Positions 1 through 64,000 of a stretch of 64,000 bases of DNA are shown piece after piece. A program made the translations under genes and the position numbers. Under the pieces are notes generated by a model that was given only the letters and a program-made list of their open reading frames with translations, was not told where the DNA came from and did not search any database. The DNA is from SAR92 clade bacterium (GTDB lineage: Bacteria; Pseudomonadota; Gammaproteobacteria; Pseudomonadales; Porticoccaceae). Numbering within the stretch: position 1 is the first letter of the stretch; each line of letters opens with the position of its first letter. The stretch is taken from NCBI GenBank assembly GCA_014381985.1, contig JACNKP010000033.1, positions 1 through 64,000 on the forward strand. The letters run 5' to 3'.

Positions 1-1584
1 TGTGGGTAAATAAAGTGGCCCGTCAGATTCTGACTGATGCTCGGCCAGTAAATCCTTAAGCTGTTTAACAATATCAGGCCGACTAGCCGCCAAATTGTGT
101 TGCTCAGTTGGGTCTGCCGCAAGATCATAGAGCCACTGTTGAGGTCCGTCCGTCGGTCTGTCATTAACCTGTAATTTCCAGTCAACATGACGCACCATCT
201 GATAGTGTCCGCTTTGCCAAAACAAATTTTCACGAGTCCAGTTGGCTGTATCTTGCTTAATCGCCAAAGGTAGTACATCAAGTCCATCTATCACTATATC
301 TGTGAGTTGACTAACACCCGCAGCGGCGGCGATCGTGGGCATAACGTCAATATGGGCTATAGGGGTTTCAACCACCGTACCGGCAGCAATTTTACTCGGC
401 CATTTGATCATCATAGGGACGCGCAGTCCGCCCTCAAACATGGTGATCTTCCAACCCCGATAAGGTTCATTGACCTCAGGAATACCAATGTAGCCGGCAC
501 CACCGTTGTCACTGGTAAAGATAACTACCGTGTTGTCCGACAGGCCCTCCTCTTCTAGCGTCTCCAAAATACGCCCCACACTTCGATCAATCGCTCTAAC
601 CATCCCGGCATATACACGCTTCCGAAGCGGCTTTATATCGCCCACAGCCTCATAATCTTCGCGGGTAGCCTGCAGCGGCGTGTGCGGGCCCCAGTGAGCC
701 AAATAGAGGAAAAAAGGTCTATTTTTATTGGCTTTGATGACGTTAACTGATTCATCTGTCCAATAGTCCGTTAAGTAACCCTTGGGTTTGAATCTGTCGG
801 CATCACCTGAATTGAACGAACTAGCATAGGTCATTGCTGCCCAAAGGAACTGATCAATAGGGTCAAAAGATAATTTTGCATTCACAACATTAGGGTCGTC
901 CTCCGGAAGATACAAACCACTGGCCATTAATAAACTGTCGTCAAAACCCTGTTGGTGCGGTGCCATGCCATTGGTACGACCCAAGTGCCATTTACCCACA
1001 TGTGCCGTGTAATAACCGCTCGTCTTGAGCATTTCAGCGACCGTCACCTCTTCTGTCGGCAGGCCCTTAAACTCATAGGCTGGGTGCGTGGCTTCCAATG
1101 CTTCATCATAAAAACTAGGTGGAAGATTGTTATCCATTTGTTGAGATATGCTGCTAACCATTTTCCCCATACCTGCTGGTGTGGGGGTAAATTCAAACCC
1201 GGTGCGGGTGGGATATCGGCCGGTCATCATCATTGCTCGGGAAGGCGCACAGGTGCTAGCACCAGAATATGACTGGGTAAATACAGCCCCCTCTGCGGCC
1301 AACTGATCAATGTTTGGCGTCTCAATAAGCCCACCGCCGAACGTCGATATGTCGTTGTAACCTAAGTCATCAGCAACAATAAGAATAATATTGGGCACAG
1401 GGTCGTCTTTGGTGCTGTCAGCAGCTATAGGACCCTGCTGCCAGGGAACTTCTCTTTCTGGCCCAGTATTAATACTTGCGAATCGGTACTTAACGAACGC
1501 AAGTAAAATATCTGTACGCTTAACCCAAGCCACGGAGCCTCCAACTATCGCTATTACTAATAGCGCGAGTAAGGTTTTTTTCAT
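1..1584 (-). CDS. Formylglycine-dependent sulfatase (3' end outside the window)
   Basis: A continuous minus-strand frame of 528 codons runs from an ATG at 1584 off the left edge. Residues about 1-20 form a hydrophobic signal peptide or anchor, so the enzyme acts in the periplasm or at the cell surface. The alkaline-phosphatase/sulfatase fold is clear: ILIVADDLGYND near residue 68 (metal-binding Asp pair), the C-A-P-S-R motif at residue 112 whose Cys is converted to formylglycine, HVGKWHLG, and SDNGGAGY. It should hydrolyse sulfate esters; the substrate cannot be read from the sequence. Marine bacteria use such enzymes on algal sulfated polysaccharides, but no polysaccharide lyase or hydrolase gene lies nearby. 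No formylglycine-generating enzyme is in the window. Divergent from the DUF305-LVIVD gene. Confidence 0.93.
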   Translation of the reverse strand, partial: MKKTLLALLVIAIVGGSVAWVKRTDILLAFVKYRFASINTGPEREVPWQQGPIAADSTKDDPVPNIILIVADDLGYNDISTFGGGLIETPNIDQLAAEGAVFTQSYSGASTCAPSRAMMMTGRYPTRTGFEFTPTPAGMGKMVSSISQQMDNNLPPSFYDEALEATHPAYEFKGLPTEEVTVAEMLKTSGYYTAHVGKWHLGRTNGMAPHQQGFDDSLLMASGLYLPEDDPNVVNAKLSFDPIDQFLWAAMTYASSFNSGDADRFKPKGYLTDYWTDESVNVIKANKNRPFFLYLAHWGPHTPLQATREDYEAVGDIKPLRKRVYAGMVRAIDRSVGRILETLEEEGLSDNTVVIFTSDNGGAGYIGIPEVNEPYRGWKITMFEGGLRVPMMIKWPSKIAAGTVVETPIAHIDVMPTIAAAAGVSQLTDIVIDGLDVLPLAIKQDTANWTRENLFWQSGHYQMVRHVDWKLQVNDRPTDGPQQWLYDLAADPTEQHNLAASRPDIVKQLKDLLAEHQSESDGPLYLPT

Positions 1585-1850
1585 TTCGCTACTCCGAACA
1601 ACATCGACATCAAATAAATTATGGATATTACCTCGTCAAAATTATCCACTTAATCTTGCATTGGGTAATACTACTTTAGGGTAACCTTTACATATTGGCA
1701 GTACTTATGTCAATTTTATGCTGGCTCTTTTTGATCGCAACTAAACGTAACCTAGATAATTGTTGAACTGTCGATGGAATGCTACTATCAAATACTTGAA
1801 AAAACCCTTAGCTTATTGAGCACAGAGAACCAATTGAGGTCTAATTTATA

Positions 1851-4310
1851 ATGATAATCGTCAGCAAGCTGTTAAGAAATATTACGCTAAGTATGCTCAT
1901 CCTGCTTTCAAGTGGCTATGGTATGGCATTGGAGTCGGCAAACAATGCGCCCATTGTTCAACCCGGCGCACCCGGGCAGCCGACACGCGATCTTGACGCT
2001 GAAACTGCTGTAGCGATCGCAGATTCATCCTATAGCGCGGCTGATGTGCATTTCATGCAGGGGATGATTGTCCACCACGAGCAAGCACTATTGATGTCTC
2101 GTCTTGCTCCTGAAAGAACCAATAATCAAGCTATTCTTGATTTGGCGGGTCGTATTGATGTGTCTCAAGACGATGAAATAAGCTTCATGCAGGGCTGGCT
2201 AAACGAGCGTACAGAATCAGTGCCAGATACCGGCGGTACTCATGCAAAACATATGAGCCACACTATGGCTGGAATGGCCTCTGAAGAACAAACGGCACAA
2301 CTATCCAGATCAAAAAGTACAGACTTTGATCAACTCTTTTTAACTCTCATGATCAACCACCATGATGGTGCAATAAAAATGGTTAAAGATCTCAGAGAAC
2401 AGTCTGGGTCTGCTTATGACCCACAACTAAATGAATTTGTATCTGATGTCGCCAATGATCAAACAGTAGAAATTGAGCGCATGAATAAGCTCCTTATAGG
2501 GCTTTCCAGCGATCCGCGAGCTGGACTGTCTGCAGGACTCTTTAATGCCGAAGAAGCCATCATGAATATGCAGCTGGTAGCAGCCCAGCGGAAGCCCCCG
2601 GGATTTTTTGATCCGGCTAATCCTTCAGCCCGTGGTAATAAAGACGCAGATAAAGAAAACGATACAGAAGAAGAGGACGAGATAAAATCCAAGCCTGTTG
2701 AGGAGACTGCAGACGCGAAACGTTATCCGATGCTTAGTTTTTATAATACAGATATGGCGTTTCGCGATGACCTTCTCGTTACCGGTAGCTATCACGGCTT
2801 TAATATTTATCAAATCGATGAAACAGGTCTGCCAATCCTAGCAACCTCAGTGGTGTGCCCCGGTGGTCAGGGAGATGTATCCATCGTAGGTGATTTGCTG
2901 ATCATGTCGGTTGAACAGACGCGAGGACGCCTCGATTGCGGCCTACAGGGTGTGAGTGAAGATGTCAGTATGGAACGCTTCCGTGGCATACGCATCTTCG
3001 ACATATCCGATTTAACACGCCCGCTGCAAGTCGGTGCTGTACAAACCTGCCGAGGCTCTCACACGCATTCAGTGGTAGCTGGGCCAACACCCGATGGTAA
3101 AATACTGGTGTACAACTCCGGTACCTCTAGCGTTCGCGAAGAAGAAGAGTTAGAGAACTGTATCGACGGCACGCCGGGGGATGATCGCACTGCTCTTTTT
3201 CGTATCGATGTGATAGAAATACCCATTAATGACCCCTCAAAATCACGTATTATTGATAGTCCCACTGTGTTTTCTGACGCAGAAACCGGTGTTTTAGCTG
3301 GACTTTGGCGTGGAGGTGACCATGGCGATGACACCCAAGAAACCTATCGCACCGATCAATGTCACGACATTACTGTATTTCCAACCGCAAACTTAGCCGC
3401 CGGCGCTTGCTCTGGAAATGGCATACTTTTTGATATTAGTGACCCACGTAAGCCGGTGAGAATTGATGCGGTCACTGACGCCGGGTTTGCCTACTGGCAT
3501 TCAGCCACCTTTAACAATGACGGCACTAAGATTCTTTTTACCGACGAGTGGGGTGGCGGTGGTCGAGCACGCTGTCGTGCCTGGGATCCAATGAACTGGG
3601 GTGCCGACGCCATCTATGACATCATTGATCAAAAGCTTAAATTCCAAGCTCACTATAAAATGCCAGCACCCCAATCAGAAACAGAGAACTGCGTCGCTCA
3701 CAACGGCGCTATTATCCCAGTGCCTGGCCGAGATATCTTTGTGCAGGCTTGGTATCAAGGTGGAATTTCGGTCGTCGACTTTACTGATTCCTCTAATCCT
3801 ATTGAGATTGCCTACTTTGATCGTGGACCTGCAAGTGCAGAGGAATTGTTAACCGGCGGATATTGGTCCGCGTATTACTATCAAGGCGCTATTTATGGCA
3901 CCGAAATTGTGCGCGGGTTAGATGTGTTAAAACTACTACCCAGCGAGTACCTCAGTGAAGATGAGATAAGTGCTGCTGCTATGGCCTACCCCATAATAGG
4001 CCCAAAGCAGTCATTCAATCCTCAGCAGCAAGTACCAATGACATGGCCAGCAGCGCCTGAGGTAGCGAATGCTTATATCGATCAACTCCTTAGGGCCAAC
4101 AAGATCAATAAAAACGTCGGATCTCGTCTAAAACAGCTGCTCAGCCAAGTTCGTAACGCTATGAATGCTGGCGGCGACAATACGCTCGCAAGGAAACTGG
4201 AACGAGTCAAGATATCAGCGAAAGACGCAATAATTGACACTCAAACAGCTAATCGACTTAACAAACTGCATGACGCACTCAAAGGTATAGCCAAAGATCT
4301 TGAAAACTGA
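1851..4310 (+). CDS. Secreted DUF305 - LVIVD-repeat fusion protein
   Basis: 819 residues. An N-terminal signal peptide ends near GMA at about residue 26. Residues about 60-215 carry a DUF305 ferritin-like four-helix domain with its paired histidine motifs (MIVHHEQALLMS and MINHHDGAIKM). Next comes an acidic linker of Glu, Asp and Lys (about 255-285). Residues about 290-660 are LVIVD-type beta-propeller repeats (GIRIFDISD, GILFDISDPRKP, GISVVDFTDSSNP). The last 90 residues are a helical, Lys-rich tail. DUF305 proteins are often linked to copper or other metals, and LVIVD proteins are surface propellers of unknown role. The function is unknown; a periplasmic or surface metal-binding role is inference. 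It stands alone, with its own upstream region, divergent from the sulfatase gene. Confidence 0.85.
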   Translation: MIIVSKLLRNITLSMLILLSSGYGMALESANNAPIVQPGAPGQPTRDLDAETAVAIADSSYSAADVHFMQGMIVHHEQALLMSRLAPERTNNQAILDLAGRIDVSQDDEISFMQGWLNERTESVPDTGGTHAKHMSHTMAGMASEEQTAQLSRSKSTDFDQLFLTLMINHHDGAIKMVKDLREQSGSAYDPQLNEFVSDVANDQTVEIERMNKLLIGLSSDPRAGLSAGLFNAEEAIMNMQLVAAQRKPPGFFDPANPSARGNKDADKENDTEEEDEIKSKPVEETADAKRYPMLSFYNTDMAFRDDLLVTGSYHGFNIYQIDETGLPILATSVVCPGGQGDVSIVGDLLIMSVEQTRGRLDCGLQGVSEDVSMERFRGIRIFDISDLTRPLQVGAVQTCRGSHTHSVVAGPTPDGKILVYNSGTSSVREEEELENCIDGTPGDDRTALFRIDVIEIPINDPSKSRIIDSPTVFSDAETGVLAGLWRGGDHGDDTQETYRTDQCHDITVFPTANLAAGACSGNGILFDISDPRKPVRIDAVTDAGFAYWHSATFNNDGTKILFTDEWGGGGRARCRAWDPMNWGADAIYDIIDQKLKFQAHYKMPAPQSETENCVAHNGAIIPVPGRDIFVQAWYQGGISVVDFTDSSNPIEIAYFDRGPASAEELLTGGYWSAYYYQGAIYGTEIVRGLDVLKLLPSEYLSEDEISAAAMAYPIIGPKQSFNPQQQVPMTWPAAPEVANAYIDQLLRANKINKNVGSRLKQLLSQVRNAMNAGGDNTLARKLERVKISAKDAIIDTQTANRLNKLHDALKGIAKDLEN

Positions 4311-4525
4311 GATGAATAGTGAAGTGATTTTGTTTTTCATGATTAAAGTGCTTGGTTTAATCCTCTCAACGCGCAGGCTTTAACGCGTTTAATTAAACTG
4401 GCTCGTTCGTTGACTGTTAGTGCTTTTAGAGATCGGCTAACCACTTTAGCGCGCCCATTTGAATTATTATCATAAAGAAACAGATCAATAAAAATAGCCA
4501 CTAGGCGTCTAAGACAGGTTGTGAC

Positions 4526-4726
4526 CTAGCAACAGCCTTCGCCGCTCTGGATGGGTGGGCACGGATTACTTCCGTAGGAACAAAACACACAACAATGACC
4601 TTTTTTAGGTCTGAGCAGCTCGCCACAAAAAGAACAGTCGTAATACCACTGGCAGAAGTCAGTTGGCATGATTTCCTCTTCTTTTTCGCCACATGCGGGA
4701 CAGGTAATTACACTCCGGAGATCCAT
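4526..4726 (-). CDS. GDCCVxC-family cysteine-rich small protein (Cys form)
   Basis: 66 residues starting MDLRSVITCPACG. It has two CxxC knuckles (CPAC, CSFC) and the family signature, here read as GHCCVFCSYG followed by NPCPPIQ and a terminal CC. In many bacteria the second Cys of the CVxC part is selenocysteine; here the codons encode ordinary Cys and Phe. A longer start at 4822 would add 32 residues that do not look like this family, so I chose the inner ATG. That ATG has no Shine-Dalgarno of its own and overlaps the stop of a 17-codon reading frame (TAATG), which suggests translational coupling. The role is unknown; the family is often found near mercury or other metal functions, which is background knowledge, not something seen here. 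Confidence 0.8.
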   Translation of the reverse strand: MDLRSVITCPACGEKEEEIMPTDFCQWYYDCSFCGELLRPKKGHCCVFCSYGSNPCPPIQSGEGCC

Positions 4727-4779
4727 TAACTCAAACCAAACCAAAGCCCCGGCAGATGTTCTGCTTTTTGGTTTAACAT
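4726..4779 (-). CDS. Possible 17-residue leader peptide coupled to the GDCCVxC gene
   Basis: A short frame MLNQKAEHLPGLWFGLS starts six bases after a strong AGGAG and ends in a TAA that shares its last A with the ATG of the cysteine-rich protein. It is the only good ribosome-binding site in front of that gene. It could be a leader that brings ribosomes to the next start, or the remains of an upstream gene. No homologue is recognised. Confidence 0.45.
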   Translation of the reverse strand: MLNQKAEHLPGLWFGLS

Positions 4780-4855
4780 AAGGTTCTCCTCTTTGCCTTT
4801 GGATGTCATTAAAATGGTCCATTAGGTGCGATTATTGATAAACACCCCCATAAAG

Positions 4856-5479
4856 TTAATCAATTTCAATGTTAAAAATGCTTAGCAAACCTAAAACATC
4901 TGGCGAACTAAATCTAGCGCCTTCGATTGAATTTTCTAAAGGATTAATACAATAATTTATAGCTTCACTGAAATTACAATGATCGAGCTTAGACAAAACA
5001 AACCTAGAATCTCTTAAGTCTGTTCTATAGAAATCAGCCCCCTTCAAATTACATTCTGAAAAATCTACATCGTGGGCCTTACAATCTTGAAATGATATTT
5101 CTTGTAACTCTAATGAACTAAAAATGGAAAAAGATATATCGCATGATTCAAAAAATATTGGCGCTGTTACAATCAAATTACCCCAATTCAATGTCGTCCA
5201 GTTAACGCCTGTTAACTTACAATTCTTAAAGTCTGTTTCAATAAACTTTGATTTATTAAATTTGATTAAACTAAGATTAGAATCTTTAAACTCGCAATCG
5301 GTAAATTTGCATTCATTAAATTGCGCTTCTAAAAAGTTACAACCAACAAATTTACATCCTTCGAAATTGCTGAGTTGCACTATAGCTCTCTTAATTTCTA
5401 GCTCATTAAACACTTCATAAGCGTAGTCAGTATTATCTTTAATATTTAACCCCTTATTGCGGCCTCTATGTCTATCCAA
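4856..5479 (-). CDS. Pentapeptide-repeat protein, about 200 residues
   Basis: Residues about 38-175 repeat a five-residue pattern with Phe, Leu or Trp in the centre (CKF..CNF, CEFKDSNLSLIKF, ADFYRTDLRDSRF), which folds as a right-handed square helix. The C-terminal ending (INPLENSIEGARFSSPDVLGLLSIF) is typical of a widespread short subfamily. Such proteins are sometimes called Qnr-like because Qnr gyrase protectors share the fold, but there is no direct evidence for gyrase binding here. The only standard start in frame is a TTG at 5479 without a Shine-Dalgarno; an AAGGGG lies just before an in-frame ATT at 5438-5440, so the true start is unclear. The gene is richer in A and T than its neighbours, which hints at transfer. 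Confidence 0.8.
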   Translation of the reverse strand: MDRHRGRNKGLNIKDNTDYAYEVFNELEIKRAIVQLSNFEGCKFVGCNFLEAQFNECKFTDCEFKDSNLSLIKFNKSKFIETDFKNCKLTGVNWTTLNWGNLIVTAPIFFESCDISFSIFSSLELQEISFQDCKAHDVDFSECNLKGADFYRTDLRDSRFVLSKLDHCNFSEAINYCINPLENSIEGARFSSPDVLGLLSIFNIEID

Positions 5480-5601
5480 AACACGTCTGTTGATCCTACA
5501 GCATTAATTTACCCTGTGAGTAGCCCTAAATTGAACCGTCCACTAAAGGGAGTTAACGACACTATGCCATTAACTCCTTTTTCATTTGACGAACAGGACG
5601 T

Positions 5602-6090
5602 TTAGAGAGCGTCTGATTTCTTTAACCATCGCATCTGGGTAGCTAAGCCTACTAGATAAATCAGCAAAAATGCCTTATGAAACCCAAGCACTAAAGGATC
5701 ATCGAAAGAGTCAACGAAGGGGTCGCCAAGGGGCAGGCGCCTCAAGAAGTCAGTGATCGCTGGAATCATATGAAAAAGTAATGTGCTTGAGTAGCCTAGC
5801 GCTTGAAAGTACTTAGAATAAGACCCAAAAAGCTTGAACTTTTCCATAATGATGCCACCGGCAACTGCCACTAGCGTTAACACCGCAAGGACATGTGCAA
5901 TGCCAAAACTGCCTTGGTTATATATTCCCAAGGCGGATCCAGCAACAAAAATGGTGATATACACATACAGCTTCCCTGATAACGAATCCAGTGAAATTGC
6001 CTTGTATTTTAGCAAAGTGTAAAAAGCAGACCCTAATGCTAACACTCCGAATATCGTGTGAAACCAACCTAGTAAAGTCATCTCTGGCAT
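5602..6090 (-). CDS. Small integral membrane protein (DUF2306-like), 162 aa
   Basis: Four to five hydrophobic segments are visible (about residues 5-23, 40-55, 60-80, 95-115, 135-152), joined by short loops. The layout, with a His in the first helix (WFHTIFG), another at AHVLAV and a late FHKAF, resembles DUF2306-type membrane proteins. I am not certain of the family. It lies 45 bp downstream of the medium-chain oxidoreductase on the same strand and may be cotranscribed with it. The start may be either of two nearby ATGs (residue 1 or 4). No function can be assigned. Confidence 0.7.
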   Translation of the reverse strand: MPEMTLLGWFHTIFGVLALGSAFYTLLKYKAISLDSLSGKLYVYITIFVAGSALGIYNQGSFGIAHVLAVLTLVAVAGGIIMEKFKLFGSYSKYFQALGYSSTLLFHMIPAITDFLRRLPLGDPFVDSFDDPLVLGFHKAFLLIYLVGLATQMRWLKKSDAL

Positions 6091-6135
6091 AGCTATTTTC
6101 TCAAGTTCGTTAAATTAAATAGGATTATAAAATTA

Positions 6136-7272
6136 CTATTTGTGGGGATTTACTAAGTATTTTGCCCCAGTGCCTTGTTTTGCGTAAGCCTTAATAATGT
6201 CCGGCTGTAGCATCTCCTCAAAAGATATTTCCTGAGTGTAATGGCTGGCAAAGGTGGTGGTAATCTCTTTGGCCACTCGCTCACGCATCTGCCCGAAGCG
6301 TTCCATACCTATTCTACCAATCATTGGGGTCAGCAACCAACCGCCTAAGCCCCACTGCATGCCAAATGATCGGTTCAACACTGTTGGTGTTTGGTCAAGC
6401 CCGCCGTAGATATAGACCTGCTTGTAGGTATCAGACCCATAGCGGCTGTATTCTTTAGCCGTTTTGTTTGCAGCTATTTCCATTGCCGCGAGTATCTGTC
6501 CTGGTAGTTTACCTTCGTTACCACCACCTGTGGCGTCAAAGCCTAGGGTCGCACCGGTCGTTACCAAAGCACTAACTAAATCTTTCATAAAGTCAGCGTC
6601 ACTGGTATCACAAACATACTCGGCACCCAGATCTTTAAGAACTTTCACTTGCTCAGGTTTTCTGACGATATTAACCAATGGAACACCATCATCTTTACAG
6701 ATTTTAACCAACATTTGACCAAGGTTAGACGCTGCAGCAGTGTTGATGATGGCTGTATGATTTTCCATTTTCATGGTTTCAACGAATGCTAATGCGGTCA
6801 ATGGGTTGACGAATGAAGATGATGCTTCGACTGGGGTTGTACCCTCTTCCATCACCAGACAGCTCTGTGCTGAAACACAACGATACTGGGAATACATTGC
6901 ACCCCCAGCAACACCCACTGTCTTACCGATCAAATGCTTGGCATTTGCACCTGCATCGACAACCACGCCACCACCTTCGTTACCTACCTGCATGGACTCA
7001 TCTAATCTTGGCTTCATTGCCCCCATTAGTCCCGGATGTATTTTCATTTTTGCTACGGTGTTGTCGCCAGAACCTGAAACACTCAAACTATCAAGATCGG
7101 CTGCAAAACTTATCAGAAGCCCAAGATCCGACGGATTAATAGGAGACGCCTCTACTTTAATTAACACTTCATTTTCTGAAGGCGTCGGCTTTTCTACCCT
7201 AGCAATAGAGATTTCTACATTCCCTTCACTAGTTACCGTTGATCTAATTTCTGTTGAAGTCTGTTCTGACAT
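6136..7272 (-). CDS. Zinc-independent medium-chain dehydrogenase / quinone oxidoreductase-like protein
   Basis: 378 residues with the MDR layout: a GroES-like N-terminal domain (VLIKVEASPINPSDLG, GNEGGGVVVDAG) and a Rossmann domain with IINTAAASNLGQMLVK, which replaces the usual GxGGVG pattern. The catalytic-zinc Cys and His residues are absent, as in NADPH:quinone reductases. It should reduce a quinone or an enone with NAD(P)H; the substrate is unknown. It diverges from an HxlR regulator at 7395 over a 122-bp promoter region, an arrangement often used for electrophile- or quinone-responsive control. The membrane protein at 5602 follows. Confidence 0.85.
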   Translation of the reverse strand: MSEQTSTEIRSTVTSEGNVEISIARVEKPTPSENEVLIKVEASPINPSDLGLLISFAADLDSLSVSGSGDNTVAKMKIHPGLMGAMKPRLDESMQVGNEGGGVVVDAGANAKHLIGKTVGVAGGAMYSQYRCVSAQSCLVMEEGTTPVEASSSFVNPLTALAFVETMKMENHTAIINTAAASNLGQMLVKICKDDGVPLVNIVRKPEQVKVLKDLGAEYVCDTSDADFMKDLVSALVTTGATLGFDATGGGNEGKLPGQILAAMEIAANKTAKEYSRYGSDTYKQVYIYGGLDQTPTVLNRSFGMQWGLGGWLLTPMIGRIGMERFGQMRERVAKEITTTFASHYTQEISFEEMLQPDIIKAYAKQGTGAKYLVNPHK

Positions 7273-7371
7273 GCTTGTTTTCCCTTTAGATGATTATCGA
7301 TGACGAAAATATCGCCCTTTGACGGTATGATATATCGACTAGGGTGATTTTAACAAGTAGACAATATAATC

Positions 7372-7397
7372 ATACTAGTATATAAATACAAACTATG
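7372..7397 (+). promoter_or_regulatory. Candidate HxlR operator in the divergent promoter region
   Basis: A perfect 10-bp palindrome ATACTAGTAT (7372-7381) is followed by an imperfect dyad, TAGT at 7377 and ACTA at 7393, which overlaps the hxlR-type start codon. HxlR-family dimers bind such short AT-rich dyads, and the position would allow self-repression and control of the divergent oxidoreductase. The protein-site pairing is inferred from position only. Confidence 0.35.
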
Positions 7398-7736
7398 ACT
7401 AAACAACTAAACAATCCAATTGCAAACTCCTTATGGCTGATTAGCGGCAAGTGGAAAATATCTATTATCTACAATTTACGCAGAGGCCCCATCAGGTTTG
7501 GAGAATTAAAAAGAATTTTGTCGCCCATTACCCAGCAAATGTTAACTAAGCAACTACGGGAAATGGAGAGAGATCAATTGATTGACCGCAAGGTGTTTGA
7601 AGTTATACCCCCTAAAGTAGAATATTCTCTCACTCCATTTGGTAAATCTCTAAATCCAGTTTTAGACTCTTGGTGCAAGTGGGGCACAGAAAACCAAACA
7701 TTGATAAAGACCATAATTGATGATAATTTGGCTTAA
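7395..7736 (+). CDS. HxlR-family winged-helix regulator
   Basis: 113 residues with the complete HxlR domain: NSLWLISGKWKISIIYNLRRGPIRFGELKRIL, then QQMLTKQLREMERDQLIDRKVFEVIPPKVEYSLTPFGKSL. The usual N-terminal Cys that senses electrophiles in YodB or HypR is missing; the only Cys is in the C-terminal helix (SWCKWG), so the signal may be sensed differently. It likely controls itself, the divergent oxidoreductase and possibly the SDR gene 155 bp downstream. Confidence 0.9.
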   Translation: MTKQLNNPIANSLWLISGKWKISIIYNLRRGPIRFGELKRILSPITQQMLTKQLREMERDQLIDRKVFEVIPPKVEYSLTPFGKSLNPVLDSWCKWGTENQTLIKTIIDDNLA

Positions 7737-7742
7737 GAAAAA

Positions 7743-7829
7743 ATGCTTGCAGTTGGATCCAGTGCATGGCTGATGCTTACAGTATTGACACTTGTCGGGG
7801 TGTTTTTGTTGATATCATTCACCGAATAA
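7743..7829 (+). CDS. Possible 28-residue single-helix membrane peptide
   Basis: A short frame begins six bases after the hxlR-type stop and encodes an almost entirely hydrophobic peptide (about residues 8-26) ending in FTE. There is no good ribosome-binding site beyond an A-rich tract, so it may be chance. Position between a regulator and an enzyme of the same strand makes it worth recording. Confidence 0.25.
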   Translation: MLAVGSSAWLMLTVLTLVGVFLLISFTE

Positions 7830-7891
7830 TCACACCAAAGCAAAGAGCTAAAATATCAACAGTTAACTAAAACCCGAACAAGGAATGAGAG

Positions 7892-8674
7892 ATGATCGAA
7901 TCGTTATTTTCTATGCAAGATAAAATCTGCGTTGTCACCGGAGGTAGCCGTGGACTGGGCTCATACATGGCTCAAGGCTTTCTTGAAGCCGGGGCCAAAC
8001 GCGTATATATCACTGCTCGCAAAGCCGAAGCCTGTATCAGTGCCGCAGCAGAACTCAATCAGTACGGTGAATGTATTGCCATTCCGGGTGATATCACGAC
8101 CTCTGATGGCTTGCAACATCTTGTTTCCGAATTAATATCCCGTGAGCAACATATTGATGTGTTAGTAAACAATGCCGGTGCAGGTTGGGGCGCACCTTTC
8201 GGTGAGTTCCCAGAGAAAGGCTGGGACAAGACCATGAATGTCAATGTCAAAAGCCCCTTCTTCCTGATTCAAGCTCTGGCCCCATTGCTAAAAAAGAACG
8301 CCACTGCGGACAACACCGCCAGCATTATCAATATTGGTTCCATTGCTGGGATAGTAGGCAACGCTCTCGATAACTTTAGTTATGCCGTGTCCAAGTCAGC
8401 TATCCACCAGGTCACCCGTATACTCTCAACTGAATTAGCCAAGGATCACATTCGCGTTAATGCCATTGCCCCTGGCCGCTTTTATTCAAAAATGACTGAG
8501 TTTTTGAGTAGTGACCAGGAAGCCTTTGAGAAAGAGTTGAAAACCATCCCCATGCGTCGCTGGGGCGAAGCGACTGATATCGCAGGCGTTGCCATTATGC
8601 TCGCATCAAAGGCAGGTGCCTTTATTACTGGACAGATTATTCCAATCGATGGCGGGACGTCGGTCGTCAATTAG
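7892..8674 (+). CDS. Short-chain dehydrogenase/reductase (RhlG/FabG-like)
   Basis: 260 residues with all classical SDR elements: cofactor loop TGGSRGLG near residue 17, NNAGAG near residue 93, catalytic Ser in NIGSIAG, the YxxxK pair as YAVSK near 170, and a C-terminal ITGQIIPIDGG. Close relatives are annotated as RhlG-type or 3-oxoacyl reductases that use NADPH. The substrate is not known. A clear AGGAATGAGAG ribosome-binding region precedes the ATG. Gene order after the HxlR regulator suggests coregulation, without proof. Confidence 0.92.
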   Translation: MIESLFSMQDKICVVTGGSRGLGSYMAQGFLEAGAKRVYITARKAEACISAAAELNQYGECIAIPGDITTSDGLQHLVSELISREQHIDVLVNNAGAGWGAPFGEFPEKGWDKTMNVNVKSPFFLIQALAPLLKKNATADNTASIINIGSIAGIVGNALDNFSYAVSKSAIHQVTRILSTELAKDHIRVNAIAPGRFYSKMTEFLSSDQEAFEKELKTIPMRRWGEATDIAGVAIMLASKAGAFITGQIIPIDGGTSVVN

Positions 8675-8726
8675 AACAGATTGATCTGAGAGGACATCGC
8701 CATAAGCAGCTGCAGAACAAAAGTAC

Positions 8727-8960
8727 CTATAAATAATTATAAACCTGATCTACCGCCCTACTGCCTTCAGCCGCTGCTGGGCCCCAGTGCTGGTAACCTC
8801 TTACTTCACAATGACCAAAAGAGACTCGCCCATGCGGAGTAGATTTAATAATATCAGCGTAACCCGTTCCCCCATTTTTATCATAGAAGAATCCTAGAGT
8901 GTTGAGAGTATTGCAAGTTATTATCTTTAACTCTCTCATTTCCCAGTTACTTTGACTCAC
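8727..8960 (-). CDS. Hypothetical small protein, 77 aa
   Basis: A frame beginning with GTG at 8960 (or ATG at 8939, giving MRELKII). No signal peptide or membrane helix; the protein has several Gly and aromatic residues (GFFYDKNGG, GYQHWGPAAAEG). I do not recognise the family. It follows the membrane protein at 8981 by 20 bp on the same strand, so the two may form an operon. It could also be a truncated gene. Confidence 0.4.
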   Translation of the reverse strand: MSQSNWEMRELKIITCNTLNTLGFFYDKNGGTGYADIIKSTPHGRVSFGHCEVRGYQHWGPAAAEGSRAVDQVYNYL

Positions 8961-8980
8961 CTATTCGAAGGTTGTACGGC

Positions 8981-9478
8981 TTAATTTACCCTTACAAACA
9001 TCGTTCTTATAAAAGCCATGGTGCTTTGTAATAGAAATAGAACTAAACAAACAATATAAATATTCGAAATCGCCGTCAAATAACCAACGATCATTAATCC
9101 AGAGAGGATAAAGTTTATTGAGAGTATTCCTGTTTGAAATACAAAAAGTTTAATAGGGAAAATCTTTTCATGTCCTTCTTTTCGTAAAGAAAGCATTTTT
9201 TTGGGAAAAACTAACAATCCTACAACTGAATAAAGGCATATAGCCCAACAAATAATTACCCACGATAATTCCAAATTCTGAATATTAAAGATAGCGAAGG
9301 GGAGAATACCGCCAAACATAGCTCCAAAAGCAGAATAGGTTAAAAGCTGAATCCGAAAATCATCAGGATCACTAAATCCATCTGTAGTTCTGCTTAGTCC
9401 AATTAATATTGCTGAAAAGCCAACGATACCTAAAGCAATCTCTGATATTAGCTGTAAAGCATGAAAATTCGGTTCCAT
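8981..9478 (-). CDS. Hypothetical membrane protein with four helices, 165 aa
   Basis: Hydrophobic stretches at about residues 8-27, 45-62, 72-92, 110-130 and 135-155, with an acidic loop (GFSDPDDFRIQLL) after the first helix. The pattern is shared by small conserved membrane proteins of marine bacteria, but no function is known. The gene is distinctly AT-rich compared with the core genes in this window, which suggests recent acquisition. It is upstream of the 77-residue hypothetical protein. Confidence 0.65.
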   Translation of the reverse strand: MEPNFHALQLISEIALGIVGFSAILIGLSRTTDGFSDPDDFRIQLLTYSAFGAMFGGILPFAIFNIQNLELSWVIICWAICLYSVVGLLVFPKKMLSLRKEGHEKIFPIKLFVFQTGILSINFILSGLMIVGYLTAISNIYIVCLVLFLLQSTMAFIRTMFVRVN

Positions 9479-9565
9479 AATTTATATCCACTTAGTGACG
9501 ACTTTGTCTGAGTACTACCCCAACACTTATACCCTAACCCAAAAAAAATTTCATCTGGATTACTA

Positions 9566-10480
9566 TCAACGTTTTCTTGGTCCTGGGAAAAAACGATTTG
9601 TCTGCTGTTGATAGTCTTTGTAGTCGGGTCTTTTCTGTACTGAGTAATATTCAGAAGGCACCGCTCCTGTTGTATAAACTAAGGTGGTGTACATAAATTT
9701 GGAGGCCAACAAAAGCCCTATCCCTAGTAACAACCATACTGGCTCGCTTTCAAAACCTTTAAGTGACAGCCAAGATGGAATAGCCGCGATTACTAGGCCA
9801 TTCCACACCATCCACTCAGCAAAATAGTTAGGGTGCCGGCAGTATTTCCACAGGCCAACATTGCACACTTGCCGATGCTTACCTGCTCTTTTCATTTCTT
9901 TAAGAAAACGAACCTTCTGGAAATCAGCTATGGATTCCATCGAAAATGCCAAAATCCAAATAACAAGCCCCACTATTTCTAGTACCGAAAATTCTTGGTC
10001 ACCATTTGAGGCAATAATAAAAACAGGAAAAGCTAAAAATGAGGCATTCGCTAAACCTTGCGCAATAGCATCTATCTGCAAGGCTAATGCTGTGTTATTT
10101 TTGCCTTCTTCTTTCCAGACTATGCGTTGATATTGATATCGAGGGAACTCTTTTTTCAAAAAACCCAAGCGCCACATTTTTAGAGCACCTAACCCCATGC
10201 GAAGCCCGATCAAAATAACCACACTGCTAACAACAAGAGACCGCAGCCAGTAACCTTCACTAAAACAAAAGCTGATGATACCCAGTAAGACTAGTCCCCA
10301 AGGCCAGCCAATATCTACGTAGCTCATACGGCCAGTACGCCAGATTGGTATACATACCACTACAGTGAACAGAGCAATCTGCCCCAAGCTGTTTAGAAGG
10401 GCTAATTTAAAAAACGTTGTAGACCATAAAATAAAACACAACCCCAGCAAGAAAGGGTACACAGGGCGAAAGTAATTCAT
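9566..10480 (-). CDS. DUF1295 / steroid 5-alpha-reductase-like membrane protein
   Basis: 304 residues with six or more hydrophobic helices and the C-terminal cofactor region of the 3-oxo-5-alpha-steroid 4-dehydrogenase C-terminal/ICMT-like superfamily, GLWKYCRHPNYFAEWMVWNG, plus a final RPDYKDYQQQTNRFFPG. DUF1295 proteins are thought to be NADPH-dependent reductases or methyltransferase relatives; the substrate is unknown. The start codon is three bases from the guaA-like direct repeat at 10484, and the GGGA of that repeat serves as its ribosome-binding site. Confidence 0.88.
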   Translation of the reverse strand: MNYFRPVYPFLLGLCFILWSTTFFKLALLNSLGQIALFTVVVCIPIWRTGRMSYVDIGWPWGLVLLGIISFCFSEGYWLRSLVVSSVVILIGLRMGLGALKMWRLGFLKKEFPRYQYQRIVWKEEGKNNTALALQIDAIAQGLANASFLAFPVFIIASNGDQEFSVLEIVGLVIWILAFSMESIADFQKVRFLKEMKRAGKHRQVCNVGLWKYCRHPNYFAEWMVWNGLVIAAIPSWLSLKGFESEPVWLLLGIGLLLASKFMYTTLVYTTGAVPSEYYSVQKRPDYKDYQQQTNRFFPGPRKR

Positions 10481-10483
10481 TTT

Positions 10484-10500
10484 TTATTCCCATTCAATAG
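10484..10500. repeat. Near-copy of the guaA 3' end (possible att site)
   Basis: TTATTCCCATTCAATAG here differs at one base from TTATTCCCACTCAATAG at 13815-13831, which holds the stop codon and last codons of guaA. Both copies face the same way, as expected for attL and attR around an inserted element. A 16/17 match in a window this size is very unlikely by chance. Integration into the 3' end of guaA is known for genomic islands in other bacteria; calling this an att site is inference, since no integrase remains. Confidence 0.6.
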
Positions 10501-10852
10501 CTTCACTTCTACAAGCCCTTTTTTTAGCAACAGTTTGCGGGGAACAAAACTGACCTTACAAGTAGTTTACAATATTTGCGGTTGATTTCTGTGTGTCTCA
10601 CGATCAACTCAATTTCCCATAAGCCTTATTGTAAACGAAGTTACTCTCCAATCTCACGTAACATATCGAGCAGAAAAATCTTTGCCGCAGAATAGTGGTC
10701 ATGGTTGCAGGATTGGGATCCAACTTATCCAGAGCTAAAAATTAATACAAAGTAGATACAAATTTTTTTAAATGCCTATATAAAAAGGATTTCAGAGGGT
10801 ATTACCTATGGAGTGGGAGTAGCCGTCACTTGTTAACTAAAAGATCCACCCA
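10501..10852. other. Intergenic stretch without a clear gene
   Basis: About 350 bp between the guaA-like repeat and the nuclease-fold gene. It has many stops in all frames. On the minus strand around 10640-10720 a 27-codon frame ending in HYSAAKIFLLDMLREIGE looks protein-like but has no start and no recognised family, so it may be a gene remnant. I see no other structure. Confidence 0.4.
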
Positions 10853-11698
10853 TTAAATTGACACTTCTATAATCAGAGCAGGATGGTCACTTAAAGGGCC
10901 TTCTTCTGTGACAAATGAGTCATCTTCTCCTACAGAAATAATCTTAAACTCTAACTCTTCACCTTGCTTGTATAAAATGTAATCCAATATAGTCCACTTT
11001 TTACTTATTTTATGCCCTGTAAAAGAATCTGTTAATCTCAGCTCTTCCTTGAAGTTTTCTAAGAGTTTTACGTCTCCAGGATTCTTAGAATTCAGATTAA
11101 GATCTCCAGCAACAATTAAAGCTTCAGTAGTCGTTCTTTGCTTTATAGTTGAGATAATTTGCTCTAATTGTCTCTTTCTAGATGCCCTATCGGAATTTCT
11201 TTTACCTGCATCCATGTGCGTATTAACTATAAAAAATCTTTTATTGCTTGGCAGAGTTATTTTTATTATTTGAAAGCCTTTATACGCAAAGCAATCATTG
11301 GCTCCTCTTAACCAGCCCGAACAAGTTTCGTAAGTTTGATTTTCTACCTCTACGGTCCAATTTTTAGGTAGATTGAATACAGACGTTAATCCTGAACCAG
11401 TGCAGAAGGGGCATATTAAACGGCCACCCAAACCACCACGAATAGCTAGGCTTTCTTTAGCTAAGCCAGATAACAACTCTTCATGATGCGAATAGTCTTC
11501 TTGGAGTAAGGCGATGCTAAAGTCCTGAGTTTTTTTACCTATGACAGGAAAGCGCATCTTTGGATTGTCACTTATAAATATTTCAGGAAGCCCGTGAGTG
11601 TTATAAACCAGTATTCTTAATTTCTCACTTTGTTGTTCGAGTGAAAAAAGATTCATAGAAAGAATCATAGTGCTAAGAAATAGAGCTTTAAGTTTCAT
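10853..11698 (-). CDS. Secreted endonuclease/exonuclease/phosphatase-fold protein
   Basis: 281 residues. An N-terminal signal peptide covers about residues 1-21. The EEP fold is supported by LRILVYNTHGLPE (first strand, Asn), ALLQEDYSHHEE (metal-binding Glu), FFIVNTHMDAG (strand and His), IVAGDLNLNSKNPGD (catalytic Asp and Asn), DYILYK and a final LSDHPALIIEV (catalytic Asp-His). Exported members include sphingomyelinase C-like enzymes and phosphodiesterases or DNases; the substrate cannot be decided here. A pair of cysteines (CPFC) may form a disulfide. The gene is AT-rich and lies between the two guaA-like repeats, so it may be cargo. Confidence 0.82.
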   Translation of the reverse strand: MKLKALFLSTMILSMNLFSLEQQSEKLRILVYNTHGLPEIFISDNPKMRFPVIGKKTQDFSIALLQEDYSHHEELLSGLAKESLAIRGGLGGRLICPFCTGSGLTSVFNLPKNWTVEVENQTYETCSGWLRGANDCFAYKGFQIIKITLPSNKRFFIVNTHMDAGKRNSDRASRKRQLEQIISTIKQRTTTEALIVAGDLNLNSKNPGDVKLLENFKEELRLTDSFTGHKISKKWTILDYILYKQGEELEFKIISVGEDDSFVTEEGPLSDHPALIIEVSI

Positions 11699-11780
11699 AA
11701 TTTAAAATTTATTTTTTTAATCAGTCTGGCGTGAGTAGAAGATAACACAACAATGCAGAAACAGCGCAGTAAGCGCAACC

Positions 11781-11934
11781 TGGCAACCCCCTAGTATTTT
11801 AGACATTTAATAGCGTTACAATTAACGCATTATAGAGGTGTCTAAAAATGAGCGCAAAACGCTATACAGAAGAATTTAAAATTGAAGCCGTTACACCCGC
11901 AACGTTTAGCGCAAAACCAGGTTTTGCCAGATAA
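11781..11934 (+). mobile_element. IS3-like left-end remnant with truncated orfA
   Basis: A terminal-repeat-like end (TGGCAACCCCCTAGTATTTT from 11781) and a promoter region lead to GAGGTG and an ATG at 11848. The reading frame starts MSAKRYTEEFKIEAV, which is the beginning of IS3-family OrfA (helix-turn-helix protein). After that the sequence changes abruptly and stops at 11934. OrfB and the right end are absent, so this is a dead fragment. Confidence 0.7.
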
Positions 11935-12026
11935 TACAGCTGAGAACGCGCTCCAGTAATCTATAGGGAAGCAAGGGTGAGCTTGATGATAGAGCTCGGC
12001 TCCATCGAACTAATCTGTCTTTATAA

Positions 12027-12143
12027 AATTACGAACAACATCGCTGGCAACCTCTCTCAGAAGTTTTCCGAGAGTTTGTAGCAGAACTACCAAACGACGA
12101 ATGGGTGAACTTAATCACCACACTCGACGAGTATTCTACTTAA
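12027..12143 (+). other. Orphan protein-coding fragment
   Basis: An open frame without a start codon reads NYEQHRWQPLSEVFREFV, then AELPNDEWVNLITTLDEYST and TAA. The residue pattern looks like the C-terminus of a real protein, but I do not recognise it. Another frame here (ATG at 11986) gives a 31-residue peptide. Its last bases overlap the 3' end of the convergent XRE gene. Most likely the tail of a gene cut by the nearby insertion-sequence event. Confidence 0.3.
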
Positions 12144-12462
12144 GGTTAGTCGACACTCGATCAAACAGCTCAGCTCGCTCAGTAATACTTAACATGGCTA
12201 TCCGCTTGTATATTTCTTCGACTGTCTCTGCTGCAGAAGTTCGGGCTGCTTTAGCACCACCAGACTCATAAAGTGACTCTGGAGTGACACCGAAAAAATT
12301 AGCTATTCTAACGACAGAGTCTCTTCTAGGCTCACGAGTCACCTCACTGAGAATGCGATTAATAGTAGGTTGCGGAACACCTGTAGATCTCGCAAGGGCA
12401 CTTTGAGATAAATTATTATCTCTCATTAGTTTCGATAGCTGCTTACTAATGTCTAACTTCAC
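12136..12462 (-). CDS. XRE-family helix-turn-helix regulator
   Basis: 108 residues from a GTG start preceded by AAGGAGAG. Residues about 5-65 are a Cro/CI-type domain (NNLSQSALARSTGVPQPTINRILSE) and continue RRDSVVRIANFFGVTPESLYE. The C-terminal part (AETVEEIYKRIAMLSITERAELFDRV) is a short helix that may dimerise. Phage repressors, antitoxins and plasmid regulators share this layout. No partner toxin is seen. It lies in the scarred area downstream of guaA. Confidence 0.85.
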   Translation of the reverse strand: MKLDISKQLSKLMRDNNLSQSALARSTGVPQPTINRILSEVTREPRRDSVVRIANFFGVTPESLYESGGAKAARTSAAETVEEIYKRIAMLSITERAELFDRVSTNLK

Positions 12463-12660
12463 AATTTCTCTCCTTAAGAGTGCATTGGATCTTTAATAGG
12501 TGCGCTCATCCAACGCAAACTCCTGTTTCAGCACTTGAATCTGGTTGAGATCATTATTGTCGTCCAGACGTAAGATGACCTGGACTGTCCTCGTGAGACA
12601 ATAAAGTCTAATCTAGTTTAATCTAATCAACTAGATAGTGTATATTGCTAACACTGTTCT

Positions 12661-12694
12661 ATATATGAAACAATATATGAAACAATATATGATT
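12661..12694 (+). repeat. Tandem 12-bp repeat at the LysR start
   Basis: The unit ATATATGAAACA occurs twice, followed by a partial third copy. Each carries an in-frame ATG (12665, 12677, 12689). Only the third leads directly into the family-typical INLNELAIFVEVV. Slippage in this tract could change the start context of the regulator. Confidence 0.7.
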
Positions 12695-13591
12695 AATTTA
12701 AATGAACTCGCAATCTTCGTTGAGGTTGTTGACTCGGGCAATTTTACATCTGCGGCGCGGCGTCTGGGACTACCTAAATCCAATGTTTCTCGCAAAATAG
12801 CACTACTGGAATCTCGACTGGAGACTCGGCTACTACACCGCAACACCCGATCCATGTCCCTCACCGAGGCTGGTCGTAGATATTACGAACACTGTAGTCT
12901 CGTGGTCAACAACGCACGAGAGGCTGAGAAAGTTATTTCCGGATTGCAGTTGGATCCCTCCGGTACTTTGCGTATCAGTGCACCAACGATGGTGGGTGTC
13001 TATGTTATGCCTCAGTTGGTGAGTCAGTTTCTCTCGGATCATCCGAATCTGAATATTGAGTTAATTCTCACTGATGGGGCAGTAAATCTTCTCCATGAGA
13101 ATCTCGACCTTGCCTTGTTCTCCGGACCTGCAGCGAGCAGTACTTATATTTCCCGACCAGTGGGACGTGTGTCTAGGGTCATCTGTGCTAGTCGACGATA
13201 TGTAGAACTCCACGGGGAGCCGTCTCACCCGGACGATCTCCAAAACCACAATTTATTGGAATATACCTCCTGGAACAATAATCGTTGGCGTATGCGTCGT
13301 GGGGGAGTGGAAAAAAAAGTGGATATCATTGCTCGATATGCTGCCAATGATGTATCGACGATTCAATCCTGCATGCTCACCGGACTCGGAATAGCGATGC
13401 TGCCCGAGGGTCCGATAAAGCACTTGATTGATGCCGGGAAAGTGGTACGCATACTGCCAGACTGGCAGCTAAAATCCGATGAGATGCGACTGTATTACCC
13501 TAGTAGGACTCACTTGCCTTCTAAAGTTCGTGCATTCATCGATTTTGTTATGGATCCGATCCGGGAACTGCCTGGACTGAAGAGATACTAA
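12689..13591 (+). CDS. LysR-family transcriptional regulator
   Basis: About 300 residues from the third ATG of a tandem repeat. The N-terminal winged helix is standard (INLNELAIFVEVVDSGNFTSAARRLG, then SNVSRKIALLESRLETRLLHRNTRSMSLTEAG). The effector domain (LRISAPTMVGVYVMPQLVSQFL) resembles the CrgA/AaeR-like group that senses aromatic compounds or aldehydes, without certainty. The target is unclear: no divergent enzyme gene is present, since the upstream neighbour is the XRE regulator. It was likely separated from its target by rearrangement. Confidence 0.9.
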   Translation: MINLNELAIFVEVVDSGNFTSAARRLGLPKSNVSRKIALLESRLETRLLHRNTRSMSLTEAGRRYYEHCSLVVNNAREAEKVISGLQLDPSGTLRISAPTMVGVYVMPQLVSQFLSDHPNLNIELILTDGAVNLLHENLDLALFSGPAASSTYISRPVGRVSRVICASRRYVELHGEPSHPDDLQNHNLLEYTSWNNNRWRMRRGGVEKKVDIIARYAANDVSTIQSCMLTGLGIAMLPEGPIKHLIDAGKVVRILPDWQLKSDEMRLYYPSRTHLPSKVRAFIDFVMDPIRELPGLKRY

Positions 13592-13608
13592 CTCTTCAGA
13601 TAAATGAA

Positions 13609-13812
13609 TCATCGGTATCTGAAGACTGATGCGACACCGATGTTGAGTTCCTTTGCGATAACCGAGGGTTTAATTCCTTCAAGGTGGAGCCTCTGTATTT
13701 CTTTCTCCAACTTTCTCGCAGTTGGAACACGACCTTTGCATTTACCTTAACTCTTTGCTTTGGCAATCCCAATTTTCTGTCTTTCTAACATCATCTCTCG
13801 TTCCCACTGTAC
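13609..13812 (-). pseudogene. Serine recombinase (resolvase/invertase) C-terminal remnant
   Basis: One minus-strand frame directly after the guaA stop reads VQWEREMMLERQKIGIAKAK, then S, an in-frame TAA at 13747-13749, then GKCKGRVPTARKLEKEIQRL, and ends with AKELNIGVASVFRYR. This is the linker and helix-turn-helix domain of the Pin/Hin/Tn3-resolvase group; the premature stop replaces the usual Glu of the KAEGKYKGR motif. The catalytic domain is missing because the sequence changes to guaA at the junction. Dead gene. Confidence 0.85.
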
Positions 13813-13814
13813 TA

Positions 13815-13831
13815 TTATTCCCACTCAATAG
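13815..13831. repeat. guaA 3' end, direct-repeat partner of 10484
   Basis: TTATTCCCACTCAATAG contains the guaA stop and the codons for IEWE on the minus strand. It matches 10484-10500 at 16 of 17 bases in the same direction. The serine-recombinase remnant begins right after it, so this is a natural junction point of an inserted segment. Confidence 0.6.
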
Positions 13832-15392
13832 TCGCCGGTGGTTTGCTAGAGACATCATAAGTCACCCGAGACACCTCAGTGATCTCATTGATAATCCGAT
13901 TAGAGACTTTCTCTAATAGCTCATAGGGCAAATGTGCCCAGCGAGCGGTCATGAAATCAATAGTCTCGACAGCGCGAAGTGCAATGACCCATTCATAGCG
14001 GCGAGCATCGCCCACTACACCAACAGATTTAATCGGTAGAAATACAGCAAAGGCTTGACTGGTTTTTTGGTACCAGCCGGAGTTATGCAGTTCTTCAATA
14101 AAGATCGCATCGGCTTCTCTGAGGATATTGGCATATTCCTCTTTAACTTCACCGAGAATTCGTACGCCGAGGCCGGGGCCAGGAAAAGGGTGACGATAGA
14201 CCATTTCATAGGGCAGACCCAGCTCAACACCGATCTTGCGCACTTCATCTTTAAACAGCTCACGCAGTGGCTCAACCAGTTTCAGGGCCATATGATCTGG
14301 CAGGCCACCGACATTGTGGTGTGATTTGATGACATGGGCTTTGCCAGTTTTGGAGGCTGCAGACTCGATCACATCGGGGTAGATAGTGCCCTGAGCGAGA
14401 AATTTAACATTGTCTATTTTGTGAGACTCTTCATCGAAAATTTCGATAAAGGTGTTGCCTATAACTTTGCGTTTTTTCTCCGGATCACTGACGCCTACTA
14501 GACCATTTAAAAACTTGTCTTGGGCATTGGCACGAATCACTTTAACGCCCATATTTTTGGCGAACATTTCCATGACCATGTCGCCTTCATTTTTGCGCAA
14601 CAAGCCATTATCAACAAACACACAGGTAAGCTGATCGCCAATGGCTTTATGCAGCAAGGCAGCAACCACAGAGGAATCAACACCACCGGAAAGGCCCAGC
14701 AGTACGTGGCTGTCGCCAACCTGTTCCTTTACACGATTAATCTGATCATCAATAATGGCGGCAGCGGTCCAAAGAGGCTCACAACCACATATCTCTAAAG
14801 CAAAGTGTTGGAAGATTTTCTCGCCCTGCAGGGTGTGAGTTACTTCAGGATGGAACTGGATACCATAAAATTGTTTTTCTTCATTAGCCATGCCAGCGAT
14901 TGGGCACGATGGGGTAGATGCCATTAGGCTGAAGTCTTGGGGCATTGCCACAACCTTGTCGCCATGGCTCATCCACACATCTAGCAAGGCTTCACCATCG
15001 GTGCCTGTATGATCTTTTACATCGCCAATCAGTGCTGAGTGGCCTTCAACTTTAACTTGGGCATAGCCGAATTCCCGAACATCCGAGGTATCAACCTTTC
15101 CACCTAACTGGCTGGCCATGGTCTGCATACCATAGCAAATACCCAAAACTGGTAACCCCATAGTAAATACACAGTCTGGCGCTCTGGGTGCGCTTGCTCC
15201 TCCAGTAACGGACTCGGGACCACCGGACAAAATAATACCTAGGGGGTTAAATTCGCGAATTTCTTCTTCAGTAATGTCCCAAGCTCTGATTTCAGAGAAC
15301 ACACCTATCTCGCGCACACGACGTGCAATTAGCTGAGTGTACTGAGAGCCAAAATCGAGAATAAGTATCTTTTGCGAATGTAAATCGGTCAT
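13815..15392 (-). CDS. guaA: GMP synthase (glutamine-hydrolysing)
   Basis: 525 residues, full length. The N-terminal class I amidotransferase has the triad C86 (GICYGMQ), H181 and E183 (FHPEVTH). The ATP-pyrophosphatase domain begins with SGGVDSS at about 235-241, and the dimerisation domain ends in PPATIEWE. It converts XMP to GMP with glutamine and ATP. It is the second gene of the guaB-guaA pair, 85 bp downstream of guaB, with a terminator-like hairpin between. Its 3' end is the junction with the scarred accessory segment. Confidence 0.98.
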
Positions 15393-15408
15393 TAGTTGCC
15401 CTTAAAGT

Positions 15409-15437
15409 AAAAAGGCTAGGCTCACCAGCCCAGCCCT
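15409..15437 (-). terminator. Terminator-like hairpin between guaB and guaA
   Basis: On the minus strand, GGGCTGGGCT, a four-base loop and AGCCTAGCCT are followed by a run of T. The stem contains one G-T pair. It lies downstream of the guaB stop and before the guaA start, so it could reduce guaA transcription relative to guaB. Confidence 0.55.
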
Positions 15438-15477
15438 TCATTAAATATTATATAGCCACACGCTAACCTTAAGTCGA

Positions 15478-16950
15478 TTATCGACCGCCCGCTGGATAGT
15501 TAGGTGCTTCTTTAGTAATTTGTACGTCATGCACATGGCTCTCGCCAATACCGGCTGAGGTTGCACGAACAAACTCTGGCTTAGTACGCATTTGCTCTAT
15601 CGTGGTGCAACCGGTATAGCCCATAGCAGAGCGTAAGCCACCCATCATTTGATGGATAATACTCGAGACTGCGCCTTTATAGGGTACTCGGCCTTCAATC
15701 CCTTCTGGAACGAGTTTTTCAACAGCGCTGGCCTCTTGAAAATAGCGGTCACTAGATCCTTGATTCTGCGCCATAGCACCTAAAGAGCCCATACCACGAT
15801 ATGACTTGTAAGAACGACCCTGGAACATTTCAATATCACCCGGTGCCTCTTCGGTACCCGCCAGCATTGAGCCCATCATCACGGAGCTAGCGCCTGCCAC
15901 AATCGCTTTTGCCATATCACCTGAATAACGAATGCCACCATCAGCGATCACTGGTACTCCTGTACCCTTTAACGCCGCGGCAACGTCTGCAACCGCTGTC
16001 ACCTGAGGCACGCCAATGCCCGTGATAATGCGCGTCGTACAGATAGAACCGGGGCCTATGCCGACTTTAACGCCATCTGCTCCAGCATCAACCAGGGCTA
16101 AAGCCCCAGCACCTGTGGCAACATTGCCGCCAATTATCTGTACATCTGGAAAGTTCTTTTTAATCCACTTCACTCGATTCAATACATTTAACGAGTGGCC
16201 ATGAGCCGTATCAACCACCAGAACATCAACATTGGCATGAACCAAGGCTTCTATTCGCTCGTCTGTGCCCTCACCAACACTCACTGATGCGCCGACGATC
16301 AGTCGACCCTGGTCATCTTTACAGGCATGAGGGTATTGTTCAGCTTTATCAATGTCAGTCACCGTAATAAGACCTTTTAATTCAAAGGCGTCATTAATGA
16401 CTAAGACTTTTTCAATTCGATGTTTGTGCAATAGACCGCGCACTTCGTCGGCTCCCGCACCTTCTTTTACGGTTACCAGGCGCTCTTTAGGCGTCATCAC
16501 AGACGTAACTGAGGCATTCATGTCTGTGGCAAAGCGTACATCACGTCGGGTAACAATACCCACGAGGTTGCCTTTCTCGAGAATAGGTACACCAGAGATA
16601 TTATTGGCAGCGGTCAGGGCGTGTAATTCTGCAAGGGTCGCCGAGGATTCAATAGTAAAAGGATCTTTAACGACACCACTTTCATATTTCTTGACCGCCC
16701 AAACTTCTTTCGCTTGTTTCTCGATAGACATGCTCTTGTGCACAATACCGACGCCACCTTCTTGAGCGATGGCAATGGCCAGACGAGATTCGGTAACGGT
16801 GTCCATAGCCGCTGAAACCAGCGGGATATTCATGGTAATACCGCGAGTCAACTGCGTGTGTGTTGTCACATCTTTTGCGGTGACGTCAGAGTACCCAGGG
16901 ACGAGTAGTACGTCGTCAAAGGTCAGTGCTTCGTGAGAGATCCGTAACAT
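15478..16950 (-). CDS. guaB: Inosine-5'-monophosphate dehydrogenase
   Basis: 490 residues, usual length. The TIM-barrel carries the active-site loop [15 protein letters not shown] with C304; two CBS domains lie at about residues 97-205 ([38 protein letters not shown]) and bind purine nucleotides. The flap and Arg/Tyr region is [10 protein letters not shown]. It oxidises IMP to XMP with NAD, the first step to GMP. It heads the guaBA pair and diverges from xseA. A good promoter is visible upstream. Confidence 0.98.
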
Positions 16951-17018
16951 AAAGAACGCCTACCTCGGTATGCTCAAAAGAGAGACTACACATTAGGGTT
17001 TAAAAAAGTAAGCGGCGC

Positions 17019-17048
17019 ATTATAAGCTAACGAGCACCACCAGGTAAA
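17019..17048 (-). promoter_or_regulatory. guaB promoter
   Basis: A perfect -10 TATAAT (17019-17024, minus strand) lies 18 bp after TTTACC (17043-17048). Transcription would start about 60 bp before the guaB ATG. No PurR-type box was recognised around it. Confidence 0.6.
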
Positions 17049-17159
17049 CAACTATTTAGCCCCCTAAATTTACCAGATATACCACTTAAATAGCTGATTT
17101 TAATGTTTTTTTTATTTATTTTGGCCATATTTATTAATACTTAAAAAAATGTAAATTAG

Positions 17160-17194
17160 TTACCATTAGACCCGTCTTTCTCTACAATAGCCCA
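17160..17194 (+). promoter_or_regulatory. xseA promoter, predicted leaderless start
   Basis: TTACCA (17160-17165), a 17-bp spacer and TACAAT (17183-17188) place the expected transcription start at or next to the A of the xseA ATG (17195). There is no Shine-Dalgarno before this ATG, which fits a leaderless mRNA. An upstream promoter with a longer leader is also possible. Confidence 0.4.
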
Positions 17195-18544
17195 ATGACT
17201 ACAGACACCAATCAGCGCCAAATCTTTTCGGTTAGCGAACTAAATCGTTCGGTAAGGCAACTACTTGAGATGAATTTACCCCTGTTGTGGGTAGAGGGAG
17301 AAATTTCAAATTTTGCCAAGCCAGGGTCCGGTCACTGGTATCTCACCCTTAAAGATGAGCAAGCTCAAGTACGCTGTGCTATGTTTCGCAACACTAATCA
17401 GCGTGTTAATTTTAAGCCTGCTAATGGCACTCAGGTGCTTGTCCGCTGTCGCGCAGGGCTTTATGAAGGCCGAGGTGAGTACCAGTTAATCATAGAGCAC
17501 ATGGAAGAAGCTGGTTTTGGCGCACTGCAAAGGCGCTTTGATCAACTTAAAGTTCAACTTGATAGTGAGGGCTTGTTTGACCAACGGCACAAAAAAACAA
17601 TGCCGGCATCCGTCACTCAAGTAGGTATTGTTACGTCAGCAACTGGGGCCGCCATAAAAGACATACTGTCGGTATTACAGCGCCGCTTCCCCGCTATTAA
17701 AGTGAGTATTTTCCCGACCTCTGTTCAAGGTGAACAGGCGGCAGGGCAAATTATAGAGGCTATTGAGAATGCCAACCGGCATGGACACTGCGATGCCTTA
17801 ATTGTCGGTCGTGGTGGCGGGTCCTTGGAAGATTTATGGCCATTCAATGAAGAAAAAGTTGCTCGCGCGATTTTTAACAGCCATATACCGATTATCAGTG
17901 CCGTAGGACACGAGATTGATTTTACAATTGCCGATTTAGTCGCCGATCTTCGCGCGCCTACGCCATCTGCCGCGGCAGAAGTTATTAGCCCTGACGGCAA
18001 TGAGATACTTAATCAGTTCTTGGTAGTAGAGGCATTATTAGTTGAGGCTGAGGTTCGAAAAATAAATGGATTTGGACAGCAAATAGCACATCTACAAAAA
18101 AGGCTTCAACACCCAGGCCGCAAATTGCAAGAGCAATCACAACATCTTGACCACTTAGATATTCGCTTGGGCCGAGCAATGAAAAATAAGCTTCAAGAAC
18201 AACGATACCGCTCTGAGTCTTTGCGCGATAACTTGCTGCGCCAGCATCCAGGCCAAGCCATCAAGCGCCAAAAGCTTGTTGTTATTAATACCATTAAGCA
18301 ACTGGCCAAAACGGTCGGTCAGCAGGTTCATGACAAGAGAACAAAGACCGAGCAAACGATGCATTTGCTGGATACTGTCAGTCCTCTAAAAACCCTAGGG
18401 CGCGGGTATTCTGTTATCCGCGACAGTCAAGGGGCAGTCATCAAAACCATTAATGATGTTAAGCGCGGAGACAATTTAAAAGGTCAGGTCACTGATGGCG
18501 AGATATCGTTTGCCGTAACCAAAACGGCCAACACCAACCTATAG
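17195..18544 (+). CDS. xseA: Exodeoxyribonuclease VII large subunit
   Basis: 449 residues, typical length. The N-terminal OB-fold is at about residues 10-105 (FSVSELNRSVRQLLE, LPLLWVEGEISNF) and the catalytic domain at about 130-320 (IGIVTSATGAAIKDIL, IVGRGGGSLEDLWPFN, VGHEIDFTIADLVADLRAPTPSAAAE). A long coiled coil follows, and the end is LGRGYSVIRD. With the small subunit XseB, not in this window, it degrades single-stranded DNA to oligonucleotides. It diverges from guaB, as in many gammaproteobacteria. Confidence 0.97.
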   Translation: MTTDTNQRQIFSVSELNRSVRQLLEMNLPLLWVEGEISNFAKPGSGHWYLTLKDEQAQVRCAMFRNTNQRVNFKPANGTQVLVRCRAGLYEGRGEYQLIIEHMEEAGFGALQRRFDQLKVQLDSEGLFDQRHKKTMPASVTQVGIVTSATGAAIKDILSVLQRRFPAIKVSIFPTSVQGEQAAGQIIEAIENANRHGHCDALIVGRGGGSLEDLWPFNEEKVARAIFNSHIPIISAVGHEIDFTIADLVADLRAPTPSAAAEVISPDGNEILNQFLVVEALLVEAEVRKINGFGQQIAHLQKRLQHPGRKLQEQSQHLDHLDIRLGRAMKNKLQEQRYRSESLRDNLLRQHPGQAIKRQKLVVINTIKQLAKTVGQQVHDKRTKTEQTMHLLDTVSPLKTLGRGYSVIRDSQGAVIKTINDVKRGDNLKGQVTDGEISFAVTKTANTNL

Positions 18545-18561
18545 CCCGATAAGGCTAAGGG

Positions 18562-19758
18562 CTAGCCTTCTAACAGGGCTTGTTCCAAGTCTGCAACGAT
18601 GTCTGCTACAGACTCTAACCCCGCTGAAATTCGTACTAAACTGCGGCTAATGCGGTGCTCAGCTTGCTGTTCTGGCGTATAGGTGGAGTGAGTCATGCTG
18701 GCGGGATGCTGAATGAGCGTTTCAGTATCTCCAAGACTAACCGCGCGCTTGATTAATTTTAAGCGGTTCAGCATGTTAGTGGCGCCCTCAAATCCCTCTT
18801 TCAGCTCAAAGGCAATCATGCCCCCAAAACCATCCATCTGCCGGGTGGCTAAGTCGTGACCTACATCTGTTTTTAGACCCGGATAAAACACTTTTCCCAC
18901 CGCTGGGTGTTGATCTAGTAGCTGGGCGATAACGTGCGTGTTTTGACAGTGCCTCTCCATGCGCAACTGCAGCGTTTTAATACCGCGCAAAATTAAGAAC
19001 GCATTGATCGGTGAAATAACAGCACCGGTCATATCCTTTAACCCAAATAACCTAATCTGCTGAATAACTTCCGCACGCCCCACTACTGCCCCAGCGATTA
19101 AATCACCATGACCGCCAAGATACTTAGTTGCTGAATGCACTACGATATCTGCACCCATAGTTAGTGGTCGCTGCAACGCAGGAGTGCAATAGGTATTGTC
19201 GATAATCACCTGAATATCTGTATTGTGAGATTTCGTTAAAACACTAATCGCCGCAATATCAAGCACCCGCATGGACGGGTTAACCGGACTCTCAAAGTAA
19301 ACGACCTTGGTATTAGATTTTAACGCGGCGGCAAGCTCACTATGATTGGTAAAATCAGCATAGGTAACTTCTATCCCAAATTTCTTAAGACCATGCTCCA
19401 TAAAGGAGAAGGTACATCCATAGATGGTTTTATCGACTAATACGTGATCGCCAGGCGAGACAATTGTCCAAAACGTTGAGCTGATTGCGCCCATACCTGA
19501 CGCCGTTGCTAGGCCAGCTTCACCCTCTTCTAAATCCGCTAAACGTTTTTCAAGAATGTCTTGCGTCGGATTCGAGATACGACCATAAAAATGACCTGGA
19601 CTTTCACCAGAAAATCGCTCGGCACCCTGCTCCACGGAATCGAAACAAAAGGTAGATGTCATATAGATCGGAGGGTTAAGAGCGCCATGGGAGTCAGCTG
19701 AGTCATAACCGCTGTGGACAGCTCGAGTAGCGAAGGCTAGCTTGTTATTTTCGGGCAT
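18562..19758 (-). CDS. megL: Methionine gamma-lyase
   Basis: 398 residues of the Cys/Met-metabolism PLP family. The PLP lysine is K212 (SATKYLGGHGD). Y113 and C115 in the motif IYGCTFSFMEHGLKKFG match the substrate-recognition Tyr and Cys of methionine gamma-lyase, and Cys at this position separates these enzymes from cystathionine synthases and lyases. The C-terminus has AVSLGDTETLIQHPASMTHS. It splits methionine to methanethiol, ammonia and 2-oxobutyrate. The divergent Lrp-type gene at 19893 is its likely regulator, as in the Pseudomonas mdeA-mdeR pair. Cystathionine gamma-lyase-like activity is the main alternative. Confidence 0.9.
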   Translation of the reverse strand: MPENNKLAFATRAVHSGYDSADSHGALNPPIYMTSTFCFDSVEQGAERFSGESPGHFYGRISNPTQDILEKRLADLEEGEAGLATASGMGAISSTFWTIVSPGDHVLVDKTIYGCTFSFMEHGLKKFGIEVTYADFTNHSELAAALKSNTKVVYFESPVNPSMRVLDIAAISVLTKSHNTDIQVIIDNTYCTPALQRPLTMGADIVVHSATKYLGGHGDLIAGAVVGRAEVIQQIRLFGLKDMTGAVISPINAFLILRGIKTLQLRMERHCQNTHVIAQLLDQHPAVGKVFYPGLKTDVGHDLATRQMDGFGGMIAFELKEGFEGATNMLNRLKLIKRAVSLGDTETLIQHPASMTHSTYTPEQQAEHRISRSLVRISAGLESVADIVADLEQALLEG

Positions 19759-19892
19759 ATTGATCGGCTCTCTAAATCACTTGAATATAATGCATATTAA
19801 ACCTAATAATTGGGCTATTTCTCCTTTTTAAAGTTGATATTGAACTTAATAATGGCTATATTCACTAAATTATAGTTATTTAAAGGATAATA

Positions 19893-20375
19893 ATGCCAAC
19901 ACCAAAACTTGATCGTATTGACCGACGTATTCTTGAGGAAATTCAAGCCGACGGGAGCATTAGCAATCTAGAACTTTCTGAACGAATAGGACTATCCCCC
20001 TCTCCCTGTGCCCGTCGAATCAAAATTCTCCAAGAGACAGGCATTATCAATCGACAGATAACATTACTGGATCAAGACAAGCTTGGACTGCCAATCAGCA
20101 TCTATGTAATGGTTTGCTTAGAAAATCAGGAATCTGAGCGATTGGAGAATTTCGACCGAAATGTGAGCGCATGGCCTGAGGTGTTGGAATGCTCATTAAT
20201 CACTGGAAGTGACGCCGATTACCTGCTTAAAGTGGTCATGCCCGATATGGATTATTACCAACGTTTTTTACTTAAAAAGCTGAATCGCATTGATGGGATT
20301 AGAAGCATTAAGACTAGCTTTGTGCTGCGCAAAATTGTTCAGCGGACTGAGCTACCACTTGATCATATAAAATAA
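19893..20375 (+). CDS. Lrp/AsnC-family regulator (MdeR-like)
   Basis: 160 residues. The N-terminal winged helix (LDRIDRRILEEIQADGSISN, LSPSPCARRIKIL) and the C-terminal RAM effector domain (VLECSLITGSDADYLLKVVM) are complete. It diverges from megL over a 134-bp AT-rich region, the usual site for Lrp-type binding, and probably responds to methionine or another amino acid. Its end lies 12 bp from the convergent der stop. Confidence 0.93.
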   Translation: MPTPKLDRIDRRILEEIQADGSISNLELSERIGLSPSPCARRIKILQETGIINRQITLLDQDKLGLPISIYVMVCLENQESERLENFDRNVSAWPEVLECSLITGSDADYLLKVVMPDMDYYQRFLLKKLNRIDGIRSIKTSFVLRKIVQRTELPLDHIK

Positions 20376-20387
20376 TAAAGCGTACAG

Positions 20388-21776
20388 TTAGTCGTTTCTT
20401 TTGCTGTATTTAACAACCTTTTTACGCTTAGACACCGGCTTTTCGCCCGCCTTTGCCTTACTGCTATAGGGATTGGCGCCCGTGCGATACTCCACGCGCA
20501 CAGGTGTGCCATGCAAACCTAATTCGCGACGAAATATTTTCTCAAGATAGCGCGTGTACTGCGCAGGAACCGAATCAGTTTGATTGCCGTGGATGATAAT
20601 CACCGGTGGATTACGACCTCCAGCATGAGCAAACCGCAATTTAACCCGACGACCATGGACCATCGGCGGCTGATGCTCTTCCACTGCACCTTCGAGCACT
20701 TTAGTGAGACGAGATGCACTTAACGTGTCTGTAGCTGCAGCATAGGCTGCACCAATGGAGTCGTAGAGATTACCGACGCCAGTGCCGTGCAAAGCAGAAA
20801 TAAAGTGTACATCAGCAAAATCAGCAAATTGCAATCGACGTTTAATCTCAACTTTAATATGCTCACGTTTGTCTGGGTCAAGTCCGTCCCACTTGTTGAT
20901 CCCAAGAACTAACCCGCGCCCAGCATCAATAACAGAGCCCATTAAGTGTAAGTCTTGGTCAACCAAGCCTTCATGAGCATCCACCATCAATACCACAACG
21001 TTAGCATCATCAATAGCCTGCAACGTCTTCACAATAGAAAATTTCTCAATCGCCAGCTTTACATTTTTTCGCTTACGAATTCCTGCTGTATCTATAAGCG
21101 TGTACGTTTGGCCGTGGCGTTCATAATCGATATAGATGCTGTCTCGCGTCGTTCCTGGCTCATCGAACACAACCACTCGATCTTCACCCAAGAGGCGATT
21201 GACCAACGTTGACTTGCCTACATTTGGCCGACCAACAACACCTATCTTAATGCTATTTGAGCCATCAGGCTGGGGTTCAACATACTCTGGATAAGGTTCT
21301 AAAACCTCTTCCATCATTGATCGTACTCCACGCCCATGAGTTGCCGTCGTTGGGAACATTCCAGCAAAACCCATCTCATAAAAGTCAGCCAAGGCCACCG
21401 CAGGGTCGAGTCCGTCTATTTTATTGGCAACCAAGTAAACCAAGCGGTTTTTACGTCGTAACTTGTCAGCGATCATATAGTCAGCGGCGGTAACACCGGA
21501 ACGACAGTCGACTATGAACAAAACAATGTCAGCCTCATCCATTGCTAAGAGGGACTGATCTGCCATCTCAGCGTCAATGCCTTCTTCTTCTCCGCTGATC
21601 CCACCGGTATCAATAACCATAAAGCGACGATCAAACATCTCTCCATCGCCATATTTACGATCACGGGTTAAGCCAGAATAGTTGGCCACAAGCGCGTCTC
21701 GACTTCGGGTGAGTCGATTGAATAGAGTAGATTTGCCTACATTAGGCCGGCCCACTAGGGCTATAACAGGAATCAT
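20388..21776 (-). CDS. der: GTPase Der (EngA), 50S ribosome assembly
   Basis: 462 residues with two consecutive GTPase domains: GRPNVGKSTLFNRL near residue 8 with VANKIDGLD, and GRPNVGKSTLVNRL near residue 182 with GINKWDGLD. A KH-like C-terminal domain (VHGRRVKLRFAHAGGRNPPVIIIHGN) and a basic tail of Lys and Arg follow. It acts in maturation of the large ribosomal subunit. It is last in the pilW-to-der series on the minus strand, after bamB. A terminator hairpin ends only five bases before its ATG and no Shine-Dalgarno is evident. Confidence 0.98.
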   Translation of the reverse strand: MIPVIALVGRPNVGKSTLFNRLTRSRDALVANYSGLTRDRKYGDGEMFDRRFMVIDTGGISGEEEGIDAEMADQSLLAMDEADIVLFIVDCRSGVTAADYMIADKLRRKNRLVYLVANKIDGLDPAVALADFYEMGFAGMFPTTATHGRGVRSMMEEVLEPYPEYVEPQPDGSNSIKIGVVGRPNVGKSTLVNRLLGEDRVVVFDEPGTTRDSIYIDYERHGQTYTLIDTAGIRKRKNVKLAIEKFSIVKTLQAIDDANVVVLMVDAHEGLVDQDLHLMGSVIDAGRGLVLGINKWDGLDPDKREHIKVEIKRRLQFADFADVHFISALHGTGVGNLYDSIGAAYAAATDTLSASRLTKVLEGAVEEHQPPMVHGRRVKLRFAHAGGRNPPVIIIHGNQTDSVPAQYTRYLEKIFRRELGLHGTPVRVEYRTGANPYSSKAKAGEKPVSKRKKVVKYSKRND

Positions 21777-21781
21777 GGAAT

Positions 21782-21812
21782 AAAAAATGCCGCAGGTTTC
21801 AACTGCGGCATT
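21782..21812 (-). terminator. Rho-independent terminator or attenuator between bamB and der
   Basis: A perfect 10-bp stem AATGCCGCAG / CTGCGGCATT with a 7-base loop is followed on the minus strand by six T. It ends about five bases before the der start codon, so der must depend on read-through or on a transcript that includes this hairpin. Confidence 0.85.
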
Positions 21813-21837
21813 CTACGTTAATTAAGGATAGTTTTCG

Positions 21838-22983
21838 CTACTGAATTTTATAAGCGCTAATCTTGCCATTGTTAGATTGAATAATAAGAGATTCACCCAC
21901 ACTCAACATAGGTGTACTAACACCGCTGCCATCTATTTTTTCTCGACCAACGAATCGTCCGTCCGATGGGTCTAGTAGATGCAAATAGCCCTCAGCGTCT
22001 GCCGTAGCAATGGTGCCAGACAATTTAACAGGCCCAGTTAAACGACGTAAAAACAACTGATCATTGGACCAAACCGACTGCCCGTTACCTGCTTGAAAAG
22101 CCTGTACCGAATCCTCGGCTCCAGTCACATAAATCTGACCATCACCGTAGGCAGGGGCATGATGAGAGGAGCTGTCCTGAGACCAGAGGCTTCTTCCCGT
22201 GCCACGGCTTACTGCTCCGACACGACCTTGATAGGTCACAGAGTAAATAACATCTCCAACCAAAAGAGGCTCACCGTCGATATCGACCATGCGTTCGAGC
22301 TCTGTTCGACCTGTTGGCAAAGCCAATCGTGTCTCCCAAATAACCGACCCATTGTCGGGACTGAAAGCAATTAATTTACCTGAATCAAACCCAGACAAAA
22401 CCATATTATTAGTCACTATAGATTCGCTCGTCCCACGCACACTCAAAATAGGGGCATCGCCATCGTGCTGCCAGATTTCTTCACCCGTCTTGGCATCCAG
22501 GGCAGCTATTTTATTATCGATACTATGGACTACAACAATTTCACCATTCGATTTAGGGCTTGATAGTACCTCTGAACTGACCTGGCTAGTCCACAAGACA
22601 GCACCATCTTTCGCATCTAAGGTGAAGACCTCACCTTCGACGGTTCCTACCATGACCAATCCAGCTCCGTAACCGACTCCACCAGTGACCGGAACATCCA
22701 ACTGAGCCTGCCAGCGCACATTACCAGTACCAACATCTAGTGCGGTAATTTGACCTTCATAGTCTGCGGCAAAAACTGTGTCGCCGTTAGCCGTTGGCCG
22801 CAAGCTAATCAAGTAATTTTTAGCACCAGATCCCACGTTAACCGACCATTGACGAACGACGGATACTTCCTCTTGAAAATCAACCAGCTCTGCGGGTTCA
22901 ATTGCAGCGTCATCGTCGTCACCGCCGAACCAGCTACAGCCCGAAACGAGTAATACGCAAAGCAAAAGACTCAGCTTTTTCAT
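21838..22983 (-). CDS. bamB: Outer membrane protein assembly factor BamB
   Basis: 381 residues. A lipoprotein signal ends with LLVSGC, so the mature protein is anchored by lipid at Cys16. The rest is an eight-bladed PQQ-like beta-propeller (GNVRWQAQLDVPVTGG, DGAVLWTSQV, GEEIWQHDGD, GSVIWETRL, GRSLWSQDSS). It belongs to the Bam complex that inserts outer-membrane beta-barrels. Its ATG overlaps the stop of the yfgM-like gene (ATGA), the usual arrangement. Confidence 0.97.
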   Translation of the reverse strand: MKKLSLLLCVLLVSGCSWFGGDDDDAAIEPAELVDFQEEVSVVRQWSVNVGSGAKNYLISLRPTANGDTVFAADYEGQITALDVGTGNVRWQAQLDVPVTGGVGYGAGLVMVGTVEGEVFTLDAKDGAVLWTSQVSSEVLSSPKSNGEIVVVHSIDNKIAALDAKTGEEIWQHDGDAPILSVRGTSESIVTNNMVLSGFDSGKLIAFSPDNGSVIWETRLALPTGRTELERMVDIDGEPLLVGDVIYSVTYQGRVGAVSRGTGRSLWSQDSSSHHAPAYGDGQIYVTGAEDSVQAFQAGNGQSVWSNDQLFLRRLTGPVKLSGTIATADAEGYLHLLDPSDGRFVGREKIDGSGVSTPMLSVGESLIIQSNNGKISAYKIQ

Positions 22984-23675
22984 TGGCTATCTCCGATCTC
23001 GGTCTCAGGCACCACCGCAGGGGGCACCTGCCCTATTTTAAGCTCCAATATATTACGAGTAATGGGATCATTGGACTCATTAGATGCAATTGCCGCGTCA
23101 TAAGCAGTATAAGCCGCCTCTGCGTTATCTAACTGCAGGTAAAAGTCCCCTTTAGCTTCTTCATAAGCCGACTTATGGGTAGCGGAATCTATTCCCTGGA
23201 CCATTTCTAATGCGAGGTCAACGTTACCTCGAGCGGCCTCCACGCGAGCTAATCTAAGCCGAACAATCATTTCTGTGGCGGGTTCAGGGTTATTATCCAG
23301 TGACCATTGCAATTCAGCAGCAGCAGCATCTAAATCATTACCTTCCACAGCTACTTTTGCCTTGAGCATTGCGGCAAAATGAGCATAGCCCGTTCCAGCA
23401 TGATTATTTTTTAATTGGTCTGCATCCTCATTAATCGCTTTTTGTTGCGAGGGATCCAAATTTTCGCCTGGCGCTTGATTAGCAACAATATCCATACTGT
23501 TTTGCCAAATGCCCGAGGCTATTTCTGCTTGAAGCTGTTTGTTTTGATCCCAAGATTGGTATGAGAAATACCCACCCACAATCAACACAATTGACACAAG
23601 AGTCTTAACGCCATTTTCTGCCCACCATGCTTTTAGTGCTTCAATTTGTTCTTCTTCAGTAAGGTGATCTGCCAC
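22980..23675 (-). CDS. yfgM: YfgM-like ancillary SecYEG translocon subunit
   Basis: 231 residues. A conserved N-terminus (HLTEEEQIEALKAWWAENG) leads to one transmembrane helix at about residues 22-41, and the periplasmic part holds TPR-like helices (AAAAELQWSLDNNPEP, LALEMVQGIDSATHK). YfgM binds the Sec translocon and periplasmic chaperones in E. coli. Position between hisS and bamB, with overlap to bamB, supports the call. Confidence 0.92.
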   Translation of the reverse strand: MADHLTEEEQIEALKAWWAENGVKTLVSIVLIVGGYFSYQSWDQNKQLQAEIASGIWQNSMDIVANQAPGENLDPSQQKAINEDADQLKNNHAGTGYAHFAAMLKAKVAVEGNDLDAAAAELQWSLDNNPEPATEMIVRLRLARVEAARGNVDLALEMVQGIDSATHKSAYEEAKGDFYLQLDNAEAAYTAYDAAIASNESNDPITRNILELKIGQVPPAVVPETEIGDSQ

Positions 23676-23684
23676 GCGTTTGCC

Positions 23685-24959
23685 TCAATTGGTAAAAAAA
23701 TCATTAAGTAAAGTTGCCAAGCTATCTTGGACAACCGTTTCTTGTATATGTTCTTGCCGAAGGTACTTGACCCCAACAGTAGATGAGCTAACCTCTTGCT
23801 CACCTAAAATAAGCGCCACAGCGGCGCCACTTTTATCCGCTTTCTTAATTTGCGACTTAAAGCTGCCACCACCACAATGACTCTCAATACGTAGACTAGG
23901 GCAATCATTTCGTAAATTATCAGCCAGTACGGCTGCAGCATTACTTACATCTCCAACCGCCAGCAAGTAAATATCAACGGTTTGGGCGACACTATCAGGG
24001 ACAACCTTTAATTCGTCAAGTAACAGTACTAATCGTTCGATACCCATGGCAAAACCGACCCCAGGGCAAGGCTTCCCGCCAAGTTGTTCAACCAACCCGT
24101 CATAGCGCCCTCCCGCACAGATCGTACCTTGGGCTCCAAGGCTATCGGTAACCCACTCGAACACGGTTTTTGAATAATAATCCAACCCTCGAACCAACCG
24201 CGGGTTAATTTCATAGCTAACTTTAGCAGCGTCTAAGATGCCGCAAAGTTGTTCAAAGTGTTGCCTTGAATCATCATCAATAAAGTCATTAAGTTGAGGC
24301 GCACCATCGACAATTTTCTGCACCTCTGGATTCTTACTATCCAGTATGCGCATAGGGTTGGTATCCAGACGCCGTTGACTGTCTTCATCTAAATCATCAC
24401 GATGGATCATTAAATAACTTACTAATTTGTCACGATAATGTGCTCTGTCAGTTGATGTGCCTAACGAATTAATCTGAAGTTTGACTACACTATCAATCTT
24501 TAACGTTTTCCATAAATTAGCCGTCAATAGTAGCAATTCAGCATCAATATCTGGCCCATTTAACCCGAAAGCCTCTACGCCAATTTGATGAAACTGCCGT
24601 TGTCGTCCTTTTTGTGGTCGTTCATGACGGAACATCGGTCCGGAATACCATAATCGCTGCGTTTGATTGTGCAAAAGACCATGCTCCGTACAGGCTCGAA
24701 CGCACCCTGCAGTGCCTTCAGGGCGCAAGCTGAGCTGGTCGCCATTACGGTCTTCAAAGCTATACATCTCTTTTTCGACGATATCTGTGGCTTCGCCTAC
24801 AGAACGCTTAAATAATTCTGTTTGTTCGAGGATGGGAAAACGAATTTCTTGATAGCTATAACGGGACAAAACATCGGCGACTGTCTTTTCAAGATACTGC
24901 CAAATTTTGGAGTTGCCTGGGAGAAGGTCGTGCATGCCGCGCAAAGATTGTATTTTCAT
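23685..24959 (-). CDS. hisS: Histidyl-tRNA synthetase
   Basis: 424 residues, class II. Motif 1 around [18 protein letters not shown], motif 2 [21 protein letters not shown], the histidine-specific [15 protein letters not shown], and motif 3 [15 protein letters not shown] are all present, as is the C-terminal anticodon-binding domain. It charges tRNA-His. It sits between ispG (13 bp upstream) and yfgM (10 bp downstream), probably in one operon. Confidence 0.98.
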
Positions 24960-24972
24960 GACGAGTCTCCTT

Positions 24973-26100
24973 TTAACCTCTGGCGATTATTTGCTCAGCA
25001 GCCAAAGCCAACTGAGCCTCTTTAGCTGCAGCTTTAGCCCGAATTTCTGCTTCTAACTGATCAACCAAATTGTCTTGGCTGATTTTGTGGTCAGGCACAC
25101 CGTCAAGATACACTAAATTAGCTGGCGAGCCGCCCGTTAAACCAAAGTCAGACGCCTTGGCCTCGCCCGGACCGTTCACAATACAGCCAATAATTGATAC
25201 GTCCATCGGCACATCAATATCTTCTAATCTATTTTCCAACTCATTGACCGTGCTGATAACGTCAAAATTCTGACGGGAACAACTGGGGCAAGCAATAAAA
25301 TTAATGCCTTTGGATCGGAGTCTTAAACTTCGCAACATCGACCAAGCAACTTTGACCTCCTCTTCGGGTTCAGCGGCCAGCGATATTCTTACAGTGTCGC
25401 CTATTCCGTCCAACAACAACGCTCCAAGTCCGATGGCTGACTTAACCGTGCCAGCACGCAGCCCCCCAGCCTCAGTGATGCCCAGGTGAAGAGGTTGCTC
25501 GATACGTGTAGCAAGATCACGATAAGCCGCTTGAGCCATAAAGATATCAGATGCCTTGACGCTTACTTTGAAATTCTGGAAATCGTACTTATCTAAAAGC
25601 TCGACATTACGCATAGCTGACTCGACCATGGCCTCTGCCGTTGGTTCAGCGTACTTGCGGAGCAAGTCTTTACCCAAAGATCCTGCGTTAACGCCAATTC
25701 GGATTGGTATATTGAGGTCTTTTGCTTTGGCAATAACCTCCCTCAAGCGATCTTCCCTGCTTATATTACCGGGGTTAATGCGCAGACAATCAACACCTAA
25801 GTCGGCAACACGAAGTGCAATTTTATGGTCAAAATGAATATCGGCCACTAGAGGAACGCTTACTCGCTTTCTTATCTCACCAAAGGCATCAGCTTCTTCT
25901 ATCGTAGGAACAGAAACTCGCACTATATCCGCGCCAGCTTTATGAATACGTTCTATTTGGGCTACCGTAGCCTCTACATCTGAAGTTAAAGTGTTAGTCA
26001 TACTCTGGACAGAAATAGGCGCATCACCGCCGATAGGTACGTTACCGACCATAATCTGTCGCGACTTGCGCCGCACGATAGATGTTTCACTAAAACTCAA
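24973..26100 (-). CDS. ispG: 4-hydroxy-3-methylbut-2-enyl diphosphate synthase
   Basis: 375 residues, bacterial two-domain type. The TIM-barrel part starts [23 protein letters not shown]-like, and the [4Fe-4S] ligands are in [12 protein letters not shown] and [13 protein letters not shown]. It makes HMBPP in the non-mevalonate isoprenoid pathway and depends on iron-sulfur cluster supply from the isc genes farther along. It is directly downstream of pilW; the rodZ gene that often separates these two is absent. Confidence 0.97.
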
Positions 26101-26143
26101 ATTTTACTCGCTTTTCGCTCCGCAATGGAGCCAACATTTTAAA

Positions 26144-26932
26144 CTAGTATTGCAACGACGTCTCATACTCCGCAGCTTCTTTCGAATCGGGATACAGTTT
26201 TTTGAGCTTTTCTCCCTGTATTCTAGCCAACGCATACTGATTAAGATCAGCCTCCAGTTGAATCGACAACCAAAGATTTTCCGCTGTTACTCCAGCCAAC
26301 CCAATATGCTCCTGAAGCTTTTGCCTCGTTAACACATGATTTTTCTGCCCCATATATATTTTAGCAGCCTCAATATAGGGTAGACGAAATAATGGGGCCA
26401 GCTCAGACGCCCGAATAAAGAATAGCAGCGCGTTGTCTGGATTTTCACGCTTATTCTCCAATAACCCAACAATGTAAAATGCCTGAGGGCGACGCTGATA
26501 ATTAAGATCTTCTGTGACAATCAACATCTGATCTAGCGCGTCGTTGAAGCGATCCTGATTGAACAAAAACGATGCGAAATTATACCTAGCAGTCGTATTT
26601 TCTTTATCGCTACCTAACGCTTTGCGATAATATTCTTCAGACAGATCCAACTCTAACTCAATCTGGTAGAGCAGAGCATACCCATTATGCAACTGTGACT
26701 GAGCTACTTTATCTGTGTTGCTTAAATACTTCTCGGCTTTACCTAAATGAACCCGAGCTAAATCTCGGTTATTCATACCGATATACTGCATCGCTAAGTT
26801 AAGGTGCTGCTCATAAGCATCACTTTTGTTAACTGTCACCTTGGTCATACTAGTCGAAGAAACGCATCCCAATAAAAACAGAGCCGCTAATAAAAAAGTG
26901 GCTATAGAGCCCATTCTTGATACACGTTTCAT
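26144..26932 (-). CDS. pilW: Type IV pilus biogenesis/stability lipoprotein PilW (PilF)
   Basis: 262 residues. The signal peptide ends with LFLLGC (lipobox, Cys at about residue 23). Six TPR-like helices follow (HLNLAMQYIGMNNRDLARVHLGKAEKYL, EEYYRKALGSDKENTTARYNFASFL). It is the outer-membrane pilotin for the PilQ secretin. Gene order with rlmN and ndk upstream is that of pseudomonads. No other pilus gene lies in this window. Confidence 0.93.
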   Translation of the reverse strand: MKRVSRMGSIATFLLAALFLLGCVSSTSMTKVTVNKSDAYEQHLNLAMQYIGMNNRDLARVHLGKAEKYLSNTDKVAQSQLHNGYALLYQIELELDLSEEYYRKALGSDKENTTARYNFASFLFNQDRFNDALDQMLIVTEDLNYQRRPQAFYIVGLLENKRENPDNALLFFIRASELAPLFRLPYIEAAKIYMGQKNHVLTRQKLQEHIGLAGVTAENLWLSIQLEADLNQYALARIQGEKLKKLYPDSKEAAEYETSLQY

Positions 26933-27007
26933 ACTTTATAATTCCCTTTGAAATATCATCCTTTATCTTGCTAAAGCAACCAAGAGAAGCACATCTGCTC
27001 CTCAACG

Positions 27008-28174
27008 CTAATCAGTAATATTTAGCGTTTGAACCTCACTTAAGCGCTTTTTGTACCGCGCCTGACGCTTAGTCCGGTCATTAACTTCACCTGCAAGCTG
27101 ACCACAGGCGGCTGCAATATCATCACCCCGAGTAGTCCTCACAGTTACAGTGTAACCCTCCGCCATCAGAATATCTCTAAACCGATCTAGCGCAGTATTA
27201 GTGACGCGCTTATAGTCTGATCCTGGAAAAGCATTGAACGGAATTAGATTGACCTTGCAGGGCAAATCTTTCAATAACACGGCTAATTCACGGGCATGCA
27301 CTGATCGATCATTTATTTGATCCATCAGCGTATATTCAACGGTTACTTTTCGACGATTATCAGGCATTTTTTCGATGTAATTTTTGGCACTTTCAATAAA
27401 CTGGGCTAATGGGTACTTGCGGTTAATGGGCACTAGCTGGTTACGCAACTCATCGTTTGGAGCATGCAACGAAATAGCCAAGGATACGTCGCTCACATCA
27501 CCTAACTTGTCTAACTGAGGAACAACACCGGCAGTGCTAAGTGTCACACGACGCTTTGAAAGGCCATAAGCGTTGTCTTCGAGCATAATGCTCATAGCGT
27601 CAACAACATTGTCAAAATTCATTAAGGGTTCGCCCATCCCCATCATCACCACATTGGTAACACGGCGCTTAGCCTTGGGCGCGAACTGCTCAAAGGAATT
27701 TGCAGCAATCCATAGCTGACCAATAATTTCTGCGGCTGTTAGATCTCTATTAAAACCCTGCTTACCCGTGGCACAAAAACTGCAATCAAGAGCGCAACCG
27801 ATCTGAGACGATACGCATAGAGTGCCTCGATCTCGTTCAGGAATGTAAACCATTTCAATGCAACTTCCGCCATCGACTCGAATCAGCCATTTGCGCGTTC
27901 CATCTACAGAATCCTGACAGCTCACTACCTCAGGTAATTTTACTTCCGCCACTTCTGCAAGCTTGGCGCGCAGATCCTTAGATAGGTTGCTCATCTCATG
28001 AAGATCACACTCACCCATCTGATGAATCCACTTAATAACCTGAGTCGCTCGAAAACGCTTCTCACCTATTCCTTCCATGAAGTCGCCAAGACGAGACGCA
28101 GAAAACCCCAGCAGGTTAGTTTTAACTTGTTGGGGTTGATCGTCTGTTATATTTACTGCTGATTTTGGGGACAT
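27008..28174 (-). CDS. rlmN: 23S rRNA (A2503-C2) / tRNA (A37-C2) methyltransferase RlmN
   Basis: 388 residues, radical SAM enzyme. The cluster motif [17 protein letters not shown] (CxxxCxxC) is clear, with [12 protein letters not shown] as the GGEP-like SAM-binding motif and [21 protein letters not shown] further on. The catalytic C-terminal Cys lies in AACGQL. It methylates A2503 in 23S rRNA and A37 in certain tRNAs. It needs [4Fe-4S] clusters. It lies 22 bp downstream of ndk, likely cotranscribed. Confidence 0.98.
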
Positions 28175-28196
28175 AAAAGTCCTAATATCTCATTGT

Positions 28197-28622
28197 CTAA
28201 CGAGGACAAATCTCGCTATCTTCAAAAAAGTAGGCGATTTCTCGCGCCGCAGAAGTAACCGAATCAGAACCATGCGCCGCATTGGCATCGATAGATTCCG
28301 CAAAGTCTGCACGAATAGTACCAGCTGCAGCCTCTTTGGGGTTAGTTGCTCCCATTAGATCGCGATTGGTCATAATAGCATTATCACCTTCAAGCACCTG
28401 CACAGAGACTGGACCAGACGTCATAAATCCAACCAAATCATTAAAAAACCCACGCTCGCTGTGCTCAGCATAAAAGCCCTCAGCTTGCTCTTGGCTTAAG
28501 TGCATCATCTTACAGGCAACAATACTAAGTCCTGCGGTTTCAAATCGGCCCAAGATTTGGCCAACAACATTTTTTGCCACTGCGTCAGGCTTAATAATAG
28601 ATAGTGTGCGTTCGGTCGCCAT
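28197..28622 (-). CDS. ndk: Nucleoside diphosphate kinase
   Basis: 141 residues. Starts with [12 protein letters not shown], has [17 protein letters not shown] and the phosphorylated H117 in NAAHGSDS. It balances NTP and dNTP pools. It leads the ndk-rlmN-pilW series and follows the isc cluster, with 174 bp between ndk and iscX that should contain its promoter. Confidence 0.98.
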
Positions 28623-28796
28623 GAAACTTCTCCAAAGTCAGTAAATTTTAGTCATTTAAAAATGGGGTATAAAAAGTGCGCGAATTTTACCTATCAATGG
28701 GAGCAGTCACAACAGGTTTATCAAGTAGTTACAAACCACGGTAGAGAGTTTGTCCTTTGAGCCGTTTAGCTTGAAGCTAGAACTCTTCATAAACCA

Positions 28797-28994
28797 TTAA
28801 TCCAATTCTTCTATCCACGTCATTTGAATAGCTTCAAGAATTTTCTCACCACAGCGCTCAGGATCATCAGAGAAGGTTTCCAGCGCCATCACCCAATCTC
28901 GCAAATCCACAAAATTAACATATTGCGGATCTACATCTGGATGACTTTCCATTAATTCTATGGCGATATCATTAACATCAGTCCACTTAAGCAT
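28797..28994 (-). CDS. iscX: Fe-S assembly protein IscX
   Basis: 65 residues, acidic. The conserved pattern LKWTDVNDIAIELMESHPDVDP...FVDLRDWVMALETF is the IscX (YfhJ) signature. It binds IscS and iron and tunes cluster assembly. It is normally directly after fdx; here an alpha/beta hydrolase gene lies between. Confidence 0.96.
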   Translation of the reverse strand: MLKWTDVNDIAIELMESHPDVDPQYVNFVDLRDWVMALETFSDDPERCGEKILEAIQMTWIEELD

Positions 28995-29043
28995 AATCTC
29001 TACCTCATTTTCGGTGCCGTTCAGGGCACATCTTTACTTTTTA

Positions 29044-30033
29044 TTAAGGATTGAATCGATCGATAAATCCGCTAAATGCGCTAATAAAGTGCGGCCTTGG
29101 CGTTTCCATAAAGGCGGCATGATCGCCACCGGAAACGACTACCCAACTCTTGTCTGCTGACTTTAGCCGAGTAAATAACTTAGCTTGGAACTCGGTGGGA
29201 GCAATAGGATCAAATTCGCCCTGCATTAGTAATACAGGAACATCAATACGGCTAGGATCAATGTCTAAAAACTCGTGTTCATTGCGCCAATCAACGCGTA
29301 CTGGATCGGCACTTAAAGCAGCCTTTACATAGCCATCAATGGCCCGCTGACTGATGCTACCTGGGACTATAAAGTCGCTTGCGGCGGCTTCTGCAGTATT
29401 AATACGCCACTCTAAAGACTTAGTATCAGAATCTTTTTCTGCGGTTGCATCTAAGTCCAACCAAAAACCAAAGAGTGTCAAGCTAGCCATATTATTAGAG
29501 TTACTCTGGGTTGCGAGTAACGAAATAACTGAACCATAGGACCATCCAAACACATGAACGGGGGCATTATCATGACGCTTTGAGATCCAGTCGACAACGT
29601 TAACCACATCGCTAGCCGCCTTGGTGGGCGAAAGCCATTGGCTGGAATCTCTTGGCGTCTCACCATAACCACGTAGATCAATAGCATAGGAACCATAGCC
29701 CTGTTCGAGCATTCCATCCATCAGCGATAGCTCTTCGCCTTCCACCTGGAGATCAAAGTCAGGTAGCCCACTCCAGGTCCTACCATGTATAAATAGAATA
29801 ATCCCCTTTGCGGTATCATGGGATTTCTCCCATACCGCCATTGGATGATCATCAGACATCACGGTGTGTCTGATCGGAGAGACTTGCTCTAGAATTAACG
29901 GATCGTCCAACGAGAGAACAACTGTGTCTATAGAAACGACACATGAAGTAGAAAGTACAAACAACATGCACAACAGTAATTTATGATGCAATTTAGCCTG
30001 GAAAGTAGCGCACTGTTGCATTGCTATCTCCAT
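29044..30033 (-). CDS. Alpha/beta hydrolase inside the isc operon
   Basis: 329 residues. The start (ATG at 30033) follows the fdx stop without a gap, and the stop lies 49 bp before iscX, so it is embedded in the isc operon. The N-terminus has a signal peptide of about 36 residues ending near LSTSC; it may be a lipoprotein, though the lipobox is not ideal. The catalytic triad is visible: nucleophile Ser in GWSYGS, Asp in MQGEFDPIAP and His in SGGDHAAF. The oxyanion region is FIHGRTWSG. Substrate unknown; lysophospholipase-like or esterase activity is possible. No link to iron-sulfur biogenesis is known. Confidence 0.88.
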   Translation of the reverse strand: MEIAMQQCATFQAKLHHKLLLCMLFVLSTSCVVSIDTVVLSLDDPLILEQVSPIRHTVMSDDHPMAVWEKSHDTAKGIILFIHGRTWSGLPDFDLQVEGEELSLMDGMLEQGYGSYAIDLRGYGETPRDSSQWLSPTKAASDVVNVVDWISKRHDNAPVHVFGWSYGSVISLLATQSNSNNMASLTLFGFWLDLDATAEKDSDTKSLEWRINTAEAAASDFIVPGSISQRAIDGYVKAALSADPVRVDWRNEHEFLDIDPSRIDVPVLLMQGEFDPIAPTEFQAKLFTRLKSADKSWVVVSGGDHAAFMETPRPHFISAFSGFIDRFNP

Positions 30034-30378
30034 TTAATGCCTTTCCGAAACCATATTGATGGTGTACATAGGGATTTCAACCACCAAGTCCTGCTCCTCC
30101 ACTATCACCTGGCAACTCAACCGTGAGTCTGGATCGACTCCCCAAGCCTTATCGAGATAGTCCTCCTCGAGTTCATCGGCTTCGGCGAGCAAATCATAAC
30201 CCTCCCGAACATGGATATGACAGGTTGTACAGGCACAGGACATCTCACAGGCATGCTCTATATCAAGACCATTGCGCAGTGCAGCTTCGCAAACAGATTC
30301 TCCCTTTTGAGCCTCAATAACAGCACCATCCGGGCATATCTCTTTATGCGGTAAAAATACTATTCGAGCCATGATCAA
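30034..30378 (-). CDS. fdx: ISC-type [2Fe-2S] ferredoxin
   Basis: 114 residues, or 112 if the second ATG (30372) is used, as homologues begin MxKIVxLPH. Cluster ligands are C44, C50, C53 (ACEMSCACTTC) and C89 (RLSCQ), with the extra family Cys at 48. It gives electrons to cluster assembly on IscU. It is directly after hscA and before the embedded hydrolase. Confidence 0.97.
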   Translation of the reverse strand: MIMARIVFLPHKEICPDGAVIEAQKGESVCEAALRNGLDIEHACEMSCACTTCHIHVREGYDLLAEADELEEDYLDKAWGVDPDSRLSCQVIVEEQDLVVEIPMYTINMVSERH

Positions 30379-30405
30379 TAAAGTCCTTTAAGGATGGGTA
30401 TTATT

Positions 30406-32274
30406 TTAACCTTGTTCAATTTCGTCCAGGCTATGGCCTGCTAATGCACTCTTAATTGAAGCGTCCATACGACGGGCTGCAAACGTTTCGCTTGTTTTAC
30501 CCACCGTCTCTACTTGACGCGCCAAAACCCGATGTTCTGTCGTTTCCGCCCGTATCTTCTGGAGTTCTTTGACGGCCACCTGAAGGCACTGAATTTCTTC
30601 TGTATCAAGTAGTTTATCTCCATCTTCTTTTAGTGCTGCAAGAAGATCTTGGATCATTCTATCCGCGTCAACCTGCTGCTCACGAAGCGCTCGTGCTTGC
30701 ATATCATCCCGTGCATGGCTAAACGAATCTTGAAGCATCTGAGTGATCTCATCCTCATCTAAACCGTAAGATGGTTTAACCTCGATTCTGGATTCTACAT
30801 TACTAGTTAATTCTCGAGCGGTTACGCTAAGCAAGCCATCGGCATCAACCTGATAAGTAACACGAATTTTTGCCGCCCCAGCAACCATGGGAGGGATGCC
30901 TCGCAGTTCAAATCGAGCAAGCGATCTACAATCATCGACCAGTTCTCGTTCGCCCTGCAAAATGTGCACTGCCATGGCTGTCTGTCCATCTTTGAAGGTA
31001 GTGAATTCTTGGGCCTTGGCAACTGGAATAGTCGTATTACGGTGGATGATTTTTTCGATCAGACCACCCATTGTTTCAATACCTAGGGTTAGTGGAATCA
31101 CATCAAGCAGCAACATTTCATCCCCTGACTTATTGCCAATCAACACCTCAGCTTGCAAAGCCGCGCCTAAGGCAACCACCCTATCAGGATCAAGATTAGT
31201 TAAGGGTTCTACACCGAAAAATTCGGTCACCTTATCTCTGACTCTCCTGGTTCTTGTCGACCCACCAACCAGCACTACGGTGTCTATCTTGTCTACCGCT
31301 ATTTCGGCATCGCGCAATGAGCGCCGGCAAGCTCGGATCGTTTTATTAAGCAAATCCTCAATTAAAGTATCCATCACATCACGACTCAGCACACCACTCC
31401 AATCCAAGATCTCAATATCTACAGACTCAGAATCGGTGAGCTCTTCTTTCGCTGCCTTGGCTGTCTCTAGAAGAATGCGCTGTTCAGTTGGATTTAGAGA
31501 CTCGCTCATACCCACCTGCTGCCGCAACCACTCAGCTATGACATGGTCAAAATCGTCGCCACCAAGGGCCGAATCACCACCAGTCGCTAGCACCTCAAAG
31601 ACGCCTCGGGAAAGGCGTAAAATACTAACATCAAATGTGCCGCCGCCCAGGTCATAGACCGCAATGACACCTTCTTTTTCATTATCTAAGCCATAGGCAA
31701 TCGCCGCCGCCGTAGGCTCATTAAGCAGTCGTAATACCTTGACACCTGCAAGTGTCGCTGCGTCTTTGGTGGCCTGGCGTTGAGCTTCATCAAAATAAGC
31801 AGGCACAGTAATCACCGCTCCATCTAAAGCACCGTCAAGGGATGCCTCTGCGCGACTAACTAATTTACGTAAAATTTCAGCAGATACCTGAATCGGACTT
31901 ACCAACCCGCAAGCAGTAGCAATTTTAGGCATGCCACCTCGATCCGTTTGAAAATCATAGGGCAGCTGATTGCCAAGCATTTTGACGTCTTCTAACCCGC
32001 GACCCAGCAATCTCTTTACCGACAATATGGTATTCAGTGGATCACTTATATTGTGCTCTGCTGCTTCGTTACCTACGCAAGTAGCTCCTTGCGACGCATA
32101 ATGAACAACGGACGGTAATAAATGCCTGCCTTGCTCATCTGGCAACGTTTCAGCCATACCACTACGGACACTAGCAACTAATGAATTTGTCGTCCCAAGA
32201 TCAATACCTACCGCCTGTCTACGCTGATGTGGCTGGGGGGATTGTCCAGGTTCAGAAATTTGTAATAAAGCCAC
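30406..32274 (-). CDS. hscA: Fe-S cluster chaperone HscA (Hsp70 type)
   Basis: 622 residues. The ATPase domain has [63 protein letters not shown] and [14 protein letters not shown]; the substrate domain and a helical lid follow. It binds the LPPVK motif of IscU (present in the IscU here) and drives cluster transfer together with HscB. It starts four bases after hscB. Confidence 0.98.
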
Positions 32275-32277
32275 CCT

Positions 32278-32808
32278 TTATGCGTCCTCTAGTTCAGCTT
32301 CTAGCTGTCCAATTTCAACCAATAATTTGGTAAAAAACTGCATCTTTGCCACTGCATTAAACGCATCATCAAACAGATCAGATTCATATTGATGTTTGAA
32401 TTCAGCCTGAAGCTCATAATATGTGCTTTCAACGTCAGCCCTAAGCGCTTCAATATTGCTGCAAGAGTCCTCTTTGGCAGAAATCTCAGACAGGGTCTCT
32501 CGTAATTCTATTTGCCGCATTAAGAACACCGTATCACTGGTGATATGTGTTTCTTGGTCACTTTCAACGCCTTTTAGCGCCAAAAGATATTGCGCCCGTT
32601 TTAGCGGAGACTTTAAAGTGTCGAAGGCCTGATTGATAAACGATGCTGCCTGAACAGCTAAACGCTTTTCAGCATCTGATTTTGTGGCGTACCGATCAGG
32701 ATGAAATTCTTGTTGAAGCTTACGATAGCGAACGCCCAAATCATCGATATCAACATCCCAGGATGGAGAAATTGCGAACACTGCAAAGAAATCGCTAGAA
32801 AAATTCAA
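32278..32808 (-). CDS. hscB: Co-chaperone HscB (J domain)
   Basis: 176 residues. The N-terminal J domain contains FHPDRYA (HPD motif) and the C-terminal three-helix bundle (LMRQIELRETLSE, KMQFFTKLLVEIGQLEAEL) binds IscU. It brings IscU to HscA and stimulates ATP hydrolysis. Order between iscA and hscA is the standard one. Confidence 0.97.
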   Translation of the reverse strand: MNFSSDFFAVFAISPSWDVDIDDLGVRYRKLQQEFHPDRYATKSDAEKRLAVQAASFINQAFDTLKSPLKRAQYLLALKGVESDQETHITSDTVFLMRQIELRETLSEISAKEDSCSNIEALRADVESTYYELQAEFKHQYESDLFDDAFNAVAKMQFFTKLLVEIGQLEAELEDA

Positions 32809-32850
32809 TGGGCCATCACTCTGACTATTTTTAACTAAAATCGCACAGGG

Positions 32851-33174
32851 TTAAACGTGAAAGCTCTCTCCGCAACCACATTCGTCCTTAACATTAGGGT
32901 TTTTAAATTCAAACCCTTCATTTAACCCCTCTTTAACATAGTCCAACTCGGTACCATCGAGATACAACAAGCTTTTGGGATCGATCAGTAATTTAAAATC
33001 ATCAAACTCAAAAATTTTATCCTCTTCAGCAACCGCATCGACAAACTCCAGAACATAAGACAATCCTGAACAACCGGTAGTACGAACACCTAAGCGAATT
33101 CCTACGCCCATGGTGCGATGTTCCAAATGTTTGAGTACATGCTGCTCAGCAGCAGAGGTCATGGTGATTGCCAT
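32851..33174 (-). CDS. iscA: A-type Fe-S carrier IscA
   Basis: 107 residues with the three invariant cysteines C35, C99 and C101 ([17 protein letters not shown]). It carries iron or clusters to target proteins. It lies eight bases after iscU. Confidence 0.97.
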
Positions 33175-33182
33175 TTTACCGA

Positions 33183-33566
33183 TTATCTCCCTTGCTTCGC
33201 TCTAACGTCGCGCACTGCAGTTTTTATAGCATCTTCAGCAAGCACTGAACAATGTATCTTAACTGGGGGAAGCGCCAATTCTTCGGCGATATGCGTATTT
33301 TTTATTTGCTCAGCTTCATCTATATGCTTACCTTTAACCCACTCAGTTAAAAGCGAACTCGAAGCTATAGCTGAACCACAACCGTAAGTCTTAAATTTTG
33401 CATCTTCGATAATACCTTCATCATTAACCCGAATTTGCAGACGCATAACATCACCACAGGCCGGTGCACCCACCATCCCTGTACCAACATTTTTAGATGT
33501 TTCATCTAATTGACCCACATTCCTTGGGTTTTCATAATGATCTATAACTTTTTCACTGTAAGCCAC
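33183..33566 (-). CDS. iscU: Fe-S cluster scaffold IscU
   Basis: 127 residues. Ligand cysteines C37 (GAPACGDVM), C63 ([10 protein letters not shown]) and C106 ([12 protein letters not shown]), the Asp39 partner, and the HscA-binding LPPVK motif are all in place. [2Fe-2S] clusters are built here with sulfur from IscS. Confidence 0.98.
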
Positions 33567-33628
33567 AATAATGACTCCTAGTTAATGGTTTAAAATTGAC
33601 GCATCAAGACTAAGACGCTAATCGCGTT

Positions 33629-34843
33629 TTAGTGCGCCGCCCATTGTACAGTATTTAAATCTATTCCCGCTTTAAACATATCCCATAAAGGCGATAATTC
33701 GCGTAATTTGTGCACTGCATGACGTACTTTCTCAATAGCCGTATCTATGTCTTTCTCTGAGGTGAAACGACCGATACTAAACCGAATCGAGCTGTGGGCC
33801 ATCTCGTCATTTAAGCCAAGAGCCCGTAAAACATAAGAAGGTTCCAAACTAGCCGAGGTGCAGGCTGAGCCAGATGAAACAGCCAGATCTCTCAAGGCCA
33901 TAATGAGAGACTCTCCCTCTACAAAAGCAAAACTAATATTCACAATGCCAGGTACATGCTGATCTTCGGAACCATTTAAATGGACTTCTTCCATATCAGA
34001 AACGCCAAGCCACAATCGAGTCCGAAGGGCTTCAATACGAGTGGACTCTGCCGCTAAATTGGCAAAGCCAACCTTAAACGCCTCTCCCATCCCCACAATT
34101 TGATGCGTTGGTAAGGTACCAGAACGCATACCACGCTCATGACCACCACCATGCATCTGAGCTTCAATCCGAACGCGAGGTTTGCGTCGCACAAAAAGCG
34201 CGCCAATACCCTTAGGACCATAAATCTTATGGGCTGAAAAAGACATCATGTCAACGTACATCTCTTCTACGTTGATCCCTGTTTTACCAGCGCTTTGCGC
34301 CGCATCAACATGGAAAAATACTTTTCGCTCACGACAAATTTTACCGATAGCAGCTATATCATTAAGAGTGCCGAGCTCGTTATTAACATGCATTATTGAC
34401 ACCACGGTTGTGTCTTCTCGAATCGCATCAGCTACCATCTCCGGCTGGATCAAACCATTAGAATCTGGATCAAGATAGGTAACCTCAAAGCCTTCACGCT
34501 CGAGTTGGCGACAGGTATCTAAGACCGCCTTATGCTCAATTCTTGAGGTGATAATGTGCTTGCCTTTACGTTGATTGAAGTGCGCACAACCTTTAATTGC
34601 AAGATTGTTAGCTTCGGTGGCACCAGAAGTCCAAACAATCTCGCGAGGATCTGCACCAATAAGATTGGCGACATCTTGACGCGCATCTTCCACCGCGGCC
34701 TCTGCCTGCCAACCGAACACGTGCGACCGCGATGCTGGATTACCAAACTGCCCGGCGGGGGTCAAAAACTCCATCATTTTCTCGGCAACCACTGGATCAA
34801 CCGGCGTGGTTGACGCATAATCTAAGTATATCGGTAGATTCAT
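33629..34843 (-). CDS. iscS: Cysteine desulfurase IscS
   Basis: 404 residues, class V aminotransferase. The PLP lysine is K206 ([12 protein letters not shown]) and the persulfide Cys is C328 ([14 protein letters not shown]). It supplies sulfur for Fe-S clusters and for tRNA thiolation. It lies 13 bp after iscR. Confidence 0.98.
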
Positions 34844-34856
34844 CTACTACTCCAAA

Positions 34857-35336
34857 TCAGCAGGCATTTGCCCGCATATTATTATCTTCCAAGGTCAATA
34901 ACTGATCCACTTGACGATGGGCTATATTCTGGACATCGCGCTTAGCGACCAAATCTGCTAGCGAAATTCCACTTAAAAAATCATTAATCTGACGACTTAA
35001 ATCATCCCACAGATTGTGGGTTAAGCAGATACTGCCACCCTGACAGTCTCCCTTCCCTCCACAATTAGTACTATCGATCGACTCGTTGACAGCCTTAATA
35101 ATATCGGCCACACAAATTAAGTCAGTCGTCCCTACCAAACGATAGCCGCCACCCGGGCCACGGACACTATCAACTAAACCCGCTTTCCGTAGACTTGCAA
35201 AAAGTTGCTCCAGATAAGACAAAGAAATTGTTTGTCGCTCCGAAATCTCGGCGAGAGAGACGGGCCTGCTCTGTGAATGTAACGCCAGATCCAGCATCGC
35301 CGTTACCGCATAACGCCCTCTGGTTGTTAGTCTCAT
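34857..35336 (-). CDS. iscR: Fe-S responsive regulator IscR
   Basis: 159 residues, Rrf2 family. The winged helix ([30 protein letters not shown]) is followed by the cluster-binding residues C92, C98, C104 and H107, at the same numbers as in E. coli. The holo form represses the isc operon through the type-1 site found upstream. Confidence 0.98.
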
Positions 35337-35372
35337 ATTTTTAACCTGGATTAACCCGATAAAAGTAGGCTA

Positions 35373-35405
35373 ATTATCCAATACCCGACTAAAATAGTCA
35401 AGTAA
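35373..35405 (-). promoter_or_regulatory. iscR promoter with overlapping IscR type-1 site
   Basis: On the minus strand, TTGACT, a 17-bp spacer and GATAAT form a strong sigma-70 promoter. A 25-bp sequence (35381-35405) fits the IscR type-1 consensus at every position but the first: GACT, four A/T-rich bases, AGTC and a GGGTAT end. It covers the -35 box and spacer, so [2Fe-2S]-IscR would block transcription of the operon. Confidence 0.85.
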
Positions 35406-35425
35406 TTAGGCCGACTCCGATTTAC

Positions 35426-36175
35426 CTATTTTCCCCGCTTCCGTTGCGCCGCAGATAGCAGACCTCGCAGCATAGAAACCTCCATCTTATCCATTCGGGT
35501 TCTATTAAATAACCGACGCATCCTCGTCAAAAGCTGCTTAGGATTATCTGGATCATAGAATTTCAAATCAGCCATGGTAGTAGCCAAGTGGGCGTGGAAT
35601 AACTCGAGCTCGTCAGCAGTCGCTAAAGGTTGATCCCACTCGTTCATCTCAGGTAATTTACCATCTTTACGTGCCAGACTAGCCATGCGGATCTCATAGG
35701 ACAAAACTTGAACTGCAGTCGCTAAATTTAAAGAGCTGTAATCTGGGTTTGACGGAATGTGCACGTGATAATGGCACTTTTGTAGCTCACTATTTGTGAG
35801 CCCACGATCTTCTCTCCCAAAGAGCAACGCAACTTGATGAGACTTAGCCTCTTGCCAAATTTTATCGCCGCACTCTCGCGGGTTTATTAAAGGCCAAGGG
35901 ATTCTGCGTTCCCGGGCACTGGTTCCAATCACTAAACCACAATCCTTAATCGCTTCATCTACTGAACCGACAATTTTTGCATTAGCCAAGACATCCCGGG
36001 CACCTGCTGCTCGCCAGACTGCTCTTGGCGCAGGATATTCTCGCGGCTCAACCAGATATAACTCCGCTAAACCCATGTTTTTCATTGCTCGAGCAGCACC
36101 CCCAATATTTCCTGGATGGGAGGTGTTAACCAAGACAATTCTAATTTTTGCTTGCCGTTCAGCTGTAGACATCAA
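35426..36175 (-). CDS. trmJ: tRNA (Cm32/Um32) methyltransferase TrmJ
   Basis: 249 residues, SPOUT fold. Motifs: NIGGAARAMKNMGLAELYLV, LFGREDRGLTNSEL and SLNLATAVQVLSYEI. It 2'-O-methylates position 32 of several tRNAs. It is upstream of iscR on the same strand and diverges from suhB, exactly as in Pseudomonas and E. coli. Confidence 0.96.
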   Translation of the reverse strand: MMSTAERQAKIRIVLVNTSHPGNIGGAARAMKNMGLAELYLVEPREYPAPRAVWRAAGARDVLANAKIVGSVDEAIKDCGLVIGTSARERRIPWPLINPRECGDKIWQEAKSHQVALLFGREDRGLTNSELQKCHYHVHIPSNPDYSSLNLATAVQVLSYEIRMASLARKDGKLPEMNEWDQPLATADELELFHAHLATTMADLKFYDPDNPKQLLTRMRRLFNRTRMDKMEVSMLRGLLSAAQRKRGK

Positions 36176-36297
36176 CTTCCTCTCTTACCTAAATTAGTTC
36201 CTAATTTTCTTCAGTTAAAAAATAGGGACGCGAGTGTAGCAGAATCAAGGTTCTCTGGTACAATGCGCGCCGTCATATCATCACTTGGAATACTCTT

Positions 36298-37101
36298 ATG
36301 CAACCGATGGTCAATATCGCTCTGCGCGCAGCCCGTCAGGCTGGCGAGATGATTGTTAAAGCCGCCGACAATCTAGAGTTGGTAAAAGTAGATGAAAAGG
36401 GCCGGCATGATTTCGTGACCGAGGTCGATCGCCGCTCTGAAGAAACAATTATCTATCAAATTAAAAAAGCCTATCCAGATCATCGATTCCTTGGCGAGGA
36501 AGGTGGCACTAGCGGCAATCCCGACAGTGATGTCGAGTGGATCATTGATCCGTTAGACGGCACCACGAACTTCGTTCGAGGCATTCCTCATGTGGGTGTT
36601 TCTATCGCGTGTAGAGTCAAAGGACGTCTTGAGCACGCCGTTATTCTTGAACCATTTAAACGTGAAGAATTTACAGCTAGCAGAGGAAGCGGCGCAAAAC
36701 TTAACGGACGTAGAATTCGCGTCTCGGGGCGCCTTGGAGAAGCTGGCGCGCTTTACTCAACGGGCATTCCCTTTAGCGACCCTTCTTTTAGTGAAATGAA
36801 AAACTACCTGACCTGCATGCATGAATTTGCTGATAACTCATCGGGTATACGTCGAATGGGTGCCGCATCACTAGACTTGGCTTATATTGCTGCTGGCAGA
36901 ATGGATGTTTTTTGGGAAATGCATTTAAAACCCTGGGACATCGCAGCTGGTGCACTCATCGTTCGAGAAGCAGGCGGTATGGTCAGTGACTTTCAAGGTG
37001 GTGAATCCTTCTTGGACACAGGTCACATCTTGGCCTGCACTCCAAAATTATTTAAACCTACCCTCAAAGTCCTAGCGAAACATTTGGGTCACCTCAAATA
37101 G
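36298..37101 (+). CDS. suhB: Inositol-1-monophosphatase SuhB
   Basis: 267 residues. Metal-binding motifs are FLGEEGG, WIIDPLDGTTNFVRGIPH and WDIAAGALIVREAGG. Besides hydrolysing inositol phosphate, SuhB takes part in rRNA transcription antitermination in E. coli. It is divergent from trmJ and its stop lies ten bases from the convergent HupE-like gene. Confidence 0.96.
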   Translation: MQPMVNIALRAARQAGEMIVKAADNLELVKVDEKGRHDFVTEVDRRSEETIIYQIKKAYPDHRFLGEEGGTSGNPDSDVEWIIDPLDGTTNFVRGIPHVGVSIACRVKGRLEHAVILEPFKREEFTASRGSGAKLNGRRIRVSGRLGEAGALYSTGIPFSDPSFSEMKNYLTCMHEFADNSSGIRRMGAASLDLAYIAAGRMDVFWEMHLKPWDIAAGALIVREAGGMVSDFQGGESFLDTGHILACTPKLFKPTLKVLAKHLGHLK

Positions 37102-37111
37102 ACCCTGGGTC

Positions 37112-38113
37112 TTAGCCTAACAACAGCGCGCTGCGATCAAAAAGCCAATAAGCGCTGCAGGCTCCAATGGCATAGACCGCCACATCTATTATTGCCTGTT
37201 CTTTTTGTTTAATGCCAGGAATCTGCCTTGCAAGTAACACTATCAAAATAAAACCGACAATAAATAGGATCTGACCTATTTCAACACCTATATTAAAGAA
37301 CAACAGGGCCTCAAGCTTCATCGACTGCGGTAATCCTAACTCCTGAAGTACCACCGCAAACCCAAAACCATGTAACAGACCAAAACCTGAAGATACACTC
37401 ACAGGATAACGCCAAGTGAAACTATTTTGTTCGCGCCCATTATGATGACGGATAATTTCAACAGCCAATAATAGAATGCTTAACGCGATAAGTATTTCGA
37501 CCAACTCGGTGCGCACTCTAAAAATATTGAGCGTGGCAAGGCTTAGCGTAACGGAGTGGGCGAGTGTAAATCCGGTCACCGTCCAAAGTAACCGCTTAAG
37601 GCCTCCAGCGATGATAATTAAGCAAAGTACAAAAAGCAGGTGGTCATAGCCCTCAAGGATATGCTCTGTACCCGCAAGCAGATACTGATGCGCGACCTCA
37701 GCGGCTGAGGCATCCAGCGGCAACGCTACAATGGTGACTTCTGGTCCCGAAAAAACCTGTGCCACTTCACCTGACAGTGATTTATAGACCACCAAAGAAG
37801 TGAGGCCCGGATTGCTATCAAGGTAATTTAGATGAATCGTAAAGGCTGGATTAGCCTGATCGCAAACATAGCGTCGACGACCCAGCAAGCCGGCCGGTTG
37901 ATTTCCTGCGGACCCACCCTTTATGCGGCAACTTTCATGATCCAACTTAATACCAGGCTCTTGCCCAAAAGACATGACTGGCGGTATTTTCCACTTAAGT
38001 AAGTATTCACTTTCTGACTGCTGATTAACCTCAACATAAACGGGTCTAGCTTCATCTGCAATCACATTACCGACGCAAATCAGAGTTAACAGAAAGAAAA
38101 GAACTCTCATCAC
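37112..38113 (-). CDS. HupE/UreJ_2-family membrane protein
   Basis: 333 residues. A signal peptide (about residues 1-19) and a soluble periplasmic region come first; then six or so transmembrane helices from residue 140 on with the family motifs GTEHILEGYDHLLFVL, TGFTLAHSVTLSLA, GLLHGFGFAVVL and FFNIGVEIGQI. The conserved His and Asp residues could bind a metal; related HupE proteins are proposed nickel or cobalt permeases. No hydrogenase or urease gene is in the window. The ATG overlaps the stop of the PpiC gene (ATGA), so the two are translated together. Confidence 0.88.
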   Translation of the reverse strand: MMRVLFFLLTLICVGNVIADEARPVYVEVNQQSESEYLLKWKIPPVMSFGQEPGIKLDHESCRIKGGSAGNQPAGLLGRRRYVCDQANPAFTIHLNYLDSNPGLTSLVVYKSLSGEVAQVFSGPEVTIVALPLDASAAEVAHQYLLAGTEHILEGYDHLLFVLCLIIIAGGLKRLLWTVTGFTLAHSVTLSLATLNIFRVRTELVEILIALSILLLAVEIIRHHNGREQNSFTWRYPVSVSSGFGLLHGFGFAVVLQELGLPQSMKLEALLFFNIGVEIGQILFIVGFILIVLLARQIPGIKQKEQAIIDVAVYAIGACSAYWLFDRSALLLG

Positions 38114-39018
38114 TTGGGCTCAGTCTTATCGACAACCTGATATTTAGATATCAGCATCTCAATAGCCAACTGCTTTATCTCTCTCTGTTGTTGGCGCTGC
38201 GCGTCAGCTAGCACTGCTGCACTGACATCTTGGAACTCAGGAATATACATAGGGGTCTTTTTAGTTACCAAAACTAAATGCCAACCGTAGTTAGACTTAA
38301 GAGGGCCCTGCCACTTTAAAGGTCCTGGCGAATTTGAAAGCACTAATGAGAATATTTCTTGCTTAAAGTTTAAACCGAAGTGACTAGCAATCTCCTCATC
38401 ATCACGATTGACGTAGTTGCGATTATAAAGAAACCGCTCTCCGTAAAGACCTGAGTTCTCAAACGGCACTTGACCTGCATTTAGACCTTTCAGCAGCTTT
38501 AATGCTCGGGCTTCGCCTTTCTCCCAGCTTAAATCCTTGCCTGAAGCAACAAACACATGGGTAAAAGTTGCCGTGGCAACCCTTCTATAATCCTCTCGGT
38601 TAGTCTCGTAGTATGCACGCAGATCAACTTCAGTGAGTGGTGCTTTTTCGTCATAAAACCCCTGCGCTAAATAATCCATTTTCTGCATTAATCTTCGACG
38701 GATGATCTGATCATCTCGCTCTAAATTGAGGGCCAAAGCCTCTCTATACAGAACTTCACTTTGCACATAGCTTTCTATTAGACGCTGGCGTTCGGCAAGA
38801 GTGAGACCTTGGATGGTCTTTAGGGCATCCTCTGGTTTAAATGATTTAGCCTCACGCTGCATAAATTGGGCGAGCAATTGATCATCAATAAAAATACTAT
38901 ATTGATCGTCGCTGTAATCTTCAGCATTTATCAGCCGCTCGCCGCCAAGCAATACTAAACCAATAATCAGAAATTGAAATAGTGGCTCTTTGAAGACCTG
39001 CCTGGGAAAAAAAATCAT
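38110..39018 (-). CDS. Membrane-anchored PpiC-type peptidyl-prolyl isomerase
   Basis: 302 residues. One N-terminal hydrophobic helix (about residues 12-27) anchors it. A SurA-like chaperone region (LAERQRLIESYVQSEVLYREAL, RRLMQKMDYLAQGF) precedes the parvulin domain, about residues 145-280, ending GPLKSNYGWHLVLVTKKTPMYIPEF. It should help folding of an exported protein. Location between the DUF3604 and HupE-like genes, with a 4-base overlap to the latter, suggests a client from the same cluster. Confidence 0.85.
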   Translation of the reverse strand: MIFFPRQVFKEPLFQFLIIGLVLLGGERLINAEDYSDDQYSIFIDDQLLAQFMQREAKSFKPEDALKTIQGLTLAERQRLIESYVQSEVLYREALALNLERDDQIIRRRLMQKMDYLAQGFYDEKAPLTEVDLRAYYETNREDYRRVATATFTHVFVASGKDLSWEKGEARALKLLKGLNAGQVPFENSGLYGERFLYNRNYVNRDDEEIASHFGLNFKQEIFSLVLSNSPGPLKWQGPLKSNYGWHLVLVTKKTPMYIPEFQDVSAAVLADAQRQQQREIKQLAIEMLISKYQVVDKTEPK

Positions 39019-39049
39019 ATAAGACTAACCCCAGATGCTACACCTTTTG

Positions 39050-40930
39050 TCATTGTGATTGGTACCAAATGGGTGAGGTATAAGCGCGTTCTTGAAGCGT
39101 TTTAGGCCCTCTTGGAGGCTTATCTAACTCCAACGCTAAGCTATCCAACAACCCATTACGAGGCGTCGGAATTTGAAGTACGCGAGTGTAATAAAAAGCC
39201 GAATGTCCAGAGTTAAAATCAGGATCAACCCACAGCACTGCCAGTTCAGCTTGGCCAATGGTGTTGGTATAACGACCAGACCTTAAATCAACCGTATTGC
39301 CAACATCTGGCAACTCTCCTTCGGCACTCAATTCTCGATTATCGGACCAAGCGACGTTATACACTTTCTCTTGTTGTTGACCGCTATTATCAACCCAGCC
39401 CTTGACGACCTGTACCCGATCTAAGTTGGCATCAACAGGACCTTTGACCGCTCTGATGAGAAAACTAGGCGCTTTATTATCCTCGCCAGTAGCTATCAGA
39501 TCACCGCCCATCGGAACGCCGTACTGGTTACCAATGGCACCGAAATCCTCAGCTATCGCGGCATTTTCTGGGAAATCCCATCCAGCGAACATCTGTACGC
39601 GCATACGAGGGCCAGATGTTGCATAAACCTCTTTACGTTTAAAAGCCGCATAGAGGGCTTCGCGTGTATTTTCTGTGGCCCACACTGCTGCCACACCCGA
39701 AGCTGACATATCCCAACCATTGCTACTTACTGGGCTTATACCTCCCCGCTTTTTTGTTTCTGGAGTGGAGTCCTTGGCCATTTTTCCCCAAAAATTACCC
39801 TCTTCTGACGAAGAAAGACCTGAGTGAGCATCAGTTGACCCTATCAATCCAAATTTATAGGGATTGACGCCAATTTTCTGACCAACAGCTAAGCCCTTTT
39901 TAAGCGCTGGTCGAATAAAATCAGCTTCACTTGGAGCGTACCCTGCCTGGCCTTGTTGAATGTAGTGCTCATAGTTTTCAAAATTAGCAAACGGATCATC
40001 CGGAGAAAAATCACTGTACGTCTCGCTATCGCCCTTAATTTGCGTGACCTCAACGATAGGCTCCCACTTAATTCTGCGCCGAGCATAGTCTGCATCAATG
40101 GGTTGGCCTCGCAAGGTTGTGTCGTCAAACATGTAACCTTTAGAAATATTGGAGTTATGAGGAATTGCAAGAAACCTAGTGCCTGTGCGTTGCTGTGTGT
40201 CATCTAACCACTGCCAAAGGTCCTCTGGATACTGACTTTGATTGGAGCCATAGGGTAAAAATTGCTTACCTTTATCAGCGCCATCCGGCGTAATCACAAT
40301 CCGGTGTAAATTAGCCCCCAGAGGAATTGAACTCCACTCCCAACCCAATAAACTCGTGAACGTACCAGGATCATTATGGCGTTCTGCTGCATCGACAATA
40401 TCATGCCAAGCAAGGGTAGACGTTTTAGTGGTATCGCCAAAAATAGCGACATCTGAAATGTTATTATTAGGGTCTTTAACGGGGTCACCATGGCCATCAC
40501 TTGAGGCGTTCTTAGGTAAAAATCGACCAAAAAATTGCAGCCCAGTGTCATCGTCGATAGCTTGATTCATCAGTCTAAAGGCATACCAACGCTTCAAGCT
40601 AGCCCACCATCCAAGATCTTCGCCGACGAATTTATCATTGCGAACGGCTCGCATCACACCCAGCATCTCCGCATGATCTGAGACCACCAAGAAATCTAAC
40701 GGAGTATTAATTTGAACTCGCGTGCGGTTATAAGGATGAATGACAGGTTGGCCCTTAGCCCAACGATAGGCGGTATCGGGATCGGCACTATGGTTGTTAT
40801 TTAAAAATGCGTCAAAAGAATAGGAGCTATGCAGGTGAGTATCGCCAAAATAAACCTGTTTTTCTGACTCCGCTGCCACCACCATGCTAATAGCCAAGCC
40901 ACAGATAAGCGCTGTTGTTTTTATCATCAT
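39050..40930 (-). CDS. Secreted DUF3604 protein (PHP-like metal hydrolase fold)
   Basis: 626 residues with a signal peptide (about residues 1-20). The start of the mature protein carries YFGDTHLHSSYSFDAF, then DFLVVSDHAEMLGV, LLGWEWSSIP, FLAIPHNSNISKG and GSTDAHSGLSSSEEGNFWG. These His and Asp motifs are those of PHP-type phosphoesterases, and DUF3604 is built on them. The enzyme is probably a periplasmic metal-dependent hydrolase with unknown substrate. It is followed by PpiC and HupE-like genes on the same strand; that trio recurs in marine gammaproteobacteria as far as I recall. Confidence 0.88.
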   Translation of the reverse strand: MMIKTTALICGLAISMVVAAESEKQVYFGDTHLHSSYSFDAFLNNNHSADPDTAYRWAKGQPVIHPYNRTRVQINTPLDFLVVSDHAEMLGVMRAVRNDKFVGEDLGWWASLKRWYAFRLMNQAIDDDTGLQFFGRFLPKNASSDGHGDPVKDPNNNISDVAIFGDTTKTSTLAWHDIVDAAERHNDPGTFTSLLGWEWSSIPLGANLHRIVITPDGADKGKQFLPYGSNQSQYPEDLWQWLDDTQQRTGTRFLAIPHNSNISKGYMFDDTTLRGQPIDADYARRRIKWEPIVEVTQIKGDSETYSDFSPDDPFANFENYEHYIQQGQAGYAPSEADFIRPALKKGLAVGQKIGVNPYKFGLIGSTDAHSGLSSSEEGNFWGKMAKDSTPETKKRGGISPVSSNGWDMSASGVAAVWATENTREALYAAFKRKEVYATSGPRMRVQMFAGWDFPENAAIAEDFGAIGNQYGVPMGGDLIATGEDNKAPSFLIRAVKGPVDANLDRVQVVKGWVDNSGQQQEKVYNVAWSDNRELSAEGELPDVGNTVDLRSGRYTNTIGQAELAVLWVDPDFNSGHSAFYYTRVLQIPTPRNGLLDSLALELDKPPRGPKTLQERAYTSPIWYQSQ

Positions 40931-40955
40931 TGTTTTATTCCCCTTTGATAATATT

Positions 40956-41324
40956 CTAAAGAGTGCGTCGTGCTCTCTCTAGTAACACTAAACCCACCAA
41001 TTCAATCACGATCGAGCGAATAGCATCCTGTGTTAGTCCATCTAATACGACATGAACCATACGTCCAAACAAAATAGCGCATAGAAAAACCACAGGGACT
41101 GCCAACCACTTAGCGTTTCCCGGCCGAGATCCATATAGTGTAAAGGCAGCTAACGACAAAAAGGCACCACCAAGATCGCCGCGCAGTGTCCCCATACCAT
41201 GGCTCTGAATCGCTCTAACTGAAAAATAGGGCTCCATTATCGCTGGGGAAAAAACGAACGCCAACCCACCCAGTAACATCAATAAACCCGCTAAAGCGGT
41301 TAAACCCTGCAATCCCTTTTTCAT
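40956..41324 (-). CDS. Small membrane protein, DUF4345-like
   Basis: About 122 residues from the inner ATG at 41324 (MKKGLQGLTALAG); an upstream start at 41357 would add 11 residues that are not hydrophobic. Four transmembrane helices are visible. The pattern LRGDLGGAFLSLAAFTLYGSR, then AILFGRMVHVVLDG resembles DUF4345. Function unknown. It lies 25 bp upstream of the DUF3604 gene and may be the first gene of that operon. Confidence 0.7.
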   Translation of the reverse strand: MKKGLQGLTALAGLLMLLGGLAFVFSPAIMEPYFSVRAIQSHGMGTLRGDLGGAFLSLAAFTLYGSRPGNAKWLAVPVVFLCAILFGRMVHVVLDGLTQDAIRSIVIELVGLVLLERARRTL

Positions 41325-41540
41325 AGATATCCCTATTATTTTCGCTTTATTATGCATCTAAACGGAGTTTACTCAGCCTGTCTTGCTTATCCCTTAATAC
41401 GTACTCAGGACTACTGGGTTAAATCGGTTGATTATCTTATGACCTTATAGGTGTCATTACAATGGTGCGCGGTATTTACTGCACTCAATCTCAAGCTACT
41501 GTAAAGTGCCAAAAACTCAGTATTAAGCTGTCGGATAGTC

Positions 41541-42842
41541 ATGCAAAAATTCTCAAAAACTACAGGCGTCTCCGTAGTGATAGCCAACATGGTGGGCACA
41601 GGCGTGTTTACCAGTCTGGGCTTTCAGTTGCTGGGTATTCAATCTTTCTTTGTCTTGATGATGCTGTGGTTTATTGGCGGTTTAACCGCTCTGTGTGGCG
41701 CGCTCACCTATGCTGAACTGGGCGCAAACTTACCTCGCTCAGGTGGTGAATATAATTTCCTAGGTCGGCTCTATCATCCCTGTGCCGGCTTTATTTCGGG
41801 CTGGGTATCTGCAACTGTTGGGTTTGCCGCGCCGGTAGCCTTGGCCGCCATGACTTTTGGCGCCTATCTGTCGGCGGTATTTCCTGGACTATCTGGAACC
41901 TTGTCGGCAGTGACCTTAGTTGTATTGCTCACCATTGTGCATTGCCTTTCCCATAGCGCGAGCAGTAAGGTACAACAGGTTTTTACGGTGTTAAAAGTAC
42001 TTTTGATTTTGCTGTTTTGCCTGATTCTTTTTGTCTGGGGAAACAGCCCGCAGGCCATTAATTTAATGCCTCAAACAGGCGATGAGACGCTTTTATTCGG
42101 CGGGGCTTTCGCTGTGGCTCTAATCTATGTGAACTACGCTTATACTGGCTGGAATGCAGTCACCTATGTCACCAGTGAACTGGACAATCCACAACGCAAC
42201 CTACCCATCGTTTTATTTTTCGGAACCGGCACCGTTATGGTTCTTTATTTACTGTTGAACTTCACTTTCTTAAACTCAGCTCCGATTAACATATTAGAGG
42301 GTAAGTTAGAGATCGGATTGATCGCTGCTGAACATGCTCTAGGCGGCAATGCCGGAAAAATCATGGGCGGCGTTCTAGCCTTACTGCTTATCTCAACCGT
42401 CAGTGCTATGACGATGGCCGGCCCACGAGTATTACAGGTCATTGGCGAGGACTTTACGCTGTTCAATAAACTCAGCCGCGTCAATGGCGCCGGAATACCT
42501 GCGACTGCAATTGTCTTTCAATGCCTGCTGGCAATCATCTTTATTGTTAGCGCAACCTTCGAGTCGGTGCTAATTTTCTCCAGCTTCGTACTAGGTATTA
42601 ATACGTTATTTTCAGTGATCGGTGTTTTTGTGCTGCGCTATAAAAAACTTAATGTGAAAGGCGCATACCGCACATTTGGCTACCCTTTGGTTCCTTTGAT
42701 CTATCTAGCGGTCACTTTATGGACTCTTGCCTACGTTTTAATTTCACGTCCACAAGAGGGTTTGATTGGATTAGCCATTATTATTGCGGGCGGCCTTGTC
42801 TACGCAGTCACAGCAAACAAAGAGCAAGATTCGGGTCGATAA
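41541..42842 (+). CDS. APC-superfamily amino acid permease
   Basis: 433 residues with about 12 transmembrane helices. The first helix has the substrate-binding pattern VVIANMVGTGVFTSLGF, and later ALTYAELGANLPRSGGEYNFL, YAYTGWNAVTYVTSELDNPQRNLPI and ISTVSAMTMAGPRVL are typical of the LAT/cationic amino-acid transporter groups. The substrate is not predictable. It faces the small membrane protein gene across a 216-bp divergent region and converges with the aldehyde dehydrogenase. Confidence 0.88.
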   Translation: MQKFSKTTGVSVVIANMVGTGVFTSLGFQLLGIQSFFVLMMLWFIGGLTALCGALTYAELGANLPRSGGEYNFLGRLYHPCAGFISGWVSATVGFAAPVALAAMTFGAYLSAVFPGLSGTLSAVTLVVLLTIVHCLSHSASSKVQQVFTVLKVLLILLFCLILFVWGNSPQAINLMPQTGDETLLFGGAFAVALIYVNYAYTGWNAVTYVTSELDNPQRNLPIVLFFGTGTVMVLYLLLNFTFLNSAPINILEGKLEIGLIAAEHALGGNAGKIMGGVLALLLISTVSAMTMAGPRVLQVIGEDFTLFNKLSRVNGAGIPATAIVFQCLLAIIFIVSATFESVLIFSSFVLGINTLFSVIGVFVLRYKKLNVKGAYRTFGYPLVPLIYLAVTLWTLAYVLISRPQEGLIGLAIIIAGGLVYAVTANKEQDSGR

Positions 42843-42958
42843 TGCCGCAGTTGTTAAATGCACTGTCTTTATAGGCTCCAACAATCGAACAACATCAACC
42901 CTCTCTGACCAGTCAAGCAGTTCGTTCACGCTTGGGAATCGGCCTCAGAATAGCCATG

Positions 42959-44383
42959 TTAGCTAGTGATCCCTTTTATTTCCAGATAATCATCAAAACC
43001 AAACTCGCCCCACTCCCTGCCATTGCCTGATTGCTTGTAACCACCAAAAGGCGCAGCATAATCTTGAGATGCACTGTTGACACTTACCATACCAGCCCGC
43101 AATTGACTTCCCACTCGCCTAGCTCGTTCTGCGTTAGAAGTGCTAAAATAGGCTGCCAACCCATAAGGTGTGTCATTAGCGATCTCTATGGCTTGCTCCT
43201 CTGTATCAAACGGAATCATAGCCAGCACAGGCCCAAATATTTCCTCCTGCGCAATCGTCATTTGATTGTTAACCCCAGCAAAAACCGTTGGCTTTACGAA
43301 ATAACCAGAATCAAATCCTTCTGGCTTACCTAAACCTCCGGCCACCAACGTCGCGCCTTCTGAAATACCTTTTTCAATTAATCCCTGCACCTTTTCAAAC
43401 TGCACTCGACTAGACAATGGCCCTATATGCCCGCCTTGACTAGTCGGTTGATCAACCACTACGCTCTCAGCTGCCTGTTTGGCAATCTTAACAGCCTGAT
43501 CATAAACCGAAGACTGGACTAACATACGCGAAGGCGCATTGCAGGACTGTCCAGTGTTACTCATCATCCTCATAACACCGCCACTGACTGCACTCTCAAG
43601 GTCCGCATCATCAAAAATGATGTTAGGTGACTTGCCGCCAAGTTCTTGAGTTACTCTTTTGACCGTTGGAGCCGCAGCTTGAGCCACCAAGATTCCAGCT
43701 CGCGTGGAGCCTGTAAAAGAAACCATATCAACATCAGGATGACTGGCAATTACCGCGCCCACATTGGGTCCATCGCCATTAACCATATTGTAAACACCTG
43801 CGGGAAACCCAGCTTGGTGCATTATTTCGGTGAACAGATAACCCGATATTGGCGCAATTTCGCTGGGTTTAAGAACCATAGTGCATCCAGTCGCTAAGGC
43901 GGGTGCAACCTTGCAACTGATCTGATTAATAGGCCAATTCCAAGGGGTAATAAAACCACAAACGCCAATCGGCTCTTTCACAATTCGTGTGTTGCCCACT
44001 TGACGCTCAAATTCAAATTGTTTTAATGCTTCCAACGCAGTATTTATATGACCGCGGCCAGTGTCTGCCTGGGCAGCAGTAGCGAAGGAAATCGGCGCGC
44101 CCATCTCCACAGAAATAGCGACCGACATCTCGTCGTAGCGATCCATGTAGATTTGTAGTAGTTTCTCCATTAAGGCAACCCGCTCCTCGATACTAGTCCG
44201 GGAGTAACTTGCGAATGCGCGCTTAGCAGCAGCAACCGCCAAATTAACATCGGTCTCGCCCCCAAGAGAAATGGTTGCAACCATTTCCTCATTGGCTGGG
44301 TTTTCAACCTCCAGATCATTACTGTGAGTTGGATCAACCCACTCGCCATTAATATAAAACTTGCGTAAGTCCTTCATAAACAC
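42959..44383 (-). CDS. NAD(P)-dependent aldehyde dehydrogenase
   Basis: 474 residues. Catalytic residues are N149 (PWNWPI), E247 (QELGGKS) and C281 (GQSCNAPSRM). The cofactor region FTGSTRAG and the end GGYKQSGNGREWGEFG are typical. It oxidises an aldehyde to the acid; the substrate is not apparent. The start may be M1 or M3. Single gene between convergent permease and TlpA-like gene. Confidence 0.93.
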   Translation of the reverse strand: MFMKDLRKFYINGEWVDPTHSNDLEVENPANEEMVATISLGGETDVNLAVAAAKRAFASYSRTSIEERVALMEKLLQIYMDRYDEMSVAISVEMGAPISFATAAQADTGRGHINTALEALKQFEFERQVGNTRIVKEPIGVCGFITPWNWPINQISCKVAPALATGCTMVLKPSEIAPISGYLFTEIMHQAGFPAGVYNMVNGDGPNVGAVIASHPDVDMVSFTGSTRAGILVAQAAAPTVKRVTQELGGKSPNIIFDDADLESAVSGGVMRMMSNTGQSCNAPSRMLVQSSVYDQAVKIAKQAAESVVVDQPTSQGGHIGPLSSRVQFEKVQGLIEKGISEGATLVAGGLGKPEGFDSGYFVKPTVFAGVNNQMTIAQEEIFGPVLAMIPFDTEEQAIEIANDTPYGLAAYFSTSNAERARRVGSQLRAGMVSVNSASQDYAAPFGGYKQSGNGREWGEFGFDDYLEIKGITS

Positions 44384-44466
44384 CTCTCATTAACTATTTC
44401 AAAAAACCAGTATAACTGTACTTTAAACCAATAAGATCGATTACTCATATACCCTATCGGGGGTCT

Positions 44467-44898
44467 CTATTCTAAAAGCGCCTCGATAGAAGCTAATGTC
44501 TGAGGGCCGATCAATCGATGCAATAACTTACCCTCGGGACTGATAATCAGCGTCTCCGGAAGTATAGTAACAGGCTCAAGACCCCAAACACCCCGCGGAT
44601 CTCCAACTAGACTAGGAAACTCAATACCCAACTTTTCTATTTCACCCAATAATTCTTGACCCTGGGAACCATCAAAATTAACGCCCACCACAGTGACTGT
44701 TTCAGCATAATGAGTTGCCAACTCGTTAAGTTCAGGGATTTCTTTGCGGCACGGTGCACACCAGACTGCCCAATAATTAATCACTATTAGTTTCTCAGGG
44801 TTTGTCAGGTTGAGACTGCCGCCTTGCACTAAAGGGTAACTGGCATCGCTTGAACAGCCAAACAGCAAACAAGTCGCCAGCATTATTCTTTTTAACAT
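44467..44898 (-). CDS. TlpA-like thioredoxin-fold lipoprotein
   Basis: 143 residues from the inner ATG at 44898, which has GGAAAG before it and begins with a lipoprotein signal MLKRIMLATCLLFGCSSD (lipobox LFGC). A longer frame to 45066 has no signal and looks unreal. The domain carries the redox motif WAVWCAPCRKEIPEL and the cis-Pro region VTILPETLI. It should act as a periplasmic thiol oxidoreductase. The partner is unknown. Confidence 0.88.
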   Translation of the reverse strand: MLKRIMLATCLLFGCSSDASYPLVQGGSLNLTNPEKLIVINYWAVWCAPCRKEIPELNELATHYAETVTVVGVNFDGSQGQELLGEIEKLGIEFPSLVGDPRGVWGLEPVTILPETLIISPEGKLLHRLIGPQTLASIEALLE

Positions 44899-45166
44899 AA
44901 AATTTTCTTTCCACTTTTTGCCAATATAATGACAGCAGGTTACCCGTAACGAAAAATGGTTTATTACACCGCTAAGGCATTTATCACTGCAGCTCAGTGT
45001 CGAGCACATACTCATCAAGACGCCACAGTTTACACCATATGATTTAGTTGAAGTAGCGAGAATCATGTGAAATCAGTGCGTCTATCAGCAGGCTTTGTGG
45101 GCATGTCTTTTGGTTTTTCTTGATTGGCCTTACAATGAGTGTAAATTCGCAATCCTATTAAATGCC

Positions 45167-46107
<941 letters not shown>

Positions 46108-46137
46108 AATACTTTGCACCAACCGTAACATTAAATA

Positions 46138-46500
46138 ATGACAAGGCACCCCATCTTGAAAATTGAATCAATATTATCTACCGCACAACTTACCACCCGC
46201 GGGAGCTTTTTTATCTTACTCCTAACGCTGACAGTAAATCTTTGGCAGCAACACGCACCTGGCGTGATTTACTTTTTATACCTACTACCGCTGGTAATCT
46301 TTATTCCCGGGATTATTAGGGGTGACACACGCACTCTAATCTGGCTAGGCTTTGTGCTCTTGCTATACTTTGCTATAGCCATCGCCAAGATGAGCAAGCC
46401 AGAGCCATTAGCTTTAGATATGATAGAGCTAGCGTTGACTGTTATATTGTTTAGCTCAGCCTCTGTAACAGCGCGCGTGAAACAAAAACATAACCTGTGA
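46138..46500 (+). CDS. DUF2069 membrane protein
   Basis: 120 residues with three to four hydrophobic helices (LLTLTVNLWQQHA, YFLYLLPLVIFIPGIIRG, LIWLGFVLLLYFAIAIAKM). The pattern with PLVIFIPGIIRGDTRTLIW fits DUF2069. Function unknown. It lies 30 bp after wrbA. Confidence 0.85.
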   Translation: MTRHPILKIESILSTAQLTTRGSFFILLLTLTVNLWQQHAPGVIYFLYLLPLVIFIPGIIRGDTRTLIWLGFVLLLYFAIAIAKMSKPEPLALDMIELALTVILFSSASVTARVKQKHNL

Positions 46501-46529
46501 TAACCCATAAGACTTCAAAGGATCTTTAG

Positions 46530-48386
46530 ATGACCGAGAAAAAACCAGGCCTTTTCAAGCGTGCCTTTAGTGTACTTGGAAGTATTTTTACCACTATTCG
46601 GAATGTCTTTAGTTTTTTGATTTTTGGCTTTTTTATCCTCGCTATTGGCGGTATGTTTGGTGAGAACCTACAGCCCATACCAGAGAAAGGCGCTCTTTAT
46701 CTTGCCCCGCAAGGGTTTCTTGTTGATCAAAAAACATATACGGATCCTTTCAATCAAATTCTTTTTCAAGATGATCAGCAAAACTCTGAAACACTCGTCA
46801 GAGATGTCGTTGAAGCAATAGACACGGCTCTTGATGATGAAAGAATTACACACCTACTTCTTGATACAGACGATATGGCCGGCGGCAGTCTGAGCAAACT
46901 GGAAGAAATTGGCTCAGCACTAAAGCGCTTTGGTGCCCAAAAAACGATTATTGCCATAGGCGACAACTTCACTCAATCACAATATTTTCTTGCTGCTCAC
47001 GCCGATGAAATTATGCTAAATCCGCTTGGCGGGGTAATGATAACGGGCTTTGGCTCTTATCGCAGTTACTTTAAAGAAGCACTGGACAATCTGAAAATCA
47101 CAATAAACATCTTTCGTGCTGGGCAATACAAAAGCGCAGTAGAGCCATTAATGGGCAATACCATGTCTCCGCAGGTACGAGATGAAACACAGCATTTACT
47201 TGGAGATCTGTGGCAGTTCTATATTGCAGAGATTGAAGATTTGAGATTGCTTGAAACTGGCACTATTAATGACTATGCCAACAATCTTCATCTCACACTG
47301 GCAGATAATGGTGGTGACTTCGCAGCACTTGCCAAAGAAATTGGATTAATTGATGTCATTGCTACTCGCACGCAGATCATCGATTATTTGAACGATAGCA
47401 TCCCAGGTTCAGAGGGCGAATTTGACAGTATCGACATGGATAGTTACCTCGCAAATATCAGGCTAAACACTCTCCAATCTTCTGATAAAGAAAACCAAAT
47501 TGCTCTGGTCGTAGCCAGCGGTACCATTATGGATGGTCAGCAACCTGAGGGAAGTATTGGAGGAGATACGCTTGCAGGTATTTTTACGGAATTACGCGAA
47601 GATGAGTCCGTGAAGGCGGTTGTATTGCGTATTGATAGTGGTGGAGGTAGTGCTTTTGCCTCAGAGATTATTCGCGATTCCATCAATGCTACACGCAAGA
47701 AAGGAATCCCAGTGGTCGTTTCAATGAGCGGTGTCGCCGCTTCTGGAGGTTATTGGATTGCGGCAGAAACTGACCGAGTCTTGGCCATGTCGACGAGTAT
47801 AACTGGCTCGATTGGTGTCTGGGGGGTAATCCCAACTATCGACCAATCCCTCGCGAATTTGGGTGTCTATTCAGATGGCGTTGGTACCACCGACATCTCG
47901 GCTATGATGGAAATTGATCGGCCCTTATCCCTGCAAACAAAAGCTATTTTCCAATCTGGTGTCGATCATATCTACACTCGCTTTCTTGAACTTGTCGCTA
48001 ACGGTCGTGGCTCGACACCTGCTGATGTCCACGAAATTGCTCAAGGCCGAGTTTGGACCGGTAATCAAGCATTAGCGAATGGTTTAATTGATGAGCTAGG
48101 AGACCTCAACGATGCTATCGAAGTAGCCGCTGGACTTGCAAATCTAGAGGACTATGAGATTGACTACCGTCGCAAACAGATGTCACCTATCGAAACCCTG
48201 TTAACTGAAATCAACGGTAATGTCACCGAATCGTTGCACTACTTGGGATTAGGTTCTAATGTTAAAACAGGCATTCCTCAAAGCCTTCAGCGTTATGCCA
48301 AGAAAATCTTTGGCCCCCTGATAATGATCGACAATCTTAATGATCCCAGAGGACTTTATTTATACTGCGAAGACTGCCCTCTGTAG
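46530..48386 (+). CDS. sppA: Signal peptide peptidase SppA, 67-kDa type
   Basis: 618 residues with one N-terminal transmembrane helix (about residues 22-42) and two tandem ClpP-like domains. The catalytic pair is K201 in the first half (FRAGQYKSAVEP) and S405 in the second (SGVAASGGYWIA), close to K209 and S409 of the E. coli enzyme. It cuts leftover signal peptides in the inner membrane. It lies 29 bp after DUF2069 and is followed by a hairpin terminator. Confidence 0.96.
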   Translation: MTEKKPGLFKRAFSVLGSIFTTIRNVFSFLIFGFFILAIGGMFGENLQPIPEKGALYLAPQGFLVDQKTYTDPFNQILFQDDQQNSETLVRDVVEAIDTALDDERITHLLLDTDDMAGGSLSKLEEIGSALKRFGAQKTIIAIGDNFTQSQYFLAAHADEIMLNPLGGVMITGFGSYRSYFKEALDNLKITINIFRAGQYKSAVEPLMGNTMSPQVRDETQHLLGDLWQFYIAEIEDLRLLETGTINDYANNLHLTLADNGGDFAALAKEIGLIDVIATRTQIIDYLNDSIPGSEGEFDSIDMDSYLANIRLNTLQSSDKENQIALVVASGTIMDGQQPEGSIGGDTLAGIFTELREDESVKAVVLRIDSGGGSAFASEIIRDSINATRKKGIPVVVSMSGVAASGGYWIAAETDRVLAMSTSITGSIGVWGVIPTIDQSLANLGVYSDGVGTTDISAMMEIDRPLSLQTKAIFQSGVDHIYTRFLELVANGRGSTPADVHEIAQGRVWTGNQALANGLIDELGDLNDAIEVAAGLANLEDYEIDYRRKQMSPIETLLTEINGNVTESLHYLGLGSNVKTGIPQSLQRYAKKIFGPLIMIDNLNDPRGLYLYCEDCPL

Positions 48387-48412
48387 ACAACTCACACAAA
48401 ACTCTCAGTCAG

Positions 48413-48443
48413 CAGAAAATCTCGAAATTCGAGGGGTTTTCTG
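48413..48443 (+). terminator. Hairpin terminator after sppA
   Basis: CAGAAAATCTCG and its complement around GAGGGGTTTTCTG form a long stem with a short loop, 27 bp after the stop. The T run is inside the right arm (TTTTCTG), so this is an atypical rho-independent terminator. Confidence 0.5.
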
Positions 48444-48602
48444 TCATAAAACTTCTAAGCTTTACCCTTAGATCCACTCCCAAAATTTATTGTAATTCCT
48501 GATTATTTATACTTAAGTGTATACTCTTTAAAATTTACCTGTCAGTATGCAAGTATCTATATCAAAAGGATAAAATGGATATTCATAAAAAGGATGCGTT
48601 GA

Positions 48603-50102
48603 ATGTATGCACGATCAAATAATTATTTAAGCAGTAAAAGCCTTACTGCACGTTACGTTATAGCCCTTTCCTTCATCGCTATGATGATAACGCTCTCAAC
48701 TTACTCCTTTCAAAAGATTATTGCAGACCAACAATACTCATCCAATACGATAGCTAAGGCCGGTGCAGAACGTTTTTTGTTAGAGCAAATAAAGGTATAC
48801 CACGTTGCGTTCATAGCGTCCCATGGAGACTCACATCACGAGGGTTATCGGTTGGCCTTGGATGAAGCCGCAAGTGCTTTAGAACAAAACCATCAGTCCC
48901 TACTAGATCGCGAGGCGTCTAAAAATTTGGGTGGTGAAATGAACCCAAGAGTCAAATCTCTTTATTTTGATCCTCCTGTCAATCTAAACAAAGAAATTTC
49001 AACCTATGTCGCCGCGGCGCGAAAACTAACATCTAAAACCGACGATACAATAGAAGAGCTGCCCCTGCTACCTGATCGTTTTGAGGACCAAACTGAGCGG
49101 CTTCTAGAGTCAATGCACCTCGTGGTTCAAGCTCATGTTGATGAATCTGAAAATGCCATTGCCACTATGGGTCAAGTTGAAATAGCCCTATGGGGCATAA
49201 CAATGGTTATTCTAATACTAGAGGCCTTGTTTATTTTTCGGCCGATGATGAGCACCATCGTCGACCAATTAAAAGTGCTAGATAAGAAAAAAACTGACGC
49301 AGAAAAAAACCTTGAGCACTTGAAAGCCACGCGACAGGCATTAGTAGAGAGCCAGCGGATTGTTTCGTTGGGCCGCATGGTATCTGGTTTTTCACACGAA
49401 TTGAGTACCCCTTTGGGTATTGCTGTAAGTGCTACAAGCCAGATTGAAGAGTCTATTGCAGACCTGAAAGATCATCTTTTGACGTTGCCTGAGTGGAACA
49501 ACAAAAACATCGATAACAATGTAACTCATATTACTGAAACAGCACTCATAGCATCAATAAATCTGTCCCGCGCCGGACGATTATTAGACATGTTCAAACA
49601 AAGCTCCATTGATAAATACAGCGAAGAAAATCATGAGTTTAATCTCAGTAAATTAACTCAAGATACTGCTCAAAATTTAAACCACGAACTCAAAGCTAAG
49701 TCAGTACAAGTGTTGGTTAACTGCTCCGATGACATTACTCTAGAAGGCAAACCATCCCTCTTAGAACAGTTAATCACTAACCTTATCGTTAACAGCCTTA
49801 CCCATGGATATCCCGATGGTAGTGTTCTGAAACAAACGCCAACTATTACAATAAATTGGCGGGTCGATCCAATTAAAGAAACCATTTCTCTTGAGTATCA
49901 CGACAATGGACTAGGCATAGACGCTGCTATAGCAGATAGACTATTTGAACCCTTTGCTACCAATAGGCCCGCACAAGGGCGGGGGCTAGGCTTATACATT
50001 TGCCACACTATTGTCACGCAAGAACTAAAGGGCACATTGAGGAGTGATCTAACAGCAGGTGCAGGCGCAACTTTCCATGCAGAGTTTCCACTAACCGTTT
50101 AA
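48603..50102 (+). CDS. Membrane-bound sensor histidine kinase
   Basis: 499 residues. Helices at about residues 17-36 and 195-213 enclose a periplasmic sensor region of about 155 residues of unknown type. A coiled coil leads to the H box with H265 (SLGRMVSGFSHELSTPLGIA). The ATPase part has LLEQLITNLIVNSLTHG (N), YHDNGLGID (G1) and GRGLGLYICHTIV (G2). The H-box variant HELSTPLG resembles the HEINTPLG group. The next gene, 46 bp downstream, encodes its probable response regulator. Confidence 0.92.
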   Translation: MYARSNNYLSSKSLTARYVIALSFIAMMITLSTYSFQKIIADQQYSSNTIAKAGAERFLLEQIKVYHVAFIASHGDSHHEGYRLALDEAASALEQNHQSLLDREASKNLGGEMNPRVKSLYFDPPVNLNKEISTYVAAARKLTSKTDDTIEELPLLPDRFEDQTERLLESMHLVVQAHVDESENAIATMGQVEIALWGITMVILILEALFIFRPMMSTIVDQLKVLDKKKTDAEKNLEHLKATRQALVESQRIVSLGRMVSGFSHELSTPLGIAVSATSQIEESIADLKDHLLTLPEWNNKNIDNNVTHITETALIASINLSRAGRLLDMFKQSSIDKYSEENHEFNLSKLTQDTAQNLNHELKAKSVQVLVNCSDDITLEGKPSLLEQLITNLIVNSLTHGYPDGSVLKQTPTITINWRVDPIKETISLEYHDNGLGIDAAIADRLFEPFATNRPAQGRGLGLYICHTIVTQELKGTLRSDLTAGAGATFHAEFPLTV

Positions 50103-50148
50103 CTAGTCGCTGTTTTTACATCATAGAGAAGCCTTATCCACAGGAAGA

Positions 50149-51702
50149 ATGGCAATGAAATTAATAAGTAAGCCCGCAATTACGACAGGTAGTATGTTTA
50201 CGGAGCATAGCCAGTCATGGAAAGTATTACTGGTAGACGATGACTTGGACATCATAAAAGTTACGCAACTGAGTCTTCGTAACTTCACCTACGCCCAAAA
50301 GTCACTGGAAATACTTACAGCCAACAGCTTGGGTCAGGCAAAAGAAATCCTGCATCAACACTCAGATATCGCCATAGTGGTGTTGGATGTAGTGATGGAG
50401 AATGAAGATGATGGGCTGCAACTTGTGAAGTATATTCGCGACAAAATTAACAATCAGATGTCTAGAATAATTATCTCCACAGGCCAACCCGGGCTAGCGC
50501 CAGAAAGATATGTCGTTGATAACTATGATATTGATAACTATTTATCAAAAACTAATCTAACAACAACAAATTTGCATTCGAAAATGCGCTTGGCAATCAG
50601 GAGTTACGACAATTTATTGAATCTCAAACGCCATCGAGAGGGCTTAGAGAGGATACTTAACCAAGTACCAAAGGTTTCCGCGCTTGGAAGAGAGTCCAAA
50701 ACGCTATTGTTTAAAGCGCTGCTAGATCAGATGATTTTTTTCTGCGCTACTAGTTCATTACTGATCGATTTTAAACTGGATGGATTTGTTGCTTATGTTA
50801 AAGATGGAAAACCAACAATAAGTAGCGCACAAGGCCGCTTTTCAAACCTTCCTGAACGTTCTACTGAAACCTTTACGCTGTTACAGCGATGCATAGAGCT
50901 ATCCTCCAATAGTGACTCTAGTGTCGATGCTGGTGAACTGCTCGTACCAATTAAATCTGGGAATGTACTGGTTGCTTTTGTCTATTTACAAACCGGCGTC
51001 AGTCTCACGCCTTCTGAACGCTCTCTGATCGAAGTATTCGTTAACCATTGCAGTAGCCTTTTAGAAAATCTGAATCTGTACAACGAACTTGACCGAACCT
51101 ATCAGCAAGCAATTAATACTTTCGCTGAAATGGCTGAACATAAAGACGATGACACTGCCATGCACCTTAATCGAATCGCCGCCTACACTCGGTTAGTGGC
51201 TGTAGAACTTGGGTTAACAGTAAAAAAAGCCCAGCACTGGGGACAGGCAGCTCGACTTCACGATATCGGTAAAATGGGTATTCCTGATTCCATATTACAA
51301 AAACCGGACAAGCTGACGAAAGATGAATTTGCAGTCATGCGCACGCATACCCTAATTGGCGCTTCTATCCTCGGGCGCATGGACCATATGGAAGTGGCCA
51401 AAGATATTGCACTGTCCCATCACGAACACTGGAACGGTAAAGGCTATCCGAAAGCCCTAAAAGGCGACCAAATACCCTTAGCGGCGCGAATAGTCGCGTT
51501 AGTCGATGTGTTTGATGCCTTGGTTAACAAACGTTGCTATAAAGAAGCCTGGACTATTCAGCATGCGTTGGATTATTTACACGTTCATAAGGGAAAGCAG
51601 TTTGACCCAGAGGTGGTGGACGCATTCGATCGACTACACGCTCAGGGCTTCATCGCAAAATTAATTAAAGACAGCGCGACATTAGAGTTAGGGCTAGACT
51701 GA
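50149..51702 (+). CDS. Response regulator with DUF3369 and HD-GYP domains
   Basis: 517 residues. The receiver domain at about residues 25-150 has the phosphoacceptor D80 (VVLDVVMENED) and starts VLLVDDDLD. DUF3369 follows at about 160-310, and the HD-GYP domain occupies about 325-505: AARLHDIGKMGIPDSIL, ALSHHEHWNGKGYP and LVDVFDALVNKRCY. All metal-binding motifs are present, so it should hydrolyse cyclic-di-GMP to GMP, under control of the upstream kinase. The start is ATG at 50149 or 50155. Confidence 0.94.
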   Translation: MAMKLISKPAITTGSMFTEHSQSWKVLLVDDDLDIIKVTQLSLRNFTYAQKSLEILTANSLGQAKEILHQHSDIAIVVLDVVMENEDDGLQLVKYIRDKINNQMSRIIISTGQPGLAPERYVVDNYDIDNYLSKTNLTTTNLHSKMRLAIRSYDNLLNLKRHREGLERILNQVPKVSALGRESKTLLFKALLDQMIFFCATSSLLIDFKLDGFVAYVKDGKPTISSAQGRFSNLPERSTETFTLLQRCIELSSNSDSSVDAGELLVPIKSGNVLVAFVYLQTGVSLTPSERSLIEVFVNHCSSLLENLNLYNELDRTYQQAINTFAEMAEHKDDDTAMHLNRIAAYTRLVAVELGLTVKKAQHWGQAARLHDIGKMGIPDSILQKPDKLTKDEFAVMRTHTLIGASILGRMDHMEVAKDIALSHHEHWNGKGYPKALKGDQIPLAARIVALVDVFDALVNKRCYKEAWTIQHALDYLHVHKGKQFDPEVVDAFDRLHAQGFIAKLIKDSATLELGLD

Positions 51703-51734
51703 TTCAAGACAGCCCTAAAGGCTCAATATTAGCG

Positions 51735-52436
51735 TCATAAATCAAGAAACTCTTTGACAAAAGGTAATGTTAATCTTCGCTGTTCTCGCAGTGAGGCCTT
51801 ATCCAGCACCTCTAAAGCCTGCATCATGGAATGACTGCTTCTAGGTAACCGATTCAGCAAGAAATTAGCCACTTCATCGGACAAATATAAACCACGGCTA
51901 TTAGCGCGATACTGTAAAAGCCGCCTTTGATCTTCGTCTTTGTAGGCCGGTAGATGCAGAGATACGCCGGATTTCAACCTAGACAGTAAATCTTGTAATT
52001 TCAAGCCCAAATGATCTGGACTGCTGTGCGCAGAGATGATGAGACGGCAACCACTATCCCGGCATCGATTAAATAAGTTAAAAAGTGGTACTTGCCACTC
52101 CTCAAGATGCGCGACCAACTGCAAGTCGTCAATACAGACTATTGGGGCCAATTCAAGGGCTTCAAAAACCTGTTCCGGGGGGTAGCCACACAATTCCTTT
52201 AAGGGTAAATAAATCGCGCCAGAATTATGCCCAAGTGCAGTGGTCTGACAGCTCGCCTGAAGAAGGTGCGACAAGCCCACACCACTAGCGCCAGACAAAT
52301 AAGCAAAACGCCTGCCATCATCTTTTAGTAAAAAGGTTGCCATGTGCTGCGGCGTACCATTGGGCGCATAAAAGTTATCAAAGGTCGCCTGATCGTCCAG
52401 GGCAACTGGCAAACTAAGTTGCTGAAAATTTTGCAT
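51735..52436 (-). CDS. hda: DnaA regulatory inactivator Hda
   Basis: 233 residues, AAA+ domain like DnaA domain III. The N-terminus SLPVALDDQATFDNFY carries the sliding-clamp binding motif QLSLPV. Walker A is degenerate (GASGVGLSHLL, with no Lys), as in other Hda proteins; Walker B is IVCIDDLQ. With the beta clamp it promotes ATP hydrolysis by DnaA after initiation. The ATG shares a base with the stop of the DUF2066 gene. The AI-2E-family permease often found next to hda in pseudomonads is absent here. Confidence 0.95.
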   Translation of the reverse strand: MQNFQQLSLPVALDDQATFDNFYAPNGTPQHMATFLLKDDGRRFAYLSGASGVGLSHLLQASCQTTALGHNSGAIYLPLKELCGYPPEQVFEALELAPIVCIDDLQLVAHLEEWQVPLFNLFNRCRDSGCRLIISAHSSPDHLGLKLQDLLSRLKSGVSLHLPAYKDEDQRRLLQYRANSRGLYLSDEVANFLLNRLPRSSHSMMQALEVLDKASLREQRRLTLPFVKEFLDL

Positions 52437-53533
52437 TATTTAATCCAATCGAATGTAAGCTGCTGATTTTCTGTCTCTATATCAGCATTCCGATCGCGAA
52501 ATCGGCCACTGCGCACAAGGGCATTACTCAGTAATTCTTGGCCACCTTCAGCCTCTACCGACATTATAATCTGATTTCCTCTTGCAGAAAATAGATCAAC
52601 CGAGTCTATAACCTCTAATTTTTTGAGTTGCTTAAGTACCGAGTGATAAGCGCTGTATGAATTAATATTATAAATTTCTAGCAATAATTCATTGGTATCT
52701 GATCGAGGTATATAACTAAAAGACCGGGTCATACGATCGAGTAAATTATCAACGGTCATGGCTAAAAAATGCTCGTCCCCCTCAGATCGGAAATCGTTTA
52801 ACTGTCGACGCCCCCCTGCCTGAGATAACCACGAACCACGAACCTCCCCAGTAGATGTACGATAAAACCGTAAAGCAATCCAACCGTCTGTTTGGTAGCG
52901 CTGGGAAGCCAGTGCAAGGTCATCAGCTTTTAGATTCCACGCTTGCTCTATCGGTAAGGCTAATTGATCCTCTAGGTCAAAAGTAGGGAGTATGTAAGGA
53001 ATCCCACGGGATCGCATAGCCCGGTCAAAACGCTCTAAAAAATCTGTGTCGCCAGAATCTATAGTGCTCTTTACCGATATTTCTTCTCCGATAAATCCGC
53101 GACCCACAGTTGGGTCATCACGGATAATCCAAACTAGGAACTTAGGCCTATTTGAGGGTAAGATCGGTAATTGTGCCTGTCGGATCAATAGATCTATTGC
53201 CGAGCGCGAAAATTTAACTCTCAAGCCAAAAACCGGACTATCAGACTGAGAATCCTTTACGCTTACATTAAGGGGCAAGTCCTCAAAACTTAAGGCGTCG
53301 ACGTAACCATTAGCATCACTCAAATATGGAGCGAGGCGAGTTGATTGGAAGGTTTGACTATTGCCCGTTAATTTTATGAGCACATTTTTCAAGGCATCTA
53401 ACACCCCCTGTTCGCGTGCAGAAGAGCCTTGATCTGCTATAGGCACCATGGCGCTATATAAATCATTAACCTCTTCAGCCGCACAATACGGGCTAACAAA
53501 GAACAATACTAGAATCAAAAAATGCCGTAACAT
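52436..53533 (-). CDS. DUF2066 exported protein
   Basis: 365 residues with a signal peptide (about residues 1-18). The sequence (DLYSAMVPIADQGSSAREQG, LRVKFSRSAIDLLIRQAQLPI) matches DUF2066, an exported family located beside hda and purM in many gammaproteobacteria. The function is unknown. It diverges from purM over 153 bp. Confidence 0.88.
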   Translation of the reverse strand: MLRHFLILVLFFVSPYCAAEEVNDLYSAMVPIADQGSSAREQGVLDALKNVLIKLTGNSQTFQSTRLAPYLSDANGYVDALSFEDLPLNVSVKDSQSDSPVFGLRVKFSRSAIDLLIRQAQLPILPSNRPKFLVWIIRDDPTVGRGFIGEEISVKSTIDSGDTDFLERFDRAMRSRGIPYILPTFDLEDQLALPIEQAWNLKADDLALASQRYQTDGWIALRFYRTSTGEVRGSWLSQAGGRRQLNDFRSEGDEHFLAMTVDNLLDRMTRSFSYIPRSDTNELLLEIYNINSYSAYHSVLKQLKKLEVIDSVDLFSARGNQIIMSVEAEGGQELLSNALVRSGRFRDRNADIETENQQLTFDWIK

Positions 53534-53686
53534 ATTTACTCCAACCTAATGTCTGACATTGTACCAGTGGTTAATCAAGATTAGACTCCTCCACTGAGAA
53601 ATACACTGAGTAAAATAAGATTAATTAAAAAATAGCGCCCGCCTAACAGCCGCGCTAAAATACCGGTTTTCCAAAGGAACCCTCCC

Positions 53687-54742
53687 ATGTCCGAAAAAAA
53701 TCAATCTTTGAGCTACAAAGATGCTGGTGTCGATATTGATGCAGGTAACGCCCTGATCGAAAAAATTAAAGGTGCCGCAAAGCGCACTCGCCGCCCTGAA
53801 GTCATGGCAGGTCTGGGTGGTTTTGGCGCACTTTTCGAGCTACCCACAGGATACAAAGAACCCGTATTGGTGTCTGGCACTGACGGTGTAGGCACCAAAC
53901 TTCGGCTCGCACTGGATCATAACAAGCATGACACTGTTGGTATTGACCTGGTGGCCATGTGCGTGAACGACCTCATTGTATGTGGCGCAGAACCTCTCTT
54001 CTTCTTAGACTATTACGCAACAGGGAAGCTAGACATAGAGACTGCGGCAGCTGTCGTTAATGGTATAGCTGACGGATGTGAACTTTCCGGTTGTTCTTTG
54101 ATTGGCGGTGAAACCGCTGAAATGCCTGGGATGTATGAAGATAAAGACTACGACCTTGCTGGCTTTTGTGTCGGTATTGCCGAAAAGTCCAAACTCATCG
54201 ACGGTAGTCAAGTTGCAATAGGTGATACATTAATTGGCTTGGCCTCTAGCGGTCCCCATTCCAATGGATATTCTCTGATACGCAAAGTACTTGAGGTTAC
54301 CAACACAGACCCCGCAAAAACAACACTTGATGGGGTCCCGATCATTGATTTACTCATGGCCCCTACAAAAATCTATGTAAAGTCACTACTTGGTCTGATT
54401 GCACAATCTCCTGTAAACGCCCTAGCCCATATTACAGGTGGTGGTTTACTCGAAAATATTCCACGTGTACTGCCGGAAAATGCTAAAGCAATTATTGATA
54501 CCAGCTCATGGGTACGGCCATCTATTTTCGATTGGTTGCAGCAAGGTGGCAATATTGACGAACATGAAATGCATCGCACCCTTAATTGTGGTGTCGGCAT
54601 GGTTATCTGTGTGCCCGCATCAAGTGCACAGAATACATTGACTATTTTGGCTGATAGCGGTGAAACAGCCTTTATCCTCGGCTCGATTGATGAGATGAAA
54701 GCTGGCGACGATCAAGTCCAACTATTAGGGCTTGCTCAATGA
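53687..54742 (+). CDS. purM: Phosphoribosylformylglycinamidine cyclo-ligase
   Basis: 351 residues. It starts [22 protein letters not shown] and contains [27 protein letters not shown] and [19 protein letters not shown]. It makes AIR, the fifth step of purine synthesis. Four-base overlap (ATGA) with purN. Confidence 0.98.
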
Positions 54743-55413
54743 GTACTGGCCAAAAGCCAACTTTTCGCATAGTCGTCCTTATTTCCGGAAGCGGCTCTAA
54801 CCTGCAGTCACTCATCGATGCTTGCGATAATAATCAAATAAAAGCTCAGATCACTGCGGTGATTAGCAATAAGCCAAGCGTTAAAGGATTAGACCGGGCT
54901 ACTACAGCCAACATTCCAACACTTGTTATTGATCATCGTGACTTTAGTTCTAGGCAGGAATTTGATCAACACCTTTTAGAGGCCATCCAAAACTTCTCAC
55001 CCGACCTAGTCATCTTGGCTGGCTTTATGAGGATCCTAACCTCTAACTTTGTTAGTCAGTTTGAAGGCAAGCTACTCAATATACATCCCTCTTTGTTACC
55101 CGCCTACCAAGGCCTAGATACGCATAAGCGGGCAATAGATGCGGGTGATTCAAAGGCGGGCGCTACCGTGCACTTTGTGACTCCAGAACTAGATGGCGGG
55201 CCTCCAGTGCTTCAGGCTGAAGTCGACATTAGTCCCACAGATAGCCCTCAAGATTTAGCCGCGCGGGTCTTAACGATGGAACATAAAATATACCCAACAG
55301 CGGCTCAATGGTTTTGTGACGGTCGTTTAACTTCGCAAAATGGCAAAGCCTTCTTGGACGGTGTGGTGATTGGAGAAAACGGAATATTATTTGATATTAA
55401 TAATGAACGCTAA
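54739..55413 (+). CDS. purN: Phosphoribosylglycinamide formyltransferase
   Basis: 224 residues. Nucleotide loop [14 protein letters not shown], catalytic [22 protein letters not shown] and [15 protein letters not shown]. It transfers a formyl group from 10-formyl-THF to GAR in purine synthesis. Directly coupled to purM. Confidence 0.98.
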
Positions 55414-55469
55414 TCGTTTTTGTCACTCTAAAGCCTAATCGACTTGCTTAAAAACTTGTGTAGGTATAA

Positions 55470-56249
55470 ATGAATAGATCAGCAACACTGAAGAGATCCG
55501 CTCTAGTCATCCGGTTCATAGCGATTTCGGCCGCAGTCTCACTGTTAAGTCCCTCATTGACCGCAGCATCGATTACCAATAACGAAATAGCCACTTATAG
55601 CGCGCAATACAGCGCTAATTACAATGGGTTAGCCATCAAGGCCCACCACCAACTTCGTCAGTTAGAGGATGGTTCATACATAGAAATCTTGAACGCTAAA
55701 AGCATTCTTGGCAAAATTAAAGAAAGCGCTAAATTTATAATCGATGATCATCAGAAAATTCTTCCTTATCAATACAACTACAAACGTTCACTGGTCGGTA
55801 TATCTCGAGTAGAGAGTCAAGTCTTCGATTGGCCCAAGAAACAACTTAAATATACTAAGAGCGATAAAATCCAGGTTGTTGCTCTCGAGCCTGGCGCGCT
55901 TGATATTGTTACTCACAAGTTACAATTACGGCATGACCTGCAAGAAGGAAAAACGATACTTTCCTATCCTGTCATGGCGCGTGATAAGCGAAAGCAGTAT
56001 GATTATGAGGTTGTAGCATCAGAGATTCTAAACACTGAGATCGGCCCCCTGAATACAACTAAGATTCGTAGAATCAGTAACAGTAATACTCGTGAAACTG
56101 TTATTTGGCTAGCGACTGACTGGAACTTCTTAGTGGTACAATTAAGTCATACTGAGAAGGGCGACAGCCACCAACTAAAAATTATCCAAGGAAGGGTGAA
56201 CGAGCACGATATTTTACCCTTAGAGCCTATTGGAGAGAAAAAGATATGA
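55470..56249 (+). CDS. DUF3108 exported protein
   Basis: 259 residues with a signal peptide (about residues 10-33). The part after it (IATYSAQYSANYNGLAIKA, HQKILPYQYNYKRSL, VASEILNTEIGPLNTTKIRR) matches DUF3108, an exported beta-rich family. It has no known function; it is regularly found after purN in pseudomonads. Its stop overlaps the next start by four bases (ATGA). Confidence 0.88.
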   Translation: MNRSATLKRSALVIRFIAISAAVSLLSPSLTAASITNNEIATYSAQYSANYNGLAIKAHHQLRQLEDGSYIEILNAKSILGKIKESAKFIIDDHQKILPYQYNYKRSLVGISRVESQVFDWPKKQLKYTKSDKIQVVALEPGALDIVTHKLQLRHDLQEGKTILSYPVMARDKRKQYDYEVVASEILNTEIGPLNTTKIRRISNSNTRETVIWLATDWNFLVVQLSHTEKGDSHQLKIIQGRVNEHDILPLEPIGEKKI

Positions 56250-57097
56250 CTGAACGAGATGCAACCAATAAGAGTAAATCCATCCTTACTCTCGGCACTC
56301 TCGCCTCGCTCATTATCGTGGGAGGTGTACTCTACCAAGCTCAAAAAGACCTACCTAATGACCCTGAACTTCTCTCAATACCTGAACAAGTCGTCGAAGC
56401 TGTCATTATCCCTGCAACAGTTCCAGAAGCCACCATACCAGAAGCGCTTAATCACCCAAATAGCGCATCCAAGACTCCGTCAGAGCCCGTAAAAACGCCG
56501 TTACCGTCGTTAGATGCGAGTGATGATTTCGTGCGAGAACGCATTGTATTAATGAGCAGCAAGACTGAAATAAATAGCTGGCTGGCGGCCGATGACCTTG
56601 TTCGACGAACGGCTAGTTATCTCGACGGACTCTCAAGAGGTATAATGCTGGGTAAGATTTTCCCGCTAAGCTCTCCCCAAAGTAGCTTCGCAACACATAA
56701 CGACGGCGATGTGATTTGGCTGAATGCAGGTAACTATGAGCGATATAACACTACGGTGGCAGTGCTCGCATCGCTAGACATGAAATCCATGGCGCAAATG
56801 TTCCACTTTGCCCGTCCATTGCTAGAAAGCGCATTTCTTGAGATGGGGTATAAGCCCCGTCAGATGGATGGAATATTGTTAACCGCAATAGATCAGGTTC
56901 TCAATACGCCCATTATAGTCGAACCTATTAGCCTAACTCGGGATTCTGTGGCCTACAAATATGCCGATATGTCGTTAGAATCTTTAACACCACTGCAAAA
57001 GCAGCTTATACGCACGGGTCCTGAAAATACCCAAAGATTGCAACAGCAGGCGCTCTTATTGAAGAACGCTTTGCTCAATCCAAACGGCAATCAATAG
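56246..57097 (+). CDS. DUF3014 single-pass membrane protein
   Basis: 283 residues. One helix (about residues 14-30), a Pro- and Glu-rich linker (about 37-85), then the conserved domain: LDASDDFVRERIV, WLAADDLVRRTASYLDGLSRG, and LTPLQKQLIRTGPENTQRLQ. I take it as DUF3014 from memory of this pattern. Periplasmic domain of unknown function, translated together with the DUF3108 gene. Confidence 0.82.
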   Translation: MTERDATNKSKSILTLGTLASLIIVGGVLYQAQKDLPNDPELLSIPEQVVEAVIIPATVPEATIPEALNHPNSASKTPSEPVKTPLPSLDASDDFVRERIVLMSSKTEINSWLAADDLVRRTASYLDGLSRGIMLGKIFPLSSPQSSFATHNDGDVIWLNAGNYERYNTTVAVLASLDMKSMAQMFHFARPLLESAFLEMGYKPRQMDGILLTAIDQVLNTPIIVEPISLTRDSVAYKYADMSLESLTPLQKQLIRTGPENTQRLQQQALLLKNALLNPNGNQ

Positions 57098-57126
57098 TCA
57101 TATCAACGTTTAAAGATAGCCTTAAA

Positions 57127-57693
57127 TTACGCCTTAGGTAAAGTCACACCAGTTTGGCCCTGATATTTACCACCTCTATCCGCATAGGATGTGGCGCAAA
57201 CTTCATCGGATTCAAAAAACAACATTTGGGCAACACCTTCATTCGCATAAATCTTTGCCGGAAGGTTAGTGGTGTTAGAAAACTCGAGTGTCACATGCCC
57301 TTCCCATTCTGGTTCAAGCGGTGTCACATTGACAATAATGCCACATCGAGCATAGGTCGATTTACCCAAGCAGATAGTCAAGACCGAACGTGGAATCCTG
57401 AAATATTCAATCGTTCTTGCTAGAGCAAAAGAGTTAGGTGGAATGATGCAATAATCTCCACTGATATTAACAAAGGAGTCATCATCAAAATTCTTTGGGT
57501 CCACGGTTTTTGAGTGGACATTGGTGAATATTTTAAACTCATTGGCGCAACGAACATCGTATCCATAGCTAGAAACACCGTAAGAGATAACTCTCTCCTC
57601 TCCATTATAGCGAACCTGCTCTGCTTCATAGGGCTCGATCATTTTATGCTGCTCGGCCATACGACGTATCCAATTGTCTGATTTAATGCTCAT
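57127..57693 (-). CDS. dcd: dCTP deaminase
   Basis: 188 residues, full length. It has [66 protein letters not shown] and a final [13 protein letters not shown]. The active Glu is in [10 protein letters not shown]. It makes dUTP for dTTP synthesis. It converges with DUF3014 and lies downstream of apbC on the same strand. Confidence 0.98.
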
Positions 57694-57820
57694 GAATTAA
57701 CTTCTCTTAGTTAGATTATTGCGCGCAAAATACTCGATAAAAGTCGACTTAAAAACGCCAACGGTATGATACGCATTTATAGCTTTTCAGCAAGACCCAC
57801 CGCCGTCGGATTAGTCTCTG

Positions 57821-58624
57821 TTATTCGAACTCTATGTCGGGACCACTATCGGCATGTGCTGATTCTAGGGCTGTCATCACAGATCGAGCAATTTCTCGAT
57901 ATTGTTGTGCAATAGGTTGATCTGGAAAAGCCGCCGCCAAAGGCAGCCCTTTATCGCCCTGCTGCCTAATCGTAAGGTCTAAAGGAAGACTACCCAGCAG
58001 CGCAGTACCGTAATCAGCTGCAACTCTCTGACCCCCACCGTCGCCAAAAATATGCTCGGCATGACCGCATTCAGTACAAACATGGACTGCCATATTCTCT
58101 ACAATGCCTAACACCGGTATTTTCACTTTGAGAAACATCTCAATACCTTTTTGGGCATCAAGCAACGCAATATCCTGAGGAGTCGTGACAATAACGGCCC
58201 CTGCTACCTGAGCCTTTTGCGACAACGTAAGCTGAATGTCACCCGTACCAGGAGGCATATCCACCACCAGTATATCGAGCTCACCCCACTGGGTTTGCTG
58301 TAATAATTGTTGCAGTGCGCCAGCTGCCATAGGACCACGCCATGCCATCGGCGTCTTATCTGTCACCAAATAGGCCATAGACATAGTAGCAACACCATGA
58401 GCCTCAATAGGCTTAAGATATTTTTCATCTACGGCTTCAGGGCGAGTATTTTCTTCGACACCAAGCATCATACCAACACTTGGACCATAGATATCTGCAT
58501 CTAGAAGCCCCACTCGATAGCCTTCCTGATGCAATGCCAGCGCCAAGTTTACCGCCGTTGTTGACTTACCTACTCCGCCTTTACCTGATGCAACTGCAAT
58601 AATATTTTTCACCTGAGTTAACAC
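57821..58624 (-). CDS. apbC: Fe-S cluster carrier ApbC/Mrp, short form
   Basis: 267 residues from a GTG start. The deviant Walker A ASGKGGVGKSTTAVNLA, the ADIYGPS and GPMAAGALQQLL motifs, and the cluster-binding CxxC (VCTECGHAEHIF) are present. Most ApbC/Mrp proteins have about 100 more residues at the N-terminus (MIP18/DUF59 domain); a stop codon lies 24 bases upstream of this start in frame, so that domain is truly missing. It delivers Fe-S clusters to apo-proteins. Divergent from metG, as usual. Confidence 0.93.
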   Translation of the reverse strand: MLTQVKNIIAVASGKGGVGKSTTAVNLALALHQEGYRVGLLDADIYGPSVGMMLGVEENTRPEAVDEKYLKPIEAHGVATMSMAYLVTDKTPMAWRGPMAAGALQQLLQQTQWGELDILVVDMPPGTGDIQLTLSQKAQVAGAVIVTTPQDIALLDAQKGIEMFLKVKIPVLGIVENMAVHVCTECGHAEHIFGDGGGQRVAADYGTALLGSLPLDLTIRQQGDKGLPLAAAFPDQPIAQQYREIARSVMTALESAHADSGPDIEFE

Positions 58625-58759
58625 TAAATCACCCCAACCTATACTCTATTTAATTACTACGACAACTTAGCTCCGCTATTTCGCTCAATAGCCCATGAAA
58701 AGTTACTATAAAATCGCTATACTCGCATCTCTTCCAAGCTGCCGAAAAAGATTTCTAAC

Positions 58760-60781
58760 ATGCCGTCAAAACGTCAAATTCTGGTTACCAACGCCTTGCC
58801 TTATGCTAATGCCGCTTTGCATCTGGGCCATATCTTAGAGTACACCCAAACCGATGTCTGGGTGCGCTTTCAAAAGATGCGCGGCCACGAATGTTACTAC
58901 GTTTCCGCAGATGATGCTCACGGCACTGCAATTATGTTAAAAGCGGACGAGAAAGGTATTAGCGCCGAAGAACATATTGCAAACATGCGTGCTATTCATG
59001 AAGCAGATTTTAAAGATTTTTTGATTGGTGTTGATAACTATCACTCCACACACTCTGATGAAAACCGCGAATTTTCTGAGCTAATTTACAATCTACTGAA
59101 GGCAAATGGGCATATCGCGCAGCGGTCCATTACTCAAGCATTTGATCCAGAGAAGAATCTTTTTCTCGCAGATCGCTACGTCAAAGGCGCCTGCCCCAAA
59201 TGTAAAGCTGATGATCAATATGGCGATAACTGTGAAGCCTGCGGTGCCACCTACTCGCCGGTCGATCTTATTAATCCCATATCCGTCATTTCAGGTGCCA
59301 CGCCTGTTGAAAAAGAGTCAGAGCATTATTTTTTCAAATTACCTGAATTTACAGCATTCTTAAAAGACTGGGTCGGCAGCGGTACCGTGCAAAAAGAAGT
59401 CGCTAACAAGCTAAGTGAATGGCTAGACAGCGGTTTACAAGAATGGGACATCAGCCGCGACGCACCCTATTTTGGCTTTGAAATTCCTGACGCTCCCGGC
59501 AAGTACTTTTATGTCTGGCTAGATGCGCCCATCGGTTACATGGCGAGTTTCAAAAACCTTTGTGATCGAGATGGGTTAGATTTTGATCATTTTTGGAAAA
59601 AAGACAGTCCAACCGAGCTATATCATTTTATCGGCAAAGACATCGTTAATTTCCATGCCCTATTTTGGCCCGCGATGCTGAAAAGCGCTGAATATCGTAC
59701 ACCGACCAAAATTTGCGTGCATGGTTTTGTTACGGTCAATGGTAAAAAGATGTCTAAGTCTCGGGGCACCTTTATCAATGCACGTTGCTATCTAGATCAT
59801 CTACATCCTGAGTATCTTAGGTACTACTACGCCTCTAAATTATCTGGCACGATCGAAGATATTGATCTCAATTTGGAAGACTTTATACAAAAAGTAAACA
59901 GTGATTTAGTCGGCAAGGTTGTCAATATCGCCAGCCGCTGTGCCAAGTTTATTGCCAACGGTAACGATGGGGTACTGTCATCGGCTATTGATAATCCTGA
60001 ACTATGGGCACAGGTCAGTGGCGCTGCCGGTACAATTGCTAACCACTATGAAAATCGAGATTACGGTAAGGCTATTCGAGAAATTATGGCGCAAGCGGAT
60101 GCGGCGAATGAATATATCGCCCTCAAAGAGCCATGGAAACTCAACAAAGATGAATCACAGCAACAAAGTGTTCAGGACATTTGCTCGCTGGGTATTAACC
60201 TATTCCGCGTATTGCTCACCTATCTAAAACCAGTACTTCCTGCTATGGCTGAAGCGGGCGAGTCATTCCTAAATGACACCTTAACGTGGGACAGCGTGAA
60301 GCATCCCTTAGTCGAACATAAGATTAATCAGTTTAAGCCACTTATGCAGCGAATCGAAAAAGAGAGGGTCGATGCCATGGTTGAAGCCAGCAAACAGGAT
60401 CTTGCTAAGGAAATCCCGAAACCCATCAGTGGTGCCTTAGTAGATGAACCCCTAGCCGATGAAATTAGCTTTGATGACTTCATTAAGGTTGACCTGCGTG
60501 TCGCTCGAATTGTGAGTGCGAGTCATGTCGAAGGAGCAGATAAGCTACTGCAACTTAATCTAGATATTGGTGGTGAAATGCGTCAGGTATTTTCAGGAAT
60601 TAAATCATCCTACGACCCAGCAGACCTAGAAGGCAGACTTACCGTAATGGTGGCTAACTTAGCGCCACGAAAAATGCGTTTTGGCATGTCCCAAGGGATG
60701 GTTTTGGCAGCAGCAGACAAGCAGGGTATTTATCTATTAGAACCTGATAGCGGCGCTCAACCAGGTCAAAGAATCACCTAA
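58760..60781 (+). CDS. metG: Methionyl-tRNA synthetase
   Basis: 673 residues, class I. HIGH motif as [13 protein letters not shown], zinc-binding cysteines in [18 protein letters not shown], the KMSKS motif in [11 protein letters not shown] and a C-terminal tRNA-binding domain (Trbp111 type, [24 protein letters not shown]). It charges initiator and elongator tRNA-Met. Divergent from apbC. Confidence 0.98.
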
Positions 60782-60939
60782 TGATGACGCCGATGGTGGA
60801 TTACTCATATTTATTTGGCCACCAAATTATGGGGTTTTCATGATAGTAAAAAAGCTACCTATAGGTGTGTTTTAGTTGTTGAATAGCACCGCCAGATTGC
60901 ACCATACTAGTTATCCGCCACATCTATTATACTGAGCAC

Positions 60940-61515
60940 ATGCAAGAATTCGCCATCATCCTGGTCAGCTCTATTCTGATCAACAATTATGTACTCGTTC
61001 AGTTCCTTGGGCTCTGTCCTTTCATGGGCGTGTCAAAAAAGCTTGAGTCAGCCATTGGTATGTCAGCGGCTACAACCTTTGTATTAACTCTCACCGCCAT
61101 GGCTAGTTATATCGTCAATGAGCTCGTATTAATGCCCCTAGGGCTTATTTACCTTCGCACTATTGCGTTTATTTTAGTCATCGCCGCAGTGGTTCAATTT
61201 ACCAAGATGTTTATCGAAAAAACCAGCCCACTTCTGTATCGAGTATTGGGCGTATTCTTGCCCCTAATAACCACCAATTGTGCGGTACTGGGCGTGGCAC
61301 TACAAAATGCCAGCAAAGACCTCAACTTTATGCAATCGTCGCTATATGGCTTTGGTGCAGGTGCCGGTTTTTCACTGGTATTAATCTTATTTTCGGCAAT
61401 GCGCGAACGTTTGGCCGCTGCTGACATCCCCCAACCGTTTGAAGGGGCCGCCATCGCCATGATTACCGCCGGTCTAATGTCATTGGCATTCATGGGATTT
61501 AGTGGGTTAGTGTGA
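60940..61515 (+). CDS. rsxA: Electron transport complex subunit RsxA (RnfA)
   Basis: 191 residues with six transmembrane helices. Conserved segments are [19 protein letters not shown], where the Cys holds the membrane [2Fe-2S] cluster in RnfA, and [18 protein letters not shown], with a second Cys. It starts the rsxABC operon and its TGA is followed directly by the rsxB ATG. The complex moves electrons from NADH to ferredoxin or reduces SoxR. Confidence 0.97.
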
Positions 61516-62127
61516 ATGATTGATAGCATAGCGCAACAACCAATGCTTGCCGCCCTCATAGCCCTAGTGAGCCTAGGGATGGTTTTTGGAGCTCTGCTGG
61601 GGTTCGCCGCTGAAAAGTTCAAAGTACAGGGCGACCCGATTGTTGAGCAAATTGATAATCTGCTACCACAAACCCAATGTGGTCAATGTGGATTTCCCGG
61701 CTGCCGTCCCTACGCTCAATCTATTGCCGATGGCGATGCGATTAACAAGTGTCCTCCGGGAGGCCAAAACACCATTAACTCTATTGCTAACCTGCTTGAT
61801 GTGCCAGCCCCAGCATTAGACGAAGAACACGGTGAAGAGGAAGAAATTAAAACCATCGCCTACATTCGTGAAGACGAATGTATCGGTTGTACCAAATGTA
61901 TACAGGCCTGCCCAGTAGATGCAATATTGGGTGCCGCCAAACTCATGCACACAGTTATTGTCTCCGAATGCACTGGTTGCGACCTCTGCGTTGAACCCTG
62001 CCCGGTGGACTGTATCGATATGCTGCCAGTTGTCCAAGGTATCGTGCAATGGCACTGGCCGAATCCTCCCACCACTATTGACCTTATAGCGACCAGCAAA
62101 ATGTCATCTCAAGAGGATGCCGCATGA
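61516..62127 (+). CDS. rsxB: Electron transport complex subunit RsxB (RnfB)
   Basis: 203 residues. One N-terminal helix, a four-Cys domain ([19 protein letters not shown] and later KCPPGG) and two [4Fe-4S] ferredoxin motifs ([34 protein letters not shown]). Four bases overlap the rsxC start. Carries electrons in the complex. Confidence 0.97.
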
Positions 62128-63851
62128 GTCGCACCTGGGAGACTCCCGGCGGCGTTCACCCGCCAGAAAATAAATCACAGTCAATGACTCAGAGTATTGG
62201 GCACTTACCCATCCCGGGTACTCTAGTGATTCCACTGCATCAACATATAGGCTCTCCATCAAAAATCGATGTCACCATTGGGCAGGCTGTACTTAAAGGT
62301 CAGACATTAACAAGGGCAACCCTTTCAAATAATTTACCAGTACATGCATCGACCTCAGGGACTGTGATTGCTATCGATGATCAGCCAGTCGCACATCCTT
62401 CAGGCTTAACCGCCCCCTGCGTCACCATAGCTAGCGATGGTAGAGACCAATGGATCGAGCATGTCGGTGTTACAGATTTCCGACGATGTGGCCCCCTAGA
62501 TTTATTACAGATAATTACCGATGCCGGCATTGCCGGGATGGGCGGAGCAGGTTTTCCATCCGCCATCAAACTAAGTCCTAGTAAAGACAAAGCCATCGAC
62601 ACCCTCATTATTAATGCGACAGAATGTGAGCCCTATATCACCGCCGATGATGCCGCTATGCGCGAAAAAGCCCAAGATCTGATTCAAGGGATAGAGGTCG
62701 TCTGCCACATTTTGAACGACCCAAAGAGAGTTGTGATTGGCATCGAAGATAACAAACCTCAGGCTATCAAAGCACTGCGACCATATATCCAAGAGAGTTC
62801 TATTGAAATAGTACCCTTTCCGACTAAGTACCCCTCTGGGGGCGAAAAACAATTAATTTATATACTTACCGGCCGTGAGGTTCCTAGTGGTGGCTTGCCT
62901 ATCGATCTAGGTATGGTTTGTTTAAATATCGGAACGCTTATAGCGATCAAACGAGCTGTCATTGATGGCGAACCACTCATTTCACGAATCACCACCGTCA
63001 CTGGCGGAGCCTGCGGAGTTAACCGTAATTATGAGGTTCTTATTGGCACGCCAATAAGCCATCTTCTGACGCACAATGAGTTTGATGAAAAAAACTGCAG
63101 TCGCCTAATTATGGGCGGCCCCATGATGGGCTTTAGCTTAACATCTACCGATGTTCCCGTGGTTAAAACAACCAGCTGTATACTGGCGCCCGGTCATTCT
63201 GAAATTCCAGCTGATACGCCTGCTCAAGCCTGTATACGTTGTGGACTGTGCGCTGAAGCCTGTCCGGTTTCGCTCTTACCCCAGCAACTGTTCTGGTATG
63301 CACAGGCTAAAGACCAAGAGCGTTTAGAAGCACATAATCTGTTCGACTGTATAGAATGTGGTGCCTGCTCTTATGTGTGTCCGAGCAATATTCCTCTGGT
63401 TCAGCACTACAGAAGTAGTAAAGGCGAAATTCGCAAAGCCAATATCGATAAAATTGACGCCGACAACGCCAGACAACGTTTTGAATTTCGCAAATTGCGT
63501 CTAGAGCAAGCTGATGAGCAACGGCAAGCTAAACGTGAAGCACGACGATTGGTAACCGAACAAGCGAGAGCGACTAGTAATACATCACAACCCGGATCCT
63601 CTGCAGCCGATATTATCGCCGCCGCGCAACAGCGAGTCATAACCAAACAAGCATCTCCTGAGCAGCAAAAAGCCAAGTTCGAACGCGCTCTATTGGCGGC
63701 ACAGTCTAGACTGCAAGAGGCCGAAAAACGATTGATAGAAGCCACCACAAATGGCAGCAAACAACAGCAAACTATATGCAGTGCAAGTGTCGAAAGCGCG
63801 CGACAAAAAGTTGATCAGACACAATATCGGCTGAGGGAGCTAACTGACTAA
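62124..63851 (+). CDS. rsxC: Electron transport complex subunit RsxC (RnfC)
   Basis: 575 residues. It contains the NADH/FMN-binding region ([39 protein letters not shown]), the SLBB-type domain and two [4Fe-4S] motifs ([32 protein letters not shown]). The Ala/Gln/Arg/Glu-rich helical C-terminus is about 130 residues, shorter than in E. coli. Its TAA overlaps the rsxD ATG. Confidence 0.97.
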
Positions 63852-64000
63852 TGGCATTTAAACAAATAAGCTCACCTCACGGGCACAACCCTCAAAGCAC
63901 GAGTTGGATTATGCAACTCGTACTGCTTTCTACCTTGCCTGGATTTCTGGCGCTGAGTTATCAATTCGGCTGGGGCACCTTCATTAATTTAATCATCGCA
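63851..64000 (+). CDS. rsxD: Electron transport complex subunit RsxD (RnfD), 5' part only
   Basis: 50 codons are inside the window. [20 protein letters not shown] and the following hydrophobic helix are the usual start of RsxD/RnfD. It is coupled to rsxC by a one-base stop-start overlap and runs off the right edge. Confidence 0.93.
   Translation, partial: MAFKQISSPHGHNPQSTSWIMQLVLLSTLPGFLALSYQFGWGTFINLIIA

Follow-up and report, generated by a model that had tools for sequence, protein, structure and literature searches.

Described systems and the locus under study

PrsA is a parvulin, arginase folds use Mn, and HupE nickel permeases are marked by two motifs, H-x5-D-H and a second one with two His-Gly pairs. 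In Bacillus, MeeF and MeeY, two proteins of the TerC family, load Mn into enzymes exported by Sec, and both SecDF and the foldase PrsA co-purify with them (PMC10550928). The anglerases Ang-1 and Ang-2 comprise a signal peptide, an Ig-like periplasmic domain and a HupE/UreJ_2 membrane domain; the paper on them counts HupE relatives among nickel permeases and proposes that Ang-HupE proteins fish for metal that is then taken up. The first residue of mature Ang-1 is a metal-binding His that is 100% conserved, and the neighbours named for Ang-1 are DUF4198, indigoidine synthase-like proteins and PfkB (PMC12537917). PpiC, isomerase and DUF3604 do not occur in the main text of that paper. Nickel ureohydrolases, as in the metformin hydrolase operon, are arginase-family enzymes encoded with hypA/hypB and a hupE homologue, and some ureohydrolases use Ni with hupE nearby, according to the excerpted text of PMC11399263.

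The locus considered here lies at 37112–41324 on the minus strand of the window, by which we mean the whole 64,000-nucleotide stretch of SAR92 clade DNA that was analysed, and encodes, in transcription order, a small membrane protein, a DUF3604 protein, a candidate PpiC-type peptidyl-prolyl isomerase (PPI) and a HupE/UreJ_2-type membrane protein (HUP) (Table 1). The four same-strand genes are present as the original prediction had described them, with a 25 bp gap between the small protein and DUF3604, a 31 bp gap between DUF3604 and PPI, and a 4-bp overlap of PPI and HUP. Promoter and terminator scans gave signals at or below chance level. The genome of the window holds four DUF3604 genes above 430 bits and one of 64 bits, and a single HupE_UreJ_2 gene, that of the window. 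The genes flanking the cluster, which belong to the inositol monophosphatase family or encode an amino acid permease and an aldehyde dehydrogenase, appear unrelated.

Table 1. Features of the locus, with positions in the window and the evidence for each assignment
Feature	Position	Strand	Evidence
HUP, HupE/UreJ_2-type polytopic membrane protein, 333 aa	37112-38113	-	HupE_UreJ_2 (PF13795) 154.4 bits, curated cut-off 24.5; model pLDDT 90.9
HUP residues 20-133, predicted periplasmic domain like metal-binding ZrgA, PA4063 and Ang-1	37715-38056	-	VIA-align
HUP residues 151-158, H-x5-D-H, first membrane helices	37640-37663	-	H151, D157, H158 invariant in alignments
PPI, candidate PpiC-type peptidyl-prolyl isomerase, 302 aa	38110-39018	-	Rotamase_2 (PF13145) 38.5 bits, cut-off 27; HUP adjacency
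DUF3604, predicted exported PHP-fold protein with C-terminal Ig-like domain, 626 aa	39050-40930	-	PF12228 763.5 bits, cut-off 20.4; model pLDDT 87.1
DUF3604 residues 24-441, predicted PHP catalytic domain	39608-40861	-	Ten invariant positions; fold match
Small DUF4345-like membrane protein, upstream neighbour outside the module	40956-41324	-	Relatives confined to 3 loci

HupE/UreJ_2, PpiC, DUF3604 and anglerase-type domains are already known families. In the open-access literature we found no description of the DUF3604–PPI–HUP trio, nor of PPI and HUP as a client-swapping accessory system, and DUF3604 as a term appears in one table row. Like MeeF/MeeY and PrsA of Bacillus subtilis, the locus would bring together a membrane metal protein, a foldase and Sec-exported metal enzymes; unlike them, HUP has no Pfam TerC match and belongs to another membrane family, and PPI and HUP form one cassette with a recognisable client family. 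HUP resembles Ang-1 in a predicted Ig-like periplasmic sandwich fused to HupE/UreJ-2, and differs from it at the mature start, where the alignment places Asp in the window's protein. As in HupE nickel permeases, HUP matches PF04955 and carries H151-x5-D157-H158, yet it has an extra periplasmic domain and different neighbours, and only H248-G249 of the second motif is present in the HUP alignments, the second His-Gly pair being missing. The arginase-linked loci described below share with the metformin hydrolase operon the placement of arginase-family proteins beside a HupE-type gene; those operons carry hypA/hypB nickel chaperones, with no foldase named in the excerpted text, whereas the arginase proteins here have export-type N-termini and sit with PPI and HUP. 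DUF3604, finally, is predicted to share its catalytic fold and its His/Asp/Glu set with the PHP phosphoesterases BVU_3505, TM0559 and RNase AM, from which it is set apart by its predicted export, its larger size and a C-terminal Ig-like domain of its own.

We propose, with belief and doubt in about equal measure, that PPI and HUP work as a pair dedicated to the maturation of exported metal hydrolases and that DUF3604 is their main client. The proposal is based on gene order, co-occurrence, folds, conserved ligands and a swap of clients. It takes up, with partial support, the idea of the original prediction that HupE brings metal to the periplasm, PpiC folds the hydrolase and DUF3604 uses the metal. 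The metal hydrolase, the foldase and the metal-handling membrane protein of that idea match the folds found, and action on metal enzymes is in keeping with the finding that exported arginase-family proteins can take the place of DUF3604; the small membrane protein falls away. Its open reading frame, given in Table 1 from the start chosen originally, begins at 41357 in its longest form, and it scores 19.2 bits against DUF4345, under the cut-off of 26.5. With all collected loci searched, its relatives are limited to the window's own locus, L036 and L042, all of one genus, and three further loci of that genus that reach upstream of the trio's DUF3604 gene (L039, L040 and L041) hold no relative. 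We thus ruled it out as a fourth member, and the four-gene grouping of the original prediction contracts to a trio.

Predicted folds and conserved ligands

The DUF3604 model is predicted to adopt a PHP-superfamily fold, aligning with 3e38 (Z 16.3, rmsd 3.9, 233 residues), 2anu (Z 16.1, rmsd 3.7, 211 residues), Endonuclease Q (Z 12.2) and RNase AM (Z 8.7). The ten best structure rows are PHP-domain proteins, and the eleventh row has Z 6.4. Foldseek alone places 3e38 on top (E 1.2e-5), and the residues from about 440 onward align with Ig-like domains. Ten positions (H32, H34, D40, D85, H86, E198, H209, H258, D367 and H369) are identical in 45 of 45 aligned rows, the window's included, and are presumably the PHP metal ligands. 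The secreted PHP-like hydrolase that had been read from the sequence is thus supported by a predicted fold at Z of about 16. A Tat-like motif was seen in 4 of the 45 rows, which suggests, as far as a simple pattern tells, that DUF3604 proteins leave the cytoplasm mostly by Sec. Against the CehA/McbA metallohydrolases (NF038032) the window's DUF3604 protein scores 12.6 bits, under the cut-off of 80.

PPI fits a candidate PpiC/parvulin foldase by its rotamase domain; its closest PDB sequence match is Cell-binding factor 2 (3rfw, E 8.4e-7), and its membrane anchor was judged by eye. The same PDB sequence search returned nothing useful for HUP or DUF3604. The Pfam matches of HUP at E 0.1 are PF13795 and, second, PF04955 (28.5 bits, cut-off 23) alone, TerC (PF03741) not being matched. 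In the model, HUP consists of a signal peptide (judged by eye), a periplasmic beta-sandwich and a membrane domain. The conserved His and Asp that had been noticed in the sequence are real: H151, D157, H158, H186, E206 and H248 are identical in 48 of 48 and, in a second alignment, 21 of 21 rows, the window included, and E219, E278 and Q281 of the membrane domain are kept in all 48 rows, with E219 in 19 and E278 in 20 of the 21 rows of the second alignment. For the transmembrane part, structure comparisons with Foldseek and VIA-align gave no confident fold match, and Foldseek alone on the HUP model returned unrelated receptors.

The periplasmic sandwich gave clearer matches with VIA-align. Residues 20–133 align, at moderate Z values and with rmsd 2.7–3.1 over 104–108 residues, with ZrgA (Z 10.6 for zinc-bound 8f1b, Z 10.5 for apo 8ezw), with PA4063 (Z 10.0, 9.8 and 9.6; two of the three structures with zinc) and with the Cu-bound domain of Ang-1 (9gce, Z 8.1, rmsd 3.1 over 104 residues). 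The top six structural matches are all metal-binding proteins or apo forms thereof, and HUP fits a predicted metal-handling membrane protein. At the first mature residue, with the cleavage site judged by alignment, 36 of 48 rows have His and the other 12 have Asp, and the 21 rows of the second alignment comprise 9 with His and 12 with Asp; the window's residue is Asp20, and the Asp in place of a metal-binding His there counts against the maturation reading. The same 12 of 48 rows lend something to a different account, in which PPI and HUP would act in the membrane as a scaffold or as a quality-control complex, holding back or sensing the client, and any metal binding is purely structural, as does the less good alignment of the sandwich, below the metal binders, with unrelated receptor ectodomains (Z 6.5–7.5). 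The lack of any variation over 48 rows at the membrane His, Asp and Glu and the run of metal binders among the six top matches speak against such a scaffold, to which we assign a small probability.

Co-occurrence of DUF3604, PPI and HUP

A survey of 397 genomes drawn evenly across the phylum, with a completeness floor of 90%, was scored with thresholds that were set after seeing the score gap (HUP at least 228 bits, PPI above 110 bits, DUF3604 E at most 1e-20) and for at most 5 HUP, 6 PPI and 3 DUF3604 candidates per genome, so that absences are slightly soft. Strong HUP and strong PPI occur in an identical set of 34 of the 397 genomes, as 38 pairs, and all 38 are adjacent with PPI upstream of HUP. 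DUF3604 is found in 33 genomes, 32 of them with the pair and one alone; two genomes have the pair alone and 362 have neither (Fisher p 1.2e-43, uncorrected for kinship, the 32 shared genomes spanning 14 family codes). The one genome with DUF3604 alone, G246, has a weaker match in pieces. A DUF3604 gene lies no more than 6 kb away from 33 of the 38 pairs. It had been stated beforehand that co-occurrence of these families no greater than chance would speak against a system; 32 shared against 1 + 2 discordant genomes do not refute it, and DUF3604, PPI and HUP are confirmed as a conserved module that co-occurs far beyond chance.

The window's own family gives the same picture at closer range. Among its 112 genomes, DUF3604 is present in 69, HupE_UreJ_2 in 78 and PPI relatives in 70; an adjacent PPI–HUP pair occurs in 60, DUF3604 is present in 60/60 of these, 43 genomes lack both, and nine have DUF3604 without a detected pair. 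These 9 of 69 count against the maturation reading; five of them are below 80% complete and four are 88–92% complete, among the latter G005, with PPI beside DUF3604 and no adjacent HUP. With second pieces of split HUP matches excluded, the family has 121 HUP loci, of which 72 have PPI within 3 kb, on the same strand in all. Among the DUF3604 matches listed, DUF3604 lies within 6 kb of 52 of these 72 loci and of 0 of the 49 without PPI. The association is therefore with a PPI-linked subfamily and not with HupE_UreJ_2 generally.

Farther afield, the best 80 of 584 HUP relatives in GTDB genomes were taken by their likeness to the window's HUP, hence not at random, and their neighbours were counted by six-frame scanning. 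PPI lies within 3 kb in 80/80 and DUF3604 within 5 kb in 60/80, two of the latter (L133, 30 bits; L170, 47 bits) as weak pieces; where at least 5 kb is available on both sides, DUF3604 is near 38 of 52 loci. We searched 14 genomes, namely those of the 14 loci among these 52 that lack a nearby DUF3604 (L162 excepted) and that of L133 with its 30-bit piece, and found DUF3604 elsewhere in the genome, strongly in 11 and weakly in G119, with none in G122 and G123. The link thus holds with the genes apart. No third constant partner emerged when 702 ORFs neighbouring the 80 loci were clustered; the largest cluster reaches 10 of the 80 loci, and the clusters, by eye, mainly look catabolic or resemble antisense ORFs of high-GC loci.

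Copy numbers are uneven in several of these genomes, with DUF3604 (above 400 bits) and HUP genes standing at 25:2 in G125, 10:1 in G121, 11:2 in G124 and 9:2 in G112. One or two HUP genes beside 9–25 DUF3604 genes fit a shared service better than a part of each pathway; two pairs each are present in G195, G250, G265 and G451, so the asymmetry is not a general rule. This bears on another explanation, that HUP carries into the cytoplasm the metal or a small product that the secreted hydrolase sets free, and that PPI merely helps these envelope proteins to fold. PMC12537917 treats HupE relatives as nickel permeases and proposes a part in uptake for Ang-HupE, so that metal would move the wrong way for the maturation reading; several of the genes next to DUF3604 or the pair, moreover, are catabolic or encode TonB receptors. 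One or two HUP genes against up to 25 clients, however, sit poorly with an importer, as do related pairs whose clients have either of two unrelated folds and presumably differ in their products (see below), and import of a product leaves the strict tie of PPI and HUP at the 80 best loci unexplained. We regard an importer as unlikely, if the least unlikely of the alternatives weighed here.

The trio is also found on plasmids. Gene tables of PLSDB give the order DUF3604–DUF3604–PpiC–HupE on a conjugative Sinorhizobium meliloti plasmid, the trio on plasmids of Rhizobium leguminosarum, a paddy-soil Rhodobacter and Pseudoalteromonas, and a Neorhizobium plasmid trio with one small ORF between. The original prediction spoke of similar trios in marine genomes; the trio does recur, and 'marine' is too narrow for rhizobial and paddy-soil Rhodobacter plasmids and for those of the 80 loci whose records, a number of them metagenome-assembled, bear the names Bacteroidetes, Prosthecobacter and Acidobacteria; names of Alpha-, Gamma- and Deltaproteobacteria make up the rest. 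The conjugative plasmid would suit a cassette that only hitch-hikes on plasmids and whose genes do not depend on each other in function, an explanation that we hold to be very improbable, as genome-level concordance extends to unlinked genes and membership is kept although gene order varies, being DUF3604–HUP–PPI at L134, L144 and L213 and PPI–HUP–DUF3604 at L165, L175 and L181.

Arginase-linked pairs and the proposed maturation route

At some loci the pair adjoins another protein family. In G479 three proteins of the arginase family (PF00491; 258, 254 and 177 bits) lie on its flanks, and in Vibrio ulleungensis (L188), the one arginase-linked case among the 80 best HUP loci, an arginase-family protein of 194 bits lies just upstream. 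Across 216 genomes of G479's family, 17 pair-type PPI loci occur in 15 genomes: DUF3604 is near 13 (L209–L219, G321 and G391), arginase is near three (L203, L220 and L221), and the remaining locus, L202, has neither nearby. Its genome, G419, has the pair and no DUF3604, which counts against the maturation-pair reading. On a Novosphingobium plasmid (L226), an arginase-family frame lies about 4.6 kb from the pair. DUF3604 was sought in the genomes of four of the five arginase-linked loci (L188, L203, L220 and L221), and none was found at E 0.01 in G479, G682, G727 or G123, where the pair stands beside arginase-family proteins. The client can therefore be an unrelated metal hydrolase.

Six of nine uncut arginase frames, at least one in each of the five loci, keep the His/Asp positions of three metal motifs, which we take to be the metal-binding ones; the protein of L188 has GGTHI in place of GGDHS. 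The other three (one each in L203, L220 and L221) are second copies with altered ligands, Ser replacing the second Asp of SFDVD and Arg or Asn ending DAHxD. The N-termini are mostly hydrophobic or carry a lipobox, that is, of export type, the L226 frame being uninformative. A tree was built from 118 rows, each joining PPI to HUP; it is a quick one in which deep forks are weak and near-copies alone make labels cluster. On this tree the arginase label needs 2 changes, against a shuffled mean of 5.0 and with 0 of 500 shuffles as low, and the DUF3604 label 19 (shuffled mean 29.1); the five arginase-linked pairs, together with L166 and L114, make up a single subtree of 7 rows. Related pairs thus adjoin either of two unrelated folds, whose common features are predicted export and a metal centre.

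In the maturation route that we propose, DUF3604 would leave the cell unfolded via Sec, as its signal peptide suggests, and the membrane-anchored PPI would hold and isomerise the emerging chain. HUP would bind a transition metal through its periplasmic sandwich and its membrane His/Asp/Glu site and would hand it to the folding active site of the client; the physical handover, the kind of metal and the direction in which it flows are inferred. The many DUF3604 copies of a genome may be served by one or two pairs, and exported arginase-fold proteins may take their place as clients of a related pair elsewhere among the lineages. More broadly, and leaning somewhat towards doubt, we suggest that periplasmic PPI–HUP could be a portable, client-swapping metalation machine, a second independent answer beside TerC/PrsA, on which DUF3604, a large and expanding family of enzymes, and some secreted arginases would depend. 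Maturation by the pair would be a role open to testing for a foldase and a HupE-type protein so far annotated by family alone. It offers a possible reason why DUF3604 enzymes, with up to 25 copies per genome, might be inactive if expressed alone, and a dedicated pair could be transferred with its client into a laboratory host; on this reading some secreted arginases would likewise be in need of such help.

A third type of client was considered for L185, L201 and L110, where neighbouring proteins have no Pfam match and carry PHP-like motifs, and was set aside on a weak profile comparison with DUF3604 (probability 37%). A copper-chaperone gene of the PCu(A)C type is also present at L201, and a related gene at L185.

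Proteins adjoining the isomerase–HupE pair

At three loci the adjacent genes for a membrane-anchored PpiC-type isomerase (PPI) and a HupE/UreJ_2 membrane protein (HUP) adjoin a protein with PHP-like motifs, namely GDFHNHT (L185 and L110), GHEH and SSDWH, for which no Pfam match was found. At L201 a PCu(A)C-type copper-chaperone gene lies between the gene for this protein and PPI, and a relative of that chaperone gene is located just upstream at L185. In one genus of Porticoccaceae, PPI-HUP and DUF3604 genes reside within a syntenic block, in which an FMN-dependent dehydrogenase and a thioesterase-like gene, among others, recur at all four loci (L107, L108, L109 and L120).

Coordinates of features, within each locus
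Feature	Locus	Context
PHP-like-motif protein	L185:6223-8595	adjoins PPI-HUP
PHP-like-motif protein	L201:27-1913	adjoins PPI-HUP
PHP-like-motif protein	L110:5418-7463	adjoins PPI-HUP
Other DUF3604 copies	L009:6425-9783; L010:5239-17335	window's genome
Further, divergent HupE/UreJ gene	L225:2134-2829	Pseudoalteromonas donghaensis plasmid, just upstream of DUF3604-PPI-HUP trio
Second-subfamily HupE_UreJ_2	L228:5974-7077	plasmid; preceded by genes for sigma and anti-sigma factors, DUF4331 and Ig-like proteins

A second HupE_UreJ_2 subfamily

Frequent among the HUP matches of the family-level and phylum-sample searches is a second HupE_UreJ_2 subfamily, without a strong PPI adjoining, having longer ORFs and a match frequently split into two pieces.

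DUF3604 in other settings

Other DUF3604 copies of the window's genome, at L009 and L010, neighbor either a Rieske ring-hydroxylating oxygenase gene or genes for GMC oxidoreductase, aldehyde dehydrogenase and a TonB receptor, and these neighbors hint at catabolic substrates. Chlamydia trachomatis CT_425 is annotated as DUF3604 in a table row of PMC11925237.
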